Notes under the pieces: generated by a model
Databases searched by the model: none
What the model was told of the DNA's origin: nothing
What the model saw: the letters and a program-made list of their open reading frames with translations, nothing else
Position numbers and translations under genes: made by a program
Shown here: one piece after another, positions 1 through 64,000 of the stretch
Numbering within the stretch: the first letter of the stretch is position 1
How the letters are laid out: each line of letters begins with the position of its first letter
Source: Arcobacter sp. LA11
GTDB taxonomy: Bacteria > Campylobacterota > Campylobacteria > Campylobacterales > Arcobacteraceae
Reading direction: 5' to 3'
Assembly (NCBI RefSeq): GCF_001895145.1
Contig: NZ_BDIR01000006.1
Coordinates: 62,001 to 126,000, forward strand
Length of the DNA stretch: 64,000 nt

Positions 1-1
1 A

Positions 2-1111
2 CCAGAAGCTGTAATAAATTCACAGACAGAATATTATGAAAAATATTGTGCAAATACACATAGAAGTAATTTTGGTGATGCAAATAAAGCAACTCAAAAG
101 TTTGAAGATGCAAGAAAAACACTTAAAAATTTTATAAATGCAAATATAAATGAAGAGATAATATTTACAAAAGGTGTAACTGAATCTATAAATTTTATAG
201 CAAGTTCTTACGCAAAAAATTTTAAAACAGTTATTATCTCTAGCTTAGAGCATCATTCAAATATAGTTCCATGGCATATGCAAGGAAGAAGTTTAGGAAA
301 TGGTTTAGAAGTAGTAAAAGTAAATGACAACTTAGATTTTAACTTTGCACATTTTAAAGAACTACTAAAAGAGAATCCAAATGCCTTTGTAAGTGTAACT
401 CATATCTCAAATGCCTTTGGAAAAATACATGATATAAAAATCATCACAGAACTTGCTCATAAGTATGGTGCTGTAGTTATGATAGATGGAGCACAAAGTC
501 TAGCTCATATGAAAGTAGATATGCAAGAGCTTGATGTGGACTTTTTTGCAATATCTTCACATAAAACTTTTGGACCTACAGGTGTTGGTGCCATATATAT
601 AAAAGAAAAGTATTTAAAAAATGTAGAGGCTTATCAAACTGGAGGAGCTACTATACATGAAGTTGATTTTAATAGTTCGACTTTATTAGATTCTCCATAT
701 AAGTTTGAAGCTGGTACTCAAAATATTGCAGGAATAATTGGCTTTGCAGAAGCTTTAAATTTTATTTCACATGTTGGATACGAAAATATCGAAGCTATCG
801 AAAAAAATGTATATAATTATCTAGATGAGGAATTAAGAAAAATACCTAATATCATCTTTTACAATAATATAGAAGATAGTGTAGGAAGTAGAAGTTTTAA
901 TTTTGAAAATATTGTTCATGATGATATTGGGATACTTGTTGACAAAATGGGTATTGCACTTAGAGTGGGACACCATTGTGCACAACCTATTATGAAGCAA
1001 CTTGATATTAGAGGAACAATTAGAGTTTCAATTTCATTTTACAATGATTATAAAGATGTTGATAAGTTAATAGTGGCACTAAAAAGAGCTTTAAGTATGT
1101 TAGAAGATTAG
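2..1111 (+). CDS. sufS: Cysteine desulfurase SufS-type (5' end outside window)
   Basis: PLP-dependent class V aminotransferase that removes sulfur from cysteine for Fe-S cluster assembly. The open frame runs from base 2 without a stop, so the CDS enters from the left edge; about 369 residues are visible, with some 30 N-terminal residues missing relative to the usual 400. Upstream of the first in-frame ATG (278) clear SufS sequence is already read, including LEHHSNIVPWH, so 278 is not the start. The PLP lysine is in SSHKTFGPTGVGAIY (about visible residue 188) and the catalytic cysteine is in RVGHHCAQPIM (about residue 326), the SufS signature. Followed 10 bases later by SufE, its sulfur acceptor. 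Family assignment is secure; its exact substrate partner is inferred from context. Confidence 0.93.
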   Translation, partial: PEAVINSQTEYYEKYCANTHRSNFGDANKATQKFEDARKTLKNFINANINEEIIFTKGVTESINFIASSYAKNFKTVIISSLEHHSNIVPWHMQGRSLGNGLEVVKVNDNLDFNFAHFKELLKENPNAFVSVTHISNAFGKIHDIKIITELAHKYGAVVMIDGAQSLAHMKVDMQELDVDFFAISSHKTFGPTGVGAIYIKEKYLKNVEAYQTGGATIHEVDFNSSTLLDSPYKFEAGTQNIAGIIGFAEALNFISHVGYENIEAIEKNVYNYLDEELRKIPNIIFYNNIEDSVGSRSFNFENIVHDDIGILVDKMGIALRVGHHCAQPIMKQLDIRGTIRVSISFYNDYKDVDKLIVALKRALSMLED

Positions 1112-1121
1112 AAGGATACTT

Positions 1122-1529
1122 GTGAGTATTGAACAAAGAGTAAATGATATAAAAGAAGACCTAGATTTTTTTGAAGATGAATTACAAAAATATGAATACA
1201 TAATAGATTTAGGTAAAAAACTAGATTCTTTAGATGATGAATATAAAGTTCCAGCACATATAGTCCATGGTTGTACTTCACAAGTTTGGTTAGTATGTGA
1301 ACAAAAAGATGGAAAGTTATACTTTAAAGGAACATCTGATGCTGTAATCGTAAAAGGTTTAGTATATATCATTCTAAAAATATTCTCTGATTCAACAATT
1401 GAAGAACTTAAAGATACTGACATGGATATAGTCTATGAGCTAAATTTAAGTGAGGTTATTACTCCAAATAGACAAAGTGGAATAATAGGAATGATAAAAA
1501 AAATAAAAGAATATGCTATTAAAGCGTAA
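1122..1529 (+). CDS. sufE: SufE-family sulfur acceptor
   Basis: Accepts persulfide sulfur from SufS and stimulates its desulfurase activity. 135 residues, normal for SufE. The acceptor cysteine is Cys51 in HGCTSQVWL, matching the family's GCxSQVW motif. The start is GTG at 1122, ten bases after the sufS stop, with a GAAGGA ribosome site at 1111-1116; no ATG start is available nearby. It lies between sufS and a SufT-like gene, so the three probably form one transcription unit. Confidence 0.93.
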   Translation: MSIEQRVNDIKEDLDFFEDELQKYEYIIDLGKKLDSLDDEYKVPAHIVHGCTSQVWLVCEQKDGKLYFKGTSDAVIVKGLVYIILKIFSDSTIEELKDTDMDIVYELNLSEVITPNRQSGIIGMIKKIKEYAIKA

Positions 1530-1546
1530 AGTAAAAGGTAAATACT

Positions 1547-1891
1547 ATGTCGTTAATAAAAAATGATGAAGCAATTAAAGCAGAAGTAATTAATAGATTA
1601 AAAAATATATTTGATCCAGAAATACCAGTAAATATTTATGACTTAGGATTAATATACAAAATAGACTTTGCAATAATAGATAATTATAGACATGCAAGTG
1701 TTGAAATGACACTTACATCTCCATCTTGTCCAGTTGCAGAAGGTTTAGTTGAACAAGTAAGATATGTAACATTAAGTGTTGAAGAAATAGATGAAGTAAA
1801 TGTAAATTTAGTTTTTGACCCACCTTGGGATATGAGTAAGATGAGTGAAGATGCAAAAGAAATTATGGTAGCTTCTGGAGCAGCTATCTAA
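1547..1891 (+). CDS. sufT: MIP18/DUF59-family Fe-S assembly protein (SufT-like)
   Basis: A 114-residue DUF59 (MIP18-like) protein. Members of this family help mature Fe-S proteins. FDPEIPVNIYDLGLIYKI at residues 22-39 and SPSCPVAEGL around Cys61 are the family hallmarks, and the C-terminal FDPPWD motif is also present. Start ATG 1547 has an AAAGGT site just upstream. Placement directly after SufS-SufE supports the SufT role; the PaaD subfamily (phenylacetate degradation) shares the fold, but no paa genes are visible here. Confidence 0.85.
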   Translation: MSLIKNDEAIKAEVINRLKNIFDPEIPVNIYDLGLIYKIDFAIIDNYRHASVEMTLTSPSCPVAEGLVEQVRYVTLSVEEIDEVNVNLVFDPPWDMSKMSEDAKEIMVASGAAI

Positions 1892-1894
1892 AGG

Positions 1895-3040
1895 ATGCAG
1901 AAAAAAGAATTACTGATAGTTATATATACAATTACTATACTACTATCAGTAATGTATGCAACACAACCCTTGCAACCACTTTTAGCAAATGAATTTGAAG
2001 TATCAATTGTAAAAGCTTCCTCTTTTACGGCTGTTATTATGCTTTTTCTAGCTATTTCACCTATAATTTATGGATATATTTTAGAATCAGTTAAAACAAA
2101 AAAAGTTTTAATCATAGCTTCTGTTACACTTTTTATAACCAACCTTGCTTTAGGTTTTGCAAATAATTATGAAATATTTCTAATCATAAGAACAATTGAA
2201 GCAATGGTAATACCAGCAATACTCACAGCGTGTATGTCTATACTTGCAAATGATAAAGAAAATACAAAACTAAATATGTCAATTTATGTTGCAGCAACTG
2301 TATTTGGAGGATTAGTAGGAAGGGTGTTTTCTGGGTTTATTGCAGAAGAATTTGGATGGAGAGTAGTTTTCTTTTCGCTATCTTTTGCACTTTTAATAGG
2401 ACTATATTTTATAAAACAACTCTCTTTTGAAGGAGATGCTAATTTAGTAAAACCTAAAATAAAAGATATTACAAATATTTTAAAAGATAAAAGATTTATA
2501 GTTATCTATTCACTAATGTTTACTATCTTTTTTGTATTTGCAGGACTTTTAAATATTTTACCATTTAGAATAAAAGAGCTTATACCTGAAACGTCTGAGA
2601 CTCAGATTGGACTTTTATATTTGGGATATGGTATGGGAATTATTATCTCATTAACTATTCATAAAATTGTAAAGTTTTTTAAAAAAGAACTTCGAACTGT
2701 AGTTGCAGGAGTTGTTATATTTATAATTTCAACAAGTTTATTTCTTAGTTCAAATGCTTTGTTTTTATTTTCAGTTGTATTTCTTTTTTGTATTGGTATG
2801 TTTACAGTTCATACAGTATCAACAAGAATTGCAAACTCTCTTAAAGCCTCACAAAAAGCTTTAACTTCTGGTATGTATTTGACTTTTTATTATATTGGTG
2901 GAGCATTTGGTTCAATAATTCCATCAATTGTATATGCAAAATATGGATGGGACTTTACTATTTATATGTTTGTATTTGTACTTACACTTATTTTAATTTT
3001 TGTACATCTAAATAGAAGACTTTTTAAAGCTTTTAATTAG
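1895..3040 (+). CDS. MFS transporter
   Basis: A 381-residue, 12-helix major facilitator of the drug-efflux type. The N-terminal helix runs into YATQPLQPLLANEF, similar to YnfM/arabinose-efflux-like permeases, and the helix 2-3 loop has YGYILESVKTKKVL (a degenerate motif A). The start ATG overlaps the ribosome site AAAGG that follows the sufT stop by only three bases, so it is co-transcribed with the suf genes. The substrate cannot be told from sequence; the operon position alone does not show a role in sulfur metabolism. Confidence 0.85.
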   Translation: MQKKELLIVIYTITILLSVMYATQPLQPLLANEFEVSIVKASSFTAVIMLFLAISPIIYGYILESVKTKKVLIIASVTLFITNLALGFANNYEIFLIIRTIEAMVIPAILTACMSILANDKENTKLNMSIYVAATVFGGLVGRVFSGFIAEEFGWRVVFFSLSFALLIGLYFIKQLSFEGDANLVKPKIKDITNILKDKRFIVIYSLMFTIFFVFAGLLNILPFRIKELIPETSETQIGLLYLGYGMGIIISLTIHKIVKFFKKELRTVVAGVVIFIISTSLFLSSNALFLFSVVFLFCIGMFTVHTVSTRIANSLKASQKALTSGMYLTFYYIGGAFGSIIPSIVYAKYGWDFTIYMFVFVLTLILIFVHLNRRLFKAFN

Positions 3041-3060
3041 AAGAGGAACCCCTCTTCTAA
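3037..3060. terminator. Bidirectional intrinsic terminator between convergent genes
   Basis: A perfect 10-bp stem TTAGAAGAGG / CCTCTTCTAA with an AACC loop. Both flanking stop codons (TAG at 3038-3040 and the minus-strand TAG at 3057-3059) lie inside the stem. Flanks are A-rich on the right and T-rich on the left, giving U-rich tails in both directions. Confidence 0.8.
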
Positions 3061-4382
3061 AAAATATAAACAGCTGCACACCATCCAAATATTACTAAAG
3101 GGATATTATAGTGAATAAATGTAGGAACTACTGTATCCCAAATATGATCATGTTGACCATCAACATTTAATCCTGAAGTAGGTCCTAATGTACTATCAGA
3201 AGCTGGACTTCCTGCATCACCAAGAGCAGCTGCTGTTCCTATAATAGTAATTGTTGCCATTACAGAAAATTCTAATTGCATACACAATGGAGCATAAATC
3301 GTTGCGATAATTGGTATAGTTGAAAAAGATGAACCAATTCCCATTGTTATAAATAAACCAACAATTAGCATTAGAAGTACAGCTAAAGACTTATTATTAC
3401 CAATAATATCAACAATTGAAGATACTAATGTTTCAACTCCACCAGTTGCATTTATTACACTTGCAAAACCATTTGCAGCAATCATAATAAATCCAATCAT
3501 TCCCATCATTTTTAAACCTTTAGTAAAAAAATCTTGAGTTTCATCTGCTTTTATTACACCAGCAACTATAAAAATAATAAATCCAGCTAATGAACCAACA
3601 ATTATTGAATTTGTATATAACTGTAAACCTAAAGCAGTAACCGCAGATACTATAGCAATAAAAATATAGAATTTATTTATCTCTTTTTTCTGAGATTCTA
3701 TTTCTAAAATCTTACTTACATCATATATTCTTTTTTTCTTATATGAGATAAAAATTGCAATTACAAGACCTAGGAACATACCTGAAACTGGAAATAACAT
3801 AGCCATTGGTAATTGTCCGGATACTGCATTTACTCCATTATCAACTAAGTTTTTCAACAAAATTTCATTTAAAAATATACCACCAAAACCAATTGGCAAT
3901 AACATATAAGTTGCAACTAATCCAAATGTAATAACACAAGCAACAACTCTTCTATCAAGTTTTAATTGTGCCATAGAATGAAGTAATGGTGGAATCAAAA
4001 TCGGTATAAAAGCAATATGAACAGGTACTAAGTTTTGCGATGAAATTGCAGCAAATAAAATAAGTCCTAACATTAGATATTTTATATAAATAAATTGCAT
4101 ATCAGAAGTATCACCATTTATTTTTTTGATAATCATATTAGAAAGTAAATCTGTAATTCCAGATTTAGAAATAGCAACTGCAAAAGTTCCTAACATTGCG
4201 TAACTTAAGGCAATTGTCGCACCACCACCTAAGCCTGCATTAAAAGCTTTTATAGTTTCATTAAGTCCAAGTCCTGCTGTAAGACCACCTGTTATAGCTC
4301 CAATAATTAGAGCTATAACTATATTTACTCTTACTAATGAGAGTATAACCATTACAGTAACTGCAATAATAACAGAATTCAT
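3057..4382 (-). CDS. YuiF-type Na+/H+ antiporter family permease
   Basis: A 441-residue polytopic inner-membrane protein of the NhaC/YuiF (ion transporter) superfamily. The N-terminus, with short hydrophobic helices and [20 protein letters not shown], and a C-terminal half rich in Gly-Ser helices ([35 protein letters not shown]) match the family. It is often annotated as a Na+/H+ antiporter or amino-acid permease, and transport substrate in this subfamily is not settled. It is monocistronic and convergent with the MFS gene. Confidence 0.8.
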
Positions 4383-4536
4383 CTGTTTTCCTTTTAGTTA
4401 TATAAAAATTGTATAATTCTTATATATTAATTTCATTTTTTAAGATGGAAGTTTATTCCAATTAAATTAAAAACAAAATTAAACGATGAACTATTATTCA
4501 TCTAGGATATTGATAGTTAAAAAAATAATATAAATA

Positions 4537-5349
4537 TTAAATACTCTTAACTTCAATTTTGTAACCATCTGGATCAATTAAAGTTTTTTCTTCATTTGAA
4601 AAAACAGTAAGACTTTTAAAACCAGTTGAAATACCTGTTTCATATTTAAAATTTTCATCTAAATCAAAAACATATTGTAATTCAATCATAGTAAAATCTC
4701 TTTTCCAAAGCCATTGTCTATTTTCAATATCTTCTACATCTTCATTTGGAAGTTTTTCTTTTGTAAATCCTAAAAAATATAAATCAAAACCTCTTTTCTC
4801 AAGATTCATTTTAGATAGAAGTTTCATATTTAAATCTTTTTCATAAAAATTCAAACTCTTTTCAATATCTTTTATTCTATATGTAATAAGGGAAAAAATA
4901 GCTCTATTTCCTAAAACATAATTCGAATCTTCTTTTTGTTTTTTATGGTTTTGCTCAAATTCATGTTGTATAAACTCCAACCCATAACCATCTGGGTCAA
5001 AAAAATGACAAAGGTTTGCCACATTAGGTACTTGAAAAGCTTCAGTTACTTCAATACCTTTCTCAATTAGTTTTTGCCTTGCAATATCTACGTCTTTTAT
5101 ACTAATTGCCATCTTCCAATATCCAGTAAGCCTATTGTCATCTTTTGGATAAACTATTTGCGTATTATTTTTATCGCGAATTAACTCTAAAATTGCCTCA
5201 TTGGTATCAAGATTAAATTTCAGTTGATAAAATTCCTTTTCATCTTCTAGAAACTGATTAACAAGTTTCATCCCAAGTTTATTTATATAAAAATCTAAAC
5301 TATTTTTTGTATTTGAAATATATATAGAGTGTTTTTCTAGATATTGCAT
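4537..5349 (-). CDS. Two-domain VOC (glyoxalase-like) protein
   Basis: 270 residues made of two vicinal-oxygen-chelate modules. Module one starts HSIYISNTKNSLDFYINKLG and ends FFDPDGYGLEFIQ; module two (about 148-270) repeats this with IKDIEKSLNFYEKDLNMKLL and LIDPDGYKIEV. Candidate metal ligands are His7, the Glu of GLEFI and the Glu of IEVKS. VOC enzymes include lactoylglutathione lyase and dioxygenases; the second module's SLNFYEKDLNMKLLSKM and WLWKRDFTMIELQY resemble glyoxalase I. It is the last gene of a yjbQ-SnoaL-VOC operon, eight bases after its neighbour. Specific reaction unknown. Confidence 0.8.
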   Translation of the reverse strand: MQYLEKHSIYISNTKNSLDFYINKLGMKLVNQFLEDEKEFYQLKFNLDTNEAILELIRDKNNTQIVYPKDDNRLTGYWKMAISIKDVDIARQKLIEKGIEVTEAFQVPNVANLCHFFDPDGYGLEFIQHEFEQNHKKQKEDSNYVLGNRAIFSLITYRIKDIEKSLNFYEKDLNMKLLSKMNLEKRGFDLYFLGFTKEKLPNEDVEDIENRQWLWKRDFTMIELQYVFDLDENFKYETGISTGFKSLTVFSNEEKTLIDPDGYKIEVKSI

Positions 5350-5357
5350 CTTTTCGC

Positions 5358-5722
5358 CTAATATTGTTTTAAAATTTCAAACTCATCTTGAACTATTTTC
5401 CAAGAAGCTTCTTCTTGTTTAACCCATTCTTCAAGTGTAATTATACCTTCTGCGATATTCATTTTCCAATCAGAATCTAAATGTACAGTTTTTTCATCAA
5501 TTACTTTAATATTTGTATTTGAATATTCAATATGTTTAGCAGCTTTTGTAGTCTCATTCAAAAAATCTGAGATTTCTTTTTTACCTTTAAATTCACCTAC
5601 ATTCTTTACAATCATTACTGCATCATCTACATATGCATTGATGCAAGCTTCTACATCACCTTTATTAAAACTTTCAATCCAAGCTAATGTGTATTGTTTA
5701 AAATCATTAATTATTGATTCAT
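5358..5722 (-). CDS. SnoaL/NTF2-like protein with disrupted or unusual start
   Basis: A small NTF2-like (SnoaL/DUF4440) fold. From the first in-frame ATG (5615) only 85 residues are read, but the same frame continues upstream with typical family sequence (AWIESFNKGDVEACINAYVD) to about 5723 without any ATG, GTG or TTG. An ATG at 5722-5720, ten bases after the yjbQ stop and well placed for coupling, is one frame off: it reads three codons and then TAA (5713-5711). Either a base is missing near 5711-5716, or translation starts at a rare codon. A full-length protein would have about 120 residues, normal for the family. Function unknown. Confidence 0.65.
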
Positions 5723-5731
5723 TATAGTATT

Positions 5732-6151
5732 TTATATACCTATTATAGTTGCAACTACTTTTCTTCTCCCACCAAAATTTCTATGTTCTCCTAAATAAAT
5801 ACCTTGCCAAGTGCCAAGATTAAGTTTTCCATTTGTAATAGGAATACTTAAAGAAACTCCAAAAAATGATGATTTTATATGTGCAGGCATATCATCATTT
5901 CCTTCATAAATATGTTCAAAATAACTTTTATTTGAAATCACATCATTTATGTAGTTTTCCATATCTGTTCGTACACTACTATCACAATTTTCATTTATAG
6001 TTAAGCTTGCACTTGAATGTTTAATAAAAAGATTAACAGTACCAATCTTTATACTTAAAATTTCTGATATGTTATTTAGTATCTCATCTGTGATTAAATG
6101 AAAACCTCTACTTTTTTGTTTTAAGCTAAATTCTTTTTGTAATATTTCCAT
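5732..6151 (-). CDS. YjbQ/UPF0047 family protein
   Basis: 139 residues covering the entire UPF0047 family. Diagnostic segments are LFIKHSSASLTINENCDSSV, the HIYEGNDDMPAHIKSS histidine region and LGTWQGIYLGEHRNFGG near the C-terminus. The family can have weak thiamine-phosphate synthase activity, but its physiological role is unclear. It is the first gene of a three-gene minus-strand operon. The start codon is preceded by only weak ribosome-site sequence. Confidence 0.88.
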   Translation of the reverse strand: MEILQKEFSLKQKSRGFHLITDEILNNISEILSIKIGTVNLFIKHSSASLTINENCDSSVRTDMENYINDVISNKSYFEHIYEGNDDMPAHIKSSFFGVSLSIPITNGKLNLGTWQGIYLGEHRNFGGRRKVVATIIGI

Positions 6152-6224
6152 AAAATAATAATATCAAAAAATTAAAAAATCTATACTATAAAGAATTAAT
6201 AATTTTTATGGAATAATTAAAATT

Positions 6225-6533
6225 ATGAGTAAATCACGTAAAGTTCAAAAGAAAAAAACCTTAGCAAATACAATTTCAAGAATAGTCTTTAAAGGACTTG
6301 TAGGAATTGCAGTTATCCTGTTTGCATATATACTTTATGATAAGACAGATTTTTCTAGTAACACGATGACATTGTCATCTCCAAAGAAAAGTCAATCAAC
6401 TGCATATACTCCTTCACAACTTAAATGGTTCGATTCTTTTGGTGGAGTGGAAAACGTACCCAGTAAAAATAAGAAAAAAAGTTCAAAGTCTAGTGGAAAT
6501 ACTGGATTTAAATATGAAGGATTCAAAAAGTAG
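6225..6533 (+). CDS. Small single-pass membrane protein, unknown function
   Basis: 102 residues: a basic N-terminus (SKSRKVQKKKT), one transmembrane helix at about residues 24-43 (VFKGLVGIAVILFAYILY), and a Ser/Lys-rich outside segment with SQLKWFDSFGGVENVPSKNK. I do not recognise a family. It is followed seven bases later by another small membrane protein (6540), so the two look like a pair. The antisense reading frame here is a shadow. Confidence 0.65.
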   Translation: MSKSRKVQKKKTLANTISRIVFKGLVGIAVILFAYILYDKTDFSSNTMTLSSPKKSQSTAYTPSQLKWFDSFGGVENVPSKNKKKSSKSSGNTGFKYEGFKK

Positions 6534-6539
6534 GTAAAT

Positions 6540-6695
6540 ATGATGGAAATAATTTTTATAATCACTTCAATCATAATATTTTTTATAGCTATTCTTCTAT
6601 CTTTTCAAACATATAAATACTTTAAAACAATGTGGAAATTCAAGAATAGAAAAAAAGATGGAAGTGAAGATGATGATTTTGAATATTTCGATTAA
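6540..6695 (+). CDS. 51-residue membrane protein, unknown
   Basis: Short gene of 51 codons beginning at ATG 6540, with a TAGG site before it (6531-6534) and a second in-frame ATG at 6543. It encodes a hydrophobic helix (IIFIITSIIIFFIAILLSF), then a basic segment and an acidic tail DGSEDDDFEYFD. It follows the 102-residue membrane protein directly and ends at a strong hairpin, which supports it being a real gene. No family recognised. Confidence 0.55.
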   Translation: MMEIIFIITSIIIFFIAILLSFQTYKYFKTMWKFKNRKKDGSEDDDFEYFD

Positions 6696-6719
6696 GAAAT
6701 AGAAGAAAGCTTCTATTTC
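6696..6719. terminator. Hairpin between convergent genes
   Basis: Perfect 10-bp stem GAAATAGAAG / CTTCTATTTC with loop AAAG, located immediately after the stop of the 51-residue gene and covering the stop codon of the minus-strand TolC gene. Flanking tails are AT-rich but lack a clean T run, so termination strength is uncertain. Confidence 0.6.
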
Positions 6720-7957
6720 TCAAAAATTCTATCTAACGACGCCTTTGCTAAAAACCTATCATAATAAGCATTATCAAAACTCTGTTTTGCACTAGATAAT
6801 AAAAAGTTTGCATTAATCAAATCTGTACTACTTGATAATCCTTCTTTAAATCTATTATTTACTATTTTATAGTTTTCATTTGATTGTTCTAAAGATACTT
6901 TAGCAGTTTCAAAATTTAATTGTGAAACTTCAAATTCCTCTATTGCTTCTTCATACTGAAGTTTAATAGAAAGCTTTAAATCCTCTAAAGCCTCTTTAGT
7001 CTGTAACAATCTTTTTTGATAGATAATATCTTGTGAAGAATCTTTTCCTCCATTAAATAAATTCCATTTTAAATTTATTGTTGCAGTTTGTTGATCATCA
7101 ACATTTGAATCATCCACATCTAAAAAAGCATCATCCCCATATTTTGTATATGTCAAGCTTAAATCTGCACTTGGCATATAATTACCTTTATTTGCAGATT
7201 TTTGACTAACTAAAGATTCAATAGTCATCTTCACAGCTTTTATTTCACTTCTACTATCTAACTCTTCTAAATTATAGTTTTCTAACATGATTTTTTCTTT
7301 TTGAAGGTCATTTATTTTTTCATTTGAATCTAAAGAACCCCCAAGTACGTTTTTCAACTGATATCTAGCAATTTTTGAATCAGCTTTTGCTCTTGCTAAA
7401 TCTTGTTTAGATTGAAGCATTTGAGCATTTACTTGAAGTAAATCATTTCTAGCTAATAAACCTTGTGCAAATCTATTTTCAGAATCTTTATATTGTTGTT
7501 CCAAAAGTTTAAAAGCATTGTTTTGTGTTTCAATATTTTTTAAACTTTTTAAGTATGTAATATAATATTGTTTAACAGAATAAATTAAATCATATTTAGC
7601 TGCTTGATAATTGTACATAGACGTATCTGCAAGTTGTTCTGAACTTTTTAAATTGTACTTATCAGTTAAACCATTAAATAAATTATATGATAATACTGCA
7701 CTTGCATTGGAGTTATCTTTTCCTGAACTATTTATATCTTCTGCATTTGCATTATATGTATAACTTAAATCAAGTTTTGGTTGATATGAGCTTTTTGAAA
7801 TATTTATATTCTCTTTTGCTTCATCATAAATATATTGTTGTTTCTTTAAATTATTATTGTTTAATAAAGAAATTTCAACTGCTTCATTTATATCCAAAGC
7901 ATATAAATTTAGTCCAATAAAAAATACTGGTATAACTTTTAAAATATTTTTATTCAT
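6713..7957 (-). CDS. TolC-family outer membrane efflux protein
   Basis: 414 residues, with an N-terminal signal peptide (residues 1 to about 20, cleavage near LYA-LD). It then has two repeats of the outer-membrane-efflux-protein domain: long helices with regularly placed Leu/Ala/Gln and the two short strand segments (DLSYTYNAN, DLSLTYTKYG). It is the last gene of the TetR-DUF2798-adaptor-pump operon, ten bases after the RND pump, and should form the outer-membrane duct of this tripartite system. Confidence 0.9.
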   Translation of the reverse strand: MNKNILKVIPVFFIGLNLYALDINEAVEISLLNNNNLKKQQYIYDEAKENINISKSSYQPKLDLSYTYNANAEDINSSGKDNSNASAVLSYNLFNGLTDKYNLKSSEQLADTSMYNYQAAKYDLIYSVKQYYITYLKSLKNIETQNNAFKLLEQQYKDSENRFAQGLLARNDLLQVNAQMLQSKQDLARAKADSKIARYQLKNVLGGSLDSNEKINDLQKEKIMLENYNLEELDSRSEIKAVKMTIESLVSQKSANKGNYMPSADLSLTYTKYGDDAFLDVDDSNVDDQQTATINLKWNLFNGGKDSSQDIIYQKRLLQTKEALEDLKLSIKLQYEEAIEEFEVSQLNFETAKVSLEQSNENYKIVNNRFKEGLSSSTDLINANFLLSSAKQSFDNAYYDRFLAKASLDRIFEK

Positions 7958-7967
7958 TTTTTAATCC

Positions 7968-10900
7968 TTATGCTTTACTAACATCTACTGGTTCTTTTAT
8001 TTTTCCACCATTCATTCTTTGCTCTAATTTAATAAAGAACATTAACAATGCAGGAGTAACAAAAATTGTAAATATTGTTGAAAATGCAAGCCCACCTGTA
8101 ATTACAGAACCTAAACCTCTATAAAATTCAGAACCTGGACCTGGAATTAAAACAAGAGGCAACATACCAAATATTGAAGTCATAGAAGACATATATATTG
8201 GTCTGATTCTTGTTCTAGTTGCTTCTACTACAGCTTTTTTATGTTCCATACCTTCATTTCTTATATAGTTCAAACTTTGGTGTACTATTAGAATCGCATT
8301 ATTTACAACAATACCCACCAAAATAATAAATCCTAGCATAGTCAAAATATCTAAGGTTTGCCCTTCTGCGCCAGGGACAAAATTTTTCGTTAACCATAAA
8401 CCAATAAAACCACCTGCTGTAGCAAGAGGAACAGTAAACATAATAACTAAAGGATAAAGGAAGTTACCAAATAATGATGACATAAGTAAATATATAACTA
8501 ATAATGCTAATAAAAAACTTCCTGTCAATAAATCAATCGTTTCATCTAACTTATCAGCTGTACCAGATATTCCAATTTCAATATTATTAGCTATAACTCC
8601 TTTTGATTTCATATCATCTAACATTCCACTAACTGTTTTCATTACTTCTTCAATTGTTTTATCATCAGGAGGTGTTACTTGAAGAGTAATAGTTCTTTTA
8701 CCATCTAAATGTCTGATTTCACTAATACCTGCTGAATTACTATATGAGGCAAGAGATGAAATAGGGACTAAAGATTTATTAGGTAATGCAATCTGTGAAG
8801 ACATAATATCTTCAGGAGTTTTTATTAAATTATCATCTGCTTTTAAAACTAAATCAATTTTCTTTTTTCCATCTTGTTCAAAATTGCCAATTTTTCTACC
8901 ACTCATTAAAATATCAATAGATAGACCTAAATCTTGTGAACTCATACCAAGTGCTTTTAGTGCATCCTGATTTGGTGTAATTTTAACTTCTGGATAAAGT
9001 AACTCAAAAGATGGGACCGGTCGCGGTTGAATTCCTGTAGTTTGCATAATTGCACCAAAGAGTTGCATACTTGTATTTGCAATGTCTTCCATTTTTTCAG
9101 AACTTATATCAACATTTACCGTATTTCCTTCTCCAATACCATCTTCAAATACACCTGATTGTAAAGGAATACCAATAACAGACGGTAAAGAGTTTACAAT
9201 AGGTCTAAACATTGGGATAGTCTCTTTTGCTCTATCTTCATGCATAGAAGTTCCACCAAAAAGATTAAAATCTCCAAAAGAAACAAAAAATACTCTATTT
9301 AATCCTGGAATATCTCCAACATCTTTATTTACATATGGTTCAACTTCTTTCATCAAGTATGCACCCATATCATATCTTTCTTGATATGAAAGACCTGGAG
9401 GAGTAATAAGAATATTAAAAATTAAGTTCTTATTTCCTTGTGGTAAATAATCTCTTTTTGGCTCTAATTGAACGATAATACCTACTGAAATTGATGCAAG
9501 CAGTGTTATTGTCACTATTTTTGTTAATACATTTTTTAAAGATAGATTTACAATAGACATAATTAGATTTACAATCTTCTCACCAAATTTTGCTAATGAT
9601 CCAGCATCCTTTGGCTCTTTCTTTGAAATACCAGCAAATGTTTTCCAAAGCATTGGAATAACTGAAATAGAAACAAATAAAGAAAAAGTAACTGCTGCTG
9701 TTACTGCAATAGCTATATCTTTAAACAGTTGTCCTGCTTCATCTTGTAAAAATACAATTGGTAAGAATACTGCAATAGTTGTAAGTGCCGAAGCAATTAA
9801 TGCTCCCCAAACTTCACTCGCTCCAACATACGCAGCTTCACTAACACTCATACCTTCTTTTCTATGTCTATCAATATTTTCTAATACAACAATGGCGGAG
9901 TCAACTAACATACCAACGGCAAAAGAAATACCAGCTAAAGAGATAGTATTTAAACTTCTTCCCATAGTCTCTAAAATTATAAATGTACCAATAATAGAAA
10001 TAGGAATAGCTACAGATACAACAGCTGTAGGAGAAACACTTCTTAGAAATAAAATTAAAATAACAACTGCTAAAAGACCACCTATCATGATATTTTGTTG
10101 AACTAAATCAACTGAACCAACAATATATGGTCTTTGATCATATATCCATTGCATTTTAAGTTTTTTATCTTTTAAAATAGTATCATTTAACTCATTTACA
10201 ACTTTTTCTACATCATTTGTTAATTTAACAAGGTTAGCAGTAGAGTTTGGTTGAACTCCTAAGAACATTCCATCTTTTCCTAAGAACATAGCAACTGAAT
10301 TTGCTGTTTCATAACCAAAGTCTACTTTTGCAATATCACCGACAGTTACTCTTTGTTCTCTATTAGAAATTAAAATAGTATTTTCAATATCTTTAGTTGA
10401 AGCAAATTTATGAACAGTTCTAATTCTATATGCACGTCTTTCTATATTTTGAATACCTGCAGCAACATCTACATTTTCACTTTGTAAGATATTAATCACT
10501 TGTGAAATAGTAAGCCCATAAGAAGCTAATTTATTTGTATCAAATACAATTTGCATCTCTTGGTCTCGACCACCTGCTGTCATTGCTCCAGCTACACCAT
10601 CAACTCTTTTAATTGTAGGTACAATTTCATCATCAAAGAAAGTCTTATACTCATCAATATGTCTAGTATTTGAATCTTCCGTTTGAAGCATCATCCAAAT
10701 AACAGGACTTGCCGTTGCTGTTTCAATAATAGGCTCATCTACATCATCAGGATAAGAACTAACTTCATTTAGTTTATTTGATACATCTTGTAAAGCTGCC
10801 CTAATATCAGTACCTAGTTTGAAAGTTAAAGTAACTTCACCGTAATTATCCTTTGAAGATGATTCATATTCTATTAAATTATTTAAACTTTTTAATGCAT

Positions 10901-11105
10901 CTTCTTGCTCTTCTATAATCTCTCGCTCAATCTCATAGGGAGTTGCTCCTGCCCAAGTAGTTGTAATCTTGATTTCAGGCTTTGTTACAGAAGGAGTTAA
11001 TTGATATGGTAGTTTTGTAAGAGATAAAAACCCAAACAATACAACGATTAAAACTGATACTATTATTGTAACTGGGTTTTTAATCGAAAATTTAATTAAA
11101 TCCAT
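7968..11105 (-). CDS. RND efflux pump, HAE1-like inner membrane subunit
   Basis: 1045 residues, the full RND length. It begins with the short cytoplasmic end MDLIKFSIKNPVTIIV typical of family members and has two six-helix membrane halves separated by large periplasmic loops. The helix-4 proton-relay aspartates lie in GISFAVGMLVDSAIVVLENI, with the helix-10 GIVVNNAILIV partner; only one acidic residue is evident in helix 4, so it belongs to the AcrB-like multidrug or CzcA-adjacent group rather than clear heavy-metal RNDs. Drives proton-coupled export with the adaptor (11228) and TolC (6713). A 122-base gap with three hairpins separates it from the adaptor gene. Confidence 0.92.
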   Translation of the reverse strand: MDLIKFSIKNPVTIIVSVLIVVLFGFLSLTKLPYQLTPSVTKPEIKITTTWAGATPYEIEREIIEEQEDALKSLNNLIEYESSSKDNYGEVTLTFKLGTDIRAALQDVSNKLNEVSSYPDDVDEPIIETATASPVIWMMLQTEDSNTRHIDEYKTFFDDEIVPTIKRVDGVAGAMTAGGRDQEMQIVFDTNKLASYGLTISQVINILQSENVDVAAGIQNIERRAYRIRTVHKFASTKDIENTILISNREQRVTVGDIAKVDFGYETANSVAMFLGKDGMFLGVQPNSTANLVKLTNDVEKVVNELNDTILKDKKLKMQWIYDQRPYIVGSVDLVQQNIMIGGLLAVVILILFLRSVSPTAVVSVAIPISIIGTFIILETMGRSLNTISLAGISFAVGMLVDSAIVVLENIDRHRKEGMSVSEAAYVGASEVWGALIASALTTIAVFLPIVFLQDEAGQLFKDIAIAVTAAVTFSLFVSISVIPMLWKTFAGISKKEPKDAGSLAKFGEKIVNLIMSIVNLSLKNVLTKIVTITLLASISVGIIVQLEPKRDYLPQGNKNLIFNILITPPGLSYQERYDMGAYLMKEVEPYVNKDVGDIPGLNRVFFVSFGDFNLFGGTSMHEDRAKETIPMFRPIVNSLPSVIGIPLQSGVFEDGIGEGNTVNVDISSEKMEDIANTSMQLFGAIMQTTGIQPRPVPSFELLYPEVKITPNQDALKALGMSSQDLGLSIDILMSGRKIGNFEQDGKKKIDLVLKADDNLIKTPEDIMSSQIALPNKSLVPISSLASYSNSAGISEIRHLDGKRTITLQVTPPDDKTIEEVMKTVSGMLDDMKSKGVIANNIEIGISGTADKLDETIDLLTGSFLLALLVIYLLMSSLFGNFLYPLVIMFTVPLATAGGFIGLWLTKNFVPGAEGQTLDILTMLGFIILVGIVVNNAILIVHQSLNYIRNEGMEHKKAVVEATRTRIRPIYMSSMTSIFGMLPLVLIPGPGSEFYRGLGSVITGGLAFSTIFTIFVTPALLMFFIKLEQRMNGGKIKEPVDVSKA

Positions 11106-11125
11106 TTTTTATATTCCTTTAAATT

Positions 11126-11228
11126 GTTCCCTAATTTGAAGGGAACCTTTTTATTTTTAATTTCTTTTGACAATGGAAATAAATTCCATTTAAAGAAACA
11201 AATCCTAAAGAAGATAGCGAGCTATCTT
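11126..11228 (-). other. Three consecutive stem-loops between adaptor and pump genes
   Basis: Three perfect inverted repeats: GTTCCCT-N7-AGGGAAC (11126-11146), AATGGAA-N5-TTCCATT (11172-11190) and AAGATAGC-GA-GCTATCTT (11211-11228). They occupy most of the otherwise non-coding adaptor-pump gap. The one nearest the adaptor stop has a poor loop but could act as an attenuator or 3' end stabiliser. None has a convincing T run. Confidence 0.45.
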
Positions 11229-12265
11229 TACTTATTTATAATTTTTACTGGTGAATTAGGGAAAACTCTTTCATTTCCTTTTAAAACAATATCCATACCA
11301 GGTACTAATCCTTGACCAGATACAGCAGTTTTAGTTCCATCAAACCCAACAATTTGAACAGGAATCATTTGCGCTAACATCTTATCATCTATTGAAAATA
11401 CTACATTTTGTCCAAATCTTTTTATAACTGAATCTCTAGGTAAAAGTAATGCTTCTTTTTTACCATTTTTTGATAAACTCACCTTTGCTTGTTGTCCATC
11501 AAATACAAAAACATCTTTTATATCTGCAACAAGTTTTACAGGAAATGTTCTAGTTAACTTATCTCCATTTGGAATAATCGCACTTAAAGTAGAAGAAATA
11601 CTTTTATCCCCAACATTAACATCATATATATCTCCAATTTTTAAACCATTTACTACATTTAGAGGTATATTAAAAATAAATTCTGCTTTAGTTGTATCAA
11701 CGATTTTTGCAACAGGAGTTCCTGCACTTACCCATTCACCTAAGTTGATATTTTTTTCAACTATTACACCAGTAAAAGGTGCCTTGATACTTTTTTTGTA
11801 ACTTTGGATTTGTAGTTCTTTTAAATTTGCTTCTAAAGCTTTTACATTTCCAGAAGAAGAGTTTAATTTTAGCAATGCATCATCGTACTCTTTTTGTGTA
11901 ATTGATTTTGATTCTAAAAGTTTTTTATATCTTAAATAGTCTTTTGAAGAATTCTTTTGTTCATCTCTTGCTACTTTTAGATTTGCACGTACTGCTTTAA
12001 TTTGTGCATTTAAAACATCTGCATCAATTTGTACTATTGTTTTACCTTTTTTAACTTTATCACCAATTTCGAAATTGATTGACTTTACTACTCCAGAATT
12101 TTGTGCTGCAAGCATAGATTTTTTATCAAAATTAAGTGTTCCAATAAACTCTTGTAAAGGGTTTACTTCACCTTTTACTAGTTTTGTAGTTTCAACTAAA
12201 GATGGTCCACCCATCGCAAAAGCTGAAATAGCAAATAAAGAAACTGCTATTAATTTTCTTAACAT
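11228..12265 (-). CDS. RND periplasmic adaptor (membrane fusion protein)
   Basis: 345 residues with a signal peptide (MLRKLIAVSLFAISAFAMG), a biotinyl-lipoyl-like half motif (GVVKSINFEIGDKVKKGKTIVQID at about residues 60-83, interrupted by a helical hairpin 85-150, then the second half IKAPFTGVIVEKNINLGEW). It bridges the RND pump and TolC. Start ATG 12265 lies two bases after the DUF2798 stop, with an AAGGAA ribosome site inside the preceding gene's 3' end. No lipobox is visible, so it is probably held by protein contacts rather than lipid. Confidence 0.9.
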   Translation of the reverse strand: MLRKLIAVSLFAISAFAMGGPSLVETTKLVKGEVNPLQEFIGTLNFDKKSMLAAQNSGVVKSINFEIGDKVKKGKTIVQIDADVLNAQIKAVRANLKVARDEQKNSSKDYLRYKKLLESKSITQKEYDDALLKLNSSSGNVKALEANLKELQIQSYKKSIKAPFTGVIVEKNINLGEWVSAGTPVAKIVDTTKAEFIFNIPLNVVNGLKIGDIYDVNVGDKSISSTLSAIIPNGDKLTRTFPVKLVADIKDVFVFDGQQAKVSLSKNGKKEALLLPRDSVIKRFGQNVVFSIDDKMLAQMIPVQIVGFDGTKTAVSGQGLVPGMDIVLKGNERVFPNSPVKIINK

Positions 12266-12267
12266 TT

Positions 12268-12495
12268 TTATTCCTTGATTATTAATTTATCTGTTATATT
12301 ATGCACTATTGGTGCAACTATAAATACTATTGGGAAGGCAAAAATAAAAGCTTTTATAAACGCTTCCATCCATTTTAAAATAAATCCATCTACTAACCCA
12401 AGGTTAATAAACGTAATTACCATACTCATTATAAAACTCATAAATAAAGACATAAAAAAAGCAAATGTCAATCTTCTGAATTTTGGGTTTATCAT
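12268..12495 (-). CDS. DUF2798 small membrane protein
   Basis: 75 residues, two transmembrane helices (about 10-32 and 42-64) with FFMSLFMSFIMSMVIT and FAFPIVFIVAPIVH, characteristic of DUF2798. Its ATG overlaps the TetR stop by four bases (ATGA), so it is translationally coupled to the regulator. Function unknown; its position between regulator and adaptor suggests an accessory role in efflux. Confidence 0.8.
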   Translation of the reverse strand: MINPKFRRLTFAFFMSLFMSFIMSMVITFINLGLVDGFILKWMEAFIKAFIFAFPIVFIVAPIVHNITDKLIIKE

Positions 12496-13094
12496 TTTTT
12501 CACTTCAATCAAATCAAATAAGTTTCCTAAGAAATCCTCACATGACTTTTTAGCATCAAAGTTTATTTGGGTCATCTTCATTAAAACAACGCCTTTTTCA
12601 AAAATCATAATTCCATCAATAAAATTTCTAGATAGTTCTTGAAGTTCACCATTTGAAATCCCTTCTTCTATCATCATTTTTAATTGCTCTTTAAAAAAAT
12701 CATTACATTTATCATTGAAGTTACACATATTTTCATTTTCATCTGATAAAACTATTGATAAATATTCTCTATAACCATTAAAATGTTTTATATTTTCTTC
12801 ACTATCATTCATAACAAAATCAAAAAAGTGATAAATTTTTTCTCTGATTGTTTTTACATCTTTAATAGTTTCTAAAAATTGATTATGATGATGTTCTATA
12901 TGCATATTTATTATTTCAAAAATAATATCTTCTTTATTTTCAAAATATTCGTATACAGTACCCTTACCTATGCCTGCCGTTCTAGCAACTTGTGCAACTG
13001 TAAGTTTTTTCATTCCTCCATCATGGATTAAATCAAAACATGCAAGTGCAACCTCTCTTCTTTTTTCTTCTTTGTTAACTTTTCTAGGACTCAT
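12492..13094 (-). CDS. TetR-family regulator of the efflux operon
   Basis: 200 residues. The N-terminal helix-turn-helix is LTVAQVARTAGIGKGTVYEYFENKEDII (about residues 36-63); the rest is the ligand-sensing helical domain. It heads the efflux operon and faces two palindromic operators upstream (13135-13153, 13203-13221), so autoregulated repression is the expected mode. Its inducer is unknown. Confidence 0.9.
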   Translation of the reverse strand: MSPRKVNKEEKRREVALACFDLIHDGGMKKLTVAQVARTAGIGKGTVYEYFENKEDIIFEIINMHIEHHHNQFLETIKDVKTIREKIYHFFDFVMNDSEENIKHFNGYREYLSIVLSDENENMCNFNDKCNDFFKEQLKMMIEEGISNGELQELSRNFIDGIMIFEKGVVLMKMTQINFDAKKSCEDFLGNLFDLIEVKK

Positions 13095-13134
13095 TTCACT
13101 CCTTTCAATTTACAAAAAATCTAATTAAATATTT

Positions 13135-13153
13135 TTTGACTGACCGTCGGTCA
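13135..13153. promoter_or_regulatory. TetR operator copy 1
   Basis: TTTGACTGACCGTCGGTCA with the symmetrical core TGACCG-T-CGGTCA at 13141-13153. It lies 41 bases upstream of the tetR start, in the promoter area of the efflux operon. A second copy in opposite orientation follows. Confidence 0.75.
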
Positions 13154-13202
13154 TTTATATAATTGAAGTATAGTTTATATATTCTTAAGAAATTCTTAAA
13201 TT

Positions 13203-13221
13203 TGACCGACGGTCAGTCAAA
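13203..13221. promoter_or_regulatory. TetR operator copy 2 (inverted)
   Basis: Exact reverse complement of the 19-base operator copy 1 (core TGACCG-A-CGGTCA at 13203-13215). The two centres are 62 bases apart, about six helical turns, which fits cooperative binding or looping. Confidence 0.75.
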
Positions 13222-13441
13222 TTTTTAAATTACTCAAATATTACATTAAAATTATGTGAGAAAAGTGTATAACGGCTTGAAAAATATAAGTATGCAAAAT
13301 AATTACTAACTTTTAGCGTAATTTAGTTACTTTTTAAAAGCAAACAAATTATACTTGTGTTGAGTTAATAGTCTAGTTTATCTGTTGTATCTTTTTAATA
13401 TATAAGTCAAGTCATAATATATTATTTGGATATTTTTATGT
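13222..13441. other. Non-coding AT-rich stretch
   Basis: No gene, hairpin or recognisable site seen in these 220 bases downstream of the operators, apart from AT-rich promoter-like sequence. Confidence 0.5.
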
Positions 13442-13597
13442 AAAATCATACATCGAATTGATACAAAAAGAGGTTTAGCGTTAAAAGATGAATTAACAAA
13501 AATACTTAAAGATATTGATTTAAATAAATAAGATTTTGCAAAAAAAGCAAAAGATATGTATAAAATCGTAGAGGCAGTAAAGCCTCATATTAAATAA
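13442..13597 (+). pseudogene. Possible decayed small gene
   Basis: One frame reads 51 codons, KIIHRIDTKRGLALKDELTK onward, broken by a single TAA at 13529-13531 where a GAA or similar codon would keep a helical Lys/Glu/Asp-rich protein going (DLNK, stop, DFAKKAKDMYKIVEAVKPHIK). No start codon is in place. The composition looks protein-like on both sides of the stop, suggesting a relic, but it could also be chance. Confidence 0.3.
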
Positions 13598-13638
13598 AGT
13601 AAGTCCTTATGATTTACGTTTAACCAAAGGGATATATT

Positions 13639-14373
13639 TTGGCTGCAGACATTAAATTAGAAAACATTATCTTACCAAAAGATGAAAATGCAAGACTATG
13701 GAGATATATGGATTTTACAAAGTTTATTTCAATGATTTCTTCAAAAAATCTTTTTCTTGCAAGAGCAGATACCTTTGAAGATATTTTTGAAGGCTCTTTC
13801 CCAGAAAAAAACTTAGAAATAAGAGAAAGAACTGACAAAAAGCTTTTTGAGTATGGATTACCAGCAGATTCATTTACTGACACATATAAAGAACTAAGGA
13901 AATGGACATATATAAATTGTTGGCATTCAAATCAGCATGAGTCAGCTGCAATGTGGGAACTATACACTAAAACAAATGAGTCAATTGCAATTGAAACTAG
14001 TTTTAAAAAGCTAAAAGAAGCTCTTCCAAATAATGTAACAATTACCTATGTAAAATATATAGATTACAATAAAGATGTAATTTCTGAAAACTTTATGTAT
14101 ACACCTTACATTTATAAAAGAAAGTCATTTGAACATGAAAAAGAAGTAAGAGTAATAACACAAGATATAAATGAAATGCTTAATCTTAAAGAAAATGAGA
14201 AAAAAGGTATCAATATAAGCATTCAAAATATTAATGATTTAATAGATTTTATACATATATGCCCAAAAGCTCCAGAATGGTTCATAGAAATAGTAAAAGA
14301 AATTAGCTCAACATATGGAATAGATGTTAAAAAAGTAAAAAAATCAAACTTATATTCTGACCCAATATATTAA
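13639..14373 (+). CDS. DUF2971 family protein
   Basis: 244 residues. LWRYMDFTKFISMISSKNLFLARADTFEDIFEGS at the N-terminus and NCWHSNQHESAAMWELY around residue 95 are the DUF2971 core; KRKSFEHEKEVRVI follows. The start is TTG at 13639 with an AAAGGGA site seven bases upstream; no ATG fits. DUF2971 genes are scattered, accessory and of unknown function, sometimes near defence loci. The gene stands alone, flanked by long gaps, consistent with acquisition. Confidence 0.75.
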   Translation: MAADIKLENIILPKDENARLWRYMDFTKFISMISSKNLFLARADTFEDIFEGSFPEKNLEIRERTDKKLFEYGLPADSFTDTYKELRKWTYINCWHSNQHESAAMWELYTKTNESIAIETSFKKLKEALPNNVTITYVKYIDYNKDVISENFMYTPYIYKRKSFEHEKEVRVITQDINEMLNLKENEKKGINISIQNINDLIDFIHICPKAPEWFIEIVKEISSTYGIDVKKVKKSNLYSDPIY

Positions 14374-14782
14374 AAGTATGTTAATTGATATAGATAAAAT
14401 AGAGTTTGAGGATTAGTTCTTATTAATCTATCTAAGTTAATTAAATCAAAGTTGATATCATTTAGTACTCATAATTTAGTTTTTTCTTTTGAGTACAGTA
14501 ACAGAGTGAGCACATCCTAATACTTCAATATATATTTTATGGTCTTCAGTAATAAGATCTATAATTTGTTCCTAATTTCTAAACTTATATTCCATTCACT
14601 AACATTTTAGGGTAGTGTATAGAAACTAAATATTATTTTTGAGGTTTTTTTATACAAAGCTTATGTTTAGTTTTTCATTTATCATTTTTAAATAATAATG
14701 ATAATCTAAATTCTTATTGTCAGCTAATATTAAATTAATTTATGTAAATTATAATTTACATAAATAGATAAAAGGATTTATC
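14374..14782. other. Long intergenic region before yceI
   Basis: No intact gene. On the minus strand a start-less open stretch (about 14476-14568) reads QIIDLITEDHKIYIEVLGCA and a short tail to a stop, possibly a gene remnant. A TATAAT at 14750-14755 gives a plausible promoter for the yceI-like gene, with AAAGGA at 14771-14776. A single half Fur-like ATAATGATAATC occurs near 14695. Confidence 0.4.
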
Positions 14783-15331
14783 ATGAAAAAAACTTTATTT
14801 GCAATAGTTCTATCTCTTGGATTAATCTCAAGTATAAATGCATATGAACTAAACGGAGAGTTAGGGGTAAAATGGACTGGATATAAAACAGAAAAAAAAG
14901 CTCCTGTTTCTGGTACATTTAATGATATTAAATTAGATATCAAATCATCTGATGACTTAAGTACCTTTTTAAAAAGTTCTATGGTAACTATAAAATCTAG
15001 TTCTCTTGAATCAAAGAATCCAGGTAGAAATCTAAATATTACCTCAACACTTTTTTCTCTTGCAACAGCAAAGATTATAGAAGGAAGTATTTCTGAAGTA
15101 AATGAAATGAAAAAAAGTTTAACTTTAAATGTAACGATGAATAAAGTTATAAAATCAGTTCCAATGGCATATGAAATGACAGATGGAAAAATCATAGCAA
15201 AAGGTGTCATTGATATTTTAGATTTTGATATGAAAAGTTCATTTATGGCATTTGCTAAAAAATGTGGAGCACTTCATCAAAACAAGTCTTTTTCAGACGT
15301 TGCAATAGAATTTATTGTTCCCTATAAATAA
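14783..15331 (+). CDS. YceI-like periplasmic protein
   Basis: 182 residues with a signal peptide (MKKTLFAIVLSLGLISSINA) and a YceI-type lipocalin fold: ELNGELGVKWTGYKTEKKAPVSGTF early, paired strand segments throughout, and a C-terminal FDMKSSFMAF. YceI proteins bind isoprenoid lipids in the periplasm; the biological role varies. Own promoter upstream (TATAAT at 14750); weak hairpin AGCTTT/AAAGCT at 15342-15369 follows. Confidence 0.8.
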   Translation: MKKTLFAIVLSLGLISSINAYELNGELGVKWTGYKTEKKAPVSGTFNDIKLDIKSSDDLSTFLKSSMVTIKSSSLESKNPGRNLNITSTLFSLATAKIIEGSISEVNEMKKSLTLNVTMNKVIKSVPMAYEMTDGKIIAKGVIDILDFDMKSSFMAFAKKCGALHQNKSFSDVAIEFIVPYK

Positions 15332-15414
15332 AAATAATGATAGCTTTGATTTTAAAAATAATTAAAGCTTCATTGTATTAATCTTCATTATAATAGAATA
15401 ACAGCTAAGAAACT

Positions 15415-15681
15415 ATGGAGAAAAAAATGAAGATATTAGAAATTAGACCAGTTAATAAAGATGATATTGCAGTTAAAAGAAATGCAGAAGTAGTACCAAA
15501 AAATTATTTCAATGCTATCTTTGAATACAAAGAAAAGACTTATACTGCAACTATTAGAATTTCAACTAATCATATTGCTGAATGCTTAAATGAAAATAAT
15601 CAACCAGTTAGAATAAAAGAAGAGACAGAGAGAAAACTAATTACAGCTATAAATCAATACAATAAAAAACTAGAAAAATAA
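15415..15681 (+). CDS. Hypothetical protein, 88 residues
   Basis: Compact, charged, soluble protein with no signal peptide: MKILEIRPVNKDDIAVKRNA, then NYFNAIFEYKEKTYTATIRI and a helical Lys/Glu C-terminus. It may start at ATG 15421 (MKILEIRP) rather than 15415, since the AAACTATGGAG sequence upstream contains a GGAG site seven bases before that second ATG. Family not recognised. Ends at a strong bidirectional hairpin. Confidence 0.6.
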   Translation: MEKKMKILEIRPVNKDDIAVKRNAEVVPKNYFNAIFEYKEKTYTATIRISTNHIAECLNENNQPVRIKEETERKLITAINQYNKKLEK

Positions 15682-15708
15682 ATTAGGTATACTTTATATA
15701 CCTAATTT
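15680..15708. terminator. Bidirectional terminator hairpin
   Basis: 12-bp perfect stem AAATTAGGTATA / TATACCTAATTT with a five-base loop, lying between the convergent 88-residue gene and selO. Confidence 0.75.
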
Positions 15709-15714
15709 ATTTCA

Positions 15715-17172
15715 TCAAGAAGAACAAGATAATCTTAAATTAGCATGTTCTGCAGGTGTTGGTTTTGAATACCTCTCAAATTCTTTATGCTCATCAAATG
15801 GATTTTGAGCAATATTTAATAAATCATTTACCAATTTAAAATCACCCTCTTTTGCATTATCTATTGATTCTTGAAGCATATAGTTTTTGATAACATATTT
15901 TGGATTTATTTTTTTCATCAATTTTTGCATTATTTTGAAATCTTGATTTTGTTCTTTTATTACTTTCTTATACTCTTTAAGCCATTTAATAATAGGTTCT
16001 CTAAATACACAAATATCAGTAATAGCTGATACCTCCTCTAAGCTTTTAATTTTAGTTAATTCATAGAAGAAACAATTGTAGTCACATTTTGCACTCTCTA
16101 AACTTCCTAATAATTCAATAATTAAATCTAAATTTGAATTTCCACTTAAACTTTCATCTAAGCCTATTCTTTTGTTCATAAGTTCTAAATATACTTTTAT
16201 ATGCTGAGGAATAAAAGTCTCTAAATAACTCATAAGTTTTTCAAAATCACAAATATCTTTTAAAGCATTTGCTAAAACTTCTAGATTCCAGCCAGCTATA
16301 TGAGGTTGATTGTTGTAAGAGTATCTTCCTTCAACATCCGTATGATTACAAATATTATGCTTCTCGAAAATATCCATAAAAGCATATGGACCATAATCTA
16401 TTGTTAGTCCAGCCATTGACATATTATCACTATTCATAACACCATGCATGAAACCATAAACTTGCCATTTGGCTATTAGTTCTGCTGTGTTATCAACAAG
16501 TTCATAAAACATTTTCTCATATCTGTTTTCTTCATTTTCTAGATGTGGATATGATTGTTTTATTACATAGTCTGCTAATTGTGTTAAATTTTTCTTTGAA
16601 TCTTTTGTTTTAGCAAAAAACTCAAATGTTCCTACTCTAATCCAAGAAGGAGACATACGCATAACAACAGCACCAGTTTCAACTTCTTCATAAGATCTAA
16701 ATACTTTATGAGAAGAACCAATTAAAGCTAAAGCTCTAGTAGTTGGAATACCAAGGGAATGCATAGCTTCGCTCATAATAAACTCTCTAATAGAAGACCT
16801 TAATACAGCCCTTCCATCACCTTGTCTTGAATAACGTGTTAAACCAGAACCTTTTGTCTGTAAATGCCAATCATTTACACTTCCAAGATTTATAGCTCTT
16901 CCATCTCCAAGCTGTGGAACAAAATATCCAAATTGATGTCCTGCATAGACCATAGAATATGGTTGGCTTCCGTCTAAAACTTTTTCACCATTTATAAATT
17001 TTACAAAATCTTCTTTTTCACATTCCTCATAATCAAGCCCTATTAAATCACAGGCACTTTTACTATAAGATACAAGATGAGGATTGTTTAAAGGTTGAGC
17101 AGCTAGCTTTTGAAAAAGACTCTCATCAAATTGAAAATAATCTACATTTAATTTTAATTCATCTAACTTCAT
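15715..17172 (-). CDS. selO: SelO (YdiU) protein adenylyltransferase
   Basis: 485 residues, the standard SelO length. SelO is a pseudokinase that transfers AMP to Ser/Thr/Tyr of proteins. The conserved nucleotide-binding N-terminal block is visible as QLGDGRAINLG, HLQTKGSGLTRYSRQGDGRA and LRSSIREFIMSEAMHSLGIP (about residues 90-145), with the DNMSMAGLTIDYGPYAFMD metal/catalytic block around 250. It ends NLRLSCSS: the Cys-Ser-Ser tail that corresponds to the selenocysteine in eukaryotic SelO. Single gene, no operon partner. Confidence 0.93.
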   Translation of the reverse strand: MKLDELKLNVDYFQFDESLFQKLAAQPLNNPHLVSYSKSACDLIGLDYEECEKEDFVKFINGEKVLDGSQPYSMVYAGHQFGYFVPQLGDGRAINLGSVNDWHLQTKGSGLTRYSRQGDGRAVLRSSIREFIMSEAMHSLGIPTTRALALIGSSHKVFRSYEEVETGAVVMRMSPSWIRVGTFEFFAKTKDSKKNLTQLADYVIKQSYPHLENEENRYEKMFYELVDNTAELIAKWQVYGFMHGVMNSDNMSMAGLTIDYGPYAFMDIFEKHNICNHTDVEGRYSYNNQPHIAGWNLEVLANALKDICDFEKLMSYLETFIPQHIKVYLELMNKRIGLDESLSGNSNLDLIIELLGSLESAKCDYNCFFYELTKIKSLEEVSAITDICVFREPIIKWLKEYKKVIKEQNQDFKIMQKLMKKINPKYVIKNYMLQESIDNAKEGDFKLVNDLLNIAQNPFDEHKEFERYSKPTPAEHANLRLSCSS

Positions 17173-17271
17173 AATATTTTCTTTTTATCTATTTTAGAAA
17201 CAATATCAAAATAAGATAAGAAATGTCTTATATTAAAAAAGATAAAAATTTAATTTTGTTCTATTTAACTC

Positions 17272-18402
17272 TCATACTTTATCAATTGGCTCTTGTTGTG
17301 TTGCACAATGAATACTTCCTCCACCAGAAGCAATACCATCTATTCTAATTTGTTCAATTACTCTATTTGGATACGCTTTTTGTAAAATTTTCTTTGCTTT
17401 TTTATCAGCAAAATCATCACCAAAACTTTGCATAATGATTGCACCATTACAAGCATAGTAACCTATATATCCTGCTGCAAAATCTTCAACTCCATATTTT
17501 TCATTTATTTCTTGTGGATTTTTTAAAATAGTTAATTCAAATTTGTTTCCATTTAAATCTGTAGCATTTTCTAGTATTTTTATATTTTCTTTTGTTAGTT
17601 CATGTTCATAGGATTTAGTATATGGTTCATATGCTACTGCAATTTCTCCAGGTTTAATAAACCTTGCATAAAAATCTGTATGACCATCTGTTATATCTTT
17701 ATCTTTTATCCCTTTTAACCAAATAATCTTTTCTAATCCTAAAAGATATTTCATCTCTTCTTCTACTTCTTTTTTAGTTATATTTGGATTTCTATTATCA
17801 TTTAAAATACAACTTTCAGTTAAAATTGCAATACCTTTACCATCTACTTCAAAACATCCACCTTCTAAAGTAAGTTTTGTATTTAAAACTTCTAATCCTT
17901 CATGTCTTGTTATAAAAGAAGCAACTTCAGAATCAAGCCTATATTCTTGGTCTTCACCCCAACCATTAAAATTAAAATCAATTCCTAACTTATCATTACT
18001 TTGATTATATACAAACACAGGAGCTGTATCTCTGAGCCATAAATCATCAAGATCTTTTTCTATTAAAGTTATAGGATAGTTATATACTTTTAAATCTCCA
18101 AATAATTTAAGAGCATCTTTTTTATCGTATTTACTAACCATTACATTTACAGGTTCATATTTTGCTATAGTTTTAGCAATTAAAGCTAAATTTCTTTTTA
18201 CTTCTGGAATTTGTTTTTTTGACCATATATAATCATTTGTAACAAAAGATATCCATGTTCTTTTATGAGGTTCTGATTCTTCTGGCATATAAAACTTCAT
18301 TGTTTCTTCTTTATATTTATTTAATTTTTTTGCATTTAGATTCAAAGCTAAGCCCATAGTTACTAGTGACGATGAGTAAATAAATTTTCGTCTTGAAATC
18401 AC
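17272..18402 (-). CDS. aguA: Agmatine deiminase family enzyme with Tat-like signal
   Basis: 376 residues, peptidyl-arginine deiminase/agmatine deiminase superfamily. Agmatine deiminase makes N-carbamoylputrescine and ammonia. Visible signature segments are MPEESEPHKRTWISF, LWLRDTAPVFV, EGGCFEVDGKG, DGHTDFYARF and the nucleophile in GGGSIHCATQQEP. The first 25 residues read MISRRKFIYSSSLVTMGLAL, a twin-arginine pattern (S-R-R-K-F) plus hydrophobic stretch, so the enzyme is probably exported to the periplasm, unlike the usual cytosolic AguA. An internal Met at residue 35 would give an unexported form. Agmatine versus other guanidino substrate not provable here. Confidence 0.88.
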   Translation of the reverse strand: MISRRKFIYSSSLVTMGLALNLNAKKLNKYKEETMKFYMPEESEPHKRTWISFVTNDYIWSKKQIPEVKRNLALIAKTIAKYEPVNVMVSKYDKKDALKLFGDLKVYNYPITLIEKDLDDLWLRDTAPVFVYNQSNDKLGIDFNFNGWGEDQEYRLDSEVASFITRHEGLEVLNTKLTLEGGCFEVDGKGIAILTESCILNDNRNPNITKKEVEEEMKYLLGLEKIIWLKGIKDKDITDGHTDFYARFIKPGEIAVAYEPYTKSYEHELTKENIKILENATDLNGNKFELTILKNPQEINEKYGVEDFAAGYIGYYACNGAIIMQSFGDDFADKKAKKILQKAYPNRVIEQIRIDGIASGGGSIHCATQQEPIDKV

Positions 18403-18547
18403 AATATTCCTTTTTTAAATTTTTATCTATAAACTATACAAAAAAAAATCTTCTTTTTTTGTTATAAGTTTTTTTAATACTTAATTTTTATTGATTTTTA
18501 CTCTTATAAAAAATTAGCTATAATCCCGTTAAAAATACAGGATTTTT

Positions 18548-19702
18548 ATGAATAATAAACATATAGAAACATCACTAAGCCATATTGCAAAATTTGCTCC
18601 GTTTGAAGAACAATCAGGAGCTTCTCATTTTCCTATTTATAATACTGGGACATTTGATTTAAAAAAACAATCTGGTGATAAAATATATGACTATACAAGA
18701 AGTGATAATCCTACAAGAGAAATGTTAGAAAATCTATTTGCAGAAGTGGAAAATGGAGCTGGTTGTGTATGTACACATACAGGCATTGCTTCTGTTGCCT
18801 TACTTTTTGAAACCGTATTAAAAGCAAATTCTCACATTTTAGTTGAAGCAGATTGTTATGGTGGAACATTTAGATTGTTAAAAATATTTAAAGAAAAGTA
18901 CAATGTAACTGTTCACTTTGCAGACTTTTTAGAGTTTGATAAAATGGAAGAGATTCTAAAAAACAATCCTATAGATTTAGTACTTTGTGAAAGTCCTACA
19001 AATCCTGGATTAAAAATTATAGACTTAGAAGAAGTTGCAAATCTATCACATAAGTACAATTCATTATTTGCAGTTGATAACTCTTTAGCAACATTTATAT
19101 CTCAAAGACCTCTTGACCTAGGAGCTGATTTTTCTTTATTTTCAACTACTAAATATATATCAGGTCATGGAGCAGTTGTTGCTGGTGCAATTGTTGCAAA
19201 AACAAAAGAACTATCTGAACAAATTCACTATTATGCAAATGCAGGTGGACGAAGTCAAAACCCTATGGATGTGTATTTAATCACTCTTGGTATTCCAACT
19301 CTAAAAGTTAGAATGCAAGAACATGAAAAAAATTCAATCGCAATTGCAAACTTCTTAGAAGAACAAGATTACATAATAAAAGTAACTCATCCAAGTTTAG
19401 AATCTCATTCTCAACATGAGTTAGCTAAAAAGCAAATGGATTATATTCCAGGACTATTTTGTGTTGATTTTAATAGTGTTGAACTAGCTGAAAAGTTTAT
19501 TGAAGATACTAAGATTTTTGGAGAAAAATGTTCTTTTGGAAGTCCAGATTCAAGAGTGGAAATACCTGCAAAAATCTCACATGCAACTTTTTCTAAAGAA
19601 GAATTAGCAGCTATTGGAATAGCAGATTCTACAGTTAGATTTTCAATTGGTTTAGAAAATGTTGAAGACTTAATTGAAGATATTAAACAAGCTGTTAAAT
19701 AA
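18548..19702 (+). CDS. Transsulfuration-family PLP enzyme (MetB/CGS-like)
   Basis: 384 residues, Cys/Met-metabolism PLP family. The PLP lysine is in STTKYISGHGAVVAGA (about residue 204); the phosphate and pyridine sites include YTRSDNPTREMLE, HTGIASVALLF and ESPTNPGLKIIDL. Could be cystathionine gamma-synthase, cystathionine gamma-lyase or O-acetylhomoserine sulfhydrylase, which cannot be separated by eye. Good GG site (CAGGA) before the ATG. Followed three bases later by a second, longer homolog, probably coupled in one operon. Confidence 0.87.
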   Translation: MNNKHIETSLSHIAKFAPFEEQSGASHFPIYNTGTFDLKKQSGDKIYDYTRSDNPTREMLENLFAEVENGAGCVCTHTGIASVALLFETVLKANSHILVEADCYGGTFRLLKIFKEKYNVTVHFADFLEFDKMEEILKNNPIDLVLCESPTNPGLKIIDLEEVANLSHKYNSLFAVDNSLATFISQRPLDLGADFSLFSTTKYISGHGAVVAGAIVAKTKELSEQIHYYANAGGRSQNPMDVYLITLGIPTLKVRMQEHEKNSIAIANFLEEQDYIIKVTHPSLESHSQHELAKKQMDYIPGLFCVDFNSVELAEKFIEDTKIFGEKCSFGSPDSRVEIPAKISHATFSKEELAAIGIADSTVRFSIGLENVEDLIEDIKQAVK

Positions 19703-19705
19703 ACA

Positions 19706-21202
19706 ATGATTAAAAACTTTTTTGAACCAATAGAATGTGGAGAAACGCTGCCAATAAACAATGTACATGCAGTATCTGTTTCAATGCCAACTATTCAAGA
19801 TGTAATAGATTATGAAGAACAAACACCTGAGATTCTAGAAAAAATCAAAAGTGGTTATCCAAGATTTATATTACATCCATATTTAAAACAACTGGGACTT
19901 TTTATAAAAAAGAAATATCAAGTTTGTGATGATTATGAAGTAGTTCTATTGAGTTCACAAAAAGCAGTTGCACTTGTAAGTGATAAATATTTTATTCATA
20001 ACAAAATAGAAATAGATGAACCTTTTGGTGTAATTTTAGTTCGAAATGGAACATGTCAACTTCAAAAAGTATTAATGTATATTCAACATGTTGGATGTAA
20101 TCTATCTTCAAGACTAGCAGAAGAGTATCTTTATAAAGAGGGTTTAATAATCTCTTTACATGAAGAAGAACTTGAAGATAAAACAAAAGCCAAAGATATA
20201 ATAATCAGTACTTTAGCAAGTGCTTACGAACAACCAAAAGAAAATATATGTTTAGCACCTTCAGGGATGAATGCTATTTATTCAATTGTGAGAGGACTAA
20301 ATTCAATTCAAAGTCACAATGGAAGAAATATTTTAGTTCAATTTGGATGGCTATATCTGGATACTATGAATATAGTAAATCATCATTTTGATAGACAAAA
20401 AGTTTTCCCAGATATTACAAATCTAGATTTACTTGAAGAGTATTTAGAGGAGTATGGGTTTAGTATTACTGCAATTATTACAGAAATTCCAACAAATCCA
20501 CTTCTTACAAGTGTAGATATAAAGAGATTACGAAAGCTTTGTGATAAATATAATATACCTTTAGTAATCGATACTACATTCGCAACACCATATAATCTAG
20601 ACTTAAAAGATTATGCTGATATTTTTGTAGAATCACTTACAAAATTTGCTTGTGGAAATGCAGATGTTCTGATGGGTGCAATAATTTTAAATAAAAAACA
20701 TAATCTATCACACATGACAACAGAATTTTTCAAACACTGTGAATGCGTTTATATAAAAGATATACAAAGACTAGCGTTAGAAATAAAAGATTATAAAACT
20801 AGAATTAAAAAAATCAGTTCTAATACAAAAATGTTGGTAGAGTATTTTAAATCATGTTCATATATTGATAAAATCTATTATTGTTTAAGTGAAGAAAATA
20901 AAGAAAATTATTCGCAAACTATGATTGATGACAACTCATATACAGGAGTTGTATCTGTAACTTTTAATAAAAATATAGAAGAAGTATATGACAAACTAAA
21001 CTTTGCGAAAGGTCCTAGTTTAGGAACAGAGTTCACTCTTCTTATGCCTTATACATATTTAGCTCATTATGATTTAATAGTTTGTAAAGATGGAAATAGA
21101 TTTTTAAAAGAAATTGGATTACCTATTGATTTAATCAGAATTTCTGTTGGAAGTGAACCTATAGAAGAAATTATAAAAGAGTTTAAAAAGCTAGAAAATT
21201 AA
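19706..21202 (+). CDS. Cystathionine gamma-synthase-like enzyme with long N-terminal extension
   Basis: 498 residues. The C-terminal roughly 310 residues are a Cys/Met-metabolism PLP domain with the lysine in ESLTKFACGNADVLMG (about residue 317) and IDTTFATPYNLDLKDYAD before it. The first about 180 residues (ISMPTIQDVIDYEEQTPEIL and beyond) have no clear match to the short enzymes and resemble the extra N-terminal domain seen in some large CGS-like proteins. It overlaps the operon of the 384-residue homolog and ends in a strong terminator. Its reaction is probably in methionine/cysteine interconversion, but the exact one is open. Confidence 0.8.
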   Translation: MIKNFFEPIECGETLPINNVHAVSVSMPTIQDVIDYEEQTPEILEKIKSGYPRFILHPYLKQLGLFIKKKYQVCDDYEVVLLSSQKAVALVSDKYFIHNKIEIDEPFGVILVRNGTCQLQKVLMYIQHVGCNLSSRLAEEYLYKEGLIISLHEEELEDKTKAKDIIISTLASAYEQPKENICLAPSGMNAIYSIVRGLNSIQSHNGRNILVQFGWLYLDTMNIVNHHFDRQKVFPDITNLDLLEEYLEEYGFSITAIITEIPTNPLLTSVDIKRLRKLCDKYNIPLVIDTTFATPYNLDLKDYADIFVESLTKFACGNADVLMGAIILNKKHNLSHMTTEFFKHCECVYIKDIQRLALEIKDYKTRIKKISSNTKMLVEYFKSCSYIDKIYYCLSEENKENYSQTMIDDNSYTGVVSVTFNKNIEEVYDKLNFAKGPSLGTEFTLLMPYTYLAHYDLIVCKDGNRFLKEIGLPIDLIRISVGSEPIEEIIKEFKKLEN

Positions 21203-21216
21203 TCTAGCTTTTTTTT
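21188..21216. terminator. Intrinsic terminator of the transsulfuration operon
   Basis: Stem AAGCTAGA / TCTAGCTT (21188-21195 and 21203-21210) with a 7-base loop, followed by TTTTTT on the plus strand; the opposite flank is also A-rich, so it can serve the minus-strand methyltransferase gene. Confidence 0.8.
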
Positions 21217-21656
21217 CTTGCTAAAATATAAAACTTATTATCTATCTCTTTATTTTTTAAAAGAATATAATTTTCTTTTATAGTTTTTAAAACTTCTTCT
21301 CTATCTATATTTGAAGAATCAAAAATATGAAAAATTATTCCATCTTTATTTAATAATTTTTTTTGATTCTCAAAAGAGAGTTCTATCTCTGCTAAACTAT
21401 ATTTATCAAGCTTTTCATTTGAAAATATACAATCAAATTTCTTTTGCAAATCTAATTCAATTTTATCAACTAAAATTACACGTATATCAATGAAAGTATC
21501 TTTTAAATATCTAGTTTTAACTTTTTCATCTTCACTTGCAATTACTTCATAATATTCATCTAAAAGTTTTAAGTCGTCACCTTTATTACTTCCAAGTTCT
21601 AAAACCTTTTGGAACTTTGGAAGATGCTCTTTTAATATAGATATAAAATCTATCAT
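21204..21656 (-). CDS. SAM-dependent methyltransferase-like protein
   Basis: 150 residues. VLELGSNKGDDLKLLDEYYE (residues 18-37) has the glycine-rich SAM motif I and acidic motif-II-like EVIASEDE; FDCIFSNEKLDKY resembles motif IV. The protein is shorter than usual methyltransferases (no clear extra domain), so it could be a reduced family member. It is convergent with the transsulfuration operon. Substrate unknown. Confidence 0.65.
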   Translation of the reverse strand: MIDFISILKEHLPKFQKVLELGSNKGDDLKLLDEYYEVIASEDEKVKTRYLKDTFIDIRVILVDKIELDLQKKFDCIFSNEKLDKYSLAEIELSFENQKKLLNKDGIIFHIFDSSNIDREEVLKTIKENYILLKNKEIDNKFYILARKKS

Positions 21657-21671
21657 GAAATTCCTTTTTCC

Positions 21672-23081
21672 CTAGATAATATTTGCATTTAAAAATAACA
21701 ATATACCTAAAATAAACATAACAACAGGAGCTAGAATCTCTAAAAAGTTAGTGATTGAATGTGACCTACTAGATAATTTACTAACACTAACTCCTAAAAA
21801 AGAAGATGCAAAAATAACTAATCCCATACCTAAACTTATAAATATTGAAGCCAAAAGAACAGCAAAATATGTTTTTAAAACAAAAGCATAAATAAACAAT
21901 ACAACAGTTCCAGGACAAGGGATAAGTCCAGCAGTTAATACAAAATATAAATCTTGTTTCATAAATCTTGGTTTTAAACTATTTGTTTTTACTGGTTTAT
22001 TTACACTCCAAGTTGCATTTGTATTTTCACTAGCAGAACAACATGAACTACAAGCACAACTTTTATTTTTCAGCTTATTATATAAAATATACATAGCTAA
22101 AAGGATAATTAATACAGCAGAAACTTTTGTCAAGATTTCTACAGAATCATTTACAAAATTGTTTAATATTGACTGAAGAACAAAAACAGAAACTACAACT
22201 AATATTAAAGCTCCAATAATATGAATAAAAGCACTTAATTGAGAGACCCAAAATGCTTTGATATAAGAACTTTTATTTGCTACAAAGTATGAAAAAGCCA
22301 ATGATTTTCCATGTCCAGGACCTAAAGCATGAATTATTCCATAAACAAATGAAATACCTAAAAGAATAAGAAGAGCAAGATTATCTCCTTGTTCTATTTT
22401 TACAAGATATTCTTTTACTTTTTTAGAGAAATTACTTAAAAGAGTCTCTTCTTTTTTTACTTCTACTAATTCTTTACTAGTTAATTCTTCTGGTTCTGGT
22501 TCAAGATTTTGTACACTACCACTTATATAAAAAACAACACTTTGTCTTTTTTGAACTTTTGAGATTTCAAAAGGAGCATTAAATTTTATTGCATTTTTTG
22601 CTAGTAGTAAAATAAAGTAGTTTTCATCATCATCGATATTTATATACAGAGCATTATCATTAACAACATCATAATCAAGTTTAAGTTCATAAGTAAAATG
22701 TAAAAGAGAGTTTTTTATATATGTTTTATATTTATTTACAATTATTTCATTTGAATTTTTTTTATCAATTATTTTATCATAAGAGATATGTGTTAGAAAA
22801 TTTTTCTCTTCAATATAATCTAAAAGAGACTGTTGAATTGGTTCTAGTTCCCTTTTGTCTAAATAGTTATTCTGGTTTCTATCATAGATTTGTTTTAGTT
22901 GTTCTGTAAACTCTTTGGTTAAAACCCAAGTAATGTTTGCAGTCTTTATTGTCTTATTTGTTGCTTCAATTGATATTGAAACTTTTGTCTCAGGAGAATA
23001 AATAGTACACAAGGTACACCCATAAAGAGTGTACGAAAAAAGTGTTAAAAGTATAAATATTTTACTTATATGTTTTTGCAA
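21672..23081 (-). CDS. NicO/RcnA-type metal transporter with DUF1007-like N-terminal domain
   Basis: 469 residues: signal or anchor helix (1-20), a periplasmic DUF1007-like domain (to about 205; includes the acidic DRNQNNYLDKRELEP EF-hand-like segment), then six transmembrane helices with the NicO motif GIIHALGPGHGKSLAFSYF (about 250-268) and a second LIPCPGTVVLFIY region. A cytoplasmic loop carries a dense cysteine cluster (NKSCACSSCCSASEN), a plausible metal-binding site. Its start codon overlaps the end of znuA by 20 bases, so the two are translated together. Nickel, cobalt or zinc transport are all possible; co-location with ZnuA and Zur suggests zinc. Confidence 0.8.
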   Translation of the reverse strand: MQKHISKIFILLTLFSYTLYGCTLCTIYSPETKVSISIEATNKTIKTANITWVLTKEFTEQLKQIYDRNQNNYLDKRELEPIQQSLLDYIEEKNFLTHISYDKIIDKKNSNEIIVNKYKTYIKNSLLHFTYELKLDYDVVNDNALYINIDDDENYFILLLAKNAIKFNAPFEISKVQKRQSVVFYISGSVQNLEPEPEELTSKELVEVKKEETLLSNFSKKVKEYLVKIEQGDNLALLILLGISFVYGIIHALGPGHGKSLAFSYFVANKSSYIKAFWVSQLSAFIHIIGALILVVVSVFVLQSILNNFVNDSVEILTKVSAVLIILLAMYILYNKLKNKSCACSSCCSASENTNATWSVNKPVKTNSLKPRFMKQDLYFVLTAGLIPCPGTVVLFIYAFVLKTYFAVLLASIFISLGMGLVIFASSFLGVSVSKLSSRSHSITNFLEILAPVVMFILGILLFLNANII

Positions 23082-24066
23082 TCTCTTTTGCTACCTTAAT
23101 TAGATTCTCATCCCATTTTTCTGCTAATGGATTGATAATCGCAACATTACCATTTATACTCTTAGAAATAGTTTTAGCTCCATTTTGAGAAAATTGAGGA
23201 GATACAAAAACTATTTTTATATTATGTTTTTTTGCTTCTTCTACTAATTCTACAAGTTGCGCTGGTTTTGGCTCTTTACCTTGAACTTCTATAGCAATTT
23301 GTTCTAAATCATATCTTTTGGCAAAATATCCCCAAGATGGATGAAATACCATAAATGCTTTATGTTCATATTGTTTTAAAATTGTTTCTAATTTATTATC
23401 TAAAGAATCTAATTCATTTAAAAAACTTTCATAATTTTTTCTATAAAATTCTTTATTTTCAATATCTATTTTTACTAATGCCGAATAAATATTCTTTGCT
23501 TGTACTTTTACTAAAATAGGATCTAACCAAATATGTGGGTCTAAACCACCATGTTCATGTTTTTCATGTTCTTCATGTTTTTCTTCATCTTCATGATGAG
23601 CGTGTTTTTCATGTTTTTCTTCATTGTGTGCATGTTCTTCATGTGCTTCTTTATCATGATGGGCATGTTCTTCATGTTCATGATGCTTATGTTTTTCATC
23701 TTCATGTTTTTCGTGTTTTTCTTCATCTTCATGGTGTACATGTTCTTCCATTTCAATTTTTTCTATACCATTTGATGTATCAACTAAAAGCATTTTTTCA
23801 TTTGCATGTCTAAACTTTTCTAACCATACACTTTCAAAAGGTACTCCAATAGAAAAATAAGCTTCTGAACTTGATAGTTTTTTCATTTGAGAAACTTTTG
23901 GTTCATATGTTGCAGGAGAAAAACCAGGTTTAACCATCACATTTACTGTAACTTTATCTTGTGCTATTTTTTGTACAAAATATTTTTGAGGAGTGATACT
24001 TACGGTTACTTCTTTAGAAAGTAAAAAACTTGAAAGAGCTAATAAAATTAATAAAATTTTCTTCAT
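23062..24066 (-). CDS. znuA: ZnuA-like zinc-binding lipocalin-type solute-binding protein
   Basis: Cluster A-I metal-binding protein of ABC uptake. I start it at 24066 (MKKILLILLALSSFLLSK, a proper signal peptide), with an AAGGA site at 24075-24079; the longer frame from 24105 adds basic residues upstream that do not fit. A long His/Glu/Lys stretch (about residues 105-180, many HxxH and HAHH repeats) is the typical zinc-scavenging loop, and LDPHIWLDPILVK and MVFHPSWGYFAKRY are the ligand regions. No permease or ATPase (ZnuB/C) is in the window, so the partners must be elsewhere or replaced by the adjoining NicO protein. Confidence 0.88.
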   Translation of the reverse strand: MKKILLILLALSSFLLSKEVTVSITPQKYFVQKIAQDKVTVNVMVKPGFSPATYEPKVSQMKKLSSSEAYFSIGVPFESVWLEKFRHANEKMLLVDTSNGIEKIEMEEHVHHEDEEKHEKHEDEKHKHHEHEEHAHHDKEAHEEHAHNEEKHEKHAHHEDEEKHEEHEKHEHGGLDPHIWLDPILVKVQAKNIYSALVKIDIENKEFYRKNYESFLNELDSLDNKLETILKQYEHKAFMVFHPSWGYFAKRYDLEQIAIEVQGKEPKPAQLVELVEEAKKHNIKIVFVSPQFSQNGAKTISKSINGNVAIINPLAEKWDENLIKVAKEIAKTYK

Positions 24067-24089
24067 TATATATATCCTTTTAATTTTTT

Positions 24090-24104
24090 TGCAACTTGAT
24101 TGCA
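24090..24104. promoter_or_regulatory. Zur-like operator 1
   Basis: TGCAACTTGATTGCA: arms TGCAA and TTGCA around five bases. It lies in the znuA promoter, 24 bases upstream of the ATG. An almost identical second copy lies 45 bases further. Confidence 0.7.
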
Positions 24105-24134
24105 TTTTGGAATTCTAATCAATTTTAAATAAAA

Positions 24135-24149
24135 TGCAACTTAATTGCA
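24135..24149. promoter_or_regulatory. Zur-like operator 2
   Basis: TGCAACTTAATTGCA, differing from operator 1 at one base. The 45-base step (a little over four helical turns) puts both on nearly the same face. Lies in the shared divergent promoter region of znuA and the Fur-family gene. Confidence 0.7.
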
Positions 24150-24205
24150 AGACTAAATTTTTAAACTCAAATTTTCTTTTAAATTTAAATAGATATAATC
24201 AAAAT

Positions 24206-24562
24206 ATGGATTTAGAAAATATATCAAAAAACATAAAACTTACCACTGCTAGACGTGCGATTTTGGAAGTTTTAATAAATTCGAACAAGCCCTTATGCTA
24301 TGAAGATATTAAAGATAACCTATCGATGGATAAAGCAACATTTTATAGAAACATTACAAAGTTTGAAGAAGAAGGAATTATAAATTCTTTTGAATCAAAT
24401 GACAAAAAAAGATATTATGAGGTACAAAAAACAAAGCATTCTCACTTTATCTGTAATTTATGTTCATCTATAGAATGTATTCATGAGAATCTAAATATTG
24501 ACATAAAAGATCATCAAATAGACAATATTATAATTAAAGGAATTTGTCCTAACTGTCTATAA
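24206..24562 (+). CDS. Zur-like Fur-family regulator
   Basis: 118 residues from ATG 24206. An earlier ATG at 24134 would put the operator inside the coding region and add an unlikely N-terminus. The winged helix is TTARRAILEVLINSNKPLCYEDIKDN..DKATFYRNITKFEEEGII; the metal site has HSHFICNLCSSIECIHE and a closing CPNCL, two CxxC pairs. A TATAAT at 24194-24199 ends six bases before the ATG, so the mRNA may be leaderless. Divergent orientation and two shared operators indicate zinc-dependent autoregulation together with znuA; Zur is inferred from context rather than proven. Confidence 0.82.
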   Translation: MDLENISKNIKLTTARRAILEVLINSNKPLCYEDIKDNLSMDKATFYRNITKFEEEGIINSFESNDKKRYYEVQKTKHSHFICNLCSSIECIHENLNIDIKDHQIDNIIIKGICPNCL

Positions 24563-24623
24563 AAAATTGTGTTTTTAAAACTAACAAACTTTATTTTATA
24601 CTATTTTATGTGGAGTAAAACTC

Positions 24624-25901
24624 ATGATTAAACACTTGATAACTTTAGAGAAATTTATCAATAAGGAATCCCTAAGTGGTATTCTACTTTTTATTGCAAC
24701 TGTTACAGCAGTAATTGTTGCAAATTCTTCATTAGGTCAAATATACTATGACTTATGGCATATGCCTTTAGGTATTAACTTAGGAGAATTATCTATTTCT
24801 ATGACATTAACCTATTGGATTGATGATGGACTTATGGCTTTATTCTTTTTAATGGTTGGACTTGAAATTAAAAGAGAAATGATGATTGGTGAACTCTCAA
24901 CAGTTTCAAAAGCTACCTTTCCATTAATAGCTGCCGTTGGAGGGATGGTAATTCCTGCACTTATTTATGTAGGTTTAAATCCTGAAAATCCATTAGGTTT
25001 TGGTATTCCTATGGCTACTGATATTGCTTTTGCACTTGGGATATTGATGCTTTTAGGAAATAGAGTTAACACTTCTCTAAAAGTTTTCCTTGTTGCACTT
25101 GCCGTAATAGATGATTTAGGTGCTGTTTCTGTAGTTGCTTTTGTATATACAAGTGATATTCAAACACAATACTTTTTACATGCAGGGATAATTTATGCAA
25201 TAATCTGGGCTCTAAATATAAGAGGAGTAACTAAACTATTACCTTATTTATTACTTGGAATTCTTCTTTGGGTTTATATACATGCAATAGGAATTCATGC
25301 AACAATTGCAGGTGTTTTATTAGCTTTTGCAATTCCTATTAAATCTAAAATAGATGAAAGAAATTTTATTAAAGATTCTAAAAAAGATATTCAAGAATTT
25401 GAAGATAATATAGATAATGTTCCAGTTTTAAATGGTCATCAAATCCATAATCTTGAAAATATTGCTTATAACTATGATAAAGTTCAAAATCCTTTAGTAC
25501 GATTAGAACATAATTTACATGGTCTTTCAGCATTTTTCATCATGCCTTTATTTGCCTTTTCTAATGCAGGAGTTTTAATTGACTTTTCAACAGTTTCAGC
25601 AAATATCATGATAGTTTTAGGGGTAGTTTTAGGATTAGTTATTGGGAAACCTCTAGGTATTTTAGGATTTACATATCTTGCAACAAAACTAAATATAGTA
25701 AAGAAACCAGATGATATTTCATGGAGTGAAATTCTAGCTGTCGGGTTTATTGCCGGAATTGGTTTTACTATGTCTATTTTTATCACTCACTTAGCCTTCT
25801 TAGACGAAGAAATCATTGCAGCAGTAAAACTTGGAGTATTCGCAGCTTCATTCATTGCAGCTGTTATTGGAGTGCTTTTAATACTTAGAGCAAAAAATTA
25901 A
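24624..25901 (+). CDS. nhaA: NhaA Na+/H+ antiporter
   Basis: 425 residues, somewhat longer than E. coli NhaA because of a hydrophilic insert (about residues 240-285). Hallmarks: MALFFLMVGLEIKREMMIGEL, GIPMATDIAFALGILMLLG and the ion-binding aspartate pair in ALAVIDDLGAVSVVAF. The start has a GGAGTAAAACTC site. Exchanges protons for Na+ or Li+ at the inner membrane, useful for a marine or host-associated lifestyle. Stands alone between the Zur gene and the copper genes. Confidence 0.95.
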   Translation: MIKHLITLEKFINKESLSGILLFIATVTAVIVANSSLGQIYYDLWHMPLGINLGELSISMTLTYWIDDGLMALFFLMVGLEIKREMMIGELSTVSKATFPLIAAVGGMVIPALIYVGLNPENPLGFGIPMATDIAFALGILMLLGNRVNTSLKVFLVALAVIDDLGAVSVVAFVYTSDIQTQYFLHAGIIYAIIWALNIRGVTKLLPYLLLGILLWVYIHAIGIHATIAGVLLAFAIPIKSKIDERNFIKDSKKDIQEFEDNIDNVPVLNGHQIHNLENIAYNYDKVQNPLVRLEHNLHGLSAFFIMPLFAFSNAGVLIDFSTVSANIMIVLGVVLGLVIGKPLGILGFTYLATKLNIVKKPDDISWSEILAVGFIAGIGFTMSIFITHLAFLDEEIIAAVKLGVFAASFIAAVIGVLLILRAKN

Positions 25902-25957
25902 CATATATTTAACAGGTCTTGATTACAATACAGTAAAATTTAATTAAGGCCTGTATT

Positions 25958-26440
25958 ATGAAAAAACTATTTGTAGGATTATTCCTTTGTGTTGCATCAT
26001 TATTTGCATCAAATATTGAAATTAAAGATGCTTACGCAAGAGCAACTCCTCCAGGACTGCCCAACTCTGCTGCATTTATGACTATTTCTAATCCATCTTC
26101 TTCTGATATTTCTCTTATTGATGTTAAAACTACAATTTCAAATGTTGCTGAGTTACATACACATGAAATGAAAAATGGAATGATGAAAATGTATCAAGTT
26201 CCAAAAATTGAAATTAAAGCACATTCAAAAACTATTCTTAAACCAGGTGGTTTTCATGTTATGCTTCTTGGACTTAAGAAAAAACCGTTAACTACAGATC
26301 AAAAAGTTAACTTAACTCTAATCTTTTCAAATAATGAAAAAATTGAAGTTTCAATTCCTGTTAAAAGTGTAATGGGTGGAATGAAAATGCATAAGGGAAT
26401 GAAAATGGACCATAGTAATATGAAGATGGATCATAAATAA
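25958..26440 (+). CDS. PCuAC periplasmic copper chaperone
   Basis: 160 residues with a signal peptide (MKKLFVGLFLCVASLFAS). The copper site shows the family pattern: AELHTHEMKNGMMKM (His plus Met ligands), and KPGGFHVMLLGL. It delivers Cu(I) to cytochrome oxidase CuA or cbb3 in partnership with SCO1. A Met/His-rich C-terminal tail (GGMKMHKGMKMDHSNMKMDH) adds further copper sites. It is the first gene of a three-gene unit ending in SCO1. Confidence 0.92.
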   Translation: MKKLFVGLFLCVASLFASNIEIKDAYARATPPGLPNSAAFMTISNPSSSDISLIDVKTTISNVAELHTHEMKNGMMKMYQVPKIEIKAHSKTILKPGGFHVMLLGLKKKPLTTDQKVNLTLIFSNNEKIEVSIPVKSVMGGMKMHKGMKMDHSNMKMDHK

Positions 26441-26447
26441 AAACTAA

Positions 26448-26909
26448 ATGAAAAAATCAACAACTCTTATTTCACAAATTATACTTGTATTATCACTTGT
26501 TTCTGGATATTTCTTAATAGACTTTAAAGTATTGCAAAAAAAAATACAAGGAGAAGGTCAATTTGTAGAGCAGAATAAAGATTGTAATTTACGGAAAGGC
26601 CCTTGTGAGGTGATAATTGAAGATGGTTCAAAAGTTATTTTGGAAGTTTTCCCAAGAAATATTCCTATAATGGAAAAAATAAAATTTAAAGTAAGAAGTT
26701 CTGATAGTTCTATTAAAGACTTATCATTAAAAATTTATGCAACAAATATGAATATGGGAACAGTAGAACTTCCACTAGAAAAGCAAACTGATGGTTCGTT
26801 CGAAGTATCAAGTACATTACCTGCTTGTAAAATTGGTGGAATGCATTGGAATGCTGAAGTTCAAAAATCATCTTTATTTAATATTACAGGGGCAAGATTT
26901 CAATTTTAG
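26448..26909 (+). CDS. Periplasmic protein of copper cluster, unknown
   Basis: 153 residues. An N-terminal helix (about 8-28) is likely a signal or anchor; the rest is Lys/Glu-rich with CNLRKGPCEVII (two Cys), a MNMG pair and TLPACKIGGMHWNAEV near the C-terminus, a Cys-Met-His group that could bind copper. Position between PCuAC and SCO1, with 7 and 10 base spacing, indicates an assembly role. Not recognised as a named family. Confidence 0.65.
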   Translation: MKKSTTLISQIILVLSLVSGYFLIDFKVLQKKIQGEGQFVEQNKDCNLRKGPCEVIIEDGSKVILEVFPRNIPIMEKIKFKVRSSDSSIKDLSLKIYATNMNMGTVELPLEKQTDGSFEVSSTLPACKIGGMHWNAEVQKSSLFNITGARFQF

Positions 26910-26919
26910 GAAAAATAAA

Positions 26920-27489
26920 ATGAAAAAAATATCTACATTTCTAATATCTATTGTCATTGCAGCTATAGCAATATATTTTCTTCAGCCTTTTATAAATGAA
27001 TATAAAGAAAAACAAAAATACTCTTTTAATGTTACAAGTTCAAAAGGTGAATTAACAAAAGAAAGTTTCAAAGATAAAGCCTTAGGAATATACTTTGGAT
27101 ATACTTACTGCCCAGATGTTTGTCCTACATCATTGAGTTCTTTAGCGCAAGCTCTAAATACTTTTAGTCAAGAAAAACAAAATAAATTTAGAGGTTTATT
27201 TATAAGTGTTGACCCTAAAAGAGATACAGTTAAAACTTTAGACGAATATAGTAAATATTTTCATAAAAACTTTTTAGGTGCAACTTCAAATAAAGAAAAT
27301 ATAGATGATATTACAAAAAGATATGGCACTTTTTATGAAAAAGTATATTTAGAGGGTTCTAAAATGGACTATTCTGTATCTCACACTTCATATATATATT
27401 TGTTTGATAAAAAAGGAAACTTTTCAGCAAAGATTGATCATTTTTCAGACCCAGAATTTATTAAAAAAGCTTTAGAAAAAATTCTTTAA
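26920..27489 (+). CDS. SCO1/SenC copper-assembly protein
   Basis: 189 residues from ATG 26920 (an upstream ATG at 26791 would overlap the previous gene by 119 bases and lacks a signal). N-terminal membrane anchor (ISTFLISIVIAAIAIYFL), then a thioredoxin-like domain with the copper cysteines GYTYCPDVCPTSL (CxxxC) and the ligand histidine in SVSHTSYIYLF. Inserts copper into CuA or helps cbb3 oxidase; operon with PCuAC supports that. Confidence 0.9.
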   Translation: MKKISTFLISIVIAAIAIYFLQPFINEYKEKQKYSFNVTSSKGELTKESFKDKALGIYFGYTYCPDVCPTSLSSLAQALNTFSQEKQNKFRGLFISVDPKRDTVKTLDEYSKYFHKNFLGATSNKENIDDITKRYGTFYEKVYLEGSKMDYSVSHTSYIYLFDKKGNFSAKIDHFSDPEFIKKALEKIL

Positions 27490-27549
27490 AACTTTCTACA
27501 ATAGCAATTTTATTCTATTTTTAAATATTATATTTTGCTATAATAAATC

Positions 27550-28341
27550 ATGTCACCTTTATTAAACAACATACTATTTGAAAATGTAAGTTTTTCAAGT
27601 GAAGATTTTACTAGACATTATCATGATACTTATACTGTAGGATTAACATACAAAGGCGTTTTAAAATCATTTAATGCAAATCAGAGTTATGATTCATATG
27701 AATACTCAATTCGTATAAATAATCCAGGAGAAGTACATGCAGGAAAGTCAAAAGAATGGTCTCACGTAAATTTCTATCCTACTGTTGAAATGATGTCAAA
27801 TCTATATGAACAAATTTTCAATGAAAAAAAAATCCCCTATTTTGAAAGACATATAGTAGATAATAAAATACTATTTTTAAAGCTGCATAATTTTTTTGAT
27901 GCCTATTTTAAAAAAGATGATGATATGTTAATTGAAAGTAATTTAATAGATGCTCTTTCAAATTTAATACTTACATCTACAATTTATACAAAAAATTGTA
28001 AACAAATTTTTGAAGATAAAAAAATCATCAAAAATACATATGAACTAATAAATGACTCTATTGATACAAACTTTACCTTAGAATCATTAGCTTCAAATGT
28101 AAACCTTAGCAAATATCATTTTTTACGATTGTTTAAAAAAGAATTTGGCTTAACTCCACATGCTTTTATTATAAACGAAAGATTAAACCGTGCAAATAAA
28201 CTTATTCAAAATGGTCTTTCTATAAGTGAAGCAAGTATTCAAGTTGGTTTTAATGACCAATCACATTTTTCTAGAAATTTTAAAAAGTATTTTGGATATA
28301 CACCATCTTATTTACAAAAAAATAGCAATATTATTCTATAA
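27550..28341 (+). CDS. AraC-family transcriptional regulator
   Basis: 263 residues: cupin-like N-terminal ligand domain (about 1-150) with RHYHDTYTVGL, then two helix-turn-helix motifs: NFTLESLASNVNLSKYHFLR and ISEASIQVGFNDQSHFSRNFKKYFGYTPSYL. A TATAAT at 27539-27544 ends five bases before ATG 27550, so the mRNA may be leaderless. It is followed by an EamA transporter it probably controls. Confidence 0.88.
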   Translation: MSPLLNNILFENVSFSSEDFTRHYHDTYTVGLTYKGVLKSFNANQSYDSYEYSIRINNPGEVHAGKSKEWSHVNFYPTVEMMSNLYEQIFNEKKIPYFERHIVDNKILFLKLHNFFDAYFKKDDDMLIESNLIDALSNLILTSTIYTKNCKQIFEDKKIIKNTYELINDSIDTNFTLESLASNVNLSKYHFLRLFKKEFGLTPHAFIINERLNRANKLIQNGLSISEASIQVGFNDQSHFSRNFKKYFGYTPSYLQKNSNIIL

Positions 28342-28394
28342 GTAACTTTTATTTTAATATATACTTCGTCATTCAAACTAGAAAGAAATAAATT

Positions 28395-29282
28395 ATGACA
28401 AATACAAACAAAAATATATTCTATATCTTACTTTTTTTCGCCATGATTGGATGGGGTGGTTCTTGGGTTAATATAAAAATTTTAAGTAACTATTTAAATG
28501 AGTTTGAAACTATGTTTTTTAGATTTTTTATTACTGCTATTACAATGATTCCTATAATCTTAATTTTAAGAAAATCATTTAAAATCAACTTAAAAGCTTT
28601 TTTCTTTGTAATATTAACATCTATTGCCATGATTACATATATGAAATATTTTTATTTAGGTACAAAATTTGGTACAGCCTCTTTAGGTGGTGCCTTTGTA
28701 ACTAGTTTAATCCCTATAAACACTTTTTTAATAATGGCTATATTAGGAAGTAAAAAAATCTCAAAAAAAGATAGTTTTGCCCTTGCTCTTGGAGCAATTG
28801 GAGTTATGACGATGTTAAATGTTTGGTCTTTTAAATCTGAAGAAATATTTGTTATCCATAATCTATATTTTATTTTAGCTTCAGTTCTTTGGCCACTTGT
28901 TACAATACTTAGTTCAAAGGCGACTAAAGTTTCACCTATAGTTTTTACATTATATTTATATATTGTAACTTGTATCTTAAATCTTATATTCTTTGTGGAC
29001 TTAACAACAATAGAATATGAAAAACTTGATTCACTTTTTTGGATAAACATGCTTTGTTTATCAATTGTTGCATCAACTTTTGCAAATACAATTTATTTTT
29101 TAGGAGTTGAAAAGTTAGGAGCTAGCGAAGTTAGTACTTTTATATTTTTAGTTCCTTTTGCAGCTATTACACTTAGTGCAATATTCTTAAAAGAAGAAGT
29201 GACATTTTCAATAATTATTGGAACAATTTTAACTATAATTGCAGTAAAAATTTTAAACAATATTAAAATACTAAAAAAGTAG
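28395..29282 (+). CDS. EamA/DMT-family transporter
   Basis: 295 residues, ten transmembrane helices in two EamA halves (MIGWGGSWVNIKIL at the start of the first, ASTFANTIYFLGVEKLG in the second). The AraC regulator lies 53 bases upstream in the same orientation. Substrate (amino acid or metabolite export) is unknown. A short decayed duplicate of its 3' end occurs at 38648. Confidence 0.85.
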   Translation: MTNTNKNIFYILLFFAMIGWGGSWVNIKILSNYLNEFETMFFRFFITAITMIPIILILRKSFKINLKAFFFVILTSIAMITYMKYFYLGTKFGTASLGGAFVTSLIPINTFLIMAILGSKKISKKDSFALALGAIGVMTMLNVWSFKSEEIFVIHNLYFILASVLWPLVTILSSKATKVSPIVFTLYLYIVTCILNLIFFVDLTTIEYEKLDSLFWINMLCLSIVASTFANTIYFLGVEKLGASEVSTFIFLVPFAAITLSAIFLKEEVTFSIIIGTILTIIAVKILNNIKILKK

Positions 29283-29368
29283 ATATCTCTTAATTACAAA
29301 AACATCATTCTCTATATTTTTCAATATAAAAGATGAAGACATGAACGAACCTCACATTAAATCAATAA

Positions 29369-29426
29369 TTGTCAAGAAAATGTCAAAAAATATATCATAC
29401 TAAAATTGACATTATATTGATATATT
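29369..29426 (+). promoter_or_regulatory. Response-regulator-type promoter, copy 1
   Basis: TTGTCAAGAAAATGTCAA (29369-29386): TGTCAA repeated with an 11-base period, the direct-repeat layout of OmpR/PhoB-class boxes. A TTGACA (29406-29411), the inverted form of TGTCAA, begins exactly 37 bases after the box start, and TATATT at 29421-29426 is a -10 candidate. The same three elements at the same spacings recur at 30554 and 38378. Confidence 0.7.
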
Positions 29427-29432
29427 TATAGA

Positions 29433-29663
29433 TTGAAAGAATTTGTTATGAAATTTACCATTAAGATAGTTCTTTGAAAGTTAATTTCTATAATTGTAAT
29501 TTTTTTATTTCCTTAAGTATTCTAACTTTTAGTGCTTAAGAAACTGTATATATATTTAAAATGAATCATATAGGATTAATAAACTATTTAAAAGTTTAAA
29601 TAGTTCAAGCAAAAGTAAGAATTTAGAACCCTTCATTATTTTCAAGTTAACTTGAATTTTTTT
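29433..29663 (+). ncRNA. Candidate short RNA or leader before the response regulator
   Basis: Starting near the predicted start site of promoter copy 1, the region carries only a nine-codon ORF (ATG 29448, stop 29475), then an 11-bp hairpin AACTATTTAAA-AG-TTTAAATAGTT (29582-29605) and a terminator-like TTCAAG-TTAA-CTTGAA followed by seven T (29641-29663). The stop-rich sequence after the ATG may instead be a dead gene. Speculative. Confidence 0.35.
29641..29663 (+). terminator. Terminator-like hairpin upstream of the response regulator
   Basis: TTCAAG-TTAA-CTTGAA with a 4-base loop followed by a T tract. It lies between promoter copy 1 and the response-regulator TTG at 29698, so it could terminate a short RNA or act as attenuator. 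Confidence 0.5.
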
Positions 29664-29697
29664 GTTTAAAGAGAGTTTCGAAAAAGAGGTAGAATAA

Positions 29698-30402
29698 TTG
29701 AATATAAAAAATGTACTTTTGATAGAAGATAATTTAGAACTTCAAACACTTATAAGTAATTTTCTAAAATCCTATGACTACGTTTGTAAAGTATATTCAG
29801 AACCAGTAGAAGCATTAAAAGATTTTGAAGAAAATCATTTCAAGTATGCTATTGTCATTTTAGATTTGGGTCTTCCAAAAATGGATGGATTTGATCTTTT
29901 TAAAAAATTAAAAGAAGTTAGAGATATACCAATAATAATATCAACAGCAAGGGATGATATTGGTAATAAAATCTATGGGTTTGAGTTAGGTGCTGCTGAC
30001 TATCTATCAAAACCTTATGAGCCAAGAGAATTGGTGTTAAGAATTGATGCAATATTAAAACGATATGAAAATGACAAAGAAAAAATATATAAAAATAACA
30101 AAGAACTTAAAATTGCCGATTTAATAATAGACATGCGTAAAAATAAGGTATTTTTGGAAAATCAAGAAATAGAATTTACCAAAATTGAATCAGAAATATT
30201 TTTTATGTTTATCTCTAATATTAATAAAGTAGTTTCTAGAGAAGATATTGTCAATCAAACCTCTTTAAAAAAAGATACTAAAAATAGAACTATAGACACA
30301 CATATTAGTAATATACGGTATAAAATAAATGATGACCCTAAAAATCCCACATATATTAAATCAGCATGGGGAATAGGATACAAGTTTATCAATAAAAACT
30401 AA
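29698..30402 (+). CDS. OmpR-type response regulator (orphan)
   Basis: 234 residues. Receiver domain with phosphoacceptor Asp56 in VILDLGLPKMDG, the acidic pair in LIEDN, and Lys in LSKPYEPRE; winged-helix DNA-binding C-terminus with REDIVNQTS.. and the recognition region RTIDTHISNIRYKIND. The start is TTG 29698 with AGAGGTAG upstream. No histidine kinase is next to it, so its partner is elsewhere or lost. It lies between two copies of a promoter whose repeats match the 11-base layout expected for its class, so it is the obvious candidate to bind them and regulate the Mrp operon. Confidence 0.9.
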   Translation: MNIKNVLLIEDNLELQTLISNFLKSYDYVCKVYSEPVEALKDFEENHFKYAIVILDLGLPKMDGFDLFKKLKEVRDIPIIISTARDDIGNKIYGFELGAADYLSKPYEPRELVLRIDAILKRYENDKEKIYKNNKELKIADLIIDMRKNKVFLENQEIEFTKIESEIFFMFISNINKVVSREDIVNQTSLKKDTKNRTIDTHISNIRYKINDDPKNPTYIKSAWGIGYKFINKN

Positions 30403-30553
30403 GTACTCATTTCACTTATTTTATCACTTTTAATATTTATTATAAGAGTCTTTTTTTACAATTTATAATTTAAATACAATCTATTCACCTTAACACTGTA
30501 AATGTTATCTAATATAAACCTTTTAGAAGTAAGTTTTTCCATTAAATTAAAAA

Positions 30554-30611
30554 TTGTCAAGAAAATGTTAATGAATATACCATATTAAAATTGACACTAT
30601 CTTGATATATT
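30554..30611 (+). promoter_or_regulatory. Response-regulator-type promoter, copy 2 (mrp)
   Basis: TTGTCAAGAAAATGTTAA (30554-30571), TTGACA (30591-30596, 37 bases from the first box) and TATATT (30606-30611). Sequence between the boxes is also largely conserved with copy 1. Directly upstream of a 25-residue ORF and the mrp operon. Confidence 0.7.
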
Positions 30612-30645
30612 TACAACTCTAAAAGTCAGTTTTAAAGGATTAATT

Positions 30646-30723
30646 ATGGGAATTGTTATAAAGATGGCTATCTTAGTAGTATCTAGTTTTGTATTAATAG
30701 GGCTTATTAGTCATTTTGCCTAG
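30646..30723 (+). CDS. 25-residue membrane peptide at head of mrp operon
   Basis: ATG 30646 with an AAAGGA site 6 bases upstream; MGIVIKMAILVVSSFVLIGL then ISHFA, one transmembrane helix. It is the first ORF after promoter copy 2 and before mrpE. Could be a small membrane protein or a leader peptide. No family known. Confidence 0.45.
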   Translation: MGIVIKMAILVVSSFVLIGLISHFA

Positions 30724-30764
30724 TGTAAAAAATATAGCAATATAATTCTAATCAGAAGATATAA

Positions 30765-30790
30765 AGTTAAGATTTAAAAAAGTCTTAACT
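30765..30790 (+). other. Stem-loop in mrp leader
   Basis: AGTTAAGA / TCTTAACT, 8 bp with a 10-base loop between the small ORF and mrpE. No T tract. Possible RNA processing site or weak attenuator. Confidence 0.35.
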
Positions 30791-30879
30791 AATTATAACA
30801 AAAAAACAAACAGGCTTTTTATGCCCATAAAACGTTCAAATATTGTAAAAAATTTAATATTGAGGAGTAAAAAATTATA

Positions 30880-31362
30880 ATGACAACTAGGTATTATTTT
30901 ATTTTAGCTTTTGTCCTTGCCCTATTTTGGTTTTTATTATCCGGCCACACCAGTATATTATTGCTGACTCTTGGTCTTGCATCTATAATTCTGGTTACAT
31001 GGTTAGTTAGTCGTATGGATCGCAACGATAATGCTCCAATTCGTATGTTATTTTCTATAGAATTTCTTTCTTATCTTGCTTGGCTTGTTTGGCAAGTTCT
31101 TCTTACTAACATTGATGTTGCACGTCGTATTTGGAAAACATCATTGCCAATTAAACCCACATGTCGTAAGATTAAAGTAAGTGTCAAAAATCCACTAATC
31201 AAAACCATTTATGCAAATTCAATAACATTGACACCAGGTACAGTAACTACTGAGGTAGGTGAAGATTACTTTATTGTACATGCACTAAATGTTGAAGGTC
31301 TAGATGAATTGGAAGAAGGTGAAATGGAAAGACGTCTTATTCGTCTGGAGGAAAAACAATGA
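30880..31362 (+). CDS. mrpE: Mrp antiporter subunit E
   Basis: 160 residues: two N-terminal helices then a cytoplasmic domain, with RRIWKTSLPIKPTCRKIKVS and TLTPGTVTTEVGEDYFIVHALN, the MrpE signature. Part of a multi-subunit Na+ (or K+)/H+ antiporter complex. GAGGAG at 30862-30867 is the ribosome site, somewhat far (12 bases). Start of an operon whose genes overlap by four bases throughout. Arginine is mostly CGT here, unlike the AGA-rich neighbours. Confidence 0.92.
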   Translation: MTTRYYFILAFVLALFWFLLSGHTSILLLTLGLASIILVTWLVSRMDRNDNAPIRMLFSIEFLSYLAWLVWQVLLTNIDVARRIWKTSLPIKPTCRKIKVSVKNPLIKTIYANSITLTPGTVTTEVGEDYFIVHALNVEGLDELEEGEMERRLIRLEEKQ

Positions 31363-31625
31363 TTGCTGCTGCTATAGTTGCCTTGCTAATTACACTAGCA
31401 TTGACATTAGTTCGTGCCTTTCTAGGCCCAAGTATTTATGACAGAATACTTGCCGTTAACTCTTTTGGTACTAAAACAGTTTTATTAATTGTTGTTGGTG
31501 GACATGCACTAGGTTGGTTTAGTTATATAGATATTGCATTAATGTATGCGTTAATTAACTTTGTTGGAACTCTAGCTGTAATGCGTTTTTTTGAACAATA
31601 TAATCCACAAGGAGAACAGTCATGA
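31359..31625 (+). CDS. mrpF: Mrp antiporter subunit F
   Basis: 88 residues, three helices with LVRAFLGPSIYDRILAVNSFGTK, the MrpF core. Its ATG overlaps the mrpE stop (ATGA), and its stop overlaps mrpG similarly, so it is translationally coupled. Confidence 0.92.
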   Translation: MIAAAIVALLITLALTLVRAFLGPSIYDRILAVNSFGTKTVLLIVVGGHALGWFSYIDIALMYALINFVGTLAVMRFFEQYNPQGEQS

Positions 31626-31984
31626 CAATTATTAGCTTATTAAGTGATATTTGTTTACTTCTTGGAGGTATTTTTACTATAACTGGTGCAGTAGGTTTAT
31701 TACGTCTACCTAGTTTTTATACTAGATTACATGCAGCTAGTGTTACAGAATCACTAGCTGCCCCATTATTAATTGTCGGGATTATGTTAGATACTGGATT
31801 TACACTAGATGCTGCTAAATTAGTCCTTATAATTGTTATCATGGTAGTTTCTAACCCAACTATTACTCATGCTTTATGTCGTGCTGCTGTCCATGGTGGT
31901 ACAACACCTGAGATGGAAACTAAAAACACTAATAAAGAACAATCGCAAACTGAAACAGAGCTTTCAGGTAAGGAGTCAAAGTGA
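31622..31984 (+). CDS. mrpG: Mrp antiporter subunit G
   Basis: 120 residues: three helices (GGIFTITGAVGLLRLPSFYTRLHAAS is the MrpG signature) then a hydrophilic Thr/Glu/Lys tail. Coupled to mrpF by ATGA and to the next gene by GTGA overlap. Confidence 0.92.
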   Translation: MTIISLLSDICLLLGGIFTITGAVGLLRLPSFYTRLHAASVTESLAAPLLIVGIMLDTGFTLDAAKLVLIIVIMVVSNPTITHALCRAAVHGGTTPEMETKNTNKEQSQTETELSGKESK

Positions 31985-32952
31985 TAGAGAATCTTCACTT
32001 ACTAATTGATGTTTGTTTGCTAGCTTTTCTAATACTAATTGTTTTTGCAACTATGAAAATAACCAATTTATTCGTTGCTACTATGCTATTTGGTATTTTT
32101 AGTTTTGTTACGGCCTTATTATTTCTAGACCTAGACGCAGTAGATGTTGCTTTTACTGAGGCTGCAGTTGGTGCTGGATTTTCAACAGTACTGATGTTAT
32201 CAGCTTTAAAACTTACTGGTGCAGTAGAAAATGCTAAACACCGTCATTCAGCATTGGGATTATTTATTGTAGTACTTACTGGTGCTGCTTTAATCTATGG
32301 TACAGCAGACTTTCCAATTATGGGAGATGCTAATGCTCCAGTACATCTACATGTTGCTCCTGAATTTATTCAGTTGACACAAGAAAAAATTGATATTCCC
32401 AATGTAGTAACTGCTGTACTGGCAAGTTTTCGTGGTTATGACACTTTTGGTGAAACAGTGGTTATATTCAGTGCAGGTGTTGCAGTATTACTTCTACTTG
32501 GAATGGGACATGTGGAACCTAAACAAGAACCAGAACAAAACATGGTTTTATGGGTAGTTGTTAAACCTTTTATAGCACTAATTTTAATTTTTGGACTTTA
32601 TGTACAATTTCATGGTGATTTTGGCGCAGGAGGTGGTTTTCAAGCAGGGGTAGTTTTCGCTAGTGGCTTTATTTTGTATAGCCTAGTTTTTGGAGAAGCT
32701 TATGCAAGGAAAGTTATTCCAGCTAGGGTTTTACCTAGATTTTCTGCACTAGGTGTATTAATTTATGGTATAACGGGGCTTGTAAGTCTTCTATCAAATA
32801 AGCCTTTTCTTGACTATAATGCATTATCTTCTAATCCTATAAGTGGTCAACATATGGGTATATTACTGGTTGAAGCTGGCGTTGGGTTGGCAGTATTTTC
32901 TACAGTATTACTAATCTTTTATTCTTTTTCTGGAGTGAATCATAATGAATGA
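31981..32952 (+). CDS. Mrp subunit: MrpA C-terminal domain fused to MrpB
   Basis: 323 residues. The N-terminal part is the MrpA C-terminal (DUF4040) domain with FGIFSFVTALLFLDLDAVDVAFTEAAVGAG; the C-terminal part is MrpB-like with FHGDFGAGGGFQAGVVFASGF. In canonical Mrp systems these domains sit in a large MrpA and a separate MrpB; here they form one protein and no full-length MrpA is present. Start is GTG 31981 overlapping the mrpG stop. Confidence 0.88.
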   Translation: MIENLHLLIDVCLLAFLILIVFATMKITNLFVATMLFGIFSFVTALLFLDLDAVDVAFTEAAVGAGFSTVLMLSALKLTGAVENAKHRHSALGLFIVVLTGAALIYGTADFPIMGDANAPVHLHVAPEFIQLTQEKIDIPNVVTAVLASFRGYDTFGETVVIFSAGVAVLLLLGMGHVEPKQEPEQNMVLWVVVKPFIALILIFGLYVQFHGDFGAGGGFQAGVVFASGFILYSLVFGEAYARKVIPARVLPRFSALGVLIYGITGLVSLLSNKPFLDYNALSSNPISGQHMGILLVEAGVGLAVFSTVLLIFYSFSGVNHNE

Positions 32953-33331
32953 GTTATTAGGACATTTTAATTACTGGATAGTAATTTTTCTAATGATGAT
33001 GGGATTATATATGGTAATTGCATCATCTAATTTAATTAAAAAATTGATTGGTCTTTCTGTCTTTCAAGCATCGGTATTTATATTATATATTACTTTTGGA
33101 AAGATAACGGAAGGTAGTCCACCTATAATCACCGACAATGTTGATATTTATTCTAACCCTTTACCTCATGTACTTATTCTAACAGCTATTGTAGTTGGTG
33201 TTGCAACAACATCTGTTGGATTAGCATTAATTGTACGTATTCAAGAAGCTTATGGTAGTACAGATGAAGATGATATACATGATATGGATGATAATGATGA
33301 TTTTAACCCTAAAAACAGGAGTATAACTTGA
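32945..33331 (+). CDS. mrpC: Mrp antiporter subunit C
   Basis: 128 residues, NuoK-like: three helices with NLIKKLIGLSVFQASVFILYI, followed by LPHVLILTAIVVGVATTSVGLALIVRIQE and an acidic tail (STDEDDIHDMDDNDDF). Starts within the end of the preceding gene. Confidence 0.92.
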   Translation: MNELLGHFNYWIVIFLMMMGLYMVIASSNLIKKLIGLSVFQASVFILYITFGKITEGSPPIITDNVDIYSNPLPHVLILTAIVVGVATTSVGLALIVRIQEAYGSTDEDDIHDMDDNDDFNPKNRSIT

Positions 33332-34809
33332 ATCAAATGACACATTTACCTGTTCTTATTGTTGTAACACCATTACTAGCAGCAGCACTAATTGTATTAC
33401 TTAATAGTAGAAAAGGCGCTTGGTTAATCACCTTATTGACATCACTTTTTTGTTTTTATGCTTCAATCAGTATGTTACAAATGTTGCAAGAAGTTGATGT
33501 ACTAATTTACACGCTTGGTGGTTGGCAAGCACCCCTTGGAATTGAACTTCGTATTGATGCACTAAGTGTCTTACTTTTATTAATTTTATCTGGTTCAGCT
33601 TCACTAGTCAGTATATATGCACTAAAAAGTGTTGAAAAAGAGATTGCAGAAGGAAAACAAGTTCTATTCTATTCAGCCTTTTTATTAGTTATGGCAGGAC
33701 TTATTGGTATTAGTATTACTGGCGATGCATTTAATGTTTTCGTCTTTTTAGAGATATCTTCTCTTTCTACCTATGCAATAATAAGTATGGGGAAAGATCG
33801 TCGTGCTCTGCATGCTTCATACCAATACCTTATCATGGGGACAATTGGTGCAACCTTTATTCTAATTGGTATTGCCTTTTTATATGTAATGACAGGGACA
33901 CTAAATATGAATGATCTAGCACAACGTATACCAGCAGTTGCTGATACTAGTGCTATACGTGCTGCTTTTGCCTTTATTACAATTGGTGTAGGTATTAAAG
34001 CAGCAATGTTACCTTTACACCAATGGTTGCCAAATGCTTATGCTTATAGTCCATCTGTAGTTTCAACTTTCCTTGCGGCAACAGCAACTAAAGTTGCAGT
34101 TTATGTAATGATCCGTTTTGAATTAACTATATTTGGTATAGAGTTTTCACTTCTTGAAATGCCATTTGATAAAATATTAATGATACTTGGTACATTGGGT
34201 ATTTTAGGTGGTTCTATTTATGCTATTTACCAAAGCAATGTTAAACGTATGCTAGCATATTCTAGTATTGCTCAAATTGGTTATATGTTATTGGCTATAG
34301 GTCTTGCAAGTCACCCAGGTTTTACTGCTGCATTGTTACATATGTTCAACCATGCCTTAATAAAAGGAAGCTTATTTATGGCACTTGGAATTGTGTTCTT
34401 CCGATATGCTAGTACAGAGTTATCTGTAATGTCAGGTATTGGTAAGACTATGCCCTTAACTATGGCTGCCTTTACTATAGGTGGTTTAAGCTTAATAGGT
34501 GTACCAGGAACTGCTGGGTTTGTAAGCAAATGGTACCTTGTAACTGCTTTACTTGATGCTTCATTATGGCCAATAGCACTATTAATACTTGTAGCTTCTG
34601 TATTGACACTGATTTATGTAGGTCGAGTTATAGAAGTTGCTTATTTCAGACCTGCGCCAGAGGGAACTACTCAGAAAAAAGTACCAGCAACGATGATAGT
34701 CACTTTATGGATATTTGCTCTAAGCAATATTTATTTTGGTTTAAACATTGATATCAGTTTAGGTATATCATCTCTTGCAGTAGATCAGATAATAGGGGTT
34801 AGACCATGA
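33328..34809 (+). CDS. mrpD: Mrp antiporter subunit D (ND-type), copy 1
   Basis: 493 residues, about 14 transmembrane helices, a homolog of complex I NuoN/NuoM antiporter-like subunits. Key region: VFVFLEISSLSTYAIISMGKD with the glutamate-bearing TM5 and GVGIKAAMLPLHQWLPNAYAYSPS with the lysine TM7 motif. TTG start at 33328 (TTGA overlap with mrpC stop); an ATG nine bases downstream is an alternative. One of three ND-type subunits in this operon. Confidence 0.9.
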   Translation: MNQMTHLPVLIVVTPLLAAALIVLLNSRKGAWLITLLTSLFCFYASISMLQMLQEVDVLIYTLGGWQAPLGIELRIDALSVLLLLILSGSASLVSIYALKSVEKEIAEGKQVLFYSAFLLVMAGLIGISITGDAFNVFVFLEISSLSTYAIISMGKDRRALHASYQYLIMGTIGATFILIGIAFLYVMTGTLNMNDLAQRIPAVADTSAIRAAFAFITIGVGIKAAMLPLHQWLPNAYAYSPSVVSTFLAATATKVAVYVMIRFELTIFGIEFSLLEMPFDKILMILGTLGILGGSIYAIYQSNVKRMLAYSSIAQIGYMLLAIGLASHPGFTAALLHMFNHALIKGSLFMALGIVFFRYASTELSVMSGIGKTMPLTMAAFTIGGLSLIGVPGTAGFVSKWYLVTALLDASLWPIALLILVASVLTLIYVGRVIEVAYFRPAPEGTTQKKVPATMIVTLWIFALSNIYFGLNIDISLGISSLAVDQIIGVRP

Positions 34810-36266
34810 GTATTGAAGTACTTTATATTTTAATATTACTTATACCGTTGCTTACTGCTGTTGGTGTATTAGTATGTCATAAAAACGAAAATATCCGTGA
34901 ATCTGTAACACTTATAGGTGGTGTATCTTTATTTTTAGTTGTTGTTACACTGGCATTTAACTATGACTTTGAAAAAATGGTAACTGTGACATTATTAGAA
35001 CCGTTTCCTGATTTGTCAATTGCATTACGCCTTGAACCATTAGGACTGATATTTGCATTAGTAGCAGGATTTTTATGGCCTGTTACATCTTTATATGCAA
35101 TTGGTTATATGCGTTCACATCATGAAAAAAACCAAACACGTTTTTATACTGCATTTGCCATCTCTATTTTTGCTACAATGGCAATAGCTTTATCAGCTAA
35201 CTTATTAACACTATTTTTAGCTTACGAAATGTTAACACTTTTTACTCTACCATTAGTTACTCATGCAGGAACCGACGCAGCACGTCGTGCAGGTTGGACC
35301 TATTTAGGTATCCTAATGACAACGTCAATTGGATTTTTGCTATTAGCAATTATCTGGACATGGTCATTAACAGGTACACTAGAATTTACTGCAGGAGGAA
35401 TTCTTGCTGGAAAAGCTGAACCTGCTATCTTAGGTGGATTATTATTACTATTTGTTTTTGGTACAGGGAAAGCGGCATTAATGCCATTTCACAAATGGCT
35501 ACCAGCAGCAATGGTAGCACCAACACCTGTTTCTTCTTTACTACACGCAGTTGCGGTGGTAAAAGCTGGTGTTTTCACTATTTTAAAAGTTGCAGTTTAT
35601 ATTTTTGGAATTGACTTAGTTGCTTCACTTGACACTGCTTATTGGCTCTCGTTATTAGCTGGATTTACTATTCTTAGTGCTTCAATTATAGCAATGACAA
35701 AAGACAATCTAAAAGCAAGGTTAGCTTATTCAACAATTAGTCAGTTATCATACATTATTTTAGCTGCTATGTTAGGTGTTGCTACTGGTGTATTAGCAGG
35801 TAGTTTACATATTGCTATGCATGCATTTGCAAAGATTACTCTATTCTTCTGTGCGGGTGCAATCTTAGTTAGTGCTCATAAAACTAAAGTTTCTGAATTA
35901 AATGGTATAGGACGAGCAATGCCAATTACAATGCTAGCATTTTTACTAGCAGCACTTTCAATTGTTGGTTTACCACCTCTTGGAGGAAGTTGGAGTAAAT
36001 GGTTATTGCTACAAGCAACTATGGAAGCACACAATATGGTATTACTAATGGTGTTATTAGTAAGTTCCTTATTAAATTTATTCTATTTAGTAGAAATACC
36101 ATTAAGAGGTTTTTTTGCAAAACCCGTTGATCCAAGTTATAACAGCGGGATCAAAGAAGCACCAAAATTTAGTTTAATTGCAATTTTAATTACAACAACG
36201 GGCTGCCTAGCACTATTTTTCTTGGTTAACCCAGCTTGGAATCTTGTGGAGAAAATATTACCATGA
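34806..36266 (+). CDS. Mrp ND-type antiporter subunit, copy 2
   Basis: 486 residues with the ND family helices: LFLAYEMLTLFTLPLVTHAG (TM5 glutamate) and GTGKAALMPFHKWLPAAMVAPTPVSSLLHAVAVVKAGVF (TM7-8 lysines). Coupled to copy 1 by ATGA and to the next small gene by ATGA. A second proton-channel-like subunit. Confidence 0.9.
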   Translation: MSIEVLYILILLIPLLTAVGVLVCHKNENIRESVTLIGGVSLFLVVVTLAFNYDFEKMVTVTLLEPFPDLSIALRLEPLGLIFALVAGFLWPVTSLYAIGYMRSHHEKNQTRFYTAFAISIFATMAIALSANLLTLFLAYEMLTLFTLPLVTHAGTDAARRAGWTYLGILMTTSIGFLLLAIIWTWSLTGTLEFTAGGILAGKAEPAILGGLLLLFVFGTGKAALMPFHKWLPAAMVAPTPVSSLLHAVAVVKAGVFTILKVAVYIFGIDLVASLDTAYWLSLLAGFTILSASIIAMTKDNLKARLAYSTISQLSYIILAAMLGVATGVLAGSLHIAMHAFAKITLFFCAGAILVSAHKTKVSELNGIGRAMPITMLAFLLAALSIVGLPPLGGSWSKWLLLQATMEAHNMVLLMVLLVSSLLNLFYLVEIPLRGFFAKPVDPSYNSGIKEAPKFSLIAILITTTGCLALFFLVNPAWNLVEKILP

Positions 36267-36601
36267 ATGATAATAAACAATACATATTTGACAACCCTAA
36301 AAATGTAACACTACTAGTAAGAGCACTTTATACTTGTTGTTTTATTCTGTTTGCTATGGATTTAGTTATACATCGACATATTTACCATCCATGGGAAGAA
36401 TTTATAGGTTTTTATGCCTTTTATGGTTGTCTTGCGTGTGTGGTATTAGTACTATTAGCGCGTGAAATGAGAAAACTTGTTATGCGTGATGAAGACTATT
36501 ATGATACTAAAAACGATACAACAAAAGTTGAAAATAATAACCATGACATTGAAAAAAATAAAGAAGAAAAATTAATGACAGGAGAAAAAGTTGATGGATA
36601 G
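36263..36601 (+). CDS. Small two-helix membrane protein of the mrp operon
   Basis: 112 residues from ATG 36263, which overlaps the preceding stop (CCATGA) and has GGAGAAAA upstream; a longer frame from 36236 adds residues inside the previous gene and is unlikely. Two membrane helices (about 19-39 and 50-71), HRHIYHPWEEFIGFYAFYGC between them, and a hydrophilic tail. Not a named Mrp subunit; likely an extra accessory subunit. Confidence 0.7.
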   Translation: MNDNKQYIFDNPKNVTLLVRALYTCCFILFAMDLVIHRHIYHPWEEFIGFYAFYGCLACVVLVLLAREMRKLVMRDEDYYDTKNDTTKVENNNHDIEKNKEEKLMTGEKVDG

Positions 36602-38288
36602 TTTCTTACCAATATTACCATTTTTTATTGCAGCAATTCTAACACTTTTTACTCGTGGAAGCTTGCGTGCTACTATTATGATAGTAACGCCAATTATTGC
36701 GGCTTATGGTATCTACAATCTTGAAGTTGGTCATACATTTAATTTTACACTAATGGGATTTGAACTAGAACCAATAAGAATAGATAAGCTTTCAATGCTA
36801 TTTGGTTATTTATTTTGTGTTGCTGGATTATTAGGTAATATCTATGCTTTATATCATAAAGACACAATGCAACACTTTGCAGCGCAAGCCTATGCCGGTA
36901 GTGCTATAGGTGCTGTTTTTGCTGGAGATATGCTTACTTTATTTATTTACTGGGAGTTAATGGCTTTAACATCATCAGTATTGATTTTTGCTAGAAGAAC
37001 TGATGCCTCACTTCATGCTGGTATTAGATATTTAGCAATACAGATTATATCTGGTTTATTATTACTAGCAGGTATTATCGTTTATTACAACTCAATTGGA
37101 AACTTAAACTTTAATCATATCGGATTAGATGCTCCAGGTGCTTGGTTATTCTTCTTAGCATTTGGTATTAAAAGTGCCTTCCCATTCTTACATAACTGGT
37201 TAACTGATGCTTATCCAGAAGCAACTGAGAGTGGTACAGTATTTTTAAGTTCATTTACAACAAAAGTTGCGGTTTATGCATTAGCAAGATCTTTTGCAGG
37301 TGAAGAAATTCTTATTTACATTGGTGCAACAATGGCCTTCTTCCCAATTTACTATGCAGTAATTGAAAATGACTTAAGAAGAGTATTAACATACAGTCTT
37401 ATCAACCAGATTGGATTTATGGTAGTTGGTGTTGGTATTGGTACAGAGTTAGCCCTAAATGGTGCAGTAGCCCATGCATTTGCAGATGTAATCTTTAAAG
37501 GATTATTGATGATGACGATGGGAGCAGTACTATGGTCAACTGGAGAAATGCGTGGTTCGGAACTTGGAGGTTTATATAAGAAAATGCCAAAAACAACTTG
37601 GCTTTGTATTATAGGAGCTGCTTCAATTTCTGCATTCCCACTATTTAGTGGATTTGTAACTAAGTCTATTATTGTTAGTGCGGTATTAGCAGAAGGTTAT
37701 TATGGAGTTTGGTTAATTTTACTATTTGCTGCAGCTGGAGTATTTCACCATGCTGGTATTAAAATTCCATTCTTCGCATTCTTTGCACACGATTCAAAAT
37801 TTATTGATACAGCAAAAGAGGCTCCCAAAAATATGCTATGGGCGATGAGTCTAAGTGCAGTACTTTGTATTGCTATTGGTTGTTTCCCTCAAACTTTCTA
37901 CTCTTTATTACCTTGGGAAATGGACTATACAGTATATGATACAACACATGTATTAACTCAATTACAATTACTGTTCTTCTCAGCACTTGCATTTGTTTGG
38001 TTGAAATTAGCTCATATTTATCCACCTGAACTTAAATCAGTAAATATTGATGCAGAATGGATATATCGTAAATTATTCCCAAAAGCAATTTATCAAACAA
38101 GTAGTGTTTTTGGTGCATACTATACTAAAATTGAGTGTAAAGTTGAACAATTACTAAATTCGTCTAAATCATCTACTAACAAATTTGTTGGTGCAGATGG
38201 CTTCTTGTCTAACTTTCGATCTCTTGGTGGAATGGTGATGTGGGTTGCAGTGATATTATCTACATCATTGTTTTTATATTATATATAA
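36594..38288 (+). CDS. Mrp ND-type antiporter subunit, copy 3
   Basis: 564 residues from ATG 36594 (a TTG three bases earlier is possible; AGGAGAAAAAG precedes). ND-type helices with LFIYWELMALTSSVLIFARR (TM5 glutamate) and FGIKSAFPFLHNWLTDAYPEA (TM7 lysine), then NDLRRVLTYSLINQIGFM. Contains many AGA codons, unlike the first mrp genes. This third large subunit takes the place of a full MrpA. Ends at a terminator. Confidence 0.88.
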   Translation: MDSFLPILPFFIAAILTLFTRGSLRATIMIVTPIIAAYGIYNLEVGHTFNFTLMGFELEPIRIDKLSMLFGYLFCVAGLLGNIYALYHKDTMQHFAAQAYAGSAIGAVFAGDMLTLFIYWELMALTSSVLIFARRTDASLHAGIRYLAIQIISGLLLLAGIIVYYNSIGNLNFNHIGLDAPGAWLFFLAFGIKSAFPFLHNWLTDAYPEATESGTVFLSSFTTKVAVYALARSFAGEEILIYIGATMAFFPIYYAVIENDLRRVLTYSLINQIGFMVVGVGIGTELALNGAVAHAFADVIFKGLLMMTMGAVLWSTGEMRGSELGGLYKKMPKTTWLCIIGAASISAFPLFSGFVTKSIIVSAVLAEGYYGVWLILLFAAAGVFHHAGIKIPFFAFFAHDSKFIDTAKEAPKNMLWAMSLSAVLCIAIGCFPQTFYSLLPWEMDYTVYDTTHVLTQLQLLFFSALAFVWLKLAHIYPPELKSVNIDAEWIYRKLFPKAIYQTSSVFGAYYTKIECKVEQLLNSSKSSTNKFVGADGFLSNFRSLGGMVMWVAVILSTSLFLYYI

Positions 38289-38308
38289 TATTCACAAAAG
38301 TATACATG

Positions 38309-38345
38309 GGATTATAATTCTATATTAGAGTTATAATCCTTCTTA
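38309..38345 (+). terminator. Terminator of the mrp operon
   Basis: 13-base arms GGATTATAATTCT and AGAGTTATAATCC (one G-U pair) with a 5-base loop, then TTCTT. Confidence 0.75.
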
Positions 38346-38377
38346 TAATTAAAAAACCTCTATTTAAAGAGTTTAAT

Positions 38378-38435
38378 TTGTCAAGAGAATGTTAAGAAAA
38401 ACTACCTTGTAAACTTGACAAAATATAATTATAAT
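38378..38435 (+). promoter_or_regulatory. Response-regulator-type promoter, copy 3
   Basis: TTGTCAAGAGAATGTTAA (38378-38395), CTTGACAA around TTGACA (38415-38420) at the same 37-base offset, and TATAAT (38430-38435) at the same offset from TTGACA as in copies 1 and 2. Lies downstream of the mrp operon. Confidence 0.7.
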
Positions 38436-38441
38436 TACACT

Positions 38442-38520
38442 CTTAATAAAGTGTTTCTTAGTACGAAATAGTAAAAATTTGACTAAAACTGATTTTGTTT
38501 ATTTTGTACTAGGAATTTTT
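38442..38520 (+). ncRNA. Candidate short RNA with terminator hairpin
   Basis: About ten bases after copy 3's TATAAT comes a long stem CTTAGTACGAAATA / TATTTTGTACTAGG (38457-38470 and 38500-38513, with G-U pairs) then AATTTTT. This fits a short terminated transcript of some 75-80 bases or an attenuator. No ORF inside. Hypothesis only. Confidence 0.4.
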
Positions 38521-38647
38521 AACTCTTAATCTCTAATAGCAATTTTGTTCTATATATTAAATCCTTTTTATTCTATACTTAAAAGAAGAATACAAAATGT
38601 TTTTAAGCAGCATAAGATGTGAAGCCTTAATATTTTGCTAAATACTT

Positions 38648-38740
38648 ACAATTATATCAACAACTTTTGCAAGGACTTTAACTATAATTGCAGTAAAAAT
38701 ATTCAAAAAGAAAGAGAAAATTGAGCAATACTCAGACTAA
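38648..38740 (+). pseudogene. Remnant of an EamA transporter 3' end
   Basis: The frame at 38648 reads TIISTTFARTLTIIAVKIF and a basic tail ending in TAA at 38738-38740. Compare the EamA gene's last residues, GTILTIIAVKIL: the DNA is also close (TTTAACTATAATTGCAGTAA present in both). Further upstream, AATAGCAATTTTGTTCTATA near 38536 matches the araC promoter region near 27500. Suggests a decayed copy of the araC-eamA segment. Confidence 0.5.
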
Positions 38741-39926
38741 AAAATTAAATACCCTTACTTTATCAGGATTGATAATAGGCCCTATTTTAGGTTCAGGAGT
38801 TATTTTATTACCACCACTTTTATATAATATGATAGGAAGTTTTTCACTTGTTATTTGGGCAAGTATTCTAATTCTTGGATTTATTTTTGCACTTATATTT
38901 GGAAAACTAGCTATTTTATATCCAGGAGATGGAGGAGTTAGTCTTGCAACAAAAGCAGCAATGGGTAAGAAATATCAACTACTAACTTCATTTTATTTAA
39001 TCTGTGCCGTCTTTTTTGGTCCAGTTGCAGTTTTATTAATAGCAGCAGAATTTATACAAGAATATTTTCCAAATACATCTTTAGTGACATTAGGTTTTTT
39101 TATTTATTTAATTACATATATTTTACTTCTAATAAAAATAAACTTTTTAGGAAAGTTAATGCTAATAGTTACCTCAGCTATTACTTTAATATTTTTTATT
39201 TCAAGTATCAATATATTGCTAAATACACAAGATTTTACTTTCTCAATGCCTCTTGTTTCATTAAAAGAAGTAGGATATTCATTTTTATTAATCTTTTGGG
39301 CAATAGTTGGATGGGAAGTTATAGGTAATTATTCAAATGAAGTTGACAATACAAAAACATTGACAAATGCGGTAATTTTTTCAGCAATTATAGTATCTCT
39401 TGTTTATATATTAATTACACTTGCAATTTGTTTTGGTGAATTTGAAAATAAAACAACAGAAAACTTCAAACTTGTATGGTTAATAGAACCTATATTTGGT
39501 CAATTTTCATCTATTTTACTATCTTCTATATCTACTATTTTATGTGTAGGAACTCTTATACTTTTTGTAGGAGGTGTAGCAAGATTGATATCTTCTTTAG
39601 AGCTTACAAAATTCACATCAAAAGTTACTAAAACAAGAGTACCAATAGGTGCATTAAACTTTTTATCAATTATTTATATGATAACTCTTTTATTAGTATA
39701 TTTAAACTATCTTACTTTAGATAATTTAGTTGCCTTTGCTGATGGTTTTTTTATTGCAAATGCAATTATAGGACTAATTACAGCTATCAAGCTTTTTGAA
39801 AAAGGTTTTTTAAAAACTAGTGCTATTTTACTAACTTTAGTATTTTCTATTATTCTTTTGTTTTCAAATATCTTTATCTTGACAACTATTATTGGATTAT
39901 TTATCTTTACTTATATAAAAAAATAG
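38721..39926 (+). CDS. APC-family amino-acid transporter (YjeH-like)
   Basis: 401 residues, 12 helices; LTLSGLIIGPILGSGVILLPPLLY is the APC entry motif and GDGGVSLATKAAMG follows. YjeH exports methionine and branched-chain amino acids; that role is an inference. TTG start 38721, with weak AAAGAGA; it overlaps the EamA remnant. A Y-A terminator-like AT hairpin follows. Confidence 0.82.
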   Translation: MSNTQTKKLNTLTLSGLIIGPILGSGVILLPPLLYNMIGSFSLVIWASILILGFIFALIFGKLAILYPGDGGVSLATKAAMGKKYQLLTSFYLICAVFFGPVAVLLIAAEFIQEYFPNTSLVTLGFFIYLITYILLLIKINFLGKLMLIVTSAITLIFFISSINILLNTQDFTFSMPLVSLKEVGYSFLLIFWAIVGWEVIGNYSNEVDNTKTLTNAVIFSAIIVSLVYILITLAICFGEFENKTTENFKLVWLIEPIFGQFSSILLSSISTILCVGTLILFVGGVARLISSLELTKFTSKVTKTRVPIGALNFLSIIYMITLLLVYLNYLTLDNLVAFADGFFIANAIIGLITAIKLFEKGFLKTSAILLTLVFSIILLFSNIFILTTIIGLFIFTYIKK

Positions 39927-39942
39927 TTTTTTCTATTTTTTT
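39917..39942. terminator. AT-only hairpin between convergent genes
   Basis: AAAAAAATAG / CTATTTTTTT with a TTTTTT loop; covers the APC stop codon. Bidirectional use possible. Confidence 0.6.
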
Positions 39943-41255
39943 ATATCTTTTAAAAGTTTATTAAATTCTTTTGAGTTTCGTAATAAAGTTTCTCCAGCTT
40001 GGACTAATTCATCAACTTTCTCAGGTTTTAATTCTAAAGAAGTTTTAGTTAATGAAAACTTTTTAGCTTGTTCTTTGGGAAGTTGATTAAAGTTTAACTC
40101 TATTAAGTAAAATTCAATTGCATTACAATCTTTTTTATTATCTGTACATCTAACTTCATTTACTTGCTTTTCCCAGGTTTTAAAAGAGTTACTAACTAAA
40201 TCTAAAGTATCGGTATTATATCTTTTAAGTTGAATTGTACTTACAGCACCAACTGTAGTTTCAATATCAGGAGCTATTTCTTGTTTTGCAATCTTTGGAT
40301 CTAAAGCATCTGAAGCATTTACAACTACAATGGCTACTTTTCTACTATTTGGTATACCAAAAACTTTCATCACTTTTAAAAAATCATTATCTAGCTCTGA
40401 AACTATATGAAAGAGTGAACGAATACCAAGATTATCTGCAATTCCTCCATCTACTAAATGTACATAAGGAAAATTTTCTTTATCTTGATAAGCTCTTACA
40501 TTTAATGATTGTCTATCTTTATGACTCAATAACTTTTTTGATTTTCTTTTTTGATAAAAATATGGGATACATCCAGAATAATTTTTTAAAGTTAAAGGTG
40601 AAAATAAAACAGGTACAGCAGACGAAGCAGTAACTGCACGACCTATTGGATAAGTATCTAGATCAGAACATATTCTATGAAAATTATCGTGTGTAAAAGA
40701 AAAAGCATTTCCAGTTGAAAGATCAGTTGCATTTATAATAATTTTTGGTCCATCTTCTCTTAAATCACCAAAAGTTTTTTTACCGAAAATCTCTTCTTCA
40801 TATAAAGAAGCTACATAATCACTTCTATTTGAAAATGATAAATCAAACCAATTAAAAGGGTTTACAAAAGTATCAATAAGTCTTGTTTGTATTGGTTTTT
40901 TTAAAAACTTCTCTTCGAAATCTTCAAATATTTGCTCTCCATAAAGTCCATAATAAGCAGATGTAAAACTTCCACCTGAAACAGACGAGATAACATCAAC
41001 TTCATCCAATAAGTTTTGACGTCTAAGCTCTTTTAAAACACCATAAGAAAAAGATGCTGCTCTTGTTCCTCCACCTGAAAAAGTTAGTATCAAAGATAAA
41101 TCATCAGTATTTTTTAGGTTTTTCGATACTTTATATATATTTCCTTTTTTATTAGTTATTGGTTCATTAAAAATTGGTGCCTTCGTTGTACATGCAGTAA
41201 ACATCATGATTGGGATAAGATACATTAAAATATTTCTAAATAAAACTAACTTCAA
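39933..41255 (-). CDS. Patatin-like phospholipase, putative lipoprotein
   Basis: 440 residues. A lipobox-like FTAC at about Cys22 suggests lipid anchoring. Patatin domain: oxyanion glycines in SGGGTRAASFSYG, nucleophile Ser in SSVSGGSFTSAY (the Gly before the Ser is replaced by Ser, a variant seen also in cPLA2-like types), catalytic Asp in VDGGIADNLG. Acyl hydrolase acting on membrane lipids; surface or periplasmic location. Single gene. Confidence 0.85.
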   Translation of the reverse strand: MKLVLFRNILMYLIPIMMFTACTTKAPIFNEPITNKKGNIYKVSKNLKNTDDLSLILTFSGGGTRAASFSYGVLKELRRQNLLDEVDVISSVSGGSFTSAYYGLYGEQIFEDFEEKFLKKPIQTRLIDTFVNPFNWFDLSFSNRSDYVASLYEEEIFGKKTFGDLREDGPKIIINATDLSTGNAFSFTHDNFHRICSDLDTYPIGRAVTASSAVPVLFSPLTLKNYSGCIPYFYQKRKSKKLLSHKDRQSLNVRAYQDKENFPYVHLVDGGIADNLGIRSLFHIVSELDNDFLKVMKVFGIPNSRKVAIVVVNASDALDPKIAKQEIAPDIETTVGAVSTIQLKRYNTDTLDLVSNSFKTWEKQVNEVRCTDNKKDCNAIEFYLIELNFNQLPKEQAKKFSLTKTSLELKPEKVDELVQAGETLLRNSKEFNKLLKDIKK

Positions 41256-41325
41256 TTATTTTTCCTATTAATTTTTTCGTACTTTATCATAAATATAATT
41301 ATTTTAATATTTTATTTATAATTCA

Positions 41326-41445
41326 CTATTTTTTTACTCCAAAAAATGGTGAATATAATACAATAACAAAACCTATGATTAACATTAGCGAAAACATAAA
41401 ACTAAATATAATAACAATAGCCATAGGATCCCACATGAATCTGCT
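41326..41445 (-). pseudogene. Decayed copy of the RND pump 3' end
   Basis: On the minus strand the bases read SRFMWDPMAIVIIFSFMFSL, then MLIIGFVIVLYSPFFGVKK and TAG, closely matching the last 38 residues of the intact pump at 43573 (GLMWEPMAIAIIFGLIFS onward, ending FFGVKK). No upstream continuation is seen. The fragment lies on the other side of the chemoreceptor gene in the same orientation, so a duplication followed by decay is likely. Confidence 0.75.
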
Positions 41446-41600
41446 ATTTAACAATATTTGGAAAATAACAGAAAACTCTTTTCTCTTATCTAATATCTAC
41501 TTAATTATTATTTATTTGCCAAGTCTAATATAATCAATTAATATATATTTTTAAAATAATCATATATGATTATTTTATATCTTCACAAAAGGGTCTCATC

Positions 41601-43523
41601 ATGTTAAATAATTATAATATAACAACAAAAATAATTGCAGCAATGGTATTTATAATTATAGGAATGAGTATAATTTCCATATCCTCTTATTTAGGTTTTA
41701 AAAAAATAGGTGAAGAAATTGAAGAAATTGCTGAATACCAAATTCCAATTAGTACTCTTATTATTGAAGTTGAAAAGGATATTTTAGAAGAAGAAATTCT
41801 TACTTTAAGATTTATAATTGCAGCAAAAGACATTCTTAGTGAGCAATTTAAACTTATTGAAAAACATGTATTAAAGCTAGAAAAAGAAACTGAAGAGATG
41901 ATTACAAAAGCCAAAAATGAGGTATATAAAGCCGTAAATCATAATGTAGATGAAGAAACAAAAGGTAACTATAAATACTTTTTGAAAGAATTAATTATTT
42001 TGGAAAAAGAGCAATTAATATATAAAGAAATGTTAATTAAATTAGATACTGATGTTAAACTCCCCAATTATAAAAATCTTCAAGAAGATACAATCAAACT
42101 ACAAAAACAATTAGAAAAAATGAGAAAATCTATTATAAAACTAGTCCATAAACTTGAAAATTTTTTAATAACATCAACAAAAAATACTGAAGACGATGAA
42201 AGAGAAGCTCTTTTAACTATAGAAATAATTTCTATAATTGTTTTAATAATTTCAACTATTATTTCAATAATCTTAAGTAAATTTATAAAAAACTCTATTA
42301 AAAATTTCCAAGAAGGATTATTAGATTTTTTCAAATATTTAAACAATGAAACAGAAACTGTACATTTTTTAGATGAAAGTAAAAATGATGAAATAGGTGA
42401 CATGTCAAAAATAATAAATAAAAATATTGAAAGTATTGAAAAATGTTTTGAAGAGGACAAGAAAGTTATTCAAGACACAGTAGTAGTCTTAAGTAGTTTT
42501 GAAAAAGGAGACTTAACAAAAAGAGTAAAAGCAGTTACTTCAAATAAATCTTTATCTAATCTAACAAATCTTTTAAATAATATGGCACAAAAACTTGAAG
42601 AAAATATTGAAAATATTTTAAATGTATTATCTGAATATGAAAATGAAAGATATATAAATGAAGTAGATATAAATGGTCTAAAAGAACACTTCTTAAAACT
42701 AGCAAATGGCATAAATTCCCTTGGTAGTAGTATTAGTAATTCTTTAATAGAAGGAAGAGAAGATGCGTATAAATTACAAAACTCATCTTCGCATTTGAAA
42801 AATAATATGAACGATCTATCTCAGTCTTCATTAAATGCAGCAACATCACTTGAAGAAACTGCAGCTGCATTAGAAGAAATCACAAGAACTATGTCTAGCA
42901 ATACCAATAATATTGCAAAAATGAATGAATACGCAACCCAAGTTTCAAATACTGTTAAAAATGGTGAGATTCTTGCAAGTGATACAATGAATGCTATAGA
43001 TGAAATAAATGAGCAGACAGAAGCTATAGCGGAGGCTATAACAGTAATTGATCAAATAGCATTCCAAACAAATATTTTATCACTTAATGCAGCAGTTGAA
43101 GCATCAACAGCAGGAGAAGCAGGAAAAGGTTTTGCAGTAGTTGCAGGGGAAGTTAGAAATTTAGCCACAAGATCAGCTGAAGCGGCAAAAGAAATAAAAG
43201 CATTAGTTGAAAATGCTACAATAAAAGCAAATGCGGGAAAAGACATTTCAAAAACAATGCTTAATGAATATAAAAATCTAAACAATGATGTTAAAGAAAC
43301 TGTAGAGTTAATTAAAAATGTTGATGATGCTTCAAAAGAACAACAACTTGGAGTAGAACAAGTAAATGATGCAGTAGCAACACTAGATAGACAAACTCAA
43401 CAGAACTCTTCTATTGCTACAGAAGCAAATAGCATTGCAGATAGTACATATCAATTATCAAACAAAATTCTTGAGAACGTTAATGAAAAAGAGTTTAAAG
43501 GGAAAAACAATAAGGTGAATTAA
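41601..43523 (+). CDS. Methyl-accepting chemotaxis protein
   Basis: 640 residues: TM1 about 10-30, a periplasmic four-helix ligand domain, TM2 about 203-226, HAMP-like region, and the conserved signalling tip [20 protein letters not shown] (about 470-489) with flanking methylation helices. Start ATG preceded by AAAAGGGTCTC. Ligand unknown. It lies between a pump relic and the intact second RND operon. Confidence 0.93.
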
Positions 43524-43572
43524 AAAACTCACCTTATTTATACATACTCTCTTAAATATATTATAAAACTCA

Positions 43573-46500
43573 CTATTTTTTTACTCCAAAAAATAGTGAA
43601 TATAACACAGGAACAAAACCTAAAGTTAACATTGTTGAAAATATTAAACCAAATATAATAGCAATAGCCATAGGCTCCCACATAAGTCCACCACTTAACC
43701 ATAAAGGCACTAATCCAAATACTGTTGTAACAGTTGTTAATAATATAGGTCTAAATCTACTAATACAAGCTTCAACTATTGCATCATACTTTGAAAATCC
43801 ATTTTCTATTTCTTCAATTTTTATTCTCTCTAAAAGAACAATTGCATTATTAATTACAATTCCTGATAAAGATATTATTCCAAGAAGAGTCATAAATCCA
43901 AAATATGAACCAGTTATATAAAGCCCTATAGAAACTCCTACCATACCTAAAGGAATAGCAGCAAGGATTATTATAGGTTTTTTAATAGAGTTAAATTGTG
44001 CCACCATTAAAAGCAATATCACCATAAATGCAATTGGAAGATTTACAGCAATTGATTCATTTGCTTTTCCAGAAGCTTCATATTCTCCACCAAATTCATA
44101 ATAATAACCTAATGAAAAACTATCTTGGAATTCATCCATAAAAGGTTTTATCTGCTCAAATACTGCTAAAGCATTGTATCCTTCACTAATATATGCTCCA
44201 ACAGTTACTGTTTTTTGTCTATCTCTTCTAATTATCTTAGATTCTTCAAAAACAGACTTTATAGTTGCTACTTGTGATAAAGGAATATTTTTACCACTTG
44301 TTTGAGAATATACATTGATTGATTCTAATCTATCTAAGTCATCTTTTGTATTTTCATTTGAACGTAAAACTATAGGTATTAGTTTATCTTCTTTTCTAAA
44401 AGTAGTAACCTCAAATCCACTTAAAGCACTTTGTAAAGATAAGGCAATATCTAGATTTGTAATTCCTTCTTTTAAAGCTTTTGATTCATCAATATCTACT
44501 ACTAGTTTTTTATTTCTAATTCCCCAATCATCAACTATACCTTTTACTCCTTCTATTTTCCCAAGTTCTTGCTTTACAACAGAAGCTAGTGAAAAAAGTT
44601 TATCTACATCTTTTCCACTAATTCTAATTTCTATTGGTTTTTTCACAGGAGGCCCATTACCTAAAGATTTTGCAGTAACTTGCATATCAGGGAAAGATGC
44701 TTTAGCAAAATATTCTACATCACTTTTTATATTCTCTAAATCTTCATAATTTTTTAAATTTACTAATATAGTACTGTACTCTACGCTGGCTAATTCTTGG
44801 TCATAAGAAAGCCAAAATCTAGGAGCACTTTCTCCTATAAAAGATGTAAAGTTTACTACTTTGTTTTTTTCTTCTAATTCTTGTTTCATATATTTATTTT
44901 TTATATATTCTTCTATTTGTAAAACATTGTCTCTTGTTGTTTCAATTGCTGTTCCAATAGGAAGTCTTATCTCTACCGTAAAAGTAGGCTCATCAGAAGG
45001 TGGAAAAAATTTCTTTGGAACTAAACCTAAAAGTTTTAAAGAAGCTACAAAAAGTGCCAATGTAAAAACAACTGCAATCCATCTATATGAAAGAATAAGA
45101 TTTAAAAACTTTCTATAAGTTGTATAAATAAAGCCTTCATTTTTCTCTTTTTTCATATCTTTTTTCATAAAATACTTACTTAAAACAGGCGTTAAAGTTA
45201 AAGCTAAAACCCATGAAGATAAAAGTGTTATAGTTACAACTTTAAAGATGGCATTTGTATATTCTCCAGTTGTTGATTTAGCAAGAAATATTGGTAAAAA
45301 AGCAGCTGCTGTTGTAAGTGCAGAAGTTAAGAGTGGTATTTTTAATTCATTTGCGCTTTGAATAGAAGCTTCAACTACATTTTTACCCCTTTGCATAAGT
45401 ACCATAATTGATTCACTCATAACAATTGCACTATCAACTAAAAGCCCAAGGGATATAATAAGAGCAGCTAAAGAGACTTGGTCAAGCCATATATCAAAAA
45501 ATGACATTATGATAAATGAAGTTAATATAGACATAGGAATAAGTACTGCTACAATTAATCCTGTTCTTAAACCTAAAGTAAAAAGCATAACAATAACAAC
45601 TAAGCCCATAGCTTGTAATAGATTTGTTACAAAATTATCAATAATCTTTTTTACAACTTTTGGTTCATTAAAAAGCCTATCTAGCTTTACACCTAAAGGA
45701 AGTTTACTTTGTATTTTTGAAGATGTAAAATCAATCTCTTCCCCTAATCTAATAATATCTCCATCTTTCTTCATAGAAATAGCTAATAAAAGACTCTGTT
45801 TTGCATCTTTATGTACAATAAAAGAGCTTGGGTCTTTATATTCATATTTGATATTTGCAATATCTTTTAAATAGATATGTTCACCTGTATTTAAAGGAAT
45901 AATAGTATTTTCAATTTGTTCAATATTTTCATAGTTTCCAGATGGCTCAATTGCAAGTCTGTTTGTATCAACTTTTATACTACCACCTGAAAGTACAATA
46001 TTTTTTTGTTCTAAAATATTTTTTAAATATGAAGCACTTAAATTTAGTTTTGCTAATTTTGAATTATCAAATTCAACATGGACTCTTTGGGGTTGAACTC
46101 CAAGTATTTCAATTTTTGCAACATCATTTATTCGCAGAAATATATCTTTTGTATCATCTGCAATATCTTCTAACTCTTTATAGCTTAAGCCATCACTAGA
46201 GATTGAAATTAAAGTACCATAAACATCTCCAAACTCATCATTAACAACAGGTTTAGAGGTGCCATCAGGTAAATCTATTGAGCCTTTTTCAACTTTTCTT
46301 CGTAAACTATCCCAAATAGGTCTCATTTTCTTATGTTTTTCTAAAATATTAACAAAGATAATTGATACACCATTTTTTGAAGTTGATTGTATATTATCAA
46401 GTTCAGGCATTTCTTGGATTGTTTTTTCTAATTTATCAGTTACTAACTGTTCGACTCTTTTGGCACTAGCCCCTGGAAAATACGTTACAACAGTTGCAGT

Positions 46501-46629
46501 TCGTATAATAAAACCTGGATCTTTAGCCCTTGGTAAATCAAGAAAAGATATAAACCCATAAACTAAAAGAATTATAGAAAACACAGCAGTTACTGTACTT
46601 TTTTCCAATGCAAATTTTGTAATATTCAT
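43573..46629 (-). CDS. RND efflux pump, HAE1-like (second system)
   Basis: 1018 residues, the RND family length. N-terminus MNITKFALEKSTVTAVFSI; helix-4 region SLAALIISLGLLVDSAIVMSESI with a proton-relay Asp; helix-10 GIVINNAIVLLERI. Periplasmic porter domains in between. Partners are the lipoprotein adaptor one base upstream and the TolC before it. Substrate unknown. Confidence 0.92.
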   Translation of the reverse strand: MNITKFALEKSTVTAVFSIILLVYGFISFLDLPRAKDPGFIIRTATVVTYFPGASAKRVEQLVTDKLEKTIQEMPELDNIQSTSKNGVSIIFVNILEKHKKMRPIWDSLRRKVEKGSIDLPDGTSKPVVNDEFGDVYGTLISISSDGLSYKELEDIADDTKDIFLRINDVAKIEILGVQPQRVHVEFDNSKLAKLNLSASYLKNILEQKNIVLSGGSIKVDTNRLAIEPSGNYENIEQIENTIIPLNTGEHIYLKDIANIKYEYKDPSSFIVHKDAKQSLLLAISMKKDGDIIRLGEEIDFTSSKIQSKLPLGVKLDRLFNEPKVVKKIIDNFVTNLLQAMGLVVIVMLFTLGLRTGLIVAVLIPMSILTSFIIMSFFDIWLDQVSLAALIISLGLLVDSAIVMSESIMVLMQRGKNVVEASIQSANELKIPLLTSALTTAAAFLPIFLAKSTTGEYTNAIFKVVTITLLSSWVLALTLTPVLSKYFMKKDMKKEKNEGFIYTTYRKFLNLILSYRWIAVVFTLALFVASLKLLGLVPKKFFPPSDEPTFTVEIRLPIGTAIETTRDNVLQIEEYIKNKYMKQELEEKNKVVNFTSFIGESAPRFWLSYDQELASVEYSTILVNLKNYEDLENIKSDVEYFAKASFPDMQVTAKSLGNGPPVKKPIEIRISGKDVDKLFSLASVVKQELGKIEGVKGIVDDWGIRNKKLVVDIDESKALKEGITNLDIALSLQSALSGFEVTTFRKEDKLIPIVLRSNENTKDDLDRLESINVYSQTSGKNIPLSQVATIKSVFEESKIIRRDRQKTVTVGAYISEGYNALAVFEQIKPFMDEFQDSFSLGYYYEFGGEYEASGKANESIAVNLPIAFMVILLLMVAQFNSIKKPIIILAAIPLGMVGVSIGLYITGSYFGFMTLLGIISLSGIVINNAIVLLERIKIEEIENGFSKYDAIVEACISRFRPILLTTVTTVFGLVPLWLSGGLMWEPMAIAIIFGLIFSTMLTLGFVPVLYSLFFGVKK

Positions 46630-46630
46630 T

Positions 46631-47773
46631 TTAGTTTCCTAAATCTTTTAAGTTACCAATTTCAACTTTCATATTTTCATAAACTTCACTCATACCAGCT
46701 TTTAAAACTAAACTATTTTTATCTAACCCAGATATAACTTCATATCCTTTTTTTATAAGCTTCCCTACTTCTACTTTTTGTTTTTTAACAATATAATTTT
46801 CATCTTTTTTATCTAATATATAAACAAAATATCCAGATTTATCATTTAAAATTGAAGTAGAAGGAACAATCAAAGTTCTTTTTTCAAAAACATTTTTCTC
46901 TATTGTTTTAAAAAATACATTTGCAGACATTCCCGAACGAATCAATTTTGAACTATCATTTAGTTTTACTATTACTTGATAAGTTTTCGTATTACTTGAT
47001 GCAAACTTAGATATCTCAGATATTTTTGCACTAAAAGCTCTGTTTTCATCAAGAGAATCAAAAACAACTTTTACATTTTCATCTTTTTTTATTTTATTAA
47101 TAAAGCTTTCTGGAACTTGAACTTTTACTTCATCAACAACCTTATCACTTATAAGAACAATAGGCGTTCCAATAGTAATATTTTCATTTTCTTGTACATA
47201 TTTTACAGAGATATATCCATCTTGTGGAGCATAAAGTTTTGTATATGAAAGTTGTAATTTTGCATACTCTAACTCTTTTCTTATATTTTGTACTTTTGCA
47301 CTTGCAGCATTATAAGAAGCTTTGGCATTGTCAATATCACTAGCACTCGCATTTTGATTTACGTATAATTTTTTTGTTCTTTCATAATTGCTTTTTGCAT
47401 TTTGTAAAGATGCTCTTGCTTCACTTAAAGCATAATCTGTTTGGGAAACTCTTAGTTCATATGGTTTAGCATCTAGTCTTGCAATCAAACTACCTTTTTT
47501 AACCTCATCGCCCAATTGATATTTAAAATAGTTTATATTTCCTTGAACTTTAAAACTGAGTTTTATTTGATTGTTTGATGAAGCAGTTGCATTAAATACC
47601 CTATTTTCATTCTCATCTTTTAATTTTGCTTTTACTGCAAAAACTATTTTTAAAGAATCTTCCTTTTTTTCAATTTTCTTTTCTTCTTTAGTACAAGATA
47701 CAAATAAAATTGCTATACAAAAAACTGCTATATATTTTCTACTTGTAAATATCGCTTCATTAAACTTCATCAT
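46631..47773 (-). CDS. RND periplasmic adaptor lipoprotein
   Basis: 380 residues. Lipobox-like FVSC at Cys27 after a hydrophobic stretch. Lipoyl halves: NINYFKYQLGDEVKKGSLIARLD and YAPQDGYISVKYVQENENITIG with a coiled-coil hairpin between (about 105-160). Overlaps the TolC gene's stop by four bases and precedes the pump by one base. Confidence 0.9.
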   Translation of the reverse strand: MMKFNEAIFTSRKYIAVFCIAILFVSCTKEEKKIEKKEDSLKIVFAVKAKLKDENENRVFNATASSNNQIKLSFKVQGNINYFKYQLGDEVKKGSLIARLDAKPYELRVSQTDYALSEARASLQNAKSNYERTKKLYVNQNASASDIDNAKASYNAASAKVQNIRKELEYAKLQLSYTKLYAPQDGYISVKYVQENENITIGTPIVLISDKVVDEVKVQVPESFINKIKKDENVKVVFDSLDENRAFSAKISEISKFASSNTKTYQVIVKLNDSSKLIRSGMSANVFFKTIEKNVFEKRTLIVPSTSILNDKSGYFVYILDKKDENYIVKKQKVEVGKLIKKGYEVISGLDKNSLVLKAGMSEVYENMKVEIGNLKDLGN

Positions 47774-49539
47774 TTTTCAATACCTCTTACTATATTTAAA
47801 ATCTTTTCTTCAACTTCTCTTTTTTTCTCTTTATCAACTAAAATATCAATCTTTCCACTAAAAAAATAGATAGAACTTAAATCACTTAGATACTCAATAA
47901 TTGAAATATTTAGATTCAATTTTGAGATAATATACGAATCTTGTGCATCAAGTAGTGAAATTATATTTTCTTTTCCATTTTTATACTTATCTTGTATTAG
48001 TTCAAAATTCTTTTTTGATGACTCTTGTGATATTTTTGCAAATTTAATTTTTTCATATGAACGTTTTAAAGACTCAAAGTTTTTTCTAACATTTTCAACT
48101 ATCAAATTTTTCATATTGTTATATTGAAGTTTCAAATTAATTAATTCAATTTGATTCTTTTGTATTTTTGTAGATTTTAAACCACCTTCATATAAAGGGA
48201 TATTTAGATTTAAAACTGCTTGATACTCTTCATCATCCCAAGCTCTAATTGCATCTTTACCTTCACCATATCTATCTATGATTTTCTTTGCATTTCCTTC
48301 AAAAGCAATTGTAGGCATATATCTAGAGTCTTTATTCATCTCTAATTCTTCTTGTTTGACATCTTTTAAAAAACCTAATTGTTTAAGCCTTGAATGAGAA
48401 TGTACAATATTATTTGAGAAGTTTTCTTGAACTCTTTTATCTGCTATAAATTTTATTGCATCTTTATTATCAAGTTTAAAAAGTATTGAACTCATGCCAT
48501 ATTCGTAAACTCTAAACTCATCACTTATTTGAAGAAGATTCCCTAACTCTATTTTCAATGAGTTTAAATCTTTACTAGAATTTGCCAAGTCAATATTTAC
48601 ATTTGCCAGTTCACTTTCCCATCTAAAAACATCACTTCTATCTTGAACTCCAATATTTACTCTTTGTTTTGCAAACTCCAAGTTTTGTTCTATAAAATCT
48701 TGTTTTATTTTTATAATTTGATTTGCTTTTTTAGCCTTTATAATATTTAGATAAATAAGTGTAGCTTTATACATAATCTCGTCATTTAAGGCTTTCACTT
48801 CATCTTTTGTTGATTTAGAAAGTAGTTTTTTGATTTTTATATTTTGTAATACTTGATTTGAATAAATTAACTGTTTTACTTTTATTCCTGCATCAAAAGT
48901 ACCTTGGGAATTTACTCCATTACTATATTGAGCTCTGTCTTTATCAATTCCAATATAATTTGAATATACATCAACCTGAGGTCTATATAAACTTTTTGAT
49001 TCATCAATATTTAAATCATCTAATCTAATACTATTTTGATTTTGTTTTATTTCTAGATTATTTTTTCCTGCAAGGGTAAAAACATCTTCTAAATTAATCA
49101 GTTTTAAATTTTCGTTTTCATATTTAGAAACTTGTTCTATCTTACTTTTATTTTCTATATAAATTGAATTGTATTTTTTCTCTTTTAAAACTTCATAAAT
49201 AGCTAATGCTGTAGTTCTTAAAACTCTATTTTCATCATAAATAGATGATATAAAATTGTAGTTTATAATATAGTTCTTAGCTACTTTTTTATGTTTTTTA
49301 TTACTTTTAAAAAATAATACCTTTCTCTTTTTATCTAAATACTGTTCACACTCTTCTTTACAAATTTTAATATTGTACAAAACTTTATCACTTGAAGAAA
49401 AAAGTGATTTCGTCTCTTTTTTTATAGAAGAAATGTAATCTTTAGAGGATTCATCAATTACTAAATCTAAAGTATAATTTTGTGCGAATAAGGGTGAAAT
49501 AAAAAAAAGTATATTTAGAAATATATATCTATTTAGCAT
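47770..49539 (-). CDS. TolC-family outer membrane protein with extra N-terminal domain
   Basis: 589 residues: signal peptide (1-19), then about 130 residues not typical of TolC (KICKEECEQYLDKKRKVLFF, a Cys pair; NYNFISSIYDENRVLRT), then the usual two outer-membrane-efflux repeats from about 140 (NLEIKQNQNSIRLDDLNIDE, VDVYSNYIG ... MPTIAFEGNA). Overlaps the TetR gene by 11 bases. The extension may bind a substrate-like sugar or protein; unproven. Confidence 0.85.
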   Translation of the reverse strand: MLNRYIFLNILFFISPLFAQNYTLDLVIDESSKDYISSIKKETKSLFSSSDKVLYNIKICKEECEQYLDKKRKVLFFKSNKKHKKVAKNYIINYNFISSIYDENRVLRTTALAIYEVLKEKKYNSIYIENKSKIEQVSKYENENLKLINLEDVFTLAGKNNLEIKQNQNSIRLDDLNIDESKSLYRPQVDVYSNYIGIDKDRAQYSNGVNSQGTFDAGIKVKQLIYSNQVLQNIKIKKLLSKSTKDEVKALNDEIMYKATLIYLNIIKAKKANQIIKIKQDFIEQNLEFAKQRVNIGVQDRSDVFRWESELANVNIDLANSSKDLNSLKIELGNLLQISDEFRVYEYGMSSILFKLDNKDAIKFIADKRVQENFSNNIVHSHSRLKQLGFLKDVKQEELEMNKDSRYMPTIAFEGNAKKIIDRYGEGKDAIRAWDDEEYQAVLNLNIPLYEGGLKSTKIQKNQIELINLKLQYNNMKNLIVENVRKNFESLKRSYEKIKFAKISQESSKKNFELIQDKYKNGKENIISLLDAQDSYIISKLNLNISIIEYLSDLSSIYFFSGKIDILVDKEKKREVEEKILNIVRGIEK

Positions 49540-50179
49540 TTTTAATCTCCTCTTTTATATGTGCAATAGAACTTAAAAGGTTTGATTCTTCTAAACCTTT
49601 TTTTGTTAAATATGGTTTTAAAAAATACAATAGATTTAAAATACCACTAAGTCTTCTAAGCTTTTCATCATAAACTTCCATGAGTATCCAATACAATTCC
49701 CATTGTGAGCCAATAATCCAAGTATTTGAACGTATAAAGTCCATTTCATCTTCATCTAGACTTATCATATATCCAAAGTTTATTTGATGATAGTAAAGTT
49801 CTTTAAACTCTTGAGACTTTTTTTTGATCCCTTCTTCTAGACTTTTCTTCAAAACTGGATGATTTTGAAGTATTGAATTCATTTCAAGCCTAAAAAATCT
49901 ATATTTTTTTTCAAGTTCCATATGTTCATTTAAAAAATTATAAAAATCAAAAGGAGCATCAACTCCTTTCTTTACAGTAGATAACTGTTCACTTAATATA
50001 TTCATAAACTTCATATAAATAGCAATTATAATCTCTTCTTTATTTTTGAAGTAATAGTATAAGTTTCCAACACTAATTCCTAAAGCATCTGCAATATGTC
50101 TAGTTGAACTATTTATGCAACCTTTTTCATTAAACAATTCTATTGATTTTTCTAATATCTCTTCTTTTCTATTTGACAA
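49529..50179 (-). CDS. TetR-family regulator of second efflux operon
   Basis: 216 residues with HTH NSSTRHIADALGISVGNLYYYF (about 23-44). Its long C-terminal helical domain binds the ligand. Heads the TetR-TolC-adaptor-RND operon; two perfect palindromic operators sit directly upstream at 50191 and 50213. Confidence 0.9.
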   Translation of the reverse strand: MSNRKEEILEKSIELFNEKGCINSSTRHIADALGISVGNLYYYFKNKEEIIIAIYMKFMNILSEQLSTVKKGVDAPFDFYNFLNEHMELEKKYRFFRLEMNSILQNHPVLKKSLEEGIKKKSQEFKELYYHQINFGYMISLDEDEMDFIRSNTWIIGSQWELYWILMEVYDEKLRRLSGILNLLYFLKPYLTKKGLEESNLLSSIAHIKEEIKNAK

Positions 50180-50190
50180 AATTTATCCTT

Positions 50191-50206
50191 TAGAACACTT
50201 GTTCTA
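50191..50206. promoter_or_regulatory. TetR operator A (second efflux operon)
   Basis: TAGAACA-CT-TGTTCTA, perfect 7-base arms, 12 bases upstream of the tetR ATG. Confidence 0.78.
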
Positions 50207-50212
50207 AAAGTA

Positions 50213-50228
50213 TAGAACAAATGTTCTA
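50213..50228. promoter_or_regulatory. TetR operator B (second efflux operon)
   Basis: TAGAACA-AA-TGTTCTA, same arms; centre 22 bases from operator A, two helical turns. Confidence 0.78.
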
Positions 50229-50311
50229 AATTTAAGATAAAATAAATTACTTTAAAAATTTATGTAAAAAAGAAAAAAAGATTTTTGAGAAATATTATTT
50301 AAAAAAGTTAA

Positions 50312-50340
50312 TAAAAAAAGGCCTAAAAAGGTCTCTTTTT
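50312..50340 (-). terminator. Terminator of the SDR gene
   Basis: On the minus strand AGACC-TTTTTA-GGCCT (one G-U pair) followed by TTTTTTTATT. The stem is short. Confidence 0.5.
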
Positions 50341-51043
50341 ATCTTACATACGAACCATTATTAAAATCAATAGTAGTTCCATTTACATACTCTGGACACT
50401 GGGTAGCTAACCAGAATATTACTTCTGCTGCTTCTTGGGGTTCTGCAAATCTTCCACAAGGAACAATCTTTCTAAACTCAGCTTTTCTCTCTTCCGAATT
50501 ATCTTTTTGCATATCAGTTTCAACAGGACTTGGAGCAATACAATTTACAACAATCCCATCACCACCTAAAATCTTTGCAAATATTTTTGTAGCATTTATG
50601 ATTCCTGCTTTTGCTATACCATACCAAATATCTGGATGTCCAATTTGTCCTGCGATTGAAGCAGTATTTACAATCTTTCCATATCCTCTTTTTTTCATAT
50701 CTTCAGAGAAAAGTGTTATAAGTTCTACAGGAGTATATAAATCAACATTCATAATATGTTCTTTTGCCTCTTTTGGATAGTTATCGTAAGAGTATTTTGG
50801 TTGCATATATCCAGCGTTGTTGATTAAAGTATCTATTTCTCCAATCTGTTCAACTAACTTTGGTAAACCTTCTACATCTGATAAATCGTATTCTATTGTG
50901 GTGATTTTTGCATTATCTTTTAAAGGAAAGTTTGAAAAATCTCTTCCTACTACAACTACATCATAATCGATTTCCAAAAATCTTTTTACAACTTCTAAAC
51001 CAATACCTTTATTTCCACCAGTTACAAGAACTCTATTTAACAT
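50339..51043 (-). CDS. Short-chain dehydrogenase/reductase
   Basis: 234 residues. NAD(P)-binding TGGNKGIGLEVVKRF (residues 8-22), NNAGYMQ, catalytic Ser in IVNTASIAGQ and the YGIAKAGI tetrad (Tyr/Lys at about 142-146), and C-terminal WLATQCPEYVNGTTIDFNNG. Substrate not predictable. Single gene convergent with nothing near; upstream region is the second tetR region. Confidence 0.88.
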   Translation of the reverse strand: MLNRVLVTGGNKGIGLEVVKRFLEIDYDVVVVGRDFSNFPLKDNAKITTIEYDLSDVEGLPKLVEQIGEIDTLINNAGYMQPKYSYDNYPKEAKEHIMNVDLYTPVELITLFSEDMKKRGYGKIVNTASIAGQIGHPDIWYGIAKAGIINATKIFAKILGGDGIVVNCIAPSPVETDMQKDNSEERKAEFRKIVPCGRFAEPQEAAEVIFWLATQCPEYVNGTTIDFNNGSYVR

Positions 51044-51152
51044 AAAATATCCTTTTATTTTTTTGTATTATAGCTAATGAATTTTAATATCCTAGAATAA
51101 TATCTTTATGATTTTTTTTGTTATACTATTTAAAAACTTAGGAGTTAAAATT

Positions 51153-51857
51153 ATGAATAGAATTATTTTACTAATATTTTCTTTTGTATATATGCATGCT
51201 ATAAACCCTATTATGTTACCAATAAAAGGAGTCGAAGTTGAACATTTATACTCAAATGGAGTTAAAGAAAAAATAACTATTGAAAGAGAAGTTGCTGGTA
51301 TTTGTATGAATATTGCAGTAAATGTTGAAAACTTTCAATCTGAAAATTTAGCTTCATCAAAAATAAATGAACTTTGTAAAAAAACTCTTGTTACAACAAA
51401 AGGAGTAATTCAACCTCTTAGGTTAAAAGCAGGTATTACAACAGTTGCTGAACTTGAAGTTTTAGATTTTATTGAAAATAGAACATCAAAAGATTCAAAT
51501 AAATATATCTTAGTAGATAGTAGAACATCAGATTGGTTTGATGCAGGAACAATTCCAAGTGCTATAAATATTCCATATGATGAGTTAGAATATGATGAAG
51601 ATTTTGAAATAGAGTATGAAAGAGCTTATAAAAACTTAGGTGTTAAAATTCTAGATAAAAATAAGTTTGATTTTACAAATGCTAAAACAACAATCTTTTT
51701 TTGTAATGGTTCATGGTGTGCACAATCTCCAAGAGCAATAAAGCATCTTGTAAAAATAGGTTATCCTAAAGAGAGAATTTTATGGTATAGAGGTGGTATA
51801 GCTTCGTGGGTAAGTGTTTCTTTAAGTTTAACAAAAAATATAGAGGCTAAAGAATAG
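51153..51857 (+). CDS. Periplasmic rhodanese-like protein
   Basis: 234 residues from ATG 51153, preceded by AGGAG at 51140-51144; an upstream ATG (51108) would add a non-signal extension. Signal peptide MNRIILLIFSFVYMHA, then unique about 95 residues, then rhodanese domain: VDSRTSDWFDAGTIPSAINI, and the active-site loop FFCNGSWCAQSPRAI (two Cys; the first is the expected nucleophile). Persulfide transfer in the periplasm, partner unknown. Confidence 0.8.
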   Translation: MNRIILLIFSFVYMHAINPIMLPIKGVEVEHLYSNGVKEKITIEREVAGICMNIAVNVENFQSENLASSKINELCKKTLVTTKGVIQPLRLKAGITTVAELEVLDFIENRTSKDSNKYILVDSRTSDWFDAGTIPSAINIPYDELEYDEDFEIEYERAYKNLGVKILDKNKFDFTNAKTTIFFCNGSWCAQSPRAIKHLVKIGYPKERILWYRGGIASWVSVSLSLTKNIEAKE

Positions 51858-51868
51858 CCTCTTATTTG
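51842..51868. terminator. Terminator between convergent rhodanese and AsmA-like genes
   Basis: GAGGCTA / TAGCCTC (51843-51849, 51855-51861) with a 5-base AAGAA loop, containing the rhodanese stop codon, followed by TTATTTG. Confidence 0.75.
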
Positions 51869-51869
51869 A

Positions 51870-54032
51870 TTAGTTACTACCAAACATTTTTTTAAATGCA
51901 GCAGCAATTTCTTTATTTGATGGTCCTGTTTGTGCTGAAGCAGGAGCATTGTTATTTGAAGGAGCTTTATTTAATAGATTATCTAATTTAAAATCACTTC
52001 CAAGTTTTTTCTTTAACTTATCGTTAAATTTTTTCTTATATTTATCAACTTTCTTTTTAACTTTTTTTCCATACTTACTTTTTAAGAAAGCTTTTGTATC
52101 TACTTTTACTTTTGGATTAGATAAACTTCCTTTAATAGTAGTATCAAAAGTATACTTTTTAATAGTAGCTTGAACTAAAGCATTTATACTATTTTTATCA
52201 GTATCAAGTGTACTACTTGGAACGCTGATTTTTGTATATTTACTTTGCATATCAATTACAGTATTTATGATATTCTTTTTCATATCACTAGTAATAGCTA
52301 CTTTTTCATAAACTTCTTTTGTCAAATCAAACTTTGCAAAAGTGTTAATAATATCTGAGTACTCATTTTTTACAAACTGTCCATTAAGTAAGTTTCCACC
52401 AATCTTACCTACTTTTGTAGCTAAGTTATAATCAACATCAATATTTGATTTTGAAGTGAAAATTTCTGGATAATATAACATATGAGTTAAAGATTTAACT
52501 TCCACATCATTTATCTTTGCTTTAAAGTCATCATTTAAAAGATTGAAGTTAAGATTCCCACCAAATAAACTTGAAGCTCCATCTACAGATAGACTATCTG
52601 TACTTTGTTTGATATTACCGGCAAGTTTAAGAGCACCTCTCATTTTTGTTTGAGTTATATCATATAGTTTTGAAAGGTCTGTGAAATTTACTACATAATC
52701 ACTTACAAAACTTCCTTTCTCTATATCAAATACAGCTTTTTGCATATCAAGATTTGTTACACTTGTATTTAAATCTATTTTTGAGATAGCTTGTGTTTTT
52801 ACTAAATCTGTAACAATATCACCTTTAAAAATAATAGGCTGTTTTAACTTTTGTTCAAATTGTTTATTTACAACTGCATTGTTTACTTTACTTTCTAAAA
52901 TTGTAGTTAAAATCTTACCATCCAAATTTTTAACATCTGCACTTTTAATTTTTGCATCAATATTCATAAGACCATTTGCAAAATTTGGTTGATTTACTAG
53001 GTTCAATAAAGATTCTATTTTTGCTTTATTTACAGTTACATTTACATATTCTGGTTTTGAATCTACTACCTTAATATCATATTTAGTATCACTTGTAAAA
53101 ATATCAGAGATACCATCTATTTTTATAACACCATTATCTACAACTGCATTTCCTGAAGTAGAAAAAGAACCATTGTATTTTTGATTTATGATAGCTTCTA
53201 ATTTAGCTAAATCTTTTACAAATACTTTATAATCACTATTTATAACTGATGTTTTTAAATTTACATTTGCTTTTTTTACATCTAATTTTGCAATTGAACT
53301 ATCAAAAGCGACTTCTGTATCGGCCATGTTAGGAGATAATTTAGTAATAATATCACCATCAAAAGTAATAGGTGTTGCAGGTGCCTCTTTTAGCTCTTTG
53401 TTTATAAGCATTACATTTAAAATACCGTTTGAGATTTTTGTTGTAACTAAACCATCTAAAGTTGGAATATCTGCACTTTTTATATTTGCATTTATATCAA
53501 TATTTCCATTTGCATAAAGTGGTTGGTCTACTATATTTAATAACTCTTCAATCTTTGCATTTTTCATATTGAATAAAATATTGCTTGGTTTAAAATCTAC
53601 TAAATTTATATCATAAGTTGTATCACTAGAAGCAATTGAACTTATACCTTTTACAACTGCAAGTTCTTGGTTACCTTTTACAGTACCTTTAGTTGAGAAA
53701 AGACCATTTAATTTTTGCTTAGTAATATTTTGTAGACTTGAAAGTTCTTTAATATTTACATCATAGTTTAAGTCAACATTTTTAGCAAAGATATTTAAGT
53801 CTCCTTGAACATTTATTGTTGAATTATCATCAATTGTTGCATTAAACAATATATCGTTCATAGTTAATTTAAAATCATTAACTTTCATCGTTACATCTTT
53901 TTGACCTGCATTAACTTTTTCTTCTATTATTGAAGCAACGTAAGAATTACCAGGAGTTGTAAATAGGATTCCATAAATTCCAGCTATTACCAATACTATA
54001 AGAAATGTAAGTCCAAAAAATAGTTTTTTCAT
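51870..54032 (-). CDS. AsmA/TamB-like repeat protein
   Basis: 720 residues from ATG 54032 (MKKLFFGLTFLIVLVIAGIY, signal-anchor helix); a longer frame from 54077 adds a hydrophilic N-terminus and lacks a better ribosome site. The body repeats a unit of about 155 residues: LDGLVTTKISNGILN / LDGKILTTILESKVNN, with TTYDINLVDFKPSNILFNMK / TKYDIKVVDSKPEYVNVTVN, and a partial third. AsmA-like proteins are membrane-anchored periplasmic beta-rich lipid conduits. The C-terminal Lys-rich segment (KKKVDKYKKKFNDKLKKK) is notable. Confidence 0.65.
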   Translation of the reverse strand: MKKLFFGLTFLIVLVIAGIYGILFTTPGNSYVASIIEEKVNAGQKDVTMKVNDFKLTMNDILFNATIDDNSTINVQGDLNIFAKNVDLNYDVNIKELSSLQNITKQKLNGLFSTKGTVKGNQELAVVKGISSIASSDTTYDINLVDFKPSNILFNMKNAKIEELLNIVDQPLYANGNIDINANIKSADIPTLDGLVTTKISNGILNVMLINKELKEAPATPITFDGDIITKLSPNMADTEVAFDSSIAKLDVKKANVNLKTSVINSDYKVFVKDLAKLEAIINQKYNGSFSTSGNAVVDNGVIKIDGISDIFTSDTKYDIKVVDSKPEYVNVTVNKAKIESLLNLVNQPNFANGLMNIDAKIKSADVKNLDGKILTTILESKVNNAVVNKQFEQKLKQPIIFKGDIVTDLVKTQAISKIDLNTSVTNLDMQKAVFDIEKGSFVSDYVVNFTDLSKLYDITQTKMRGALKLAGNIKQSTDSLSVDGASSLFGGNLNFNLLNDDFKAKINDVEVKSLTHMLYYPEIFTSKSNIDVDYNLATKVGKIGGNLLNGQFVKNEYSDIINTFAKFDLTKEVYEKVAITSDMKKNIINTVIDMQSKYTKISVPSSTLDTDKNSINALVQATIKKYTFDTTIKGSLSNPKVKVDTKAFLKSKYGKKVKKKVDKYKKKFNDKLKKKLGSDFKLDNLLNKAPSNNNAPASAQTGPSNKEIAAAFKKMFGSN

Positions 54033-54275
54033 TTTTTTACCTTTTGTTTCATTTAAAGAGTAACGATTATACATCAAAAAAATTAAAAATAAAATTATTT
54101 TTAATCTATCTTAAGTACTCTTTTGAAAAGTAATTTTAACAAAGAAAGGTAAACCAATGGCACAAAAAAATTTTATATAAAATTTTAATAATCAAATATC
54201 ACAATATATTGTTACATAAAGTAATCTTCTTGGAATATATTCTTTTAGCTAATGAAATTTTAAATATATTTGATG
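54033..54275. other. Intergenic stretch before atpE
   Basis: No gene seen. Contains AT-rich DNA and a TATAAT (54276-54281) at its end that probably promotes atpE. Confidence 0.5.
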
Positions 54276-54281
54276 TATAAT
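54276..54281 (+). promoter_or_regulatory. -10 element of atpE
   Basis: TATAAT preceded by TTGATG; transcription would start near 54288-54290, right at the base of the folded leader. Confidence 0.5.
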
Positions 54282-54287
54282 TCTTGC

Positions 54288-54403
54288 CGATATAAGGTGA
54301 CAAGTAGGGAAATATTTGCATTTATGTAAGTATTGCTACAGTTTTCTGTAGTTACGCTATCCGAACGGACTTTATACAAAAAATATATTATAAGGAATCT
54401 AGA
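54288..54403 (+). ncRNA. Structured leader RNA of atpE (riboswitch candidate)
   Basis: A G-rich block in an AT-rich genome. By eye: closing stem TATAAGGT (54291-54298) with ACTTTATA (54369-54376, one G-U pair); hairpin AATATTTGCA-TTTA-TGTAAGTATT (54311-54334, two G-U pairs); hairpin CTACAG-TTTT-CTGTAG (54336-54351). Unpaired GACAAGTAGGG and TTACGCTATCCGAACGG lie between them, where ligand sites usually are. Followed by AAGGA and the atpE ATG. A three-way junction with conserved-looking joints, directly after a promoter, suggests a regulatory element. Confidence 0.5.
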
Positions 54404-54715
54404 ATGAAAAAAATCGTTCTTTTAATGCTAGCTATTGCTGGTGCTGCTTTCGCTGCTGATGGTGCAGTTGCAAATGAAACTTTAAAAGCTTACTCTGTAG
54501 TTGCTGCAGGTATCGGACTTGGTCTTGCTGCACTTGGTGGTGCTATTGGTATGGGTAACACTGCTGCTGCGACAATCGCTGGTACTGCTAGAAACCCAGG
54601 TTTAGGTGGAAAATTAATGACAACTATGTTCATTGCTTTAGCGATGATCGAAGCACAAGTTATTTATGCACTTGTTGTTGCTATGATTGCATTATATGCA
54701 AACCCATTCCTATAA
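54404..54715 (+). CDS. atpE: ATP synthase F0 subunit c
   Basis: 103 residues: an N-terminal signal-like segment (MKKIVLLMLAIAGAAFA) followed by two helices with the Gly motif GIGLGLAALGGAIGMG and polar loop ARNPG; the ion-carrying Glu is in MIEAQVIYALV. The usual Na+-type residues around the Glu (Ser/Thr next to it) are absent, so proton use is likelier. Codons are richer in G and C than neighbours, fitting a highly expressed gene. Only F0 gene in the window. Confidence 0.93.
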   Translation: MKKIVLLMLAIAGAAFAADGAVANETLKAYSVVAAGIGLGLAALGGAIGMGNTAAATIAGTARNPGLGGKLMTTMFIALAMIEAQVIYALVVAMIALYANPFL

Positions 54716-54750
54716 GATCCTAGTCTAAACTACAGATTTTATAAATCTAA

Positions 54751-54785
54751 AAAAGGTCAAGAGTTTTTCTCTTGGCCTTTTTTTT
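54751..54785 (+). terminator. Strong terminator of atpE
   Basis: AAAAGGTCAAGAG with CTCTTGGCCTTTT (one G-U pair), 5-base loop, then a T run. Confidence 0.85.
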
Positions 54786-54950
54786 GCTCTTTTTTATTTC
54801 CTAAATAAAATTAAAAATTTTATTTAAAAAGCCACTTTTAGTTCACTTCATCTTGTTATATTTAAAAATGCAAAATTATCACATCACAAACAATAATCAA
54901 TATAGATGAATCTTTTTGTTATCAAATAGCTTTTTAGGGGAAAGAAAAGG

Positions 54951-57074
54951 ATGAAAATAAATAGTATTAAAGGTAAGCTTTTAGCCTTAGTTATGTTTAG
55001 TACAGTTGTATCATTTATGATATTAGGATTTTATAATGCACAGAATAATTACCAGTCGCATTATAATTTAATAAAACAAAAAGAGTTAAATCTAGCAAAA
55101 AGTACATCAAAGTTTATAAATAGCTATATACAGTCGAAAATAGATATTGTTACTGCTACAGCAGAAGAAATCACTCCATTAGATTTAAATATTAAAAATA
55201 AAAAAATCATAGAAAAGTTAAGATTAGGGAACAAAGCTGGAAAGTTTGTTGCTTTATATATTGGTTTTGAAAATAACGGAAATTTTTTAAAAGATGATGG
55301 AACAATAAGAGAACCTCACAAAGATAATTACGATGCTAGAGCTAGACCGTGGTATAAAAAAGCAATAACTCTAAGTGGTCCTGCTGTTAGTGACCCATAT
55401 GTTGATTTTACAACTAAAAAGTTAGTTATTTCTGTATCTGCTCCAATTAAAAAAGATAATAAAATAGTTGCAGTTGTTGCATCTGATATTTTTATTGATA
55501 CAGTTGTTGATTCTATTTTAAATGTAAATATAGCAGGAAAAGGAACTGCTTATCTTATAAATGAAAAATCAAAGATTATTATTCACAAAAATCAAAAACT
55601 TCTAAAAAAAGATGATGCTTTATTTCCTAAAATCAAAACAAAAAAGAAAGATGGATTTGGAGAAACTATACAAAACAATATTCCATTGTTAGTTTCATAT
55701 AGCACTATTGAAAATACAGGATGGAAAACTATTATAAAACTTAATAAAGGTTCTGTTTTTGATGATATAAAAAAATCAATAATTAAAGAAGTAATCCTAT
55801 ATATTGTCTTACTAGGAGTGATTTTAGCTCTTATTTTATTTTCTCTAATTAAAATCTTATCACCTTTAAAAACTGTTGAAGAGGGATTAAACTTTTTCTT
55901 TAAATATTTAAAAGGAGAAGAAAATAGTATAAAAAAACTGAATATTACAAGAAACGATGAGTTTGGGAATATGGCAAATATGATTGACAAAGAAATGGAA
56001 ATAATCTCAAGTAGTTTTGATGAAGATAAAGCTTTAATTGATAACGTAAAAAAAGTTGTTTCAAAAGTAAATGAAGGGAGCTTAGCCCTAAGAGTTGAAA
56101 ACTCAACAAGAAATAAATCATTAAATGAATTAAAAAATATTTTAAATGAAATGATTCAAACTATTAGTGACAACGTAAATAGTGATATCAATTCTATTTT
56201 ATCTCATTTAAAAGAATACTCTAAATTAAATTTTGTAGATAATATTCCAAATGCAAATGGAAATATTTCTAAAGGATTAAATGACTTATGTAATATTATC
56301 AATCAAATGTTACAAGAAAATAAATTACATGGTTTAGCACTTGATGAAAGTTCAAAAGTTTTACTTAAAAATGTGGATATTTTAAATAAAGCATCAAATG
56401 AAACTGCGGTTTCTTTAGAAGAAACAGCTGCTGCTCTTGAAGAAATAACAAGTACAGTAGTAAGCAATACCAATAAAATCTCAGAGATGTCAAACCACTC
56501 AAAGGAATTATCTACATCTATAAAAGAAGGTCAAAACTTAGCTAATTCTACAGTAGTCTCTATGGATGAAATTAATGAACAAACACGAGCTATTGCAGAA
56601 GCAATTACAATTATTGACCAAATAGCATTCCAAACAAATATTCTTTCACTAAATGCAGCTGTTGAAGCAGCAACAGCAGGTGAAGCAGGAAAAGGATTTG
56701 CAGTTGTTGCACAAGAGGTAAGAAATCTTGCAAGTAGAAGTGCAGAAGCAGCAAAAGAGATTAAAGATTTAGTAGAAAATGCAACATTAAAAACTGATAA
56801 TGGAAAACAAATAGCTGATAGTATGATAACCGGTTACGAAAAACTAAATGAAAATATCAAAAAAACAACAGAAGCTATAGTTGATATTTCAGAAGCTTCA
56901 AAAGAACAGAAAACTAGTATAGAGCAAATCAATGACGTAATCAATAAACTTGATCAACAATCACAAAATAATGCCTCAGTAGCTACACAAACTCATGACA
57001 TCGCAGAAAATACATCAAGACTTGCAATTCAAATTTTAGACGAAGTAAATAATAAGAAATTTAGAGAAAATTAA
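54951..57074 (+). CDS. Methyl-accepting chemotaxis protein with Cache domain
   Basis: 707 residues: TM1 about 10-30, dCache sensor with [20 protein letters not shown] and [19 protein letters not shown] (about 130-170), TM2 about 285-305, HAMP, and the signalling tip [20 protein letters not shown]. Small organic ligand expected (amino acid type Cache). Strong GGGGAAAGAAAAGG site upstream. Confidence 0.93.
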
Positions 57075-57206
57075 AAAGCATAAATAATCAAGGGGAAGTC
57101 CCTTGGTTATTGTACTTATATACTCAAAAGGCAATTTTTAAACTAGTATATATTAAGCAATTTTTATGCATTTTAGTAGTAAAATTCGCGACTACATATT
57201 ATAAAT

Positions 57207-57290
57207 GCAGCTGTGGTGGAACGGTAGACACGCGGGCTTGAGGGGCTCGTGCTTAACGGCGTGAGGGTTCAAATCCCTCCAGCTGCACCA
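57207..57290 (+). tRNA. tRNA-Leu (anticodon GAG)
   Basis: Acceptor stem GCAGCTG / CAGCTGC, D-arm with GGTGGAACGGTAGACAC, anticodon stem CGGGC / GCTCG around loop TTGAGGG (anticodon GAG at 57240-57242), long variable region, T-arm with GGTTCAAATCC, and CCA encoded at 57288-57290. 84 bases including CCA. Confidence 0.93.
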
Positions 57291-57461
57291 TTTTAATACC
57301 ATTGAAAATTAATTCAAACTCCAAATATTAATTGACAATTTAATATTACATAATAAAAAACAGTTTAGAAACAAGTATCAAAGTCCCTCTTAGTATTATA
57401 TTTTTATTCATTTAGAAAATTTTTAGATACTATAACTTATTCATTTGAAAAGGATTTATAA

Positions 57462-58412
57462 ATGAGTTTTGTAAAAAATAATAAAGGGTTAGAAGGCTTG
57501 ATAGATGAATATTCTAAGCTTTTAGAAAATTTTGAAAATATAATTAAAGAAAAAAGACCTCGAAGTACAATCTACAATACAAAACTAGGAAAATATTTAA
57601 AAGAGTTAAATAATATAAGTTCAATGAAAAATGAAAACATTGCAAAGCTTATTGGAATTGTAAATAAATACAATTCTATAAACCATCTTTTTAATGATAA
57701 TAAAAATATCTATTTTAAAAACTCTGATATACTAAAAATTATTGAAGGACAATTTACTTTTGATGAGACAAATGACAAATCAAATGATACTCTTTTTGAA
57801 CTAGCAATGGCAGTTAGATTTTCTTTATCTAAAAAAATTAAATCTTCTCAAATAAATATGCAAACAAATTGTGATATTATTGTTGATGATCATATTGCTG
57901 TAGAATGTAAATATATACATAGTTCTTTAAGAATCAATGAAAATATAAAAAAAGCAATAAAACAAGTTAATGTTAGAATTAAAAACAATGAGGCAAAATA
58001 TGGTTTGATTGCATTAGATTTAACTCATATTTGTCAAGATGATGAAATTTATAAAAATGTATATTTTATTTTCAATATGTTTCTTGAAAATCATAAAAAA
58101 CTAAATAGAAAGTTCAGCGATACTGATATATTAAATTCAGTCATCAGTGATGAAAACTTTGTAAGAGTTATACATTCATATATATCACATGTTCTTGAAA
58201 TCAAATTTTTAGAAAAATTTGATAGTTCAAAATTAAATGAACATACAAAAGCTATAATATATCAATCAAATTCTTTTTTCTTATTTTCATATAAAAATGC
58301 TTCAATTCCTATTCCCACTAGAGCTTTAACTTATTATATAAATGAGAATTTAGATGATAAAGAAAAACAAAATATTATAGAATTAATTCATTCACTTGCA
58401 GTAGGAATCTAA
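57462..58412 (+). CDS. PD-(D/E)XK nuclease-like protein, orphan
   Basis: 316 residues. A possible nuclease core reads FELAMAVRFSLSKKI (Glu), NCDIIVDDHIAVECKY (Asp, then Glu-Cys-Lys as ExK), about residues 109-152, with a helical N-terminus and a C-terminal segment. No methylase or partner gene is nearby. It sits 170 bases downstream of a tRNA-Leu gene, a common site for inserted genes. Function unknown; could be a defence or repair nuclease. Confidence 0.55.
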   Translation: MSFVKNNKGLEGLIDEYSKLLENFENIIKEKRPRSTIYNTKLGKYLKELNNISSMKNENIAKLIGIVNKYNSINHLFNDNKNIYFKNSDILKIIEGQFTFDETNDKSNDTLFELAMAVRFSLSKKIKSSQINMQTNCDIIVDDHIAVECKYIHSSLRINENIKKAIKQVNVRIKNNEAKYGLIALDLTHICQDDEIYKNVYFIFNMFLENHKKLNRKFSDTDILNSVISDENFVRVIHSYISHVLEIKFLEKFDSSKLNEHTKAIIYQSNSFFLFSYKNASIPIPTRALTYYINENLDDKEKQNIIELIHSLAVGI

Positions 58413-58440
58413 TATTTAAAAATTTACTTATGAGTTAAAA

Positions 58441-58656
58441 TTATTCAGGTTGAATTTCTTTAGAAGAAGTTTTTTTCTTAGGTTGATAAAGCATATGATG
58501 CCATAAAGCAAATCCACAAAAAGCAACACCTGCTCCTACATGAACTTTTTTTGCAAGTTTATTTTTCATAAACATTGAAGTTACAACTGTTGCACCTAAT
58601 GTTGCTGTCATTCCAATTTTAGCTGCTTCTTTTTGTACTTCTAAATCAATTGGCAT
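58441..58656 (-). CDS. Small membrane protein of iron cluster
   Basis: 71 residues with one or two helices (MTATLGATVVTSMFMKN and HVGAGVAFCGFALWHHML, with a His pair) and a basic tail. Its ATG lies within the end of the 39-residue ORF upstream, so the two are coupled. Belongs to the putative ferrosome-like locus; not recognised. Confidence 0.6.
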   Translation of the reverse strand: MPIDLEVQKEAAKIGMTATLGATVVTSMFMKNKLAKKVHVGAGVAFCGFALWHHMLYQPKKKTSSKEIQPE

Positions 58657-58765
58657 TTCTCTCTTTCCTTTTTCTTCTTCTTTTTATCGTCTTTGTAGTT
58701 CCACTAATTGTTTTCACAGTTAATGCAGTTGTTAAAATAGTTGCTAAAGGTAATAAAAATGGCAT
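58646..58765 (-). CDS. 39-residue hydrophobic-basic ORF
   Basis: ATG 58765 with AAAGGATTTCT before it; MPFLLPLATILTTALTVKT then a run of Lys/Arg (KRRRKRKERNAN). Overlaps the next gene's start by ten bases. Sits directly downstream of two Fur boxes. Confidence 0.5.
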   Translation of the reverse strand: MPFLLPLATILTTALTVKTISGTTKTIKRRRKRKERNAN

Positions 58766-58776
58766 AGAAATCCTTT

Positions 58777-58791
58777 TGATAATAATTATCA
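58777..58791. promoter_or_regulatory. Fur box 1
   Basis: TGATAAT-A-ATTATCA, a perfect 7-1-7 Fur operator, 12 bases upstream of the 39-residue ORF. Confidence 0.78.
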
Positions 58792-58822
58792 TTAATTTTA
58801 TCTAAGTAACTTTAAATTAAAC

Positions 58823-58837
58823 TGATAACTATTATCA
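58823..58837. promoter_or_regulatory. Fur box 2
   Basis: TGATAAC-T-ATTATCA, a near-perfect 7-1-7 operator, between the ATPase stop and Fur box 1. Confidence 0.7.
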
Positions 58838-58848
58838 AGTTATGCCTT

Positions 58849-60960
58849 TTATTTTACCTTTACTCCTTTTATAGAGTTTAGCAACAATCCTATTGTTGTT
58901 CCATTATGTAAAACTGCTGTTACTATTGGTGAAAACAATCCAAAAGTTGCCCCTGCTAAAATTGCAGAGTTTATTCCAACTGTTGCATTAAAGTTATTGT
59001 TTATCAATTGCATAGTTTTATTTGCTAACTCTTTTGCTTCTACTACAGCAGAGATATCATCTTTTAACAAAGAAATATCAGCTGTTGCTTTTGCAATATC
59101 TGCACCCCTACTCATAGATATACCAACATGTGCAGAGATTAGTGCTGGAGCATCATTTATTCCATCACCAATAAATGCTACTTTTTTACCTTCATCCATA
59201 AGCTCTTTTACGATTTTTGCTTTATCTGTAGGTAAAAGCTCTGCTTTTATCTCATCAATTCCAAGTTCATCAGCAATCATTTGAGCTTTTTTCTTAGTAT
59301 CACCTGTTAACATCACAATATTTTTCACACCAAGTTCTTTTAGTCTAATTATAGATTCTTTTGCATTTACTCTTAAGTTATCTGCAAGTGCAATTGTTCC
59401 TAAAAGCTTCCCATCAAAACCTATATATAAAAGTGTTTTACCATTACTAAGTGATTTTTCAATTTTTTCCTTATGTCCTGAAAAATCTATTTTTTCATCA
59501 TCTTCTAGAAAATGTCTACTTCCAATGATTACTTGTTTTCCGTCTACTTCTGTTTTAACACCATGGGCAACTATAAATTCAACTTCTTCATGGTGCATAT
59601 GAACAAAGCCATTCTCTTTTGCAGCTTTTACAACAGCTTCTGCAACAGGATGAAAATAGTGTTCTTCTGTAGATGCAGTTAGATTTAGCAACTGTTCTTT
59701 TGTCCAAGCTTTATCATATGACTCTACAGAGATAACTTCTAATTCACCTTCTGTTAGAGTTCCTGTCTTATCGAAAACAAAAGTATCAGCACTATGTAAA
59801 GACTCAATAGACTTTGCTCCTTTTATCATAATACCATGATGCCCTGCTTTTGAAATAGTAGATTTAAAAGCAACTGGAGTTGCAAGTTTTAAAGCACAAG
59901 AATAATCTGCTTGTAAAATAGAAGCTGTTCTTTCAAAATCTTTAGTAAACACATATGAAACTCCAGCTAATCCCAATGTAACTGGAACTAACTTATCCGC
60001 AAGTTTTGTAGCTTTTAATTGTACAGATGATTTTTCATTTAAAGAGTTTTCTATATAGTGTTTGATTCTTTGTGTTGCAGTATCAGCACCTACATATTCA
60101 GCCCAAACTCTAAGTCTTCCATCTTCAATAATAGTTCCAGAAATAACTCTATCACCCCTATGTTTTACAACAGGTTCAGCTTCTCCTGTCATAGAGACTT
60201 CATTTACACTGGCACTTCCTTCTATAATATGTCCATCTACAGGAACAGTATTACCAATACCAACAATTACAACATCGCCTATTTTGATATCAACACTTTT
60301 TATTAAGACTTCTGTGATTTTTCCATCAACTTCTTTTTCAACCCATGCTTCTTCAACATTTGGTTTTGAAAGTTCTTTTAGTAAATCATCACTTTTATGA
60401 ACAGTTGTTTCTTCTATATATTCACCAAGTTCAAGCATTGCATTTGTTGAGTTTGCAGCCAAATAATCTTTTCTGTAAATAGATATACCAACAGCAGCAC
60501 TTTCAAGAACTCTTGAAGTTAAACCTTCAGAAAAAAGTTCTTTTGTACCATCTATTAACATAGGAACAGCAGCAGCTGTAGTAACACTAGCTTTTAACAT
60601 ATCATTTTTTATAAATCTTTCAGCAACTAAAGCACTACTAGCTCTAGCCATACCTTCTATACTTGGTTCCTCATCATTTACACAAGAGATACAAACTGCT
60701 GCATCTTTACAAGAATCTAATAAATCATCGATACTCAAATTAGATAGTTTTTCTTCAATTTGTTCGCAAACTGAACTCTGTTCAAAATCAAAAATTATAC
60801 TATGAGCTTTTTTATTTACTCTTACAGAAATAATACCTTCAATTTTTTCTAAATTGCTCTTTAAAATATTCGCATCAAGATATTTATCTTTTAATAAAGA
60901 ATATTTATATCTAGCTCTATTTGAAGTACTATGTACTTTTTTAAATTGATTACTACTCAT
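58849..60960 (-). CDS. P1B-type metal ATPase with Ser-Cys site (FezB-like candidate)
   Basis: 703 residues. N-terminal HMA-like domain (about 1-75: HSTSNRARYKYSLLKDKYLD, IISVRVNKKAHSIIFDF), actuator domain (SMTGEAEPV), membrane metal site DYSCALKLATP with Ser354-Cys355, phosphorylation site Asp397 in DKTGT and hinge GDGIND (about 598). Usual zinc/copper ATPases have Cys-Pro-Cys in that helix; here Ser-Cys-Ala replaces it, as reported for the P1B-6 group linked to ferrosomes. Probably loads iron into a compartment. It is in the middle of a cluster of small membrane proteins and a ferritin-like protein. Confidence 0.82.
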   Translation of the reverse strand: MSSNQFKKVHSTSNRARYKYSLLKDKYLDANILKSNLEKIEGIISVRVNKKAHSIIFDFEQSSVCEQIEEKLSNLSIDDLLDSCKDAAVCISCVNDEEPSIEGMARASSALVAERFIKNDMLKASVTTAAAVPMLIDGTKELFSEGLTSRVLESAAVGISIYRKDYLAANSTNAMLELGEYIEETTVHKSDDLLKELSKPNVEEAWVEKEVDGKITEVLIKSVDIKIGDVVIVGIGNTVPVDGHIIEGSASVNEVSMTGEAEPVVKHRGDRVISGTIIEDGRLRVWAEYVGADTATQRIKHYIENSLNEKSSVQLKATKLADKLVPVTLGLAGVSYVFTKDFERTASILQADYSCALKLATPVAFKSTISKAGHHGIMIKGAKSIESLHSADTFVFDKTGTLTEGELEVISVESYDKAWTKEQLLNLTASTEEHYFHPVAEAVVKAAKENGFVHMHHEEVEFIVAHGVKTEVDGKQVIIGSRHFLEDDEKIDFSGHKEKIEKSLSNGKTLLYIGFDGKLLGTIALADNLRVNAKESIIRLKELGVKNIVMLTGDTKKKAQMIADELGIDEIKAELLPTDKAKIVKELMDEGKKVAFIGDGINDAPALISAHVGISMSRGADIAKATADISLLKDDISAVVEAKELANKTMQLINNNFNATVGINSAILAGATFGLFSPIVTAVLHNGTTIGLLLNSIKGVKVK

Positions 60961-60965
60961 AATCT

Positions 60966-61307
60966 CTATTCTTGATTTGCTTCCATAGCAGCTCGTGCAT
61001 CTTCATATCTCTCTTTTAACTCTTCCATTCCCGCTTGAAATAACTCTGTACCTTTTGAAGCCGCTTTCATTAAAGATTCTTGAGCACCTTTATTTGTTAA
61101 AAGAAAAGTAACTGCTGCTCCAATTAGTGCACCTTTTACAAAATCACCATTGTTAAATCCTGATTGTCCTTGAGGATTACCTTGGTTATTCATAGAGTTT
61201 ACATTCATTGGCTGGTTTATGTATGGATTGTGATTAATATTTACATTTTGATTGTTGTTTTTTCTAGAATTTTCAATATTCATATCGTAGTTATAATTGT
61301 TTTTCAT
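60966..61307 (-). CDS. YtxH-like small membrane protein
   Basis: 113 residues: Asn/Gln-rich N-terminus (NNNQNVNINHNPYINQPMN), then one glycine-containing helix (FVKGALIGAAVTFLLTN) and an amphipathic acidic C-terminal helix (GTELFQAGMEELKERYEDAR). Precedes the ATPase by 5 bases. Similar architecture to YtxH-like proteins. Confidence 0.7.
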   Translation of the reverse strand: MKNNYNYDMNIENSRKNNNQNVNINHNPYINQPMNVNSMNNQGNPQGQSGFNNGDFVKGALIGAAVTFLLTNKGAQESLMKAASKGTELFQAGMEELKERYEDARAAMEANQE

Positions 61308-61672
61308 TATTCACCTTCACTAATTAAATCTTCATTGGCATGAGATATAGACTCATAACTTGCATCAAGTTTTTCATCTATAATTTCTAAAGCATAAATA
61401 CCAGCCATACCAATAGATGCAGCAGTTAAAGCTTTAAACAATCCACCTTTTTGACCAACATAATTTGCAGTTGCAATTGCTGCACCAGTTGCAATTGCAC
61501 CTTGTGAAGTTCTTTTTACAGTATCTTTAATTGCATCATTTGAAGAGATTTCTTCATTTTTTAATTTTTTATAATTAATTGTTCCTGAGACAAGAGCAGA
61601 AGCTACCGCTCCACTTACGATATGTCCTAATACATTTCTAGGTTCACCAGTATTAATTAATGGTTGGTTCAT
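61307..61672 (-). CDS. Glycine/alanine-rich membrane protein of iron cluster
   Basis: 121 residues with two hydrophobic glycine-rich segments (HIVSGAVASALVSGTINY and GAIATGAAIATANYVG, then GLFKALTAASIGMAGIYALE). GxxxG-type pattern resembles membrane-shaping proteins of magnetosome/ferrosome sets. Overlaps its neighbours by one base on each side. Confidence 0.65.
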   Translation of the reverse strand: MNQPLINTGEPRNVLGHIVSGAVASALVSGTINYKKLKNEEISSNDAIKDTVKRTSQGAIATGAAIATANYVGQKGGLFKALTAASIGMAGIYALEIIDEKLDASYESISHANEDLISEGE

Positions 61673-61971
61673 TATTCTTCCTTAGCCTTTGGTTTTCTTC
61701 CTCTTTTTACAGAAACTTTTTTTGCTTCTGTCTCTTCTTTAGCTTCTTCTAAAGCTGCTTGTTCTTTTTTTTCTTTTATACATTGAGCTGTTGCATTTAT
61801 CGTTTGTTTCACATCTTCAACAGTCTCTTTGCTTTTTTCTAAAGAGCTATTAGCAACATCTTTTGATTTATTAAATAGATTACCTGCAACTTCTTTTAAT
61901 TTATCCGACTTATTAAAAGCAACTATTGCTCCAGCACCTACTGCTAATCCTAATACAAATGGTAATGCCAT
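61672..61971 (-). CDS. YtxH-like membrane protein with AT-hook-like tail
   Basis: 99 residues: glycine-rich helix MALPFVLGLAVGAGAIVAF, a long amphipathic helix (KSKDVANSSLEKSKETVEDV) and a basic C-terminal KRGRKPKAK. The RGRKP core resembles an AT-hook DNA-binding motif; unusual for a membrane protein. Overlaps 61672 gene. Confidence 0.65.
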   Translation of the reverse strand: MALPFVLGLAVGAGAIVAFNKSDKLKEVAGNLFNKSKDVANSSLEKSKETVEDVKQTINATAQCIKEKKEQAALEEAKEETEAKKVSVKRGRKPKAKEE

Positions 61972-61974
61972 AAC

Positions 61975-62652
61975 TTACTCCTTATTATTTTTATTATTCA
62001 TATAGTTATTTAAAAGCGCAATAGAAGCACTTCCAAATCCTAATCCACTAATCATTGAAATATTTAACTTAGAAAAAAGTTGTGTTAATTTATTCTGATC
62101 AACATTTCCTGTCATTAAATCATCCAATAAACCTTGATATTCACCAAGTTTTTCCATTAAATCTTCTTGATTAAACTCCGGATTACTTGGCACACTGTAA
62201 TAATTGATAACACAGTTTCTAAAAGCTGGTAAATGATTATTGTAAGAGGCTGCTTGAAGTCTAAATAAAACATCTCTTATGTCTTCTTCTTGTGTATGAG
62301 ATAAAAGGTTATCATACATTGCAACATTTTTTATTTCAGCTGCGACACCTAATTCACAACATTCAACATAAGTACTTGGTACTTCAATTTTTTCTGCCCA
62401 ATTGTTAAGAGGAACCTCTATCCCATATTTTTCTAAAAGTGGAATCAAAGCACTATAGTGTCTTGATTCAGCTTCTCTTATATTTACAAAAGGTTCAACA
62501 AATCCAAACTTTTCCATAACTTTTGTGTATGTTTCATAAGCTTTAAACTCATCATAAACAGCAATTCTAAGAACTTGTGAAATGATAGGTTGTTCACTAT
62601 TTATATCTACTCTTTGAGATAAAAGTAGTTGTTCATCATAATTCTCTTCCAA
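61975..62652 (-). CDS. DUF2202/ferritin-like diiron protein
   Basis: 225 residues. Helical diiron pattern: YDEFKAYETYTKVMEKFGFV, then IREAESRHYSALIPLLEKYG (ExxH) and LGVAAEIKNVAMYDNLLSH (Glu helix), matching DUF2202. A C-terminal membrane-like segment MISGLGFGSASIALLNNYM may anchor it. Iron binding or oxidation near the ATPase would fit an iron store. Confidence 0.75.
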   Translation of the reverse strand: MEENYDEQLLLSQRVDINSEQPIISQVLRIAVYDEFKAYETYTKVMEKFGFVEPFVNIREAESRHYSALIPLLEKYGIEVPLNNWAEKIEVPSTYVECCELGVAAEIKNVAMYDNLLSHTQEEDIRDVLFRLQAASYNNHLPAFRNCVINYYSVPSNPEFNQEDLMEKLGEYQGLLDDLMTGNVDQNKLTQLFSKLNISMISGLGFGSASIALLNNYMNNKNNKE

Positions 62653-62967
62653 CTATGCAACCTCCTTTGCTAACTTATTTATAATTTCTGTCAATTCATC
62701 TAGGTTTTCATTTTTTATTAAATCTTCCCAAAGTTTTGATGGAAAAATAATAGGGTCATACATAATTGTAACTGAGGCTATAATTTTTTTTATTTTTATA
62801 CTTTTTATTCCATCAATTCTATTTGGCAAGTCTTCTATATCATTTATAGTTATATTTCCATTTTCTTTTTTTATATTAGGATTTACTCTAACTCTTAGTC
62901 GTCCAGGGGTATGAGCGATAATAGAAAAATAACTTGCAACTTTTATAATATCTTCTGTTTGTATCAA
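62653..62967 (-). CDS. HMA-2-like small metal-binding or scaffold protein
   Basis: 104 residues. AHTPGRLRVRVNPNIKKENG is the HMA_2 family signature and the rest is a ferredoxin-like alpha-beta fold (GIKSIKIKKIIASVTIMYDP). No CxxC, so it may not bind metal like a classic HMA domain. First gene of the cluster, adjacent by zero bases to the ferritin-like gene. It resembles FezC-type proteins in ferrosome clusters. Confidence 0.7.
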   Translation of the reverse strand: MIQTEDIIKVASYFSIIAHTPGRLRVRVNPNIKKENGNITINDIEDLPNRIDGIKSIKIKKIIASVTIMYDPIIFPSKLWEDLIKNENLDELTEIINKLAKEVA

Positions 62968-63018
62968 AAATATTCCTTTATTCTTTTAGTTTGGCTTTTT
63001 TATTCTTAAGTGGAACTT

Positions 63019-63042
63019 ATTATAAAGTCGGACTCATTATCA
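63019..63042 (-). promoter_or_regulatory. Iron-cluster promoter with Fur half site
   Basis: On the minus strand TGATAATGA (63034-63042) precedes a TATAAT (63019-63024) just upstream of the HMA-like gene. A half Fur site, so Fur control is suggested. Confidence 0.5.
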
Positions 63043-63072
63043 GTTAGAATTAGGATAAAAAATAAAGAGAAA

Positions 63073-63097
63073 GAAAACTGTCTTATTGACAGTTTTC
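63073..63097 (-). terminator. Terminator of the Fur-family gene
   Basis: GAAAACTGTC / GACAGTTTTC, perfect 10 bp with a 5-base loop holding the stop codon, then TTTCTCTTTATTTTTT on the minus strand. Confidence 0.85.
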
Positions 63098-63529
63098 ACA
63101 TAAACCATAAATAGTCATAACATGATCTTTTAAATCAAAATTATGGTTTTTTGCTACTTTTATTTGTTGGCTTTCTATAAGTTCATCAGTAAATTCAATA
63201 ATTTTACTACACGAAGTACAAACTAAATGGTCATGGTGTAAAGATAAATTTAATTCATATCTTTTTATTCCATCTCCAACATCTAAAGATTCGATAATAT
63301 TCATCTCTTCGAAAAATTTCATAGTTCTATAAACAGTTGCTATACCAACATCTATGTTGTACTCTTTTTTTATATTAAATGCAATTTGTTCTGCTGTTAA
63401 ATGTTCATCTGAAAAATATAGTATTTTTAAAATATAATCTTTTTGTACAGAGTTTTTAAAACCTAGTTTGGGAACATGTTCTTTAAAATTTTCTAAGAAA
63501 GTTTCAAAATCCATTTCATATTTATTCAT
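63083..63529 (-). CDS. Fur-family regulator
   Basis: 148 residues. Winged helix with VQKDYILKILYFSDEHLTAE and VGIATVYRTMKFFEEMNII; zinc site in LHHDHLVCTSCSKIIEF and a C-terminal CENC. The HHDH metal motif fits Fur or PerR; placement next to an iron cluster with many Fur boxes suggests Fur or a cluster-specific relative. Its ATG overlaps the stop of a 47-residue ORF (TAATG). Confidence 0.85.
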   Translation of the reverse strand: MNKYEMDFETFLENFKEHVPKLGFKNSVQKDYILKILYFSDEHLTAEQIAFNIKKEYNIDVGIATVYRTMKFFEEMNIIESLDVGDGIKRYELNLSLHHDHLVCTSCSKIIEFTDELIESQQIKVAKNHNFDLKDHVMTIYGLCENCQ

Positions 63530-63672
63530 TAATTAAATCCTTTTACTATGATGACTAATAGACTTATAACCAAGGCTAAAGCATACACTTTCCATAAGTT
63601 TCTATGTATTTTTATATTTCTTTTATATAGAAGAGAATCTTCTAGGTGATTGTAACTTTTAAGTTTCTTCAT
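63529..63672 (-). CDS. 47-residue membrane peptide coupled to the Fur-family gene
   Basis: ATG 63672 with AAGG upstream (AAGGTTTAATC); a basic-hydrophobic protein whose helix is LWKVYALALVISLLVIIVKG. Stop TAA (63531-63529) overlaps the fur ATG by one base, indicating translational coupling. Confidence 0.5.
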   Translation of the reverse strand: MKKLKSYNHLEDSLLYKRNIKIHRNLWKVYALALVISLLVIIVKGFN

Positions 63673-63682
63673 GATTAAACCT

Positions 63683-63697
63683 TGATAATGGGTATCA
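63683..63697. promoter_or_regulatory. Degenerate Fur-like box a
   Basis: TGATAAT-G-GGTATCA, two mismatches from the 7-1-7 consensus, just upstream of the small ORF. Confidence 0.45.
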
Positions 63698-63732
63698 TTA
63701 TAGTACCTTCTTAAAACTTAACTTAATATTAA

Positions 63733-63747
63733 TGATAACAATTATCG
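63733..63747. promoter_or_regulatory. Fur-like box b
   Basis: TGATAAC-A-ATTATCG, two changes from the consensus; in the divergent promoter region. Confidence 0.6.
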
Positions 63748-63782
63748 TTTTAATAAAACTATAAGGTTTAAATGATAGAATC

Positions 63783-63797
63783 TGATAATTAATATCA
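63783..63797. promoter_or_regulatory. Fur-like box c
   Basis: TGATAAT-T-AATATCA, upstream of the partial gene at 63812. Confidence 0.55.
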
Positions 63798-63811
63798 AAA
63801 AGGTTATAACA

Positions 63812-64000
63812 ATGATAGCTCTATCATTAGTAAATACTACTGCAAATATAATAGTGAGTTCTATTACTACAAAAATATTTGATTCAGTAGTGACATCTAA
63901 ACTAACGCAAAAACAAGAAAAGAAAAAATGGATAAGAGATAAAAAGCTAAATTTATTTTCTCAATTATCTGAAAACATATTAACTATAAACTGTGATAAT
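63812..64000 (+). CDS. Partial gene, unknown
   Basis: 63 codons open from ATG 63812 (AAGG seven bases upstream) to the window edge: MIALSLVNTTANIIVSSITT, then Lys-rich WIRDKKLNLFSQLSENILTI. Lies behind a Fur-like box, divergent from the Fur-family gene, so probably also iron-regulated. Family not recognised from this fragment. Confidence 0.5.
   Translation, partial: MIALSLVNTTANIIVSSITTKIFDSVVTSKLTQKQEKKKWIRDKKLNLFSQLSENILTINCDN

Follow-up and report, generated by a model that had tools for sequence, protein, structure and literature searches.

A proposed Na+/H+ antiporter regulon in Arcobacteraceae, with putative membrane microproteins and a predicted small RNA complementary to nhaD

Three promoter-like elements of shared layout accompany a response-regulator gene and an mrp multisubunit cation/proton antiporter operon in the marine bacterium Arcobacter sp. 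LA11; what might they control, and through which regulator? Analysing a 64,000-nucleotide stretch of this genome (‘the window’; coordinates are window positions, and the features described lie on the + strand) alongside its relatives, we propose that these ‘boxes’ are operator/promoters of one small two-component regulon for Na+/H+ homeostasis in Arcobacteraceae, which would also include microproteins and a small RNA (sRNA) directed against nhaD. We put the probability of this reading, as drawn from sequence, at roughly three in four.

Box architecture and its link to a response regulator

Read directly, the three boxes are TTGTCAAGAAAATGTCAA at 29369, TTGTCAAGAAAATGTTAA at 30554 and TTGTCAAGAGAATGTTAA at 38378 (site 1, 29369–29426; site 2, 30554–30611; site 3, 38378–38435). 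Each comprises a tandem repeat (29370–29386 at site 1), a TTGACA that starts 37 bases past the start of the box (29406–29411, 30591–30596 and 38415–38420, respectively) and, starting 15 bases further on, a -10 element (TATATT, 29421–29426; TATATT, 30606–30611; TATAAT, 38430–38435); every spacing given in the original prediction is borne out. These sites are the only matches without mismatch in the window, and a whole-genome search with the full spaced pattern (TGTMAA-N5-TGTNAA-N19-TTKRCA-N9-TA) returned exactly five matches in 3.1 Mb, with none for the reversed-pattern control. All three boxes are genuine, lying far beyond chance expectation. The two further matches adjoin a paralogous response-regulator/kinase pair on another contig, C8, such that all five boxes adjoin either the response regulator (RR) of the window or its closest paralogue, much as expected of the compact regulon first suggested. 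The 17-mer core, TGTCAAGNNAATGTNAA, has four exact matches genome-wide; the fourth (C5:363981), considered as an operator for nhaD and rejected, sits upstream of that gene in a decayed second copy of the nadB 3' end, is oriented away from nhaD, lacks the TTGACA/-10 layout, and is probably a coincidence.

One correction concerns TTGACA, which cannot be the -35 of TATAwT because the two are only 9 bp apart. Granting TTGACA a 17-bp spacer instead yields a poor -10 at sites 2 and 3, and we prefer TATAwT at offset 15. At site 3, a -35-like TTGTAA (38407) lies 17 bp upstream of TATAAT, with TTGACA inside the spacer. Sites 1 and 2 have TTGACA as part of an inverted second repeat, whose TGTCAA-type halves lie on the minus strand at a distance of 11 bp, and this repeat (TTGACA-N5-TTGATA) extends into the -10; the fourth half-site is absent from most of the 60 boxes that we find in 29 genomes. 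With part of the box in the spacer and overlapping the -10 at sites 1 and 2, the RR might be thought to repress these promoters. We regard this as rather unlikely, given the lack of the fourth half-site in most boxes and the placement of the tandem repeat directly upstream of the -35 region, which is a usual activator site for the PhoB/OmpR family; the -35 hexamers are also poor, which suggests activator dependence. We infer activation rather than repression.

The RR itself (29698–30402; no kinase gene adjoins it) has a receiver and a winged-helix domain, with PF00072 and PF00486 (Trans_reg_C) both above their gathering cut-offs, as in PhoB/OmpR-family regulators, and reaches no equivalog cut-off among NCBIfam models. 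In keeping with the OmpR/PhoB-type repeat originally described, tandem half-sites (TGTCAA-N5-TGTnAA) with a period of ~11 bp are found in the 60 boxes of 29 genomes. The core of the Pho box is close to such TGTCA-like half-sites with an 11-bp period; the window boxes differ in the inverted TTGACA added at a fixed distance in the promoter spacer, and the proposed targets, namely Na+/H+ antiporters, microproteins and an sRNA, differ from those of known PhoB/OmpR systems.

Across 104 Arcobacteraceae genomes, exact boxes occur in 27 of the 29 that encode a close relative of the RR and in none of the 75 others (Fisher p = 6e-23), and among 399 genomes of the order they are confined to this family. 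The pattern is thus not scattered independently of the regulator, either genome-wide or across the family. Taken with a near-invariant recognition helix, this co-occurrence suggests that the RR may bind the tandem repeat. The 60 boxes lie upstream of nhaA (20 cases) or of microprotein open reading frames (ORFs; 28 cases), at a -10 to ATG distance of 28–59 nt, with one exception. That boxes in relatives precede nhaA-RR-kinase operons supports the antiporter-regulon reading, and with it the Na+/H+ link made at the outset; the identities of NhaA and NhaD are confirmed by NCBIfam models. On C8, the paralogous kinase best matches ArsS (NF038389), of the ArsRS system of Campylobacterota, yet at 173.8 bits falls under the 250-bit cut-off and is not assigned to it; a further difference from ArsRS is its genetic linkage to nhaA in relatives.

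Putative microprotein genes behind sites 1 and 2

Site 1 does precede the RR gene, as was claimed, and autoregulation is possible. Between the two, at approximately 29448–29542, sequence comparison reveals a degraded microprotein gene, seen as a 9-codon ORF (MKFTIKIVL) followed by a frameshifted microprotein-like stretch; in one relative, G066, an intact 24-aa ORF occupies the equivalent position.

Site 2 is indeed upstream of the mrp operon (30880–38288, from an MrpE-like to an MrpA/D-like gene), although the first gene behind it is not mrpE but that of a microprotein, with mrpE following. This unannotated gene (microprotein A, MGIVIKMAILVVSSFVLIGLISHFA, 30646–30723) heads the operon directly behind the box, has a Shine-Dalgarno sequence (AAAGGA) and would encode 25 aa with one hydrophobic span; it is missing from the window's ORF list at 70 aa. 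Most RR-bearing genomes have relatives of microprotein A downstream of boxes, usually next to the kinase gene, and these predicted ORFs of 25–27 aa would place a small, single-span membrane protein within the regulator's own regulon.

Might such tiny ORFs be untranslated, frames left open by chance where the leader sequence is AT-rich? Two copies in the window genome (that at site 1, and one of two on C8) are frameshifted, as unneeded sequence would be, and the family has no match among the Pfam or NCBIfam models searched. Against this, the length of 25–27 aa, the Shine-Dalgarno sequence, the position and a protein motif are all kept across several genera, and changes between close pairs are mostly synonymous (p = 2e-5); we consider chance frames very improbable, and treat the ORFs as putative genes. 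Their arrangement recalls MgrB-PhoQ, in which a small membrane protein of 47 aa exerts feedback (PMC2789325), in that a tiny single-span membrane protein would be expressed from a promoter of the regulator's own type, its gene often adjoining that of the kinase; the proposed likeness is one of architecture and gene position rather than of sequence, the ORFs being shorter (25–27 aa against 47) and any partner putative. The microproteins may serve in feedback on the kinase, or as antiporter accessories.

A predicted conserved RNA behind site 3 and its complementarity to nhaD

The third box follows the mrp operon, as originally placed, but stands behind a terminator-like hairpin (38308–38340, between mrp and site 3) and is itself followed by a conserved, predicted RNA with complementarity to nhaD. 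This predicted sRNA (38441–38520) consists of a 5' seed, TCTTAATAAAGTG (38441–38453), a hairpin (38457–38513) and a T-run in the window, and would have its own promoter in the site 3 box with its -10; the transcription starts of the sRNA and of the other box promoters are putative. The hairpin is kept in six species, in differing gene neighbourhoods, with four compensatory pairs and 95% pairing (vs 31–44% when slid), and the 13-nt 5' end is invariant in five. The RNA has no match in Rfam even at E values up to 1, and a covariance-model search outside the genus, under strict filters, found no further sRNA. Two genomes, G062 and G063, have boxes and no detectable sRNA; their nhaD ribosome-binding site (RBS) is CATTTCATTAAG, and the 12-mers that match it sit away from every box, apparently within coding regions.

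These observations bear on the simplest account of the locus, in which three OmpR/PhoB operators form an autoregulated mrp regulon with neither microprotein nor sRNA, and the third copy is either a relic or there for the next gene, an amino-acid permease at 38721. Such an account shares the box-regulator link that we propose, but the permease gene is some 280 bases beyond site 3, with the conserved RNA in between and its hairpin kept in six species, so that we rejected site 3 as the permease promoter; moreover, relatives of the small ORF at site 2 follow boxes in most genomes that bear the RR. We judge this account quite improbable.

The 5' end of the sRNA is complementary over 12–13 nt to the ribosome-binding region of nhaD, a trans-encoded mRNA (on contig C5 in the window genome), in all six species. 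In five of five, its complement is the nhaD RBS itself, which is the only non-self target shared by these species; in the sixth (G061, in which the RNA promoter is weak, with two mismatches), a base change in the seed is matched on both RNAs as a single event, giving the pair AAAATG with CATTTT, so that the apparent seed covariation amounts to one change in one species. In every genome, the predicted energy of the sRNA-nhaD duplex is more favourable than at any of the 131 background starts, the window genome having the weakest duplex of the six (-15.8 vs -15.2 for the best background start). The G066 seed site does not coincide with the functional Shine-Dalgarno sequence but is ~10 nt upstream of it.

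The nhaD seed site doubles as nadB coding sequence; its conservation therefore has another cause.

Alternatively, the RNA could serve a ‘type B’ microprotein encoded downstream, as its 5' leader or attenuator; on this view the microprotein is degraded in some species, and the nhaD match a coincidence. G067 and G068 do carry a 29-aa ORF with a Shine-Dalgarno sequence behind the hairpin, and G060 a truncated version; the window genome, G066 and G061 have no such ORF, yet keep both hairpin and 5' end. A leader would also leave unexplained why an antiporter-gene RBS is the only shared non-self match, and why the G061 base change is matched. We find it improbable, and favour a trans-acting sRNA. 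A trans-acting sRNA of Campylobacterota has been described in RepG of Helicobacter pylori (PMC8295292); the site 3 RNA is alike in being trans-encoded and predicted to pair with the leader region of one target mRNA, and differs in its RR-box control, its predicted target (nhaD), a seed formed by the single-stranded 5' end, and the absence of an Rfam match.

A speculative model for the regulon

We suggest that a PhoB/OmpR-type regulator (the RR and its paralogue) would bind the tandem TGTCAA half-sites, 11 bp apart and ~55 bp upstream of the transcription start, as well as an inverted TTGACA/TTTRCA element within the spacer. This regulator would drive nhaA-RR-kinase in most relatives and, from a second box adjoining the kinase gene, a membrane microprotein of 25–27 aa. 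The window genome has neither nhaA nor the kinase beside its RR; here the boxes would drive the RR gene (site 1), the microprotein-mrp operon (site 2) and the sRNA (site 3), and the orphan RR may receive its signal, perhaps Na+ or pH, through cross-talk from the C8 kinase. The sRNA 5' end would then pair with the Shine-Dalgarno region of nhaD and block NhaD translation, and since it should do so, one signal would swap NhaD for Mrp/NhaA. The fullest form of this model, in which a single two-component signal raises NhaA/Mrp transcription, NhaD is silenced by an antisense sRNA made under the same operator, and the 25–27-aa microproteins, expressed from these boxes too, tune the kinase or the antiporters, is one that we favour only slightly.

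In the open-licence literature, we found no paper describing RR control of an mrp operon, an sRNA against nhaD or, in Arcobacter, an nhaA/RR system; prior description is possible. As proposed here, sequence alone defines a regulon of Na+/H+ homeostasis for the marine Arcobacteraceae, down to its operator, regulator and targets; one that includes a putative microprotein family with no match among the Pfam or NCBIfam models searched, and a predicted trans-acting sRNA with a named target and complementarity in six species. The predictions for the regulator of the sRNA and for its target are precise enough to be tested by a few point mutants, and the frequent adjacency of microprotein and kinase genes makes it testable whether tiny membrane proteins provide feedback in two-component systems outside the enterobacteria.

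The box and its probable regulator

The original prediction placed one response-regulator architecture at three promoters, and direct reading bears this out: TTGTCAAGnnAATGTnAA stands at 29369, 30554 and 38378 (sites 1, 2 and 3), with TTGACA 37 bases later and TATAwT 15 further on, these being the only perfect matches in the window. The compactness proposed for the set also holds across the whole 3.1-Mb genome, where the core 17-mer has four exact matches and the spaced pattern TGTMAAN5TGTNAAN19TTKRCAN9TA exactly five (reversed-pattern control, 0). The window's PhoB/OmpR-family response regulator (RR; 29698-30402) has its closest paralogue (68% identity) on another contig, C8, and two of the five matches lie there, ~1.7 and 2 kb downstream of where that gene ends, with the paralogue's histidine kinase gene sitting between it and both boxes. 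The fourth core match, TGTCAAGAAAATGTCAA, falls within a decayed, incomplete second copy of the nadB 3' end, which this genome has in the interval from nadB to nhaD (L031 5880-6010).

Close RR relatives (E below about 1e-88) were found in 29 of 104 genomes of the family, and exact boxes in 27 of these 29 against 0 of the other 75 (Fisher p 6e-23, a guide only, as related genomes are not independent); the remaining two carry one-mismatch boxes instead. With a stricter pattern, matches among 399 genomes of the order were confined to this family. The recognition helix, NRTIDxHISNIRYKI, varies very little over the range from the window's RR to a 59%-identical paralogue. RR/kinase pairs that are more distant paralogues have the tandem TGTCAA repeat nearby, there with no TTGACA element (L083:3417 and L084:4901, preceding small genes, the L083 one resembling a haem protein). 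As the repeat is thus kept without TTGACA, and the helix hardly changes, the tandem repeat is probably the element that the RR reads.

Alignment of 60 boxes gives the consensus TGTCAAGAAA-n-TGTCAAG ... TTGACA-N9-TATAAT, in which the -10 begins 51 bases after the repeat does; for a transcription start 7 nt past the -10, the repeat would span roughly -63 to -47. With one exception, 28-59 nt separate the -10 from the first ORF's start codon, as a true promoter would give. TTGACA itself is ruled out as a -35, being too close to TATAAT; site 3 has a -35-like TTGTAA 17 bp from its -10, and at sites 1 and 2 TTGATA, 11 bp past TTGACA, completes a second, inverted pair of repeats that overlaps the -10. 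The placement of the box and the poor -35 lead us to favour activation over repression.

Antiporter and microprotein genes

In most relatives that have it, the RR sits in an nhaA-RR-kinase cluster, where one box precedes nhaA (20 cases; NhaA identity checked with TIGR00773) and a second adjoins the kinase gene. Behind this second box, and behind site 2, lies a 25-27-aa ORF with a Shine-Dalgarno sequence and one hydrophobic span (approximate consensus in relatives MxFLRNLIILVxVSFxxIGFISxSF; in the window MGIVIKMAILVVSSFVLIGLISHFA, at 30646-30723), conserved in length and position and matching no Pfam or NCBIfam model. Most changes in close pairs are synonymous, with synonymous to non-synonymous counts of 7:1, 2:0 and 5:3; once the pair of the window and its relative G066 is included, the counts come to 21 and 13 (p 2e-5, tested against an assumed 27%). 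In both of these the microprotein is the first gene, ahead of mrpE, and site 2 therefore precedes the microprotein together with the mrp antiporter operon (30880-38288).

Behind site 1, 29448-29542 holds a microprotein-gene remnant, in which a short ORF, MKFTIKIVL, is followed by a frameshifted stretch like IIVIFFITLGTLAFA from G066, whose own 24-aa ORF at the matching position is intact. G066 also encodes a second, 29-aa microprotein, MAIIDIVLFVFIGLVFVGTLIGFYIYNFK, divergent from site 1 (L066 5520-5861, minus strand) behind a partial box of one TGTCAA, TTGACA and TATAAT. Of the two microprotein genes that boxes drive on C8, one (L032 about 4500-4675, minus strand) has a frameshift within eight consecutive T, which could mark a pseudogene, a misassembly or a slippage site. 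The regulon may have another member in the relative G060, where a one-mismatch tandem repeat (L067:1049) lies ahead of a gene resembling di-haem cytochrome c peroxidase.

A predicted small RNA at site 3

Site 3 follows the terminator-like hairpin (38308-38340) that closes the mrp operon, and has no listed gene start for about 280 bases behind it. What does follow, from 38441, is TCTTAATAAAGTG and then a long hairpin, conserved in G066, G067, G068 and G060; G061 has a modified version. Four of the hairpin's 16 pairs show compensatory changes, and paired cells in the alignment reach 95% versus 31-44% when slid. Five species share the 13 leading bases without a single change, the remainder having drifted, and these bases begin 5-6 nt past the -10 hexamer (8 in G061), making them the extreme 5' end of the expected transcript. 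A second microprotein, of MSIVDIVLFGFIGVVLIVSLVGFFIYNSK type, lies behind the hairpin in G067 and G068; no intact ORF of this type was found there in the other four genomes with the RNA, so it is the RNA itself that is kept. From its sequence, site 3 is the promoter of a predicted small RNA.

A search for the exact complement of the 13 leading bases, CACTTTATTAAG, in the five genomes where they are invariant gave a single non-self site shared by every one of them, the ribosome-binding region of nhaD (identity checked with NF038006): CACTTTATTAAGGAG, shortly before the ATG and overlapping the nadB 3' end (about 10 nt further upstream in G066). In G061, site TCATTTTATTAAGGAG and RNA CTTAATAAAATGA again form a 13-nt perfect complement, and by predicted duplex energy this RNA prefers its own nhaD leader. 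In each genome the predicted duplex (-15.8 to -24.7 kcal/mol) is stronger than that with any of 131 background gene starts, the window's own being the weakest of six and barely ahead of its best background start. Because the seed site doubles as nadB coding sequence, its conservation has another cause; the antisense argument rests on the RNA matching the site and on one covarying base.

A proposed model for antiporter exchange

We propose that a signal would reach the RR through the genome's one close kinase, on C8, cross-talk that we consider most likely, and that the phosphorylated RR would bind the boxes and activate its own gene, the microprotein-mrp operon, the C8 microproteins and the small RNA. 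The microprotein may restrain the kinase, much as MgrB restrains PhoQ (PMC2789325), a role favoured by how frequently its gene adjoins the kinase's, or it may support an antiporter, as favoured by its place before mrp in the window. The small RNA, in turn, would cover the nhaD Shine-Dalgarno sequence and lower NhaD, such that the cell would swap one Na+/H+ antiporter for others.

Follow-up and report, generated by a model that had tools for sequence, protein, structure and literature searches.

In the window, by which we mean the whole stretch of 64,000 nucleotides of Arcobacter sp. LA11 DNA that was analysed, the gene atpE encodes subunit c of an F-type ATP synthase, recognised by its matches to c subunits of the PDB (E down to 9.6e-16), and it is preceded by a leader that can be folded into a branched structure. 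It had been predicted from the DNA letters that a closing stem, two hairpins, one of them with two G-U pairs, and G-rich unpaired joints lie between a TATAAT and the atpE ribosome site, and all of these parts were present. The features of the locus, among which the promoter hexamer, the G-rich joint and the Shine-Dalgarno motif were assigned by sequence, are as follows:

54276–54281, + strand: -10 hexamer TATAAT of the atpE promoter
54289–54380, + strand: structured leader element as a whole, extended form; matched by R1, the compact-core model, with 39.7 bits, and in its own genome by R2, the extended model built with the window sequence included, with 100.5 bits (E 1.5e-24)
54291–54298, + strand: closing stem P1, 5' arm, pairing with 54369–54376 with compensatory changes
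54303–54306, + strand: AGUA, first strand of a putative bulged-G (loop E) module
54307–54309, + strand: G-rich joint
54307–54308, + strand: 5' strand (GG) of P2, pairing with CC at 54361–54362
54312–54333, + strand: P3 hairpin (54312–54320/54325–54333), an optional module with the conserved tip GCA-UUUA-UGU and covariation
54335–54352, + strand: P4 hairpin (54335–54341/54346–54352), an optional module with G-U pairs at its base and covariation
54353–54360, + strand: conserved joint UACGCUAU (counterpart in the compact form, UACGCAAG), with UUACGC columns invariant in 21 extended leaders
54361–54365, + strand: CC (3' strand of P2) followed by GAA, which would face AGUA in the putative loop E module; conserved among relatives
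54369–54376, + strand: closing stem P1, 3' arm, from the fold and covariation
54392–54396, + strand: Shine-Dalgarno motif AAGGA of atpE
54404–54715 including the stop codon, + strand: atpE, with its ATG at 54404 (103 amino acids)
54749–54783, + strand: intrinsic terminator 3' of atpE, from a terminator scan of the window

A promoter of its own and a terminator after the gene suggest that atpE is transcribed as a single-gene mRNA. The three-way junction of the original prediction holds in part: in the window both hairpins branch from a loop that a short helix closes, but P3 and P4 are optional and many relatives consist of P1 and the core alone.

When folded as a single sequence, the window leader was only mildly unusual, moderately exceeding chance (z -1.85; equalled or beaten by 10 of 200 shuffles), and the element is accepted as real on the comparison across relatives. 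A DNA-similarity search of 60 related genomes matched 58 of them and yielded 57 leaders, one match (G052) at a contig end being left out. GUA and GUAGG(G/A)...CGAA were found in 57/57 of these leaders and CCGAA in 56, with ACGAA in the other one (L004). The leaders follow one plan, in which P1 is succeeded by an AGUA-GG ... CC-GAA core and by a tip that varies by lineage and is compact (GAUACGCAAG), short, or made of two extra hairpins as in the window; 36 of the 57 were compact or short and 21 extended. Inside P1 the compact form reads AAGUAGGGAUACGCAAGCCGAAC, the extended form has its two hairpins inserted between GGGA and UACGC, and in short forms the loop, with its UACGC, is replaced (for example GGGGACAGAUCC). 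Compact and extended leaders occur within one genus (G000–G015 in genus g1, genus g13, and G041/G106 in genus g25), and they differ in whether P3 and P4 stand precisely at the junction of GGGA and UACGC, as if the module had been lost, gained or exchanged cleanly more than once.

Covariation was studied in three alignments, of 35 compact leaders (A1), of 21 extended leaders (A2) and of 101 compact leaders from named records (A3), the last freed of L095 and of identical or edge-cut copies. Paired cells amounted to 92.1, 94.5 and 95.0% in A1, A2 and A3, respectively, and covariation scores were 0.376, 0.534 and 0.564, compared to 0.154, 0.187 and 0.212 after shuffling (0/500 shuffles in each case), with slid controls of at most 0.109 for A2 and 0.141 for A3. 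Compensatory changes among relatives and conservation of the leader had been named beforehand as checks on the prediction; the core was conserved in all 57 leaders, and such changes were found in P1 (6 of 7 pairs in A1, 6 of 7 in A2 and 7 of 7 in A3), P3 and P4. In A2, P3 (9 pairs) was 97.4% paired with two-sided change in 5 pairs, and P4 (7 pairs) was 99.3% paired, again with two-sided change in 5. RNAalifold on A2 agreed with P3 and P4 and did not draw P1. The count of 7 two-sided pairs in A3 was reached in 171 of 500 shuffles, so that this one measure is uninformative. As A3 was fetched with the core pattern, its core is invariant by selection, and P1 was not selected. The sequence of P1 is free to vary while its pairing is kept, with 112 distinct helices among the 200 unique leaders introduced below and a mean of 6.34 out of 7 pairs versus 4.83 when arms were swapped between leaders. 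P1 cells included 51 G-U/U-G versus 8 A-C/C-A combinations, an excess which places the RNA on the coding strand. It is near certain that the atpE leader is a real structured RNA element, and covariation and conservation across relatives strongly support the proposal that a structured cis-acting RNA separates the promoter from the ribosome site of atpE.

The following counts refer to 200 unique leaders (of 229) obtained with a strict core rule, from 233 loci with atpE. Before counting, L095, L129, L159, L236 and L238 were removed as having no atpE by tblastn (in L238 a core and an atpE-like start were seen by eye), as were L168, with its core at a contig edge, L225 and L226, with no core, and L230, with a mis-set start and a core visible by eye. 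A looser extraction, with the core mis-set in a few leaders, lies behind the G-U and A-C counts given above and, below, the earlier promoter tally with its shuffle control and the count of ACACGC variants.

An A precedes GUA in 198 of the 200 leaders and P1 and P2 flank AGUA/GAA, GUA and CGAA themselves being demanded by the extraction. P2 was GC/GC in 196 leaders, GC/AU by compensatory change in 3 and broken in 1 (L004). This compensatory change, from GG/CC to GA/UC, occurs in 4 genomes (3 unique leaders) of a single Helicobacteraceae-like genus, presumably H. pylori-like judging by a protein start. AGUA facing GAA beside GG/CC agrees with the bulged-G (loop E, sarcin-ricin) consensus, and the AGUA-GG/CC-GAA core may fold as such a module. 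The likeness lies in an AGUA opposite GAA that is stacked on a G-C helix; unlike the atpE leader, the bulged-G module is a three-dimensional module and no family of gene regulation, and the atpE core is likened to it by sequence alone. A different core fold, a GUA-GGGA-UAC hairpin, was rejected, since the ACACGC variants (18 of 228 leaders) disrupt it and show no compensating change. When unique leaders were paired at random, the 11-nt core was 99.1% identical, versus 47.2% at wobble positions in codons 1–20 of atpE, the former value being inflated because the pattern that brought in many of the leaders already requires most of the core; the 57/57 set is less biased.

A search with R1 matched 196 of 298 Campylobacterota genomes, with at most one match per genome, and atpE was found in 293 of the 298. 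In all 100 genomes for which both positions were listed (of the 196 matched), the match lay on the atpE strand, directly 5' of the gene and 12–106 nt upstream of it. Among 17 sampled genomes with atpE and without an R1 match, 15 had, on inspection by eye, a core that was divergent or of the extended type, and two (L225 and L226) had none. These two, from the H. pylori-like genus g47, keep atpE without the element and are natural negative controls. The exact pattern AGTAGGGAYACGCWAKCCGAA was found in at least 119 stretches, 80 of these with titles, among about 85,000 named species genomes. Of 145 pattern and R1 matches examined among the matches listed, 142 lay 28–66 nt 5' of atpE, two ran into contig ends and one was L095. 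The latter, labelled Bacteroidetes, has neither P1 nor atpE and was taken as a chance match; the other titles shown among the matches listed were Campylobacterota or the unspecific 'Proteobacteria' (L130). Campylobacter jejuni carries the element (L156). R2 matched 94 of 101 Arcobacteraceae genomes, 48 of them with extended and 46 with compact leaders by match length (hand count). In the genome of the window the compact core pattern had no further match within 3 mismatches, a pattern that misses the extended form of the window too. Among the matches listed, the leader forms a phylum-specific cis-acting RNA family of atpE.

A second regulated gene was not found with R1 in the 298 genomes, among the pattern matches listed or in the R2 scan. 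The only genome with two R2 matches, G356, was considered as such a case and rejected, the second match being a duplicate with an integrase-like gene by the atpE copy, read as duplication of an attachment site. The two copies (L235 and L236) lie about 14 kb apart on contig C19, the second away from atpE, and the gene adjoining the copy that keeps atpE resembles a tyrosine recombinase by eye; it seems that an integrative element uses the atpE leader as attachment site in G356.

With regard to the position in the mRNA, a TATAAT-like hexamer was located 16–23 nt 5' of AGUA in 181 of the 200 unique leaders, and an earlier tally gave 169 of 199 observed versus 24 of 199 expected from shuffled upstream sequence. 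From this placement the mRNA should begin at the foot of P1, which in the window would be at about 54287–54289. The ribosome site follows P1 across a short AU-rich stretch, and the distance from the 3' end of P1 to the ATG was 14–31 nt in 145 of 200 unique leaders and up to 55 nt in the others. In long-spacer leaders (L045, L210, L215, L219, L097, L099, L198 and others) a second small hairpin, AGUC..GACU, lies between core and ribosome site and is followed by A-rich sequence and then CCC. Since GGG of the loop could pair with CCC, or AGAG with CUCU, these leaders of a Sulfurovum-like lineage may form a pseudoknot that covaries.

We propose, with moderate confidence, that the element is a cis-acting leader that binds a protein and/or protects the 5' end, and thereby sets the output of atpE. 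The atpE mRNA would begin with the stem, its transcription starting close to or on the first base of P1; a trans-acting factor would dock on the putative loop E core, the likeliest candidates being an RNA-binding protein and the ribosome or decay machinery; and with the 5' end buried in P1, stability and/or translation of the mRNA could be tuned. About 8–17 copies of the c subunit are needed per ATP synthase, and such tuning would matter because of this high copy number and because atpE has its own promoter and terminator. The association with one gene and the combination of a stem at the 5' end, a core that is small and invariant, and a tip that can be exchanged would fit a site for a trans-acting factor combined with 5'-end protection; such a core and tip also appear to suit recognition by a protein better than they suit a large pocket for a ligand. 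Counting against this reading are a P2 of just 2 bp with compensatory change in one genus, a variable distance between P1 and ATG, and the presence of atpE without the element in L225 and L226.

An orphan riboswitch, in which the core and the UACGC joint would bind a small molecule or ion reporting on energy state, protons or metal and alter translation or decay of atpE, is possible, though we hold it to be unlikely. Conservation and covariation give the 5' leader a conserved, aptamer-like structure with invariant unpaired bases in a covarying frame directly 5' of the ribosome site, and a ligand could be bound by the UACGCWA that compact and extended leaders conserve. Optional peripheral hairpins are common to many riboswitches, and they are optional here as well. 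However, UACGC is substituted in short forms, a single gene is associated throughout the phylum, and an expression platform was not recognised when ribosome-site masking was examined in the leaders and terminators in the window. Complementarity between core loop and ribosome-site stretch did not exceed chance (mean z 0.07; 3.5% below -2; n = 199), and the core had no effect on predicted pairing of the ribosome site (0.451 versus 0.453, p 0.85), so that neither comparison supports anti-Shine-Dalgarno pairing or sequestration of the ribosome site by the core; as the folding program has no loop E model, the latter test leaves room for a switch that needs tertiary contacts. A terminator scan of the leader region was negative, the only terminators found in the window lying after atpE, and a run of five T between P1 and start codon in 55 of 200 leaders is unsurprising in AT-rich DNA. 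Somewhat more doubtful still is the bolder version, a new riboswitch class confined to Campylobacterota, including C. jejuni and relatives of Helicobacter, that would sense energy or proton-motive state through a loop E-based pocket and set the output of the c-ring.

Binding of CsrA to the GGGA of the core and to the GGA of the Shine-Dalgarno motif, as on the flaA mRNA of C. jejuni, would name the partner of the leader, and we judge it improbable. Of the 200 unique leaders, 197 have GGA in the core (179 have ANGGA) and 191 have GGA close to the ribosome site, and GGA motifs are bound by C. jejuni CsrA in 324 of 328 enriched sequences (PMC4894983). Like the atpE leader, the flaA leader described there is a short structured 5' leader of a campylobacterotal mRNA that carries GGA both within the folded part and close to the ribosome site, its structure being backed by compensatory changes. 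Unlike it, the atpE core is far more conserved, phylum-wide and with invariant bases beyond GGA; the conserved CC-GAA, AGUA and P1 would be unneeded for CsrA and are left unexplained. Some leaders, such as L049, L216 and L229, have no GGA in the core, GGA is partly paired in the proposed fold, a GUA-GGGA-UAC hairpin for its display is broken in the ACACGC variants described above, and atpE is unnamed in the main text of PMC4894983. CsrA is the sole named candidate whose putative sites are suitably placed, but GGA is not universal among the leaders.

Slightly less probable again would be a plain 5'-terminal hairpin that stabilises the mRNA against 5'-end-dependent decay and has no specific partner. 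P1 starts at the predicted first base of the mRNA and retains its pairing while its sequence varies, as would be expected for such a hairpin, but the near-invariant core and joint are left unexplained.

Sensing of Na+, along the lines of the ion sensing that the original prediction gave as a first guess, is highly improbable, whether by a Na+-I (DUF1646) riboswitch or by a nhaA-I-related Na+-II riboswitch. The sole above-threshold Rfam match in the window is a tRNA gene at 57207–57287 (+). No riboswitch model reached threshold in the leader; at the gathering threshold and up to E 10 only chance-level matches and no DUF1646 were obtained, and neither nhaA-I nor nhaA-II was among the results, the coverage of these motifs in Rfam being uncertain. 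The window c subunit best matched chloroplast and cyanobacterial-type c chains. Gln32 and Ser66 are Na+-ligand positions of the Na+-type c subunit, and in an alignment to a Na+-type piece (itself finding 1yce, E 6.8e-31) the window protein has Met for Gln32 and Ala for Ser66; both Na+-ligand side chains that were checked are therefore absent, and control of a Na+-linked gene was not found. EAQVIY occurs at the ion site in 231 of 233 atpE loci, the other two alignments stopping before the site. The Na+-I riboswitch is similar in that it, too, is a structured leader and in some bacteria lies upstream of ATP synthase genes (PMC9337991), and the atpE leader differs in that it matches no model and accompanies one gene, with an H+-type c subunit, in one phylum. 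A DNA element, such as a downstream promoter part or a regulator site, would suit the position just 3' of the promoter but is practically precluded by the two-sided compensatory changes and the bias for G-U over A-C on one strand.

To return to a leader that binds a trans-acting factor or protects the 5' end of atpE mRNA, other precedents are partial. In E. coli, atpE has an upstream translational enhancer that is unstructured and lies inside the operon. Both are cis elements 5' of atpE that would serve the high demand for subunit c, whereas the leader of Campylobacterota is structured and has its own promoter. The orphan structured leaders of PMC2864571 likewise combine conserved structure with association to a single gene, but by term search atpE and ATP synthase are absent from the text of that study. 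Literature searches returned no report of an atpE leader motif in Campylobacterota, and by term search the main texts of PMC3656092, PMC11955535 and, as stated, PMC4894983 do not name atpE. In a start-site study of C. jejuni, TPP is given as the only metabolite riboswitch among 5' leaders (PMC3847290). As far as these searches go, the RNA family of the atpE leader is apparently undescribed.

A near-invariant RNA before one essential energy gene would amount to a new RNA family, and a phylum to which C. jejuni and Helicobacter belong would offer it a ready test bed. It raises the question of how, and by what means, enough subunit c is made from a separate atpE transcript. The chaperone Hfq is absent in C. 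jejuni (PMC3847290), and in bacteria without it the leader would give a defined handle on post-transcriptional control.
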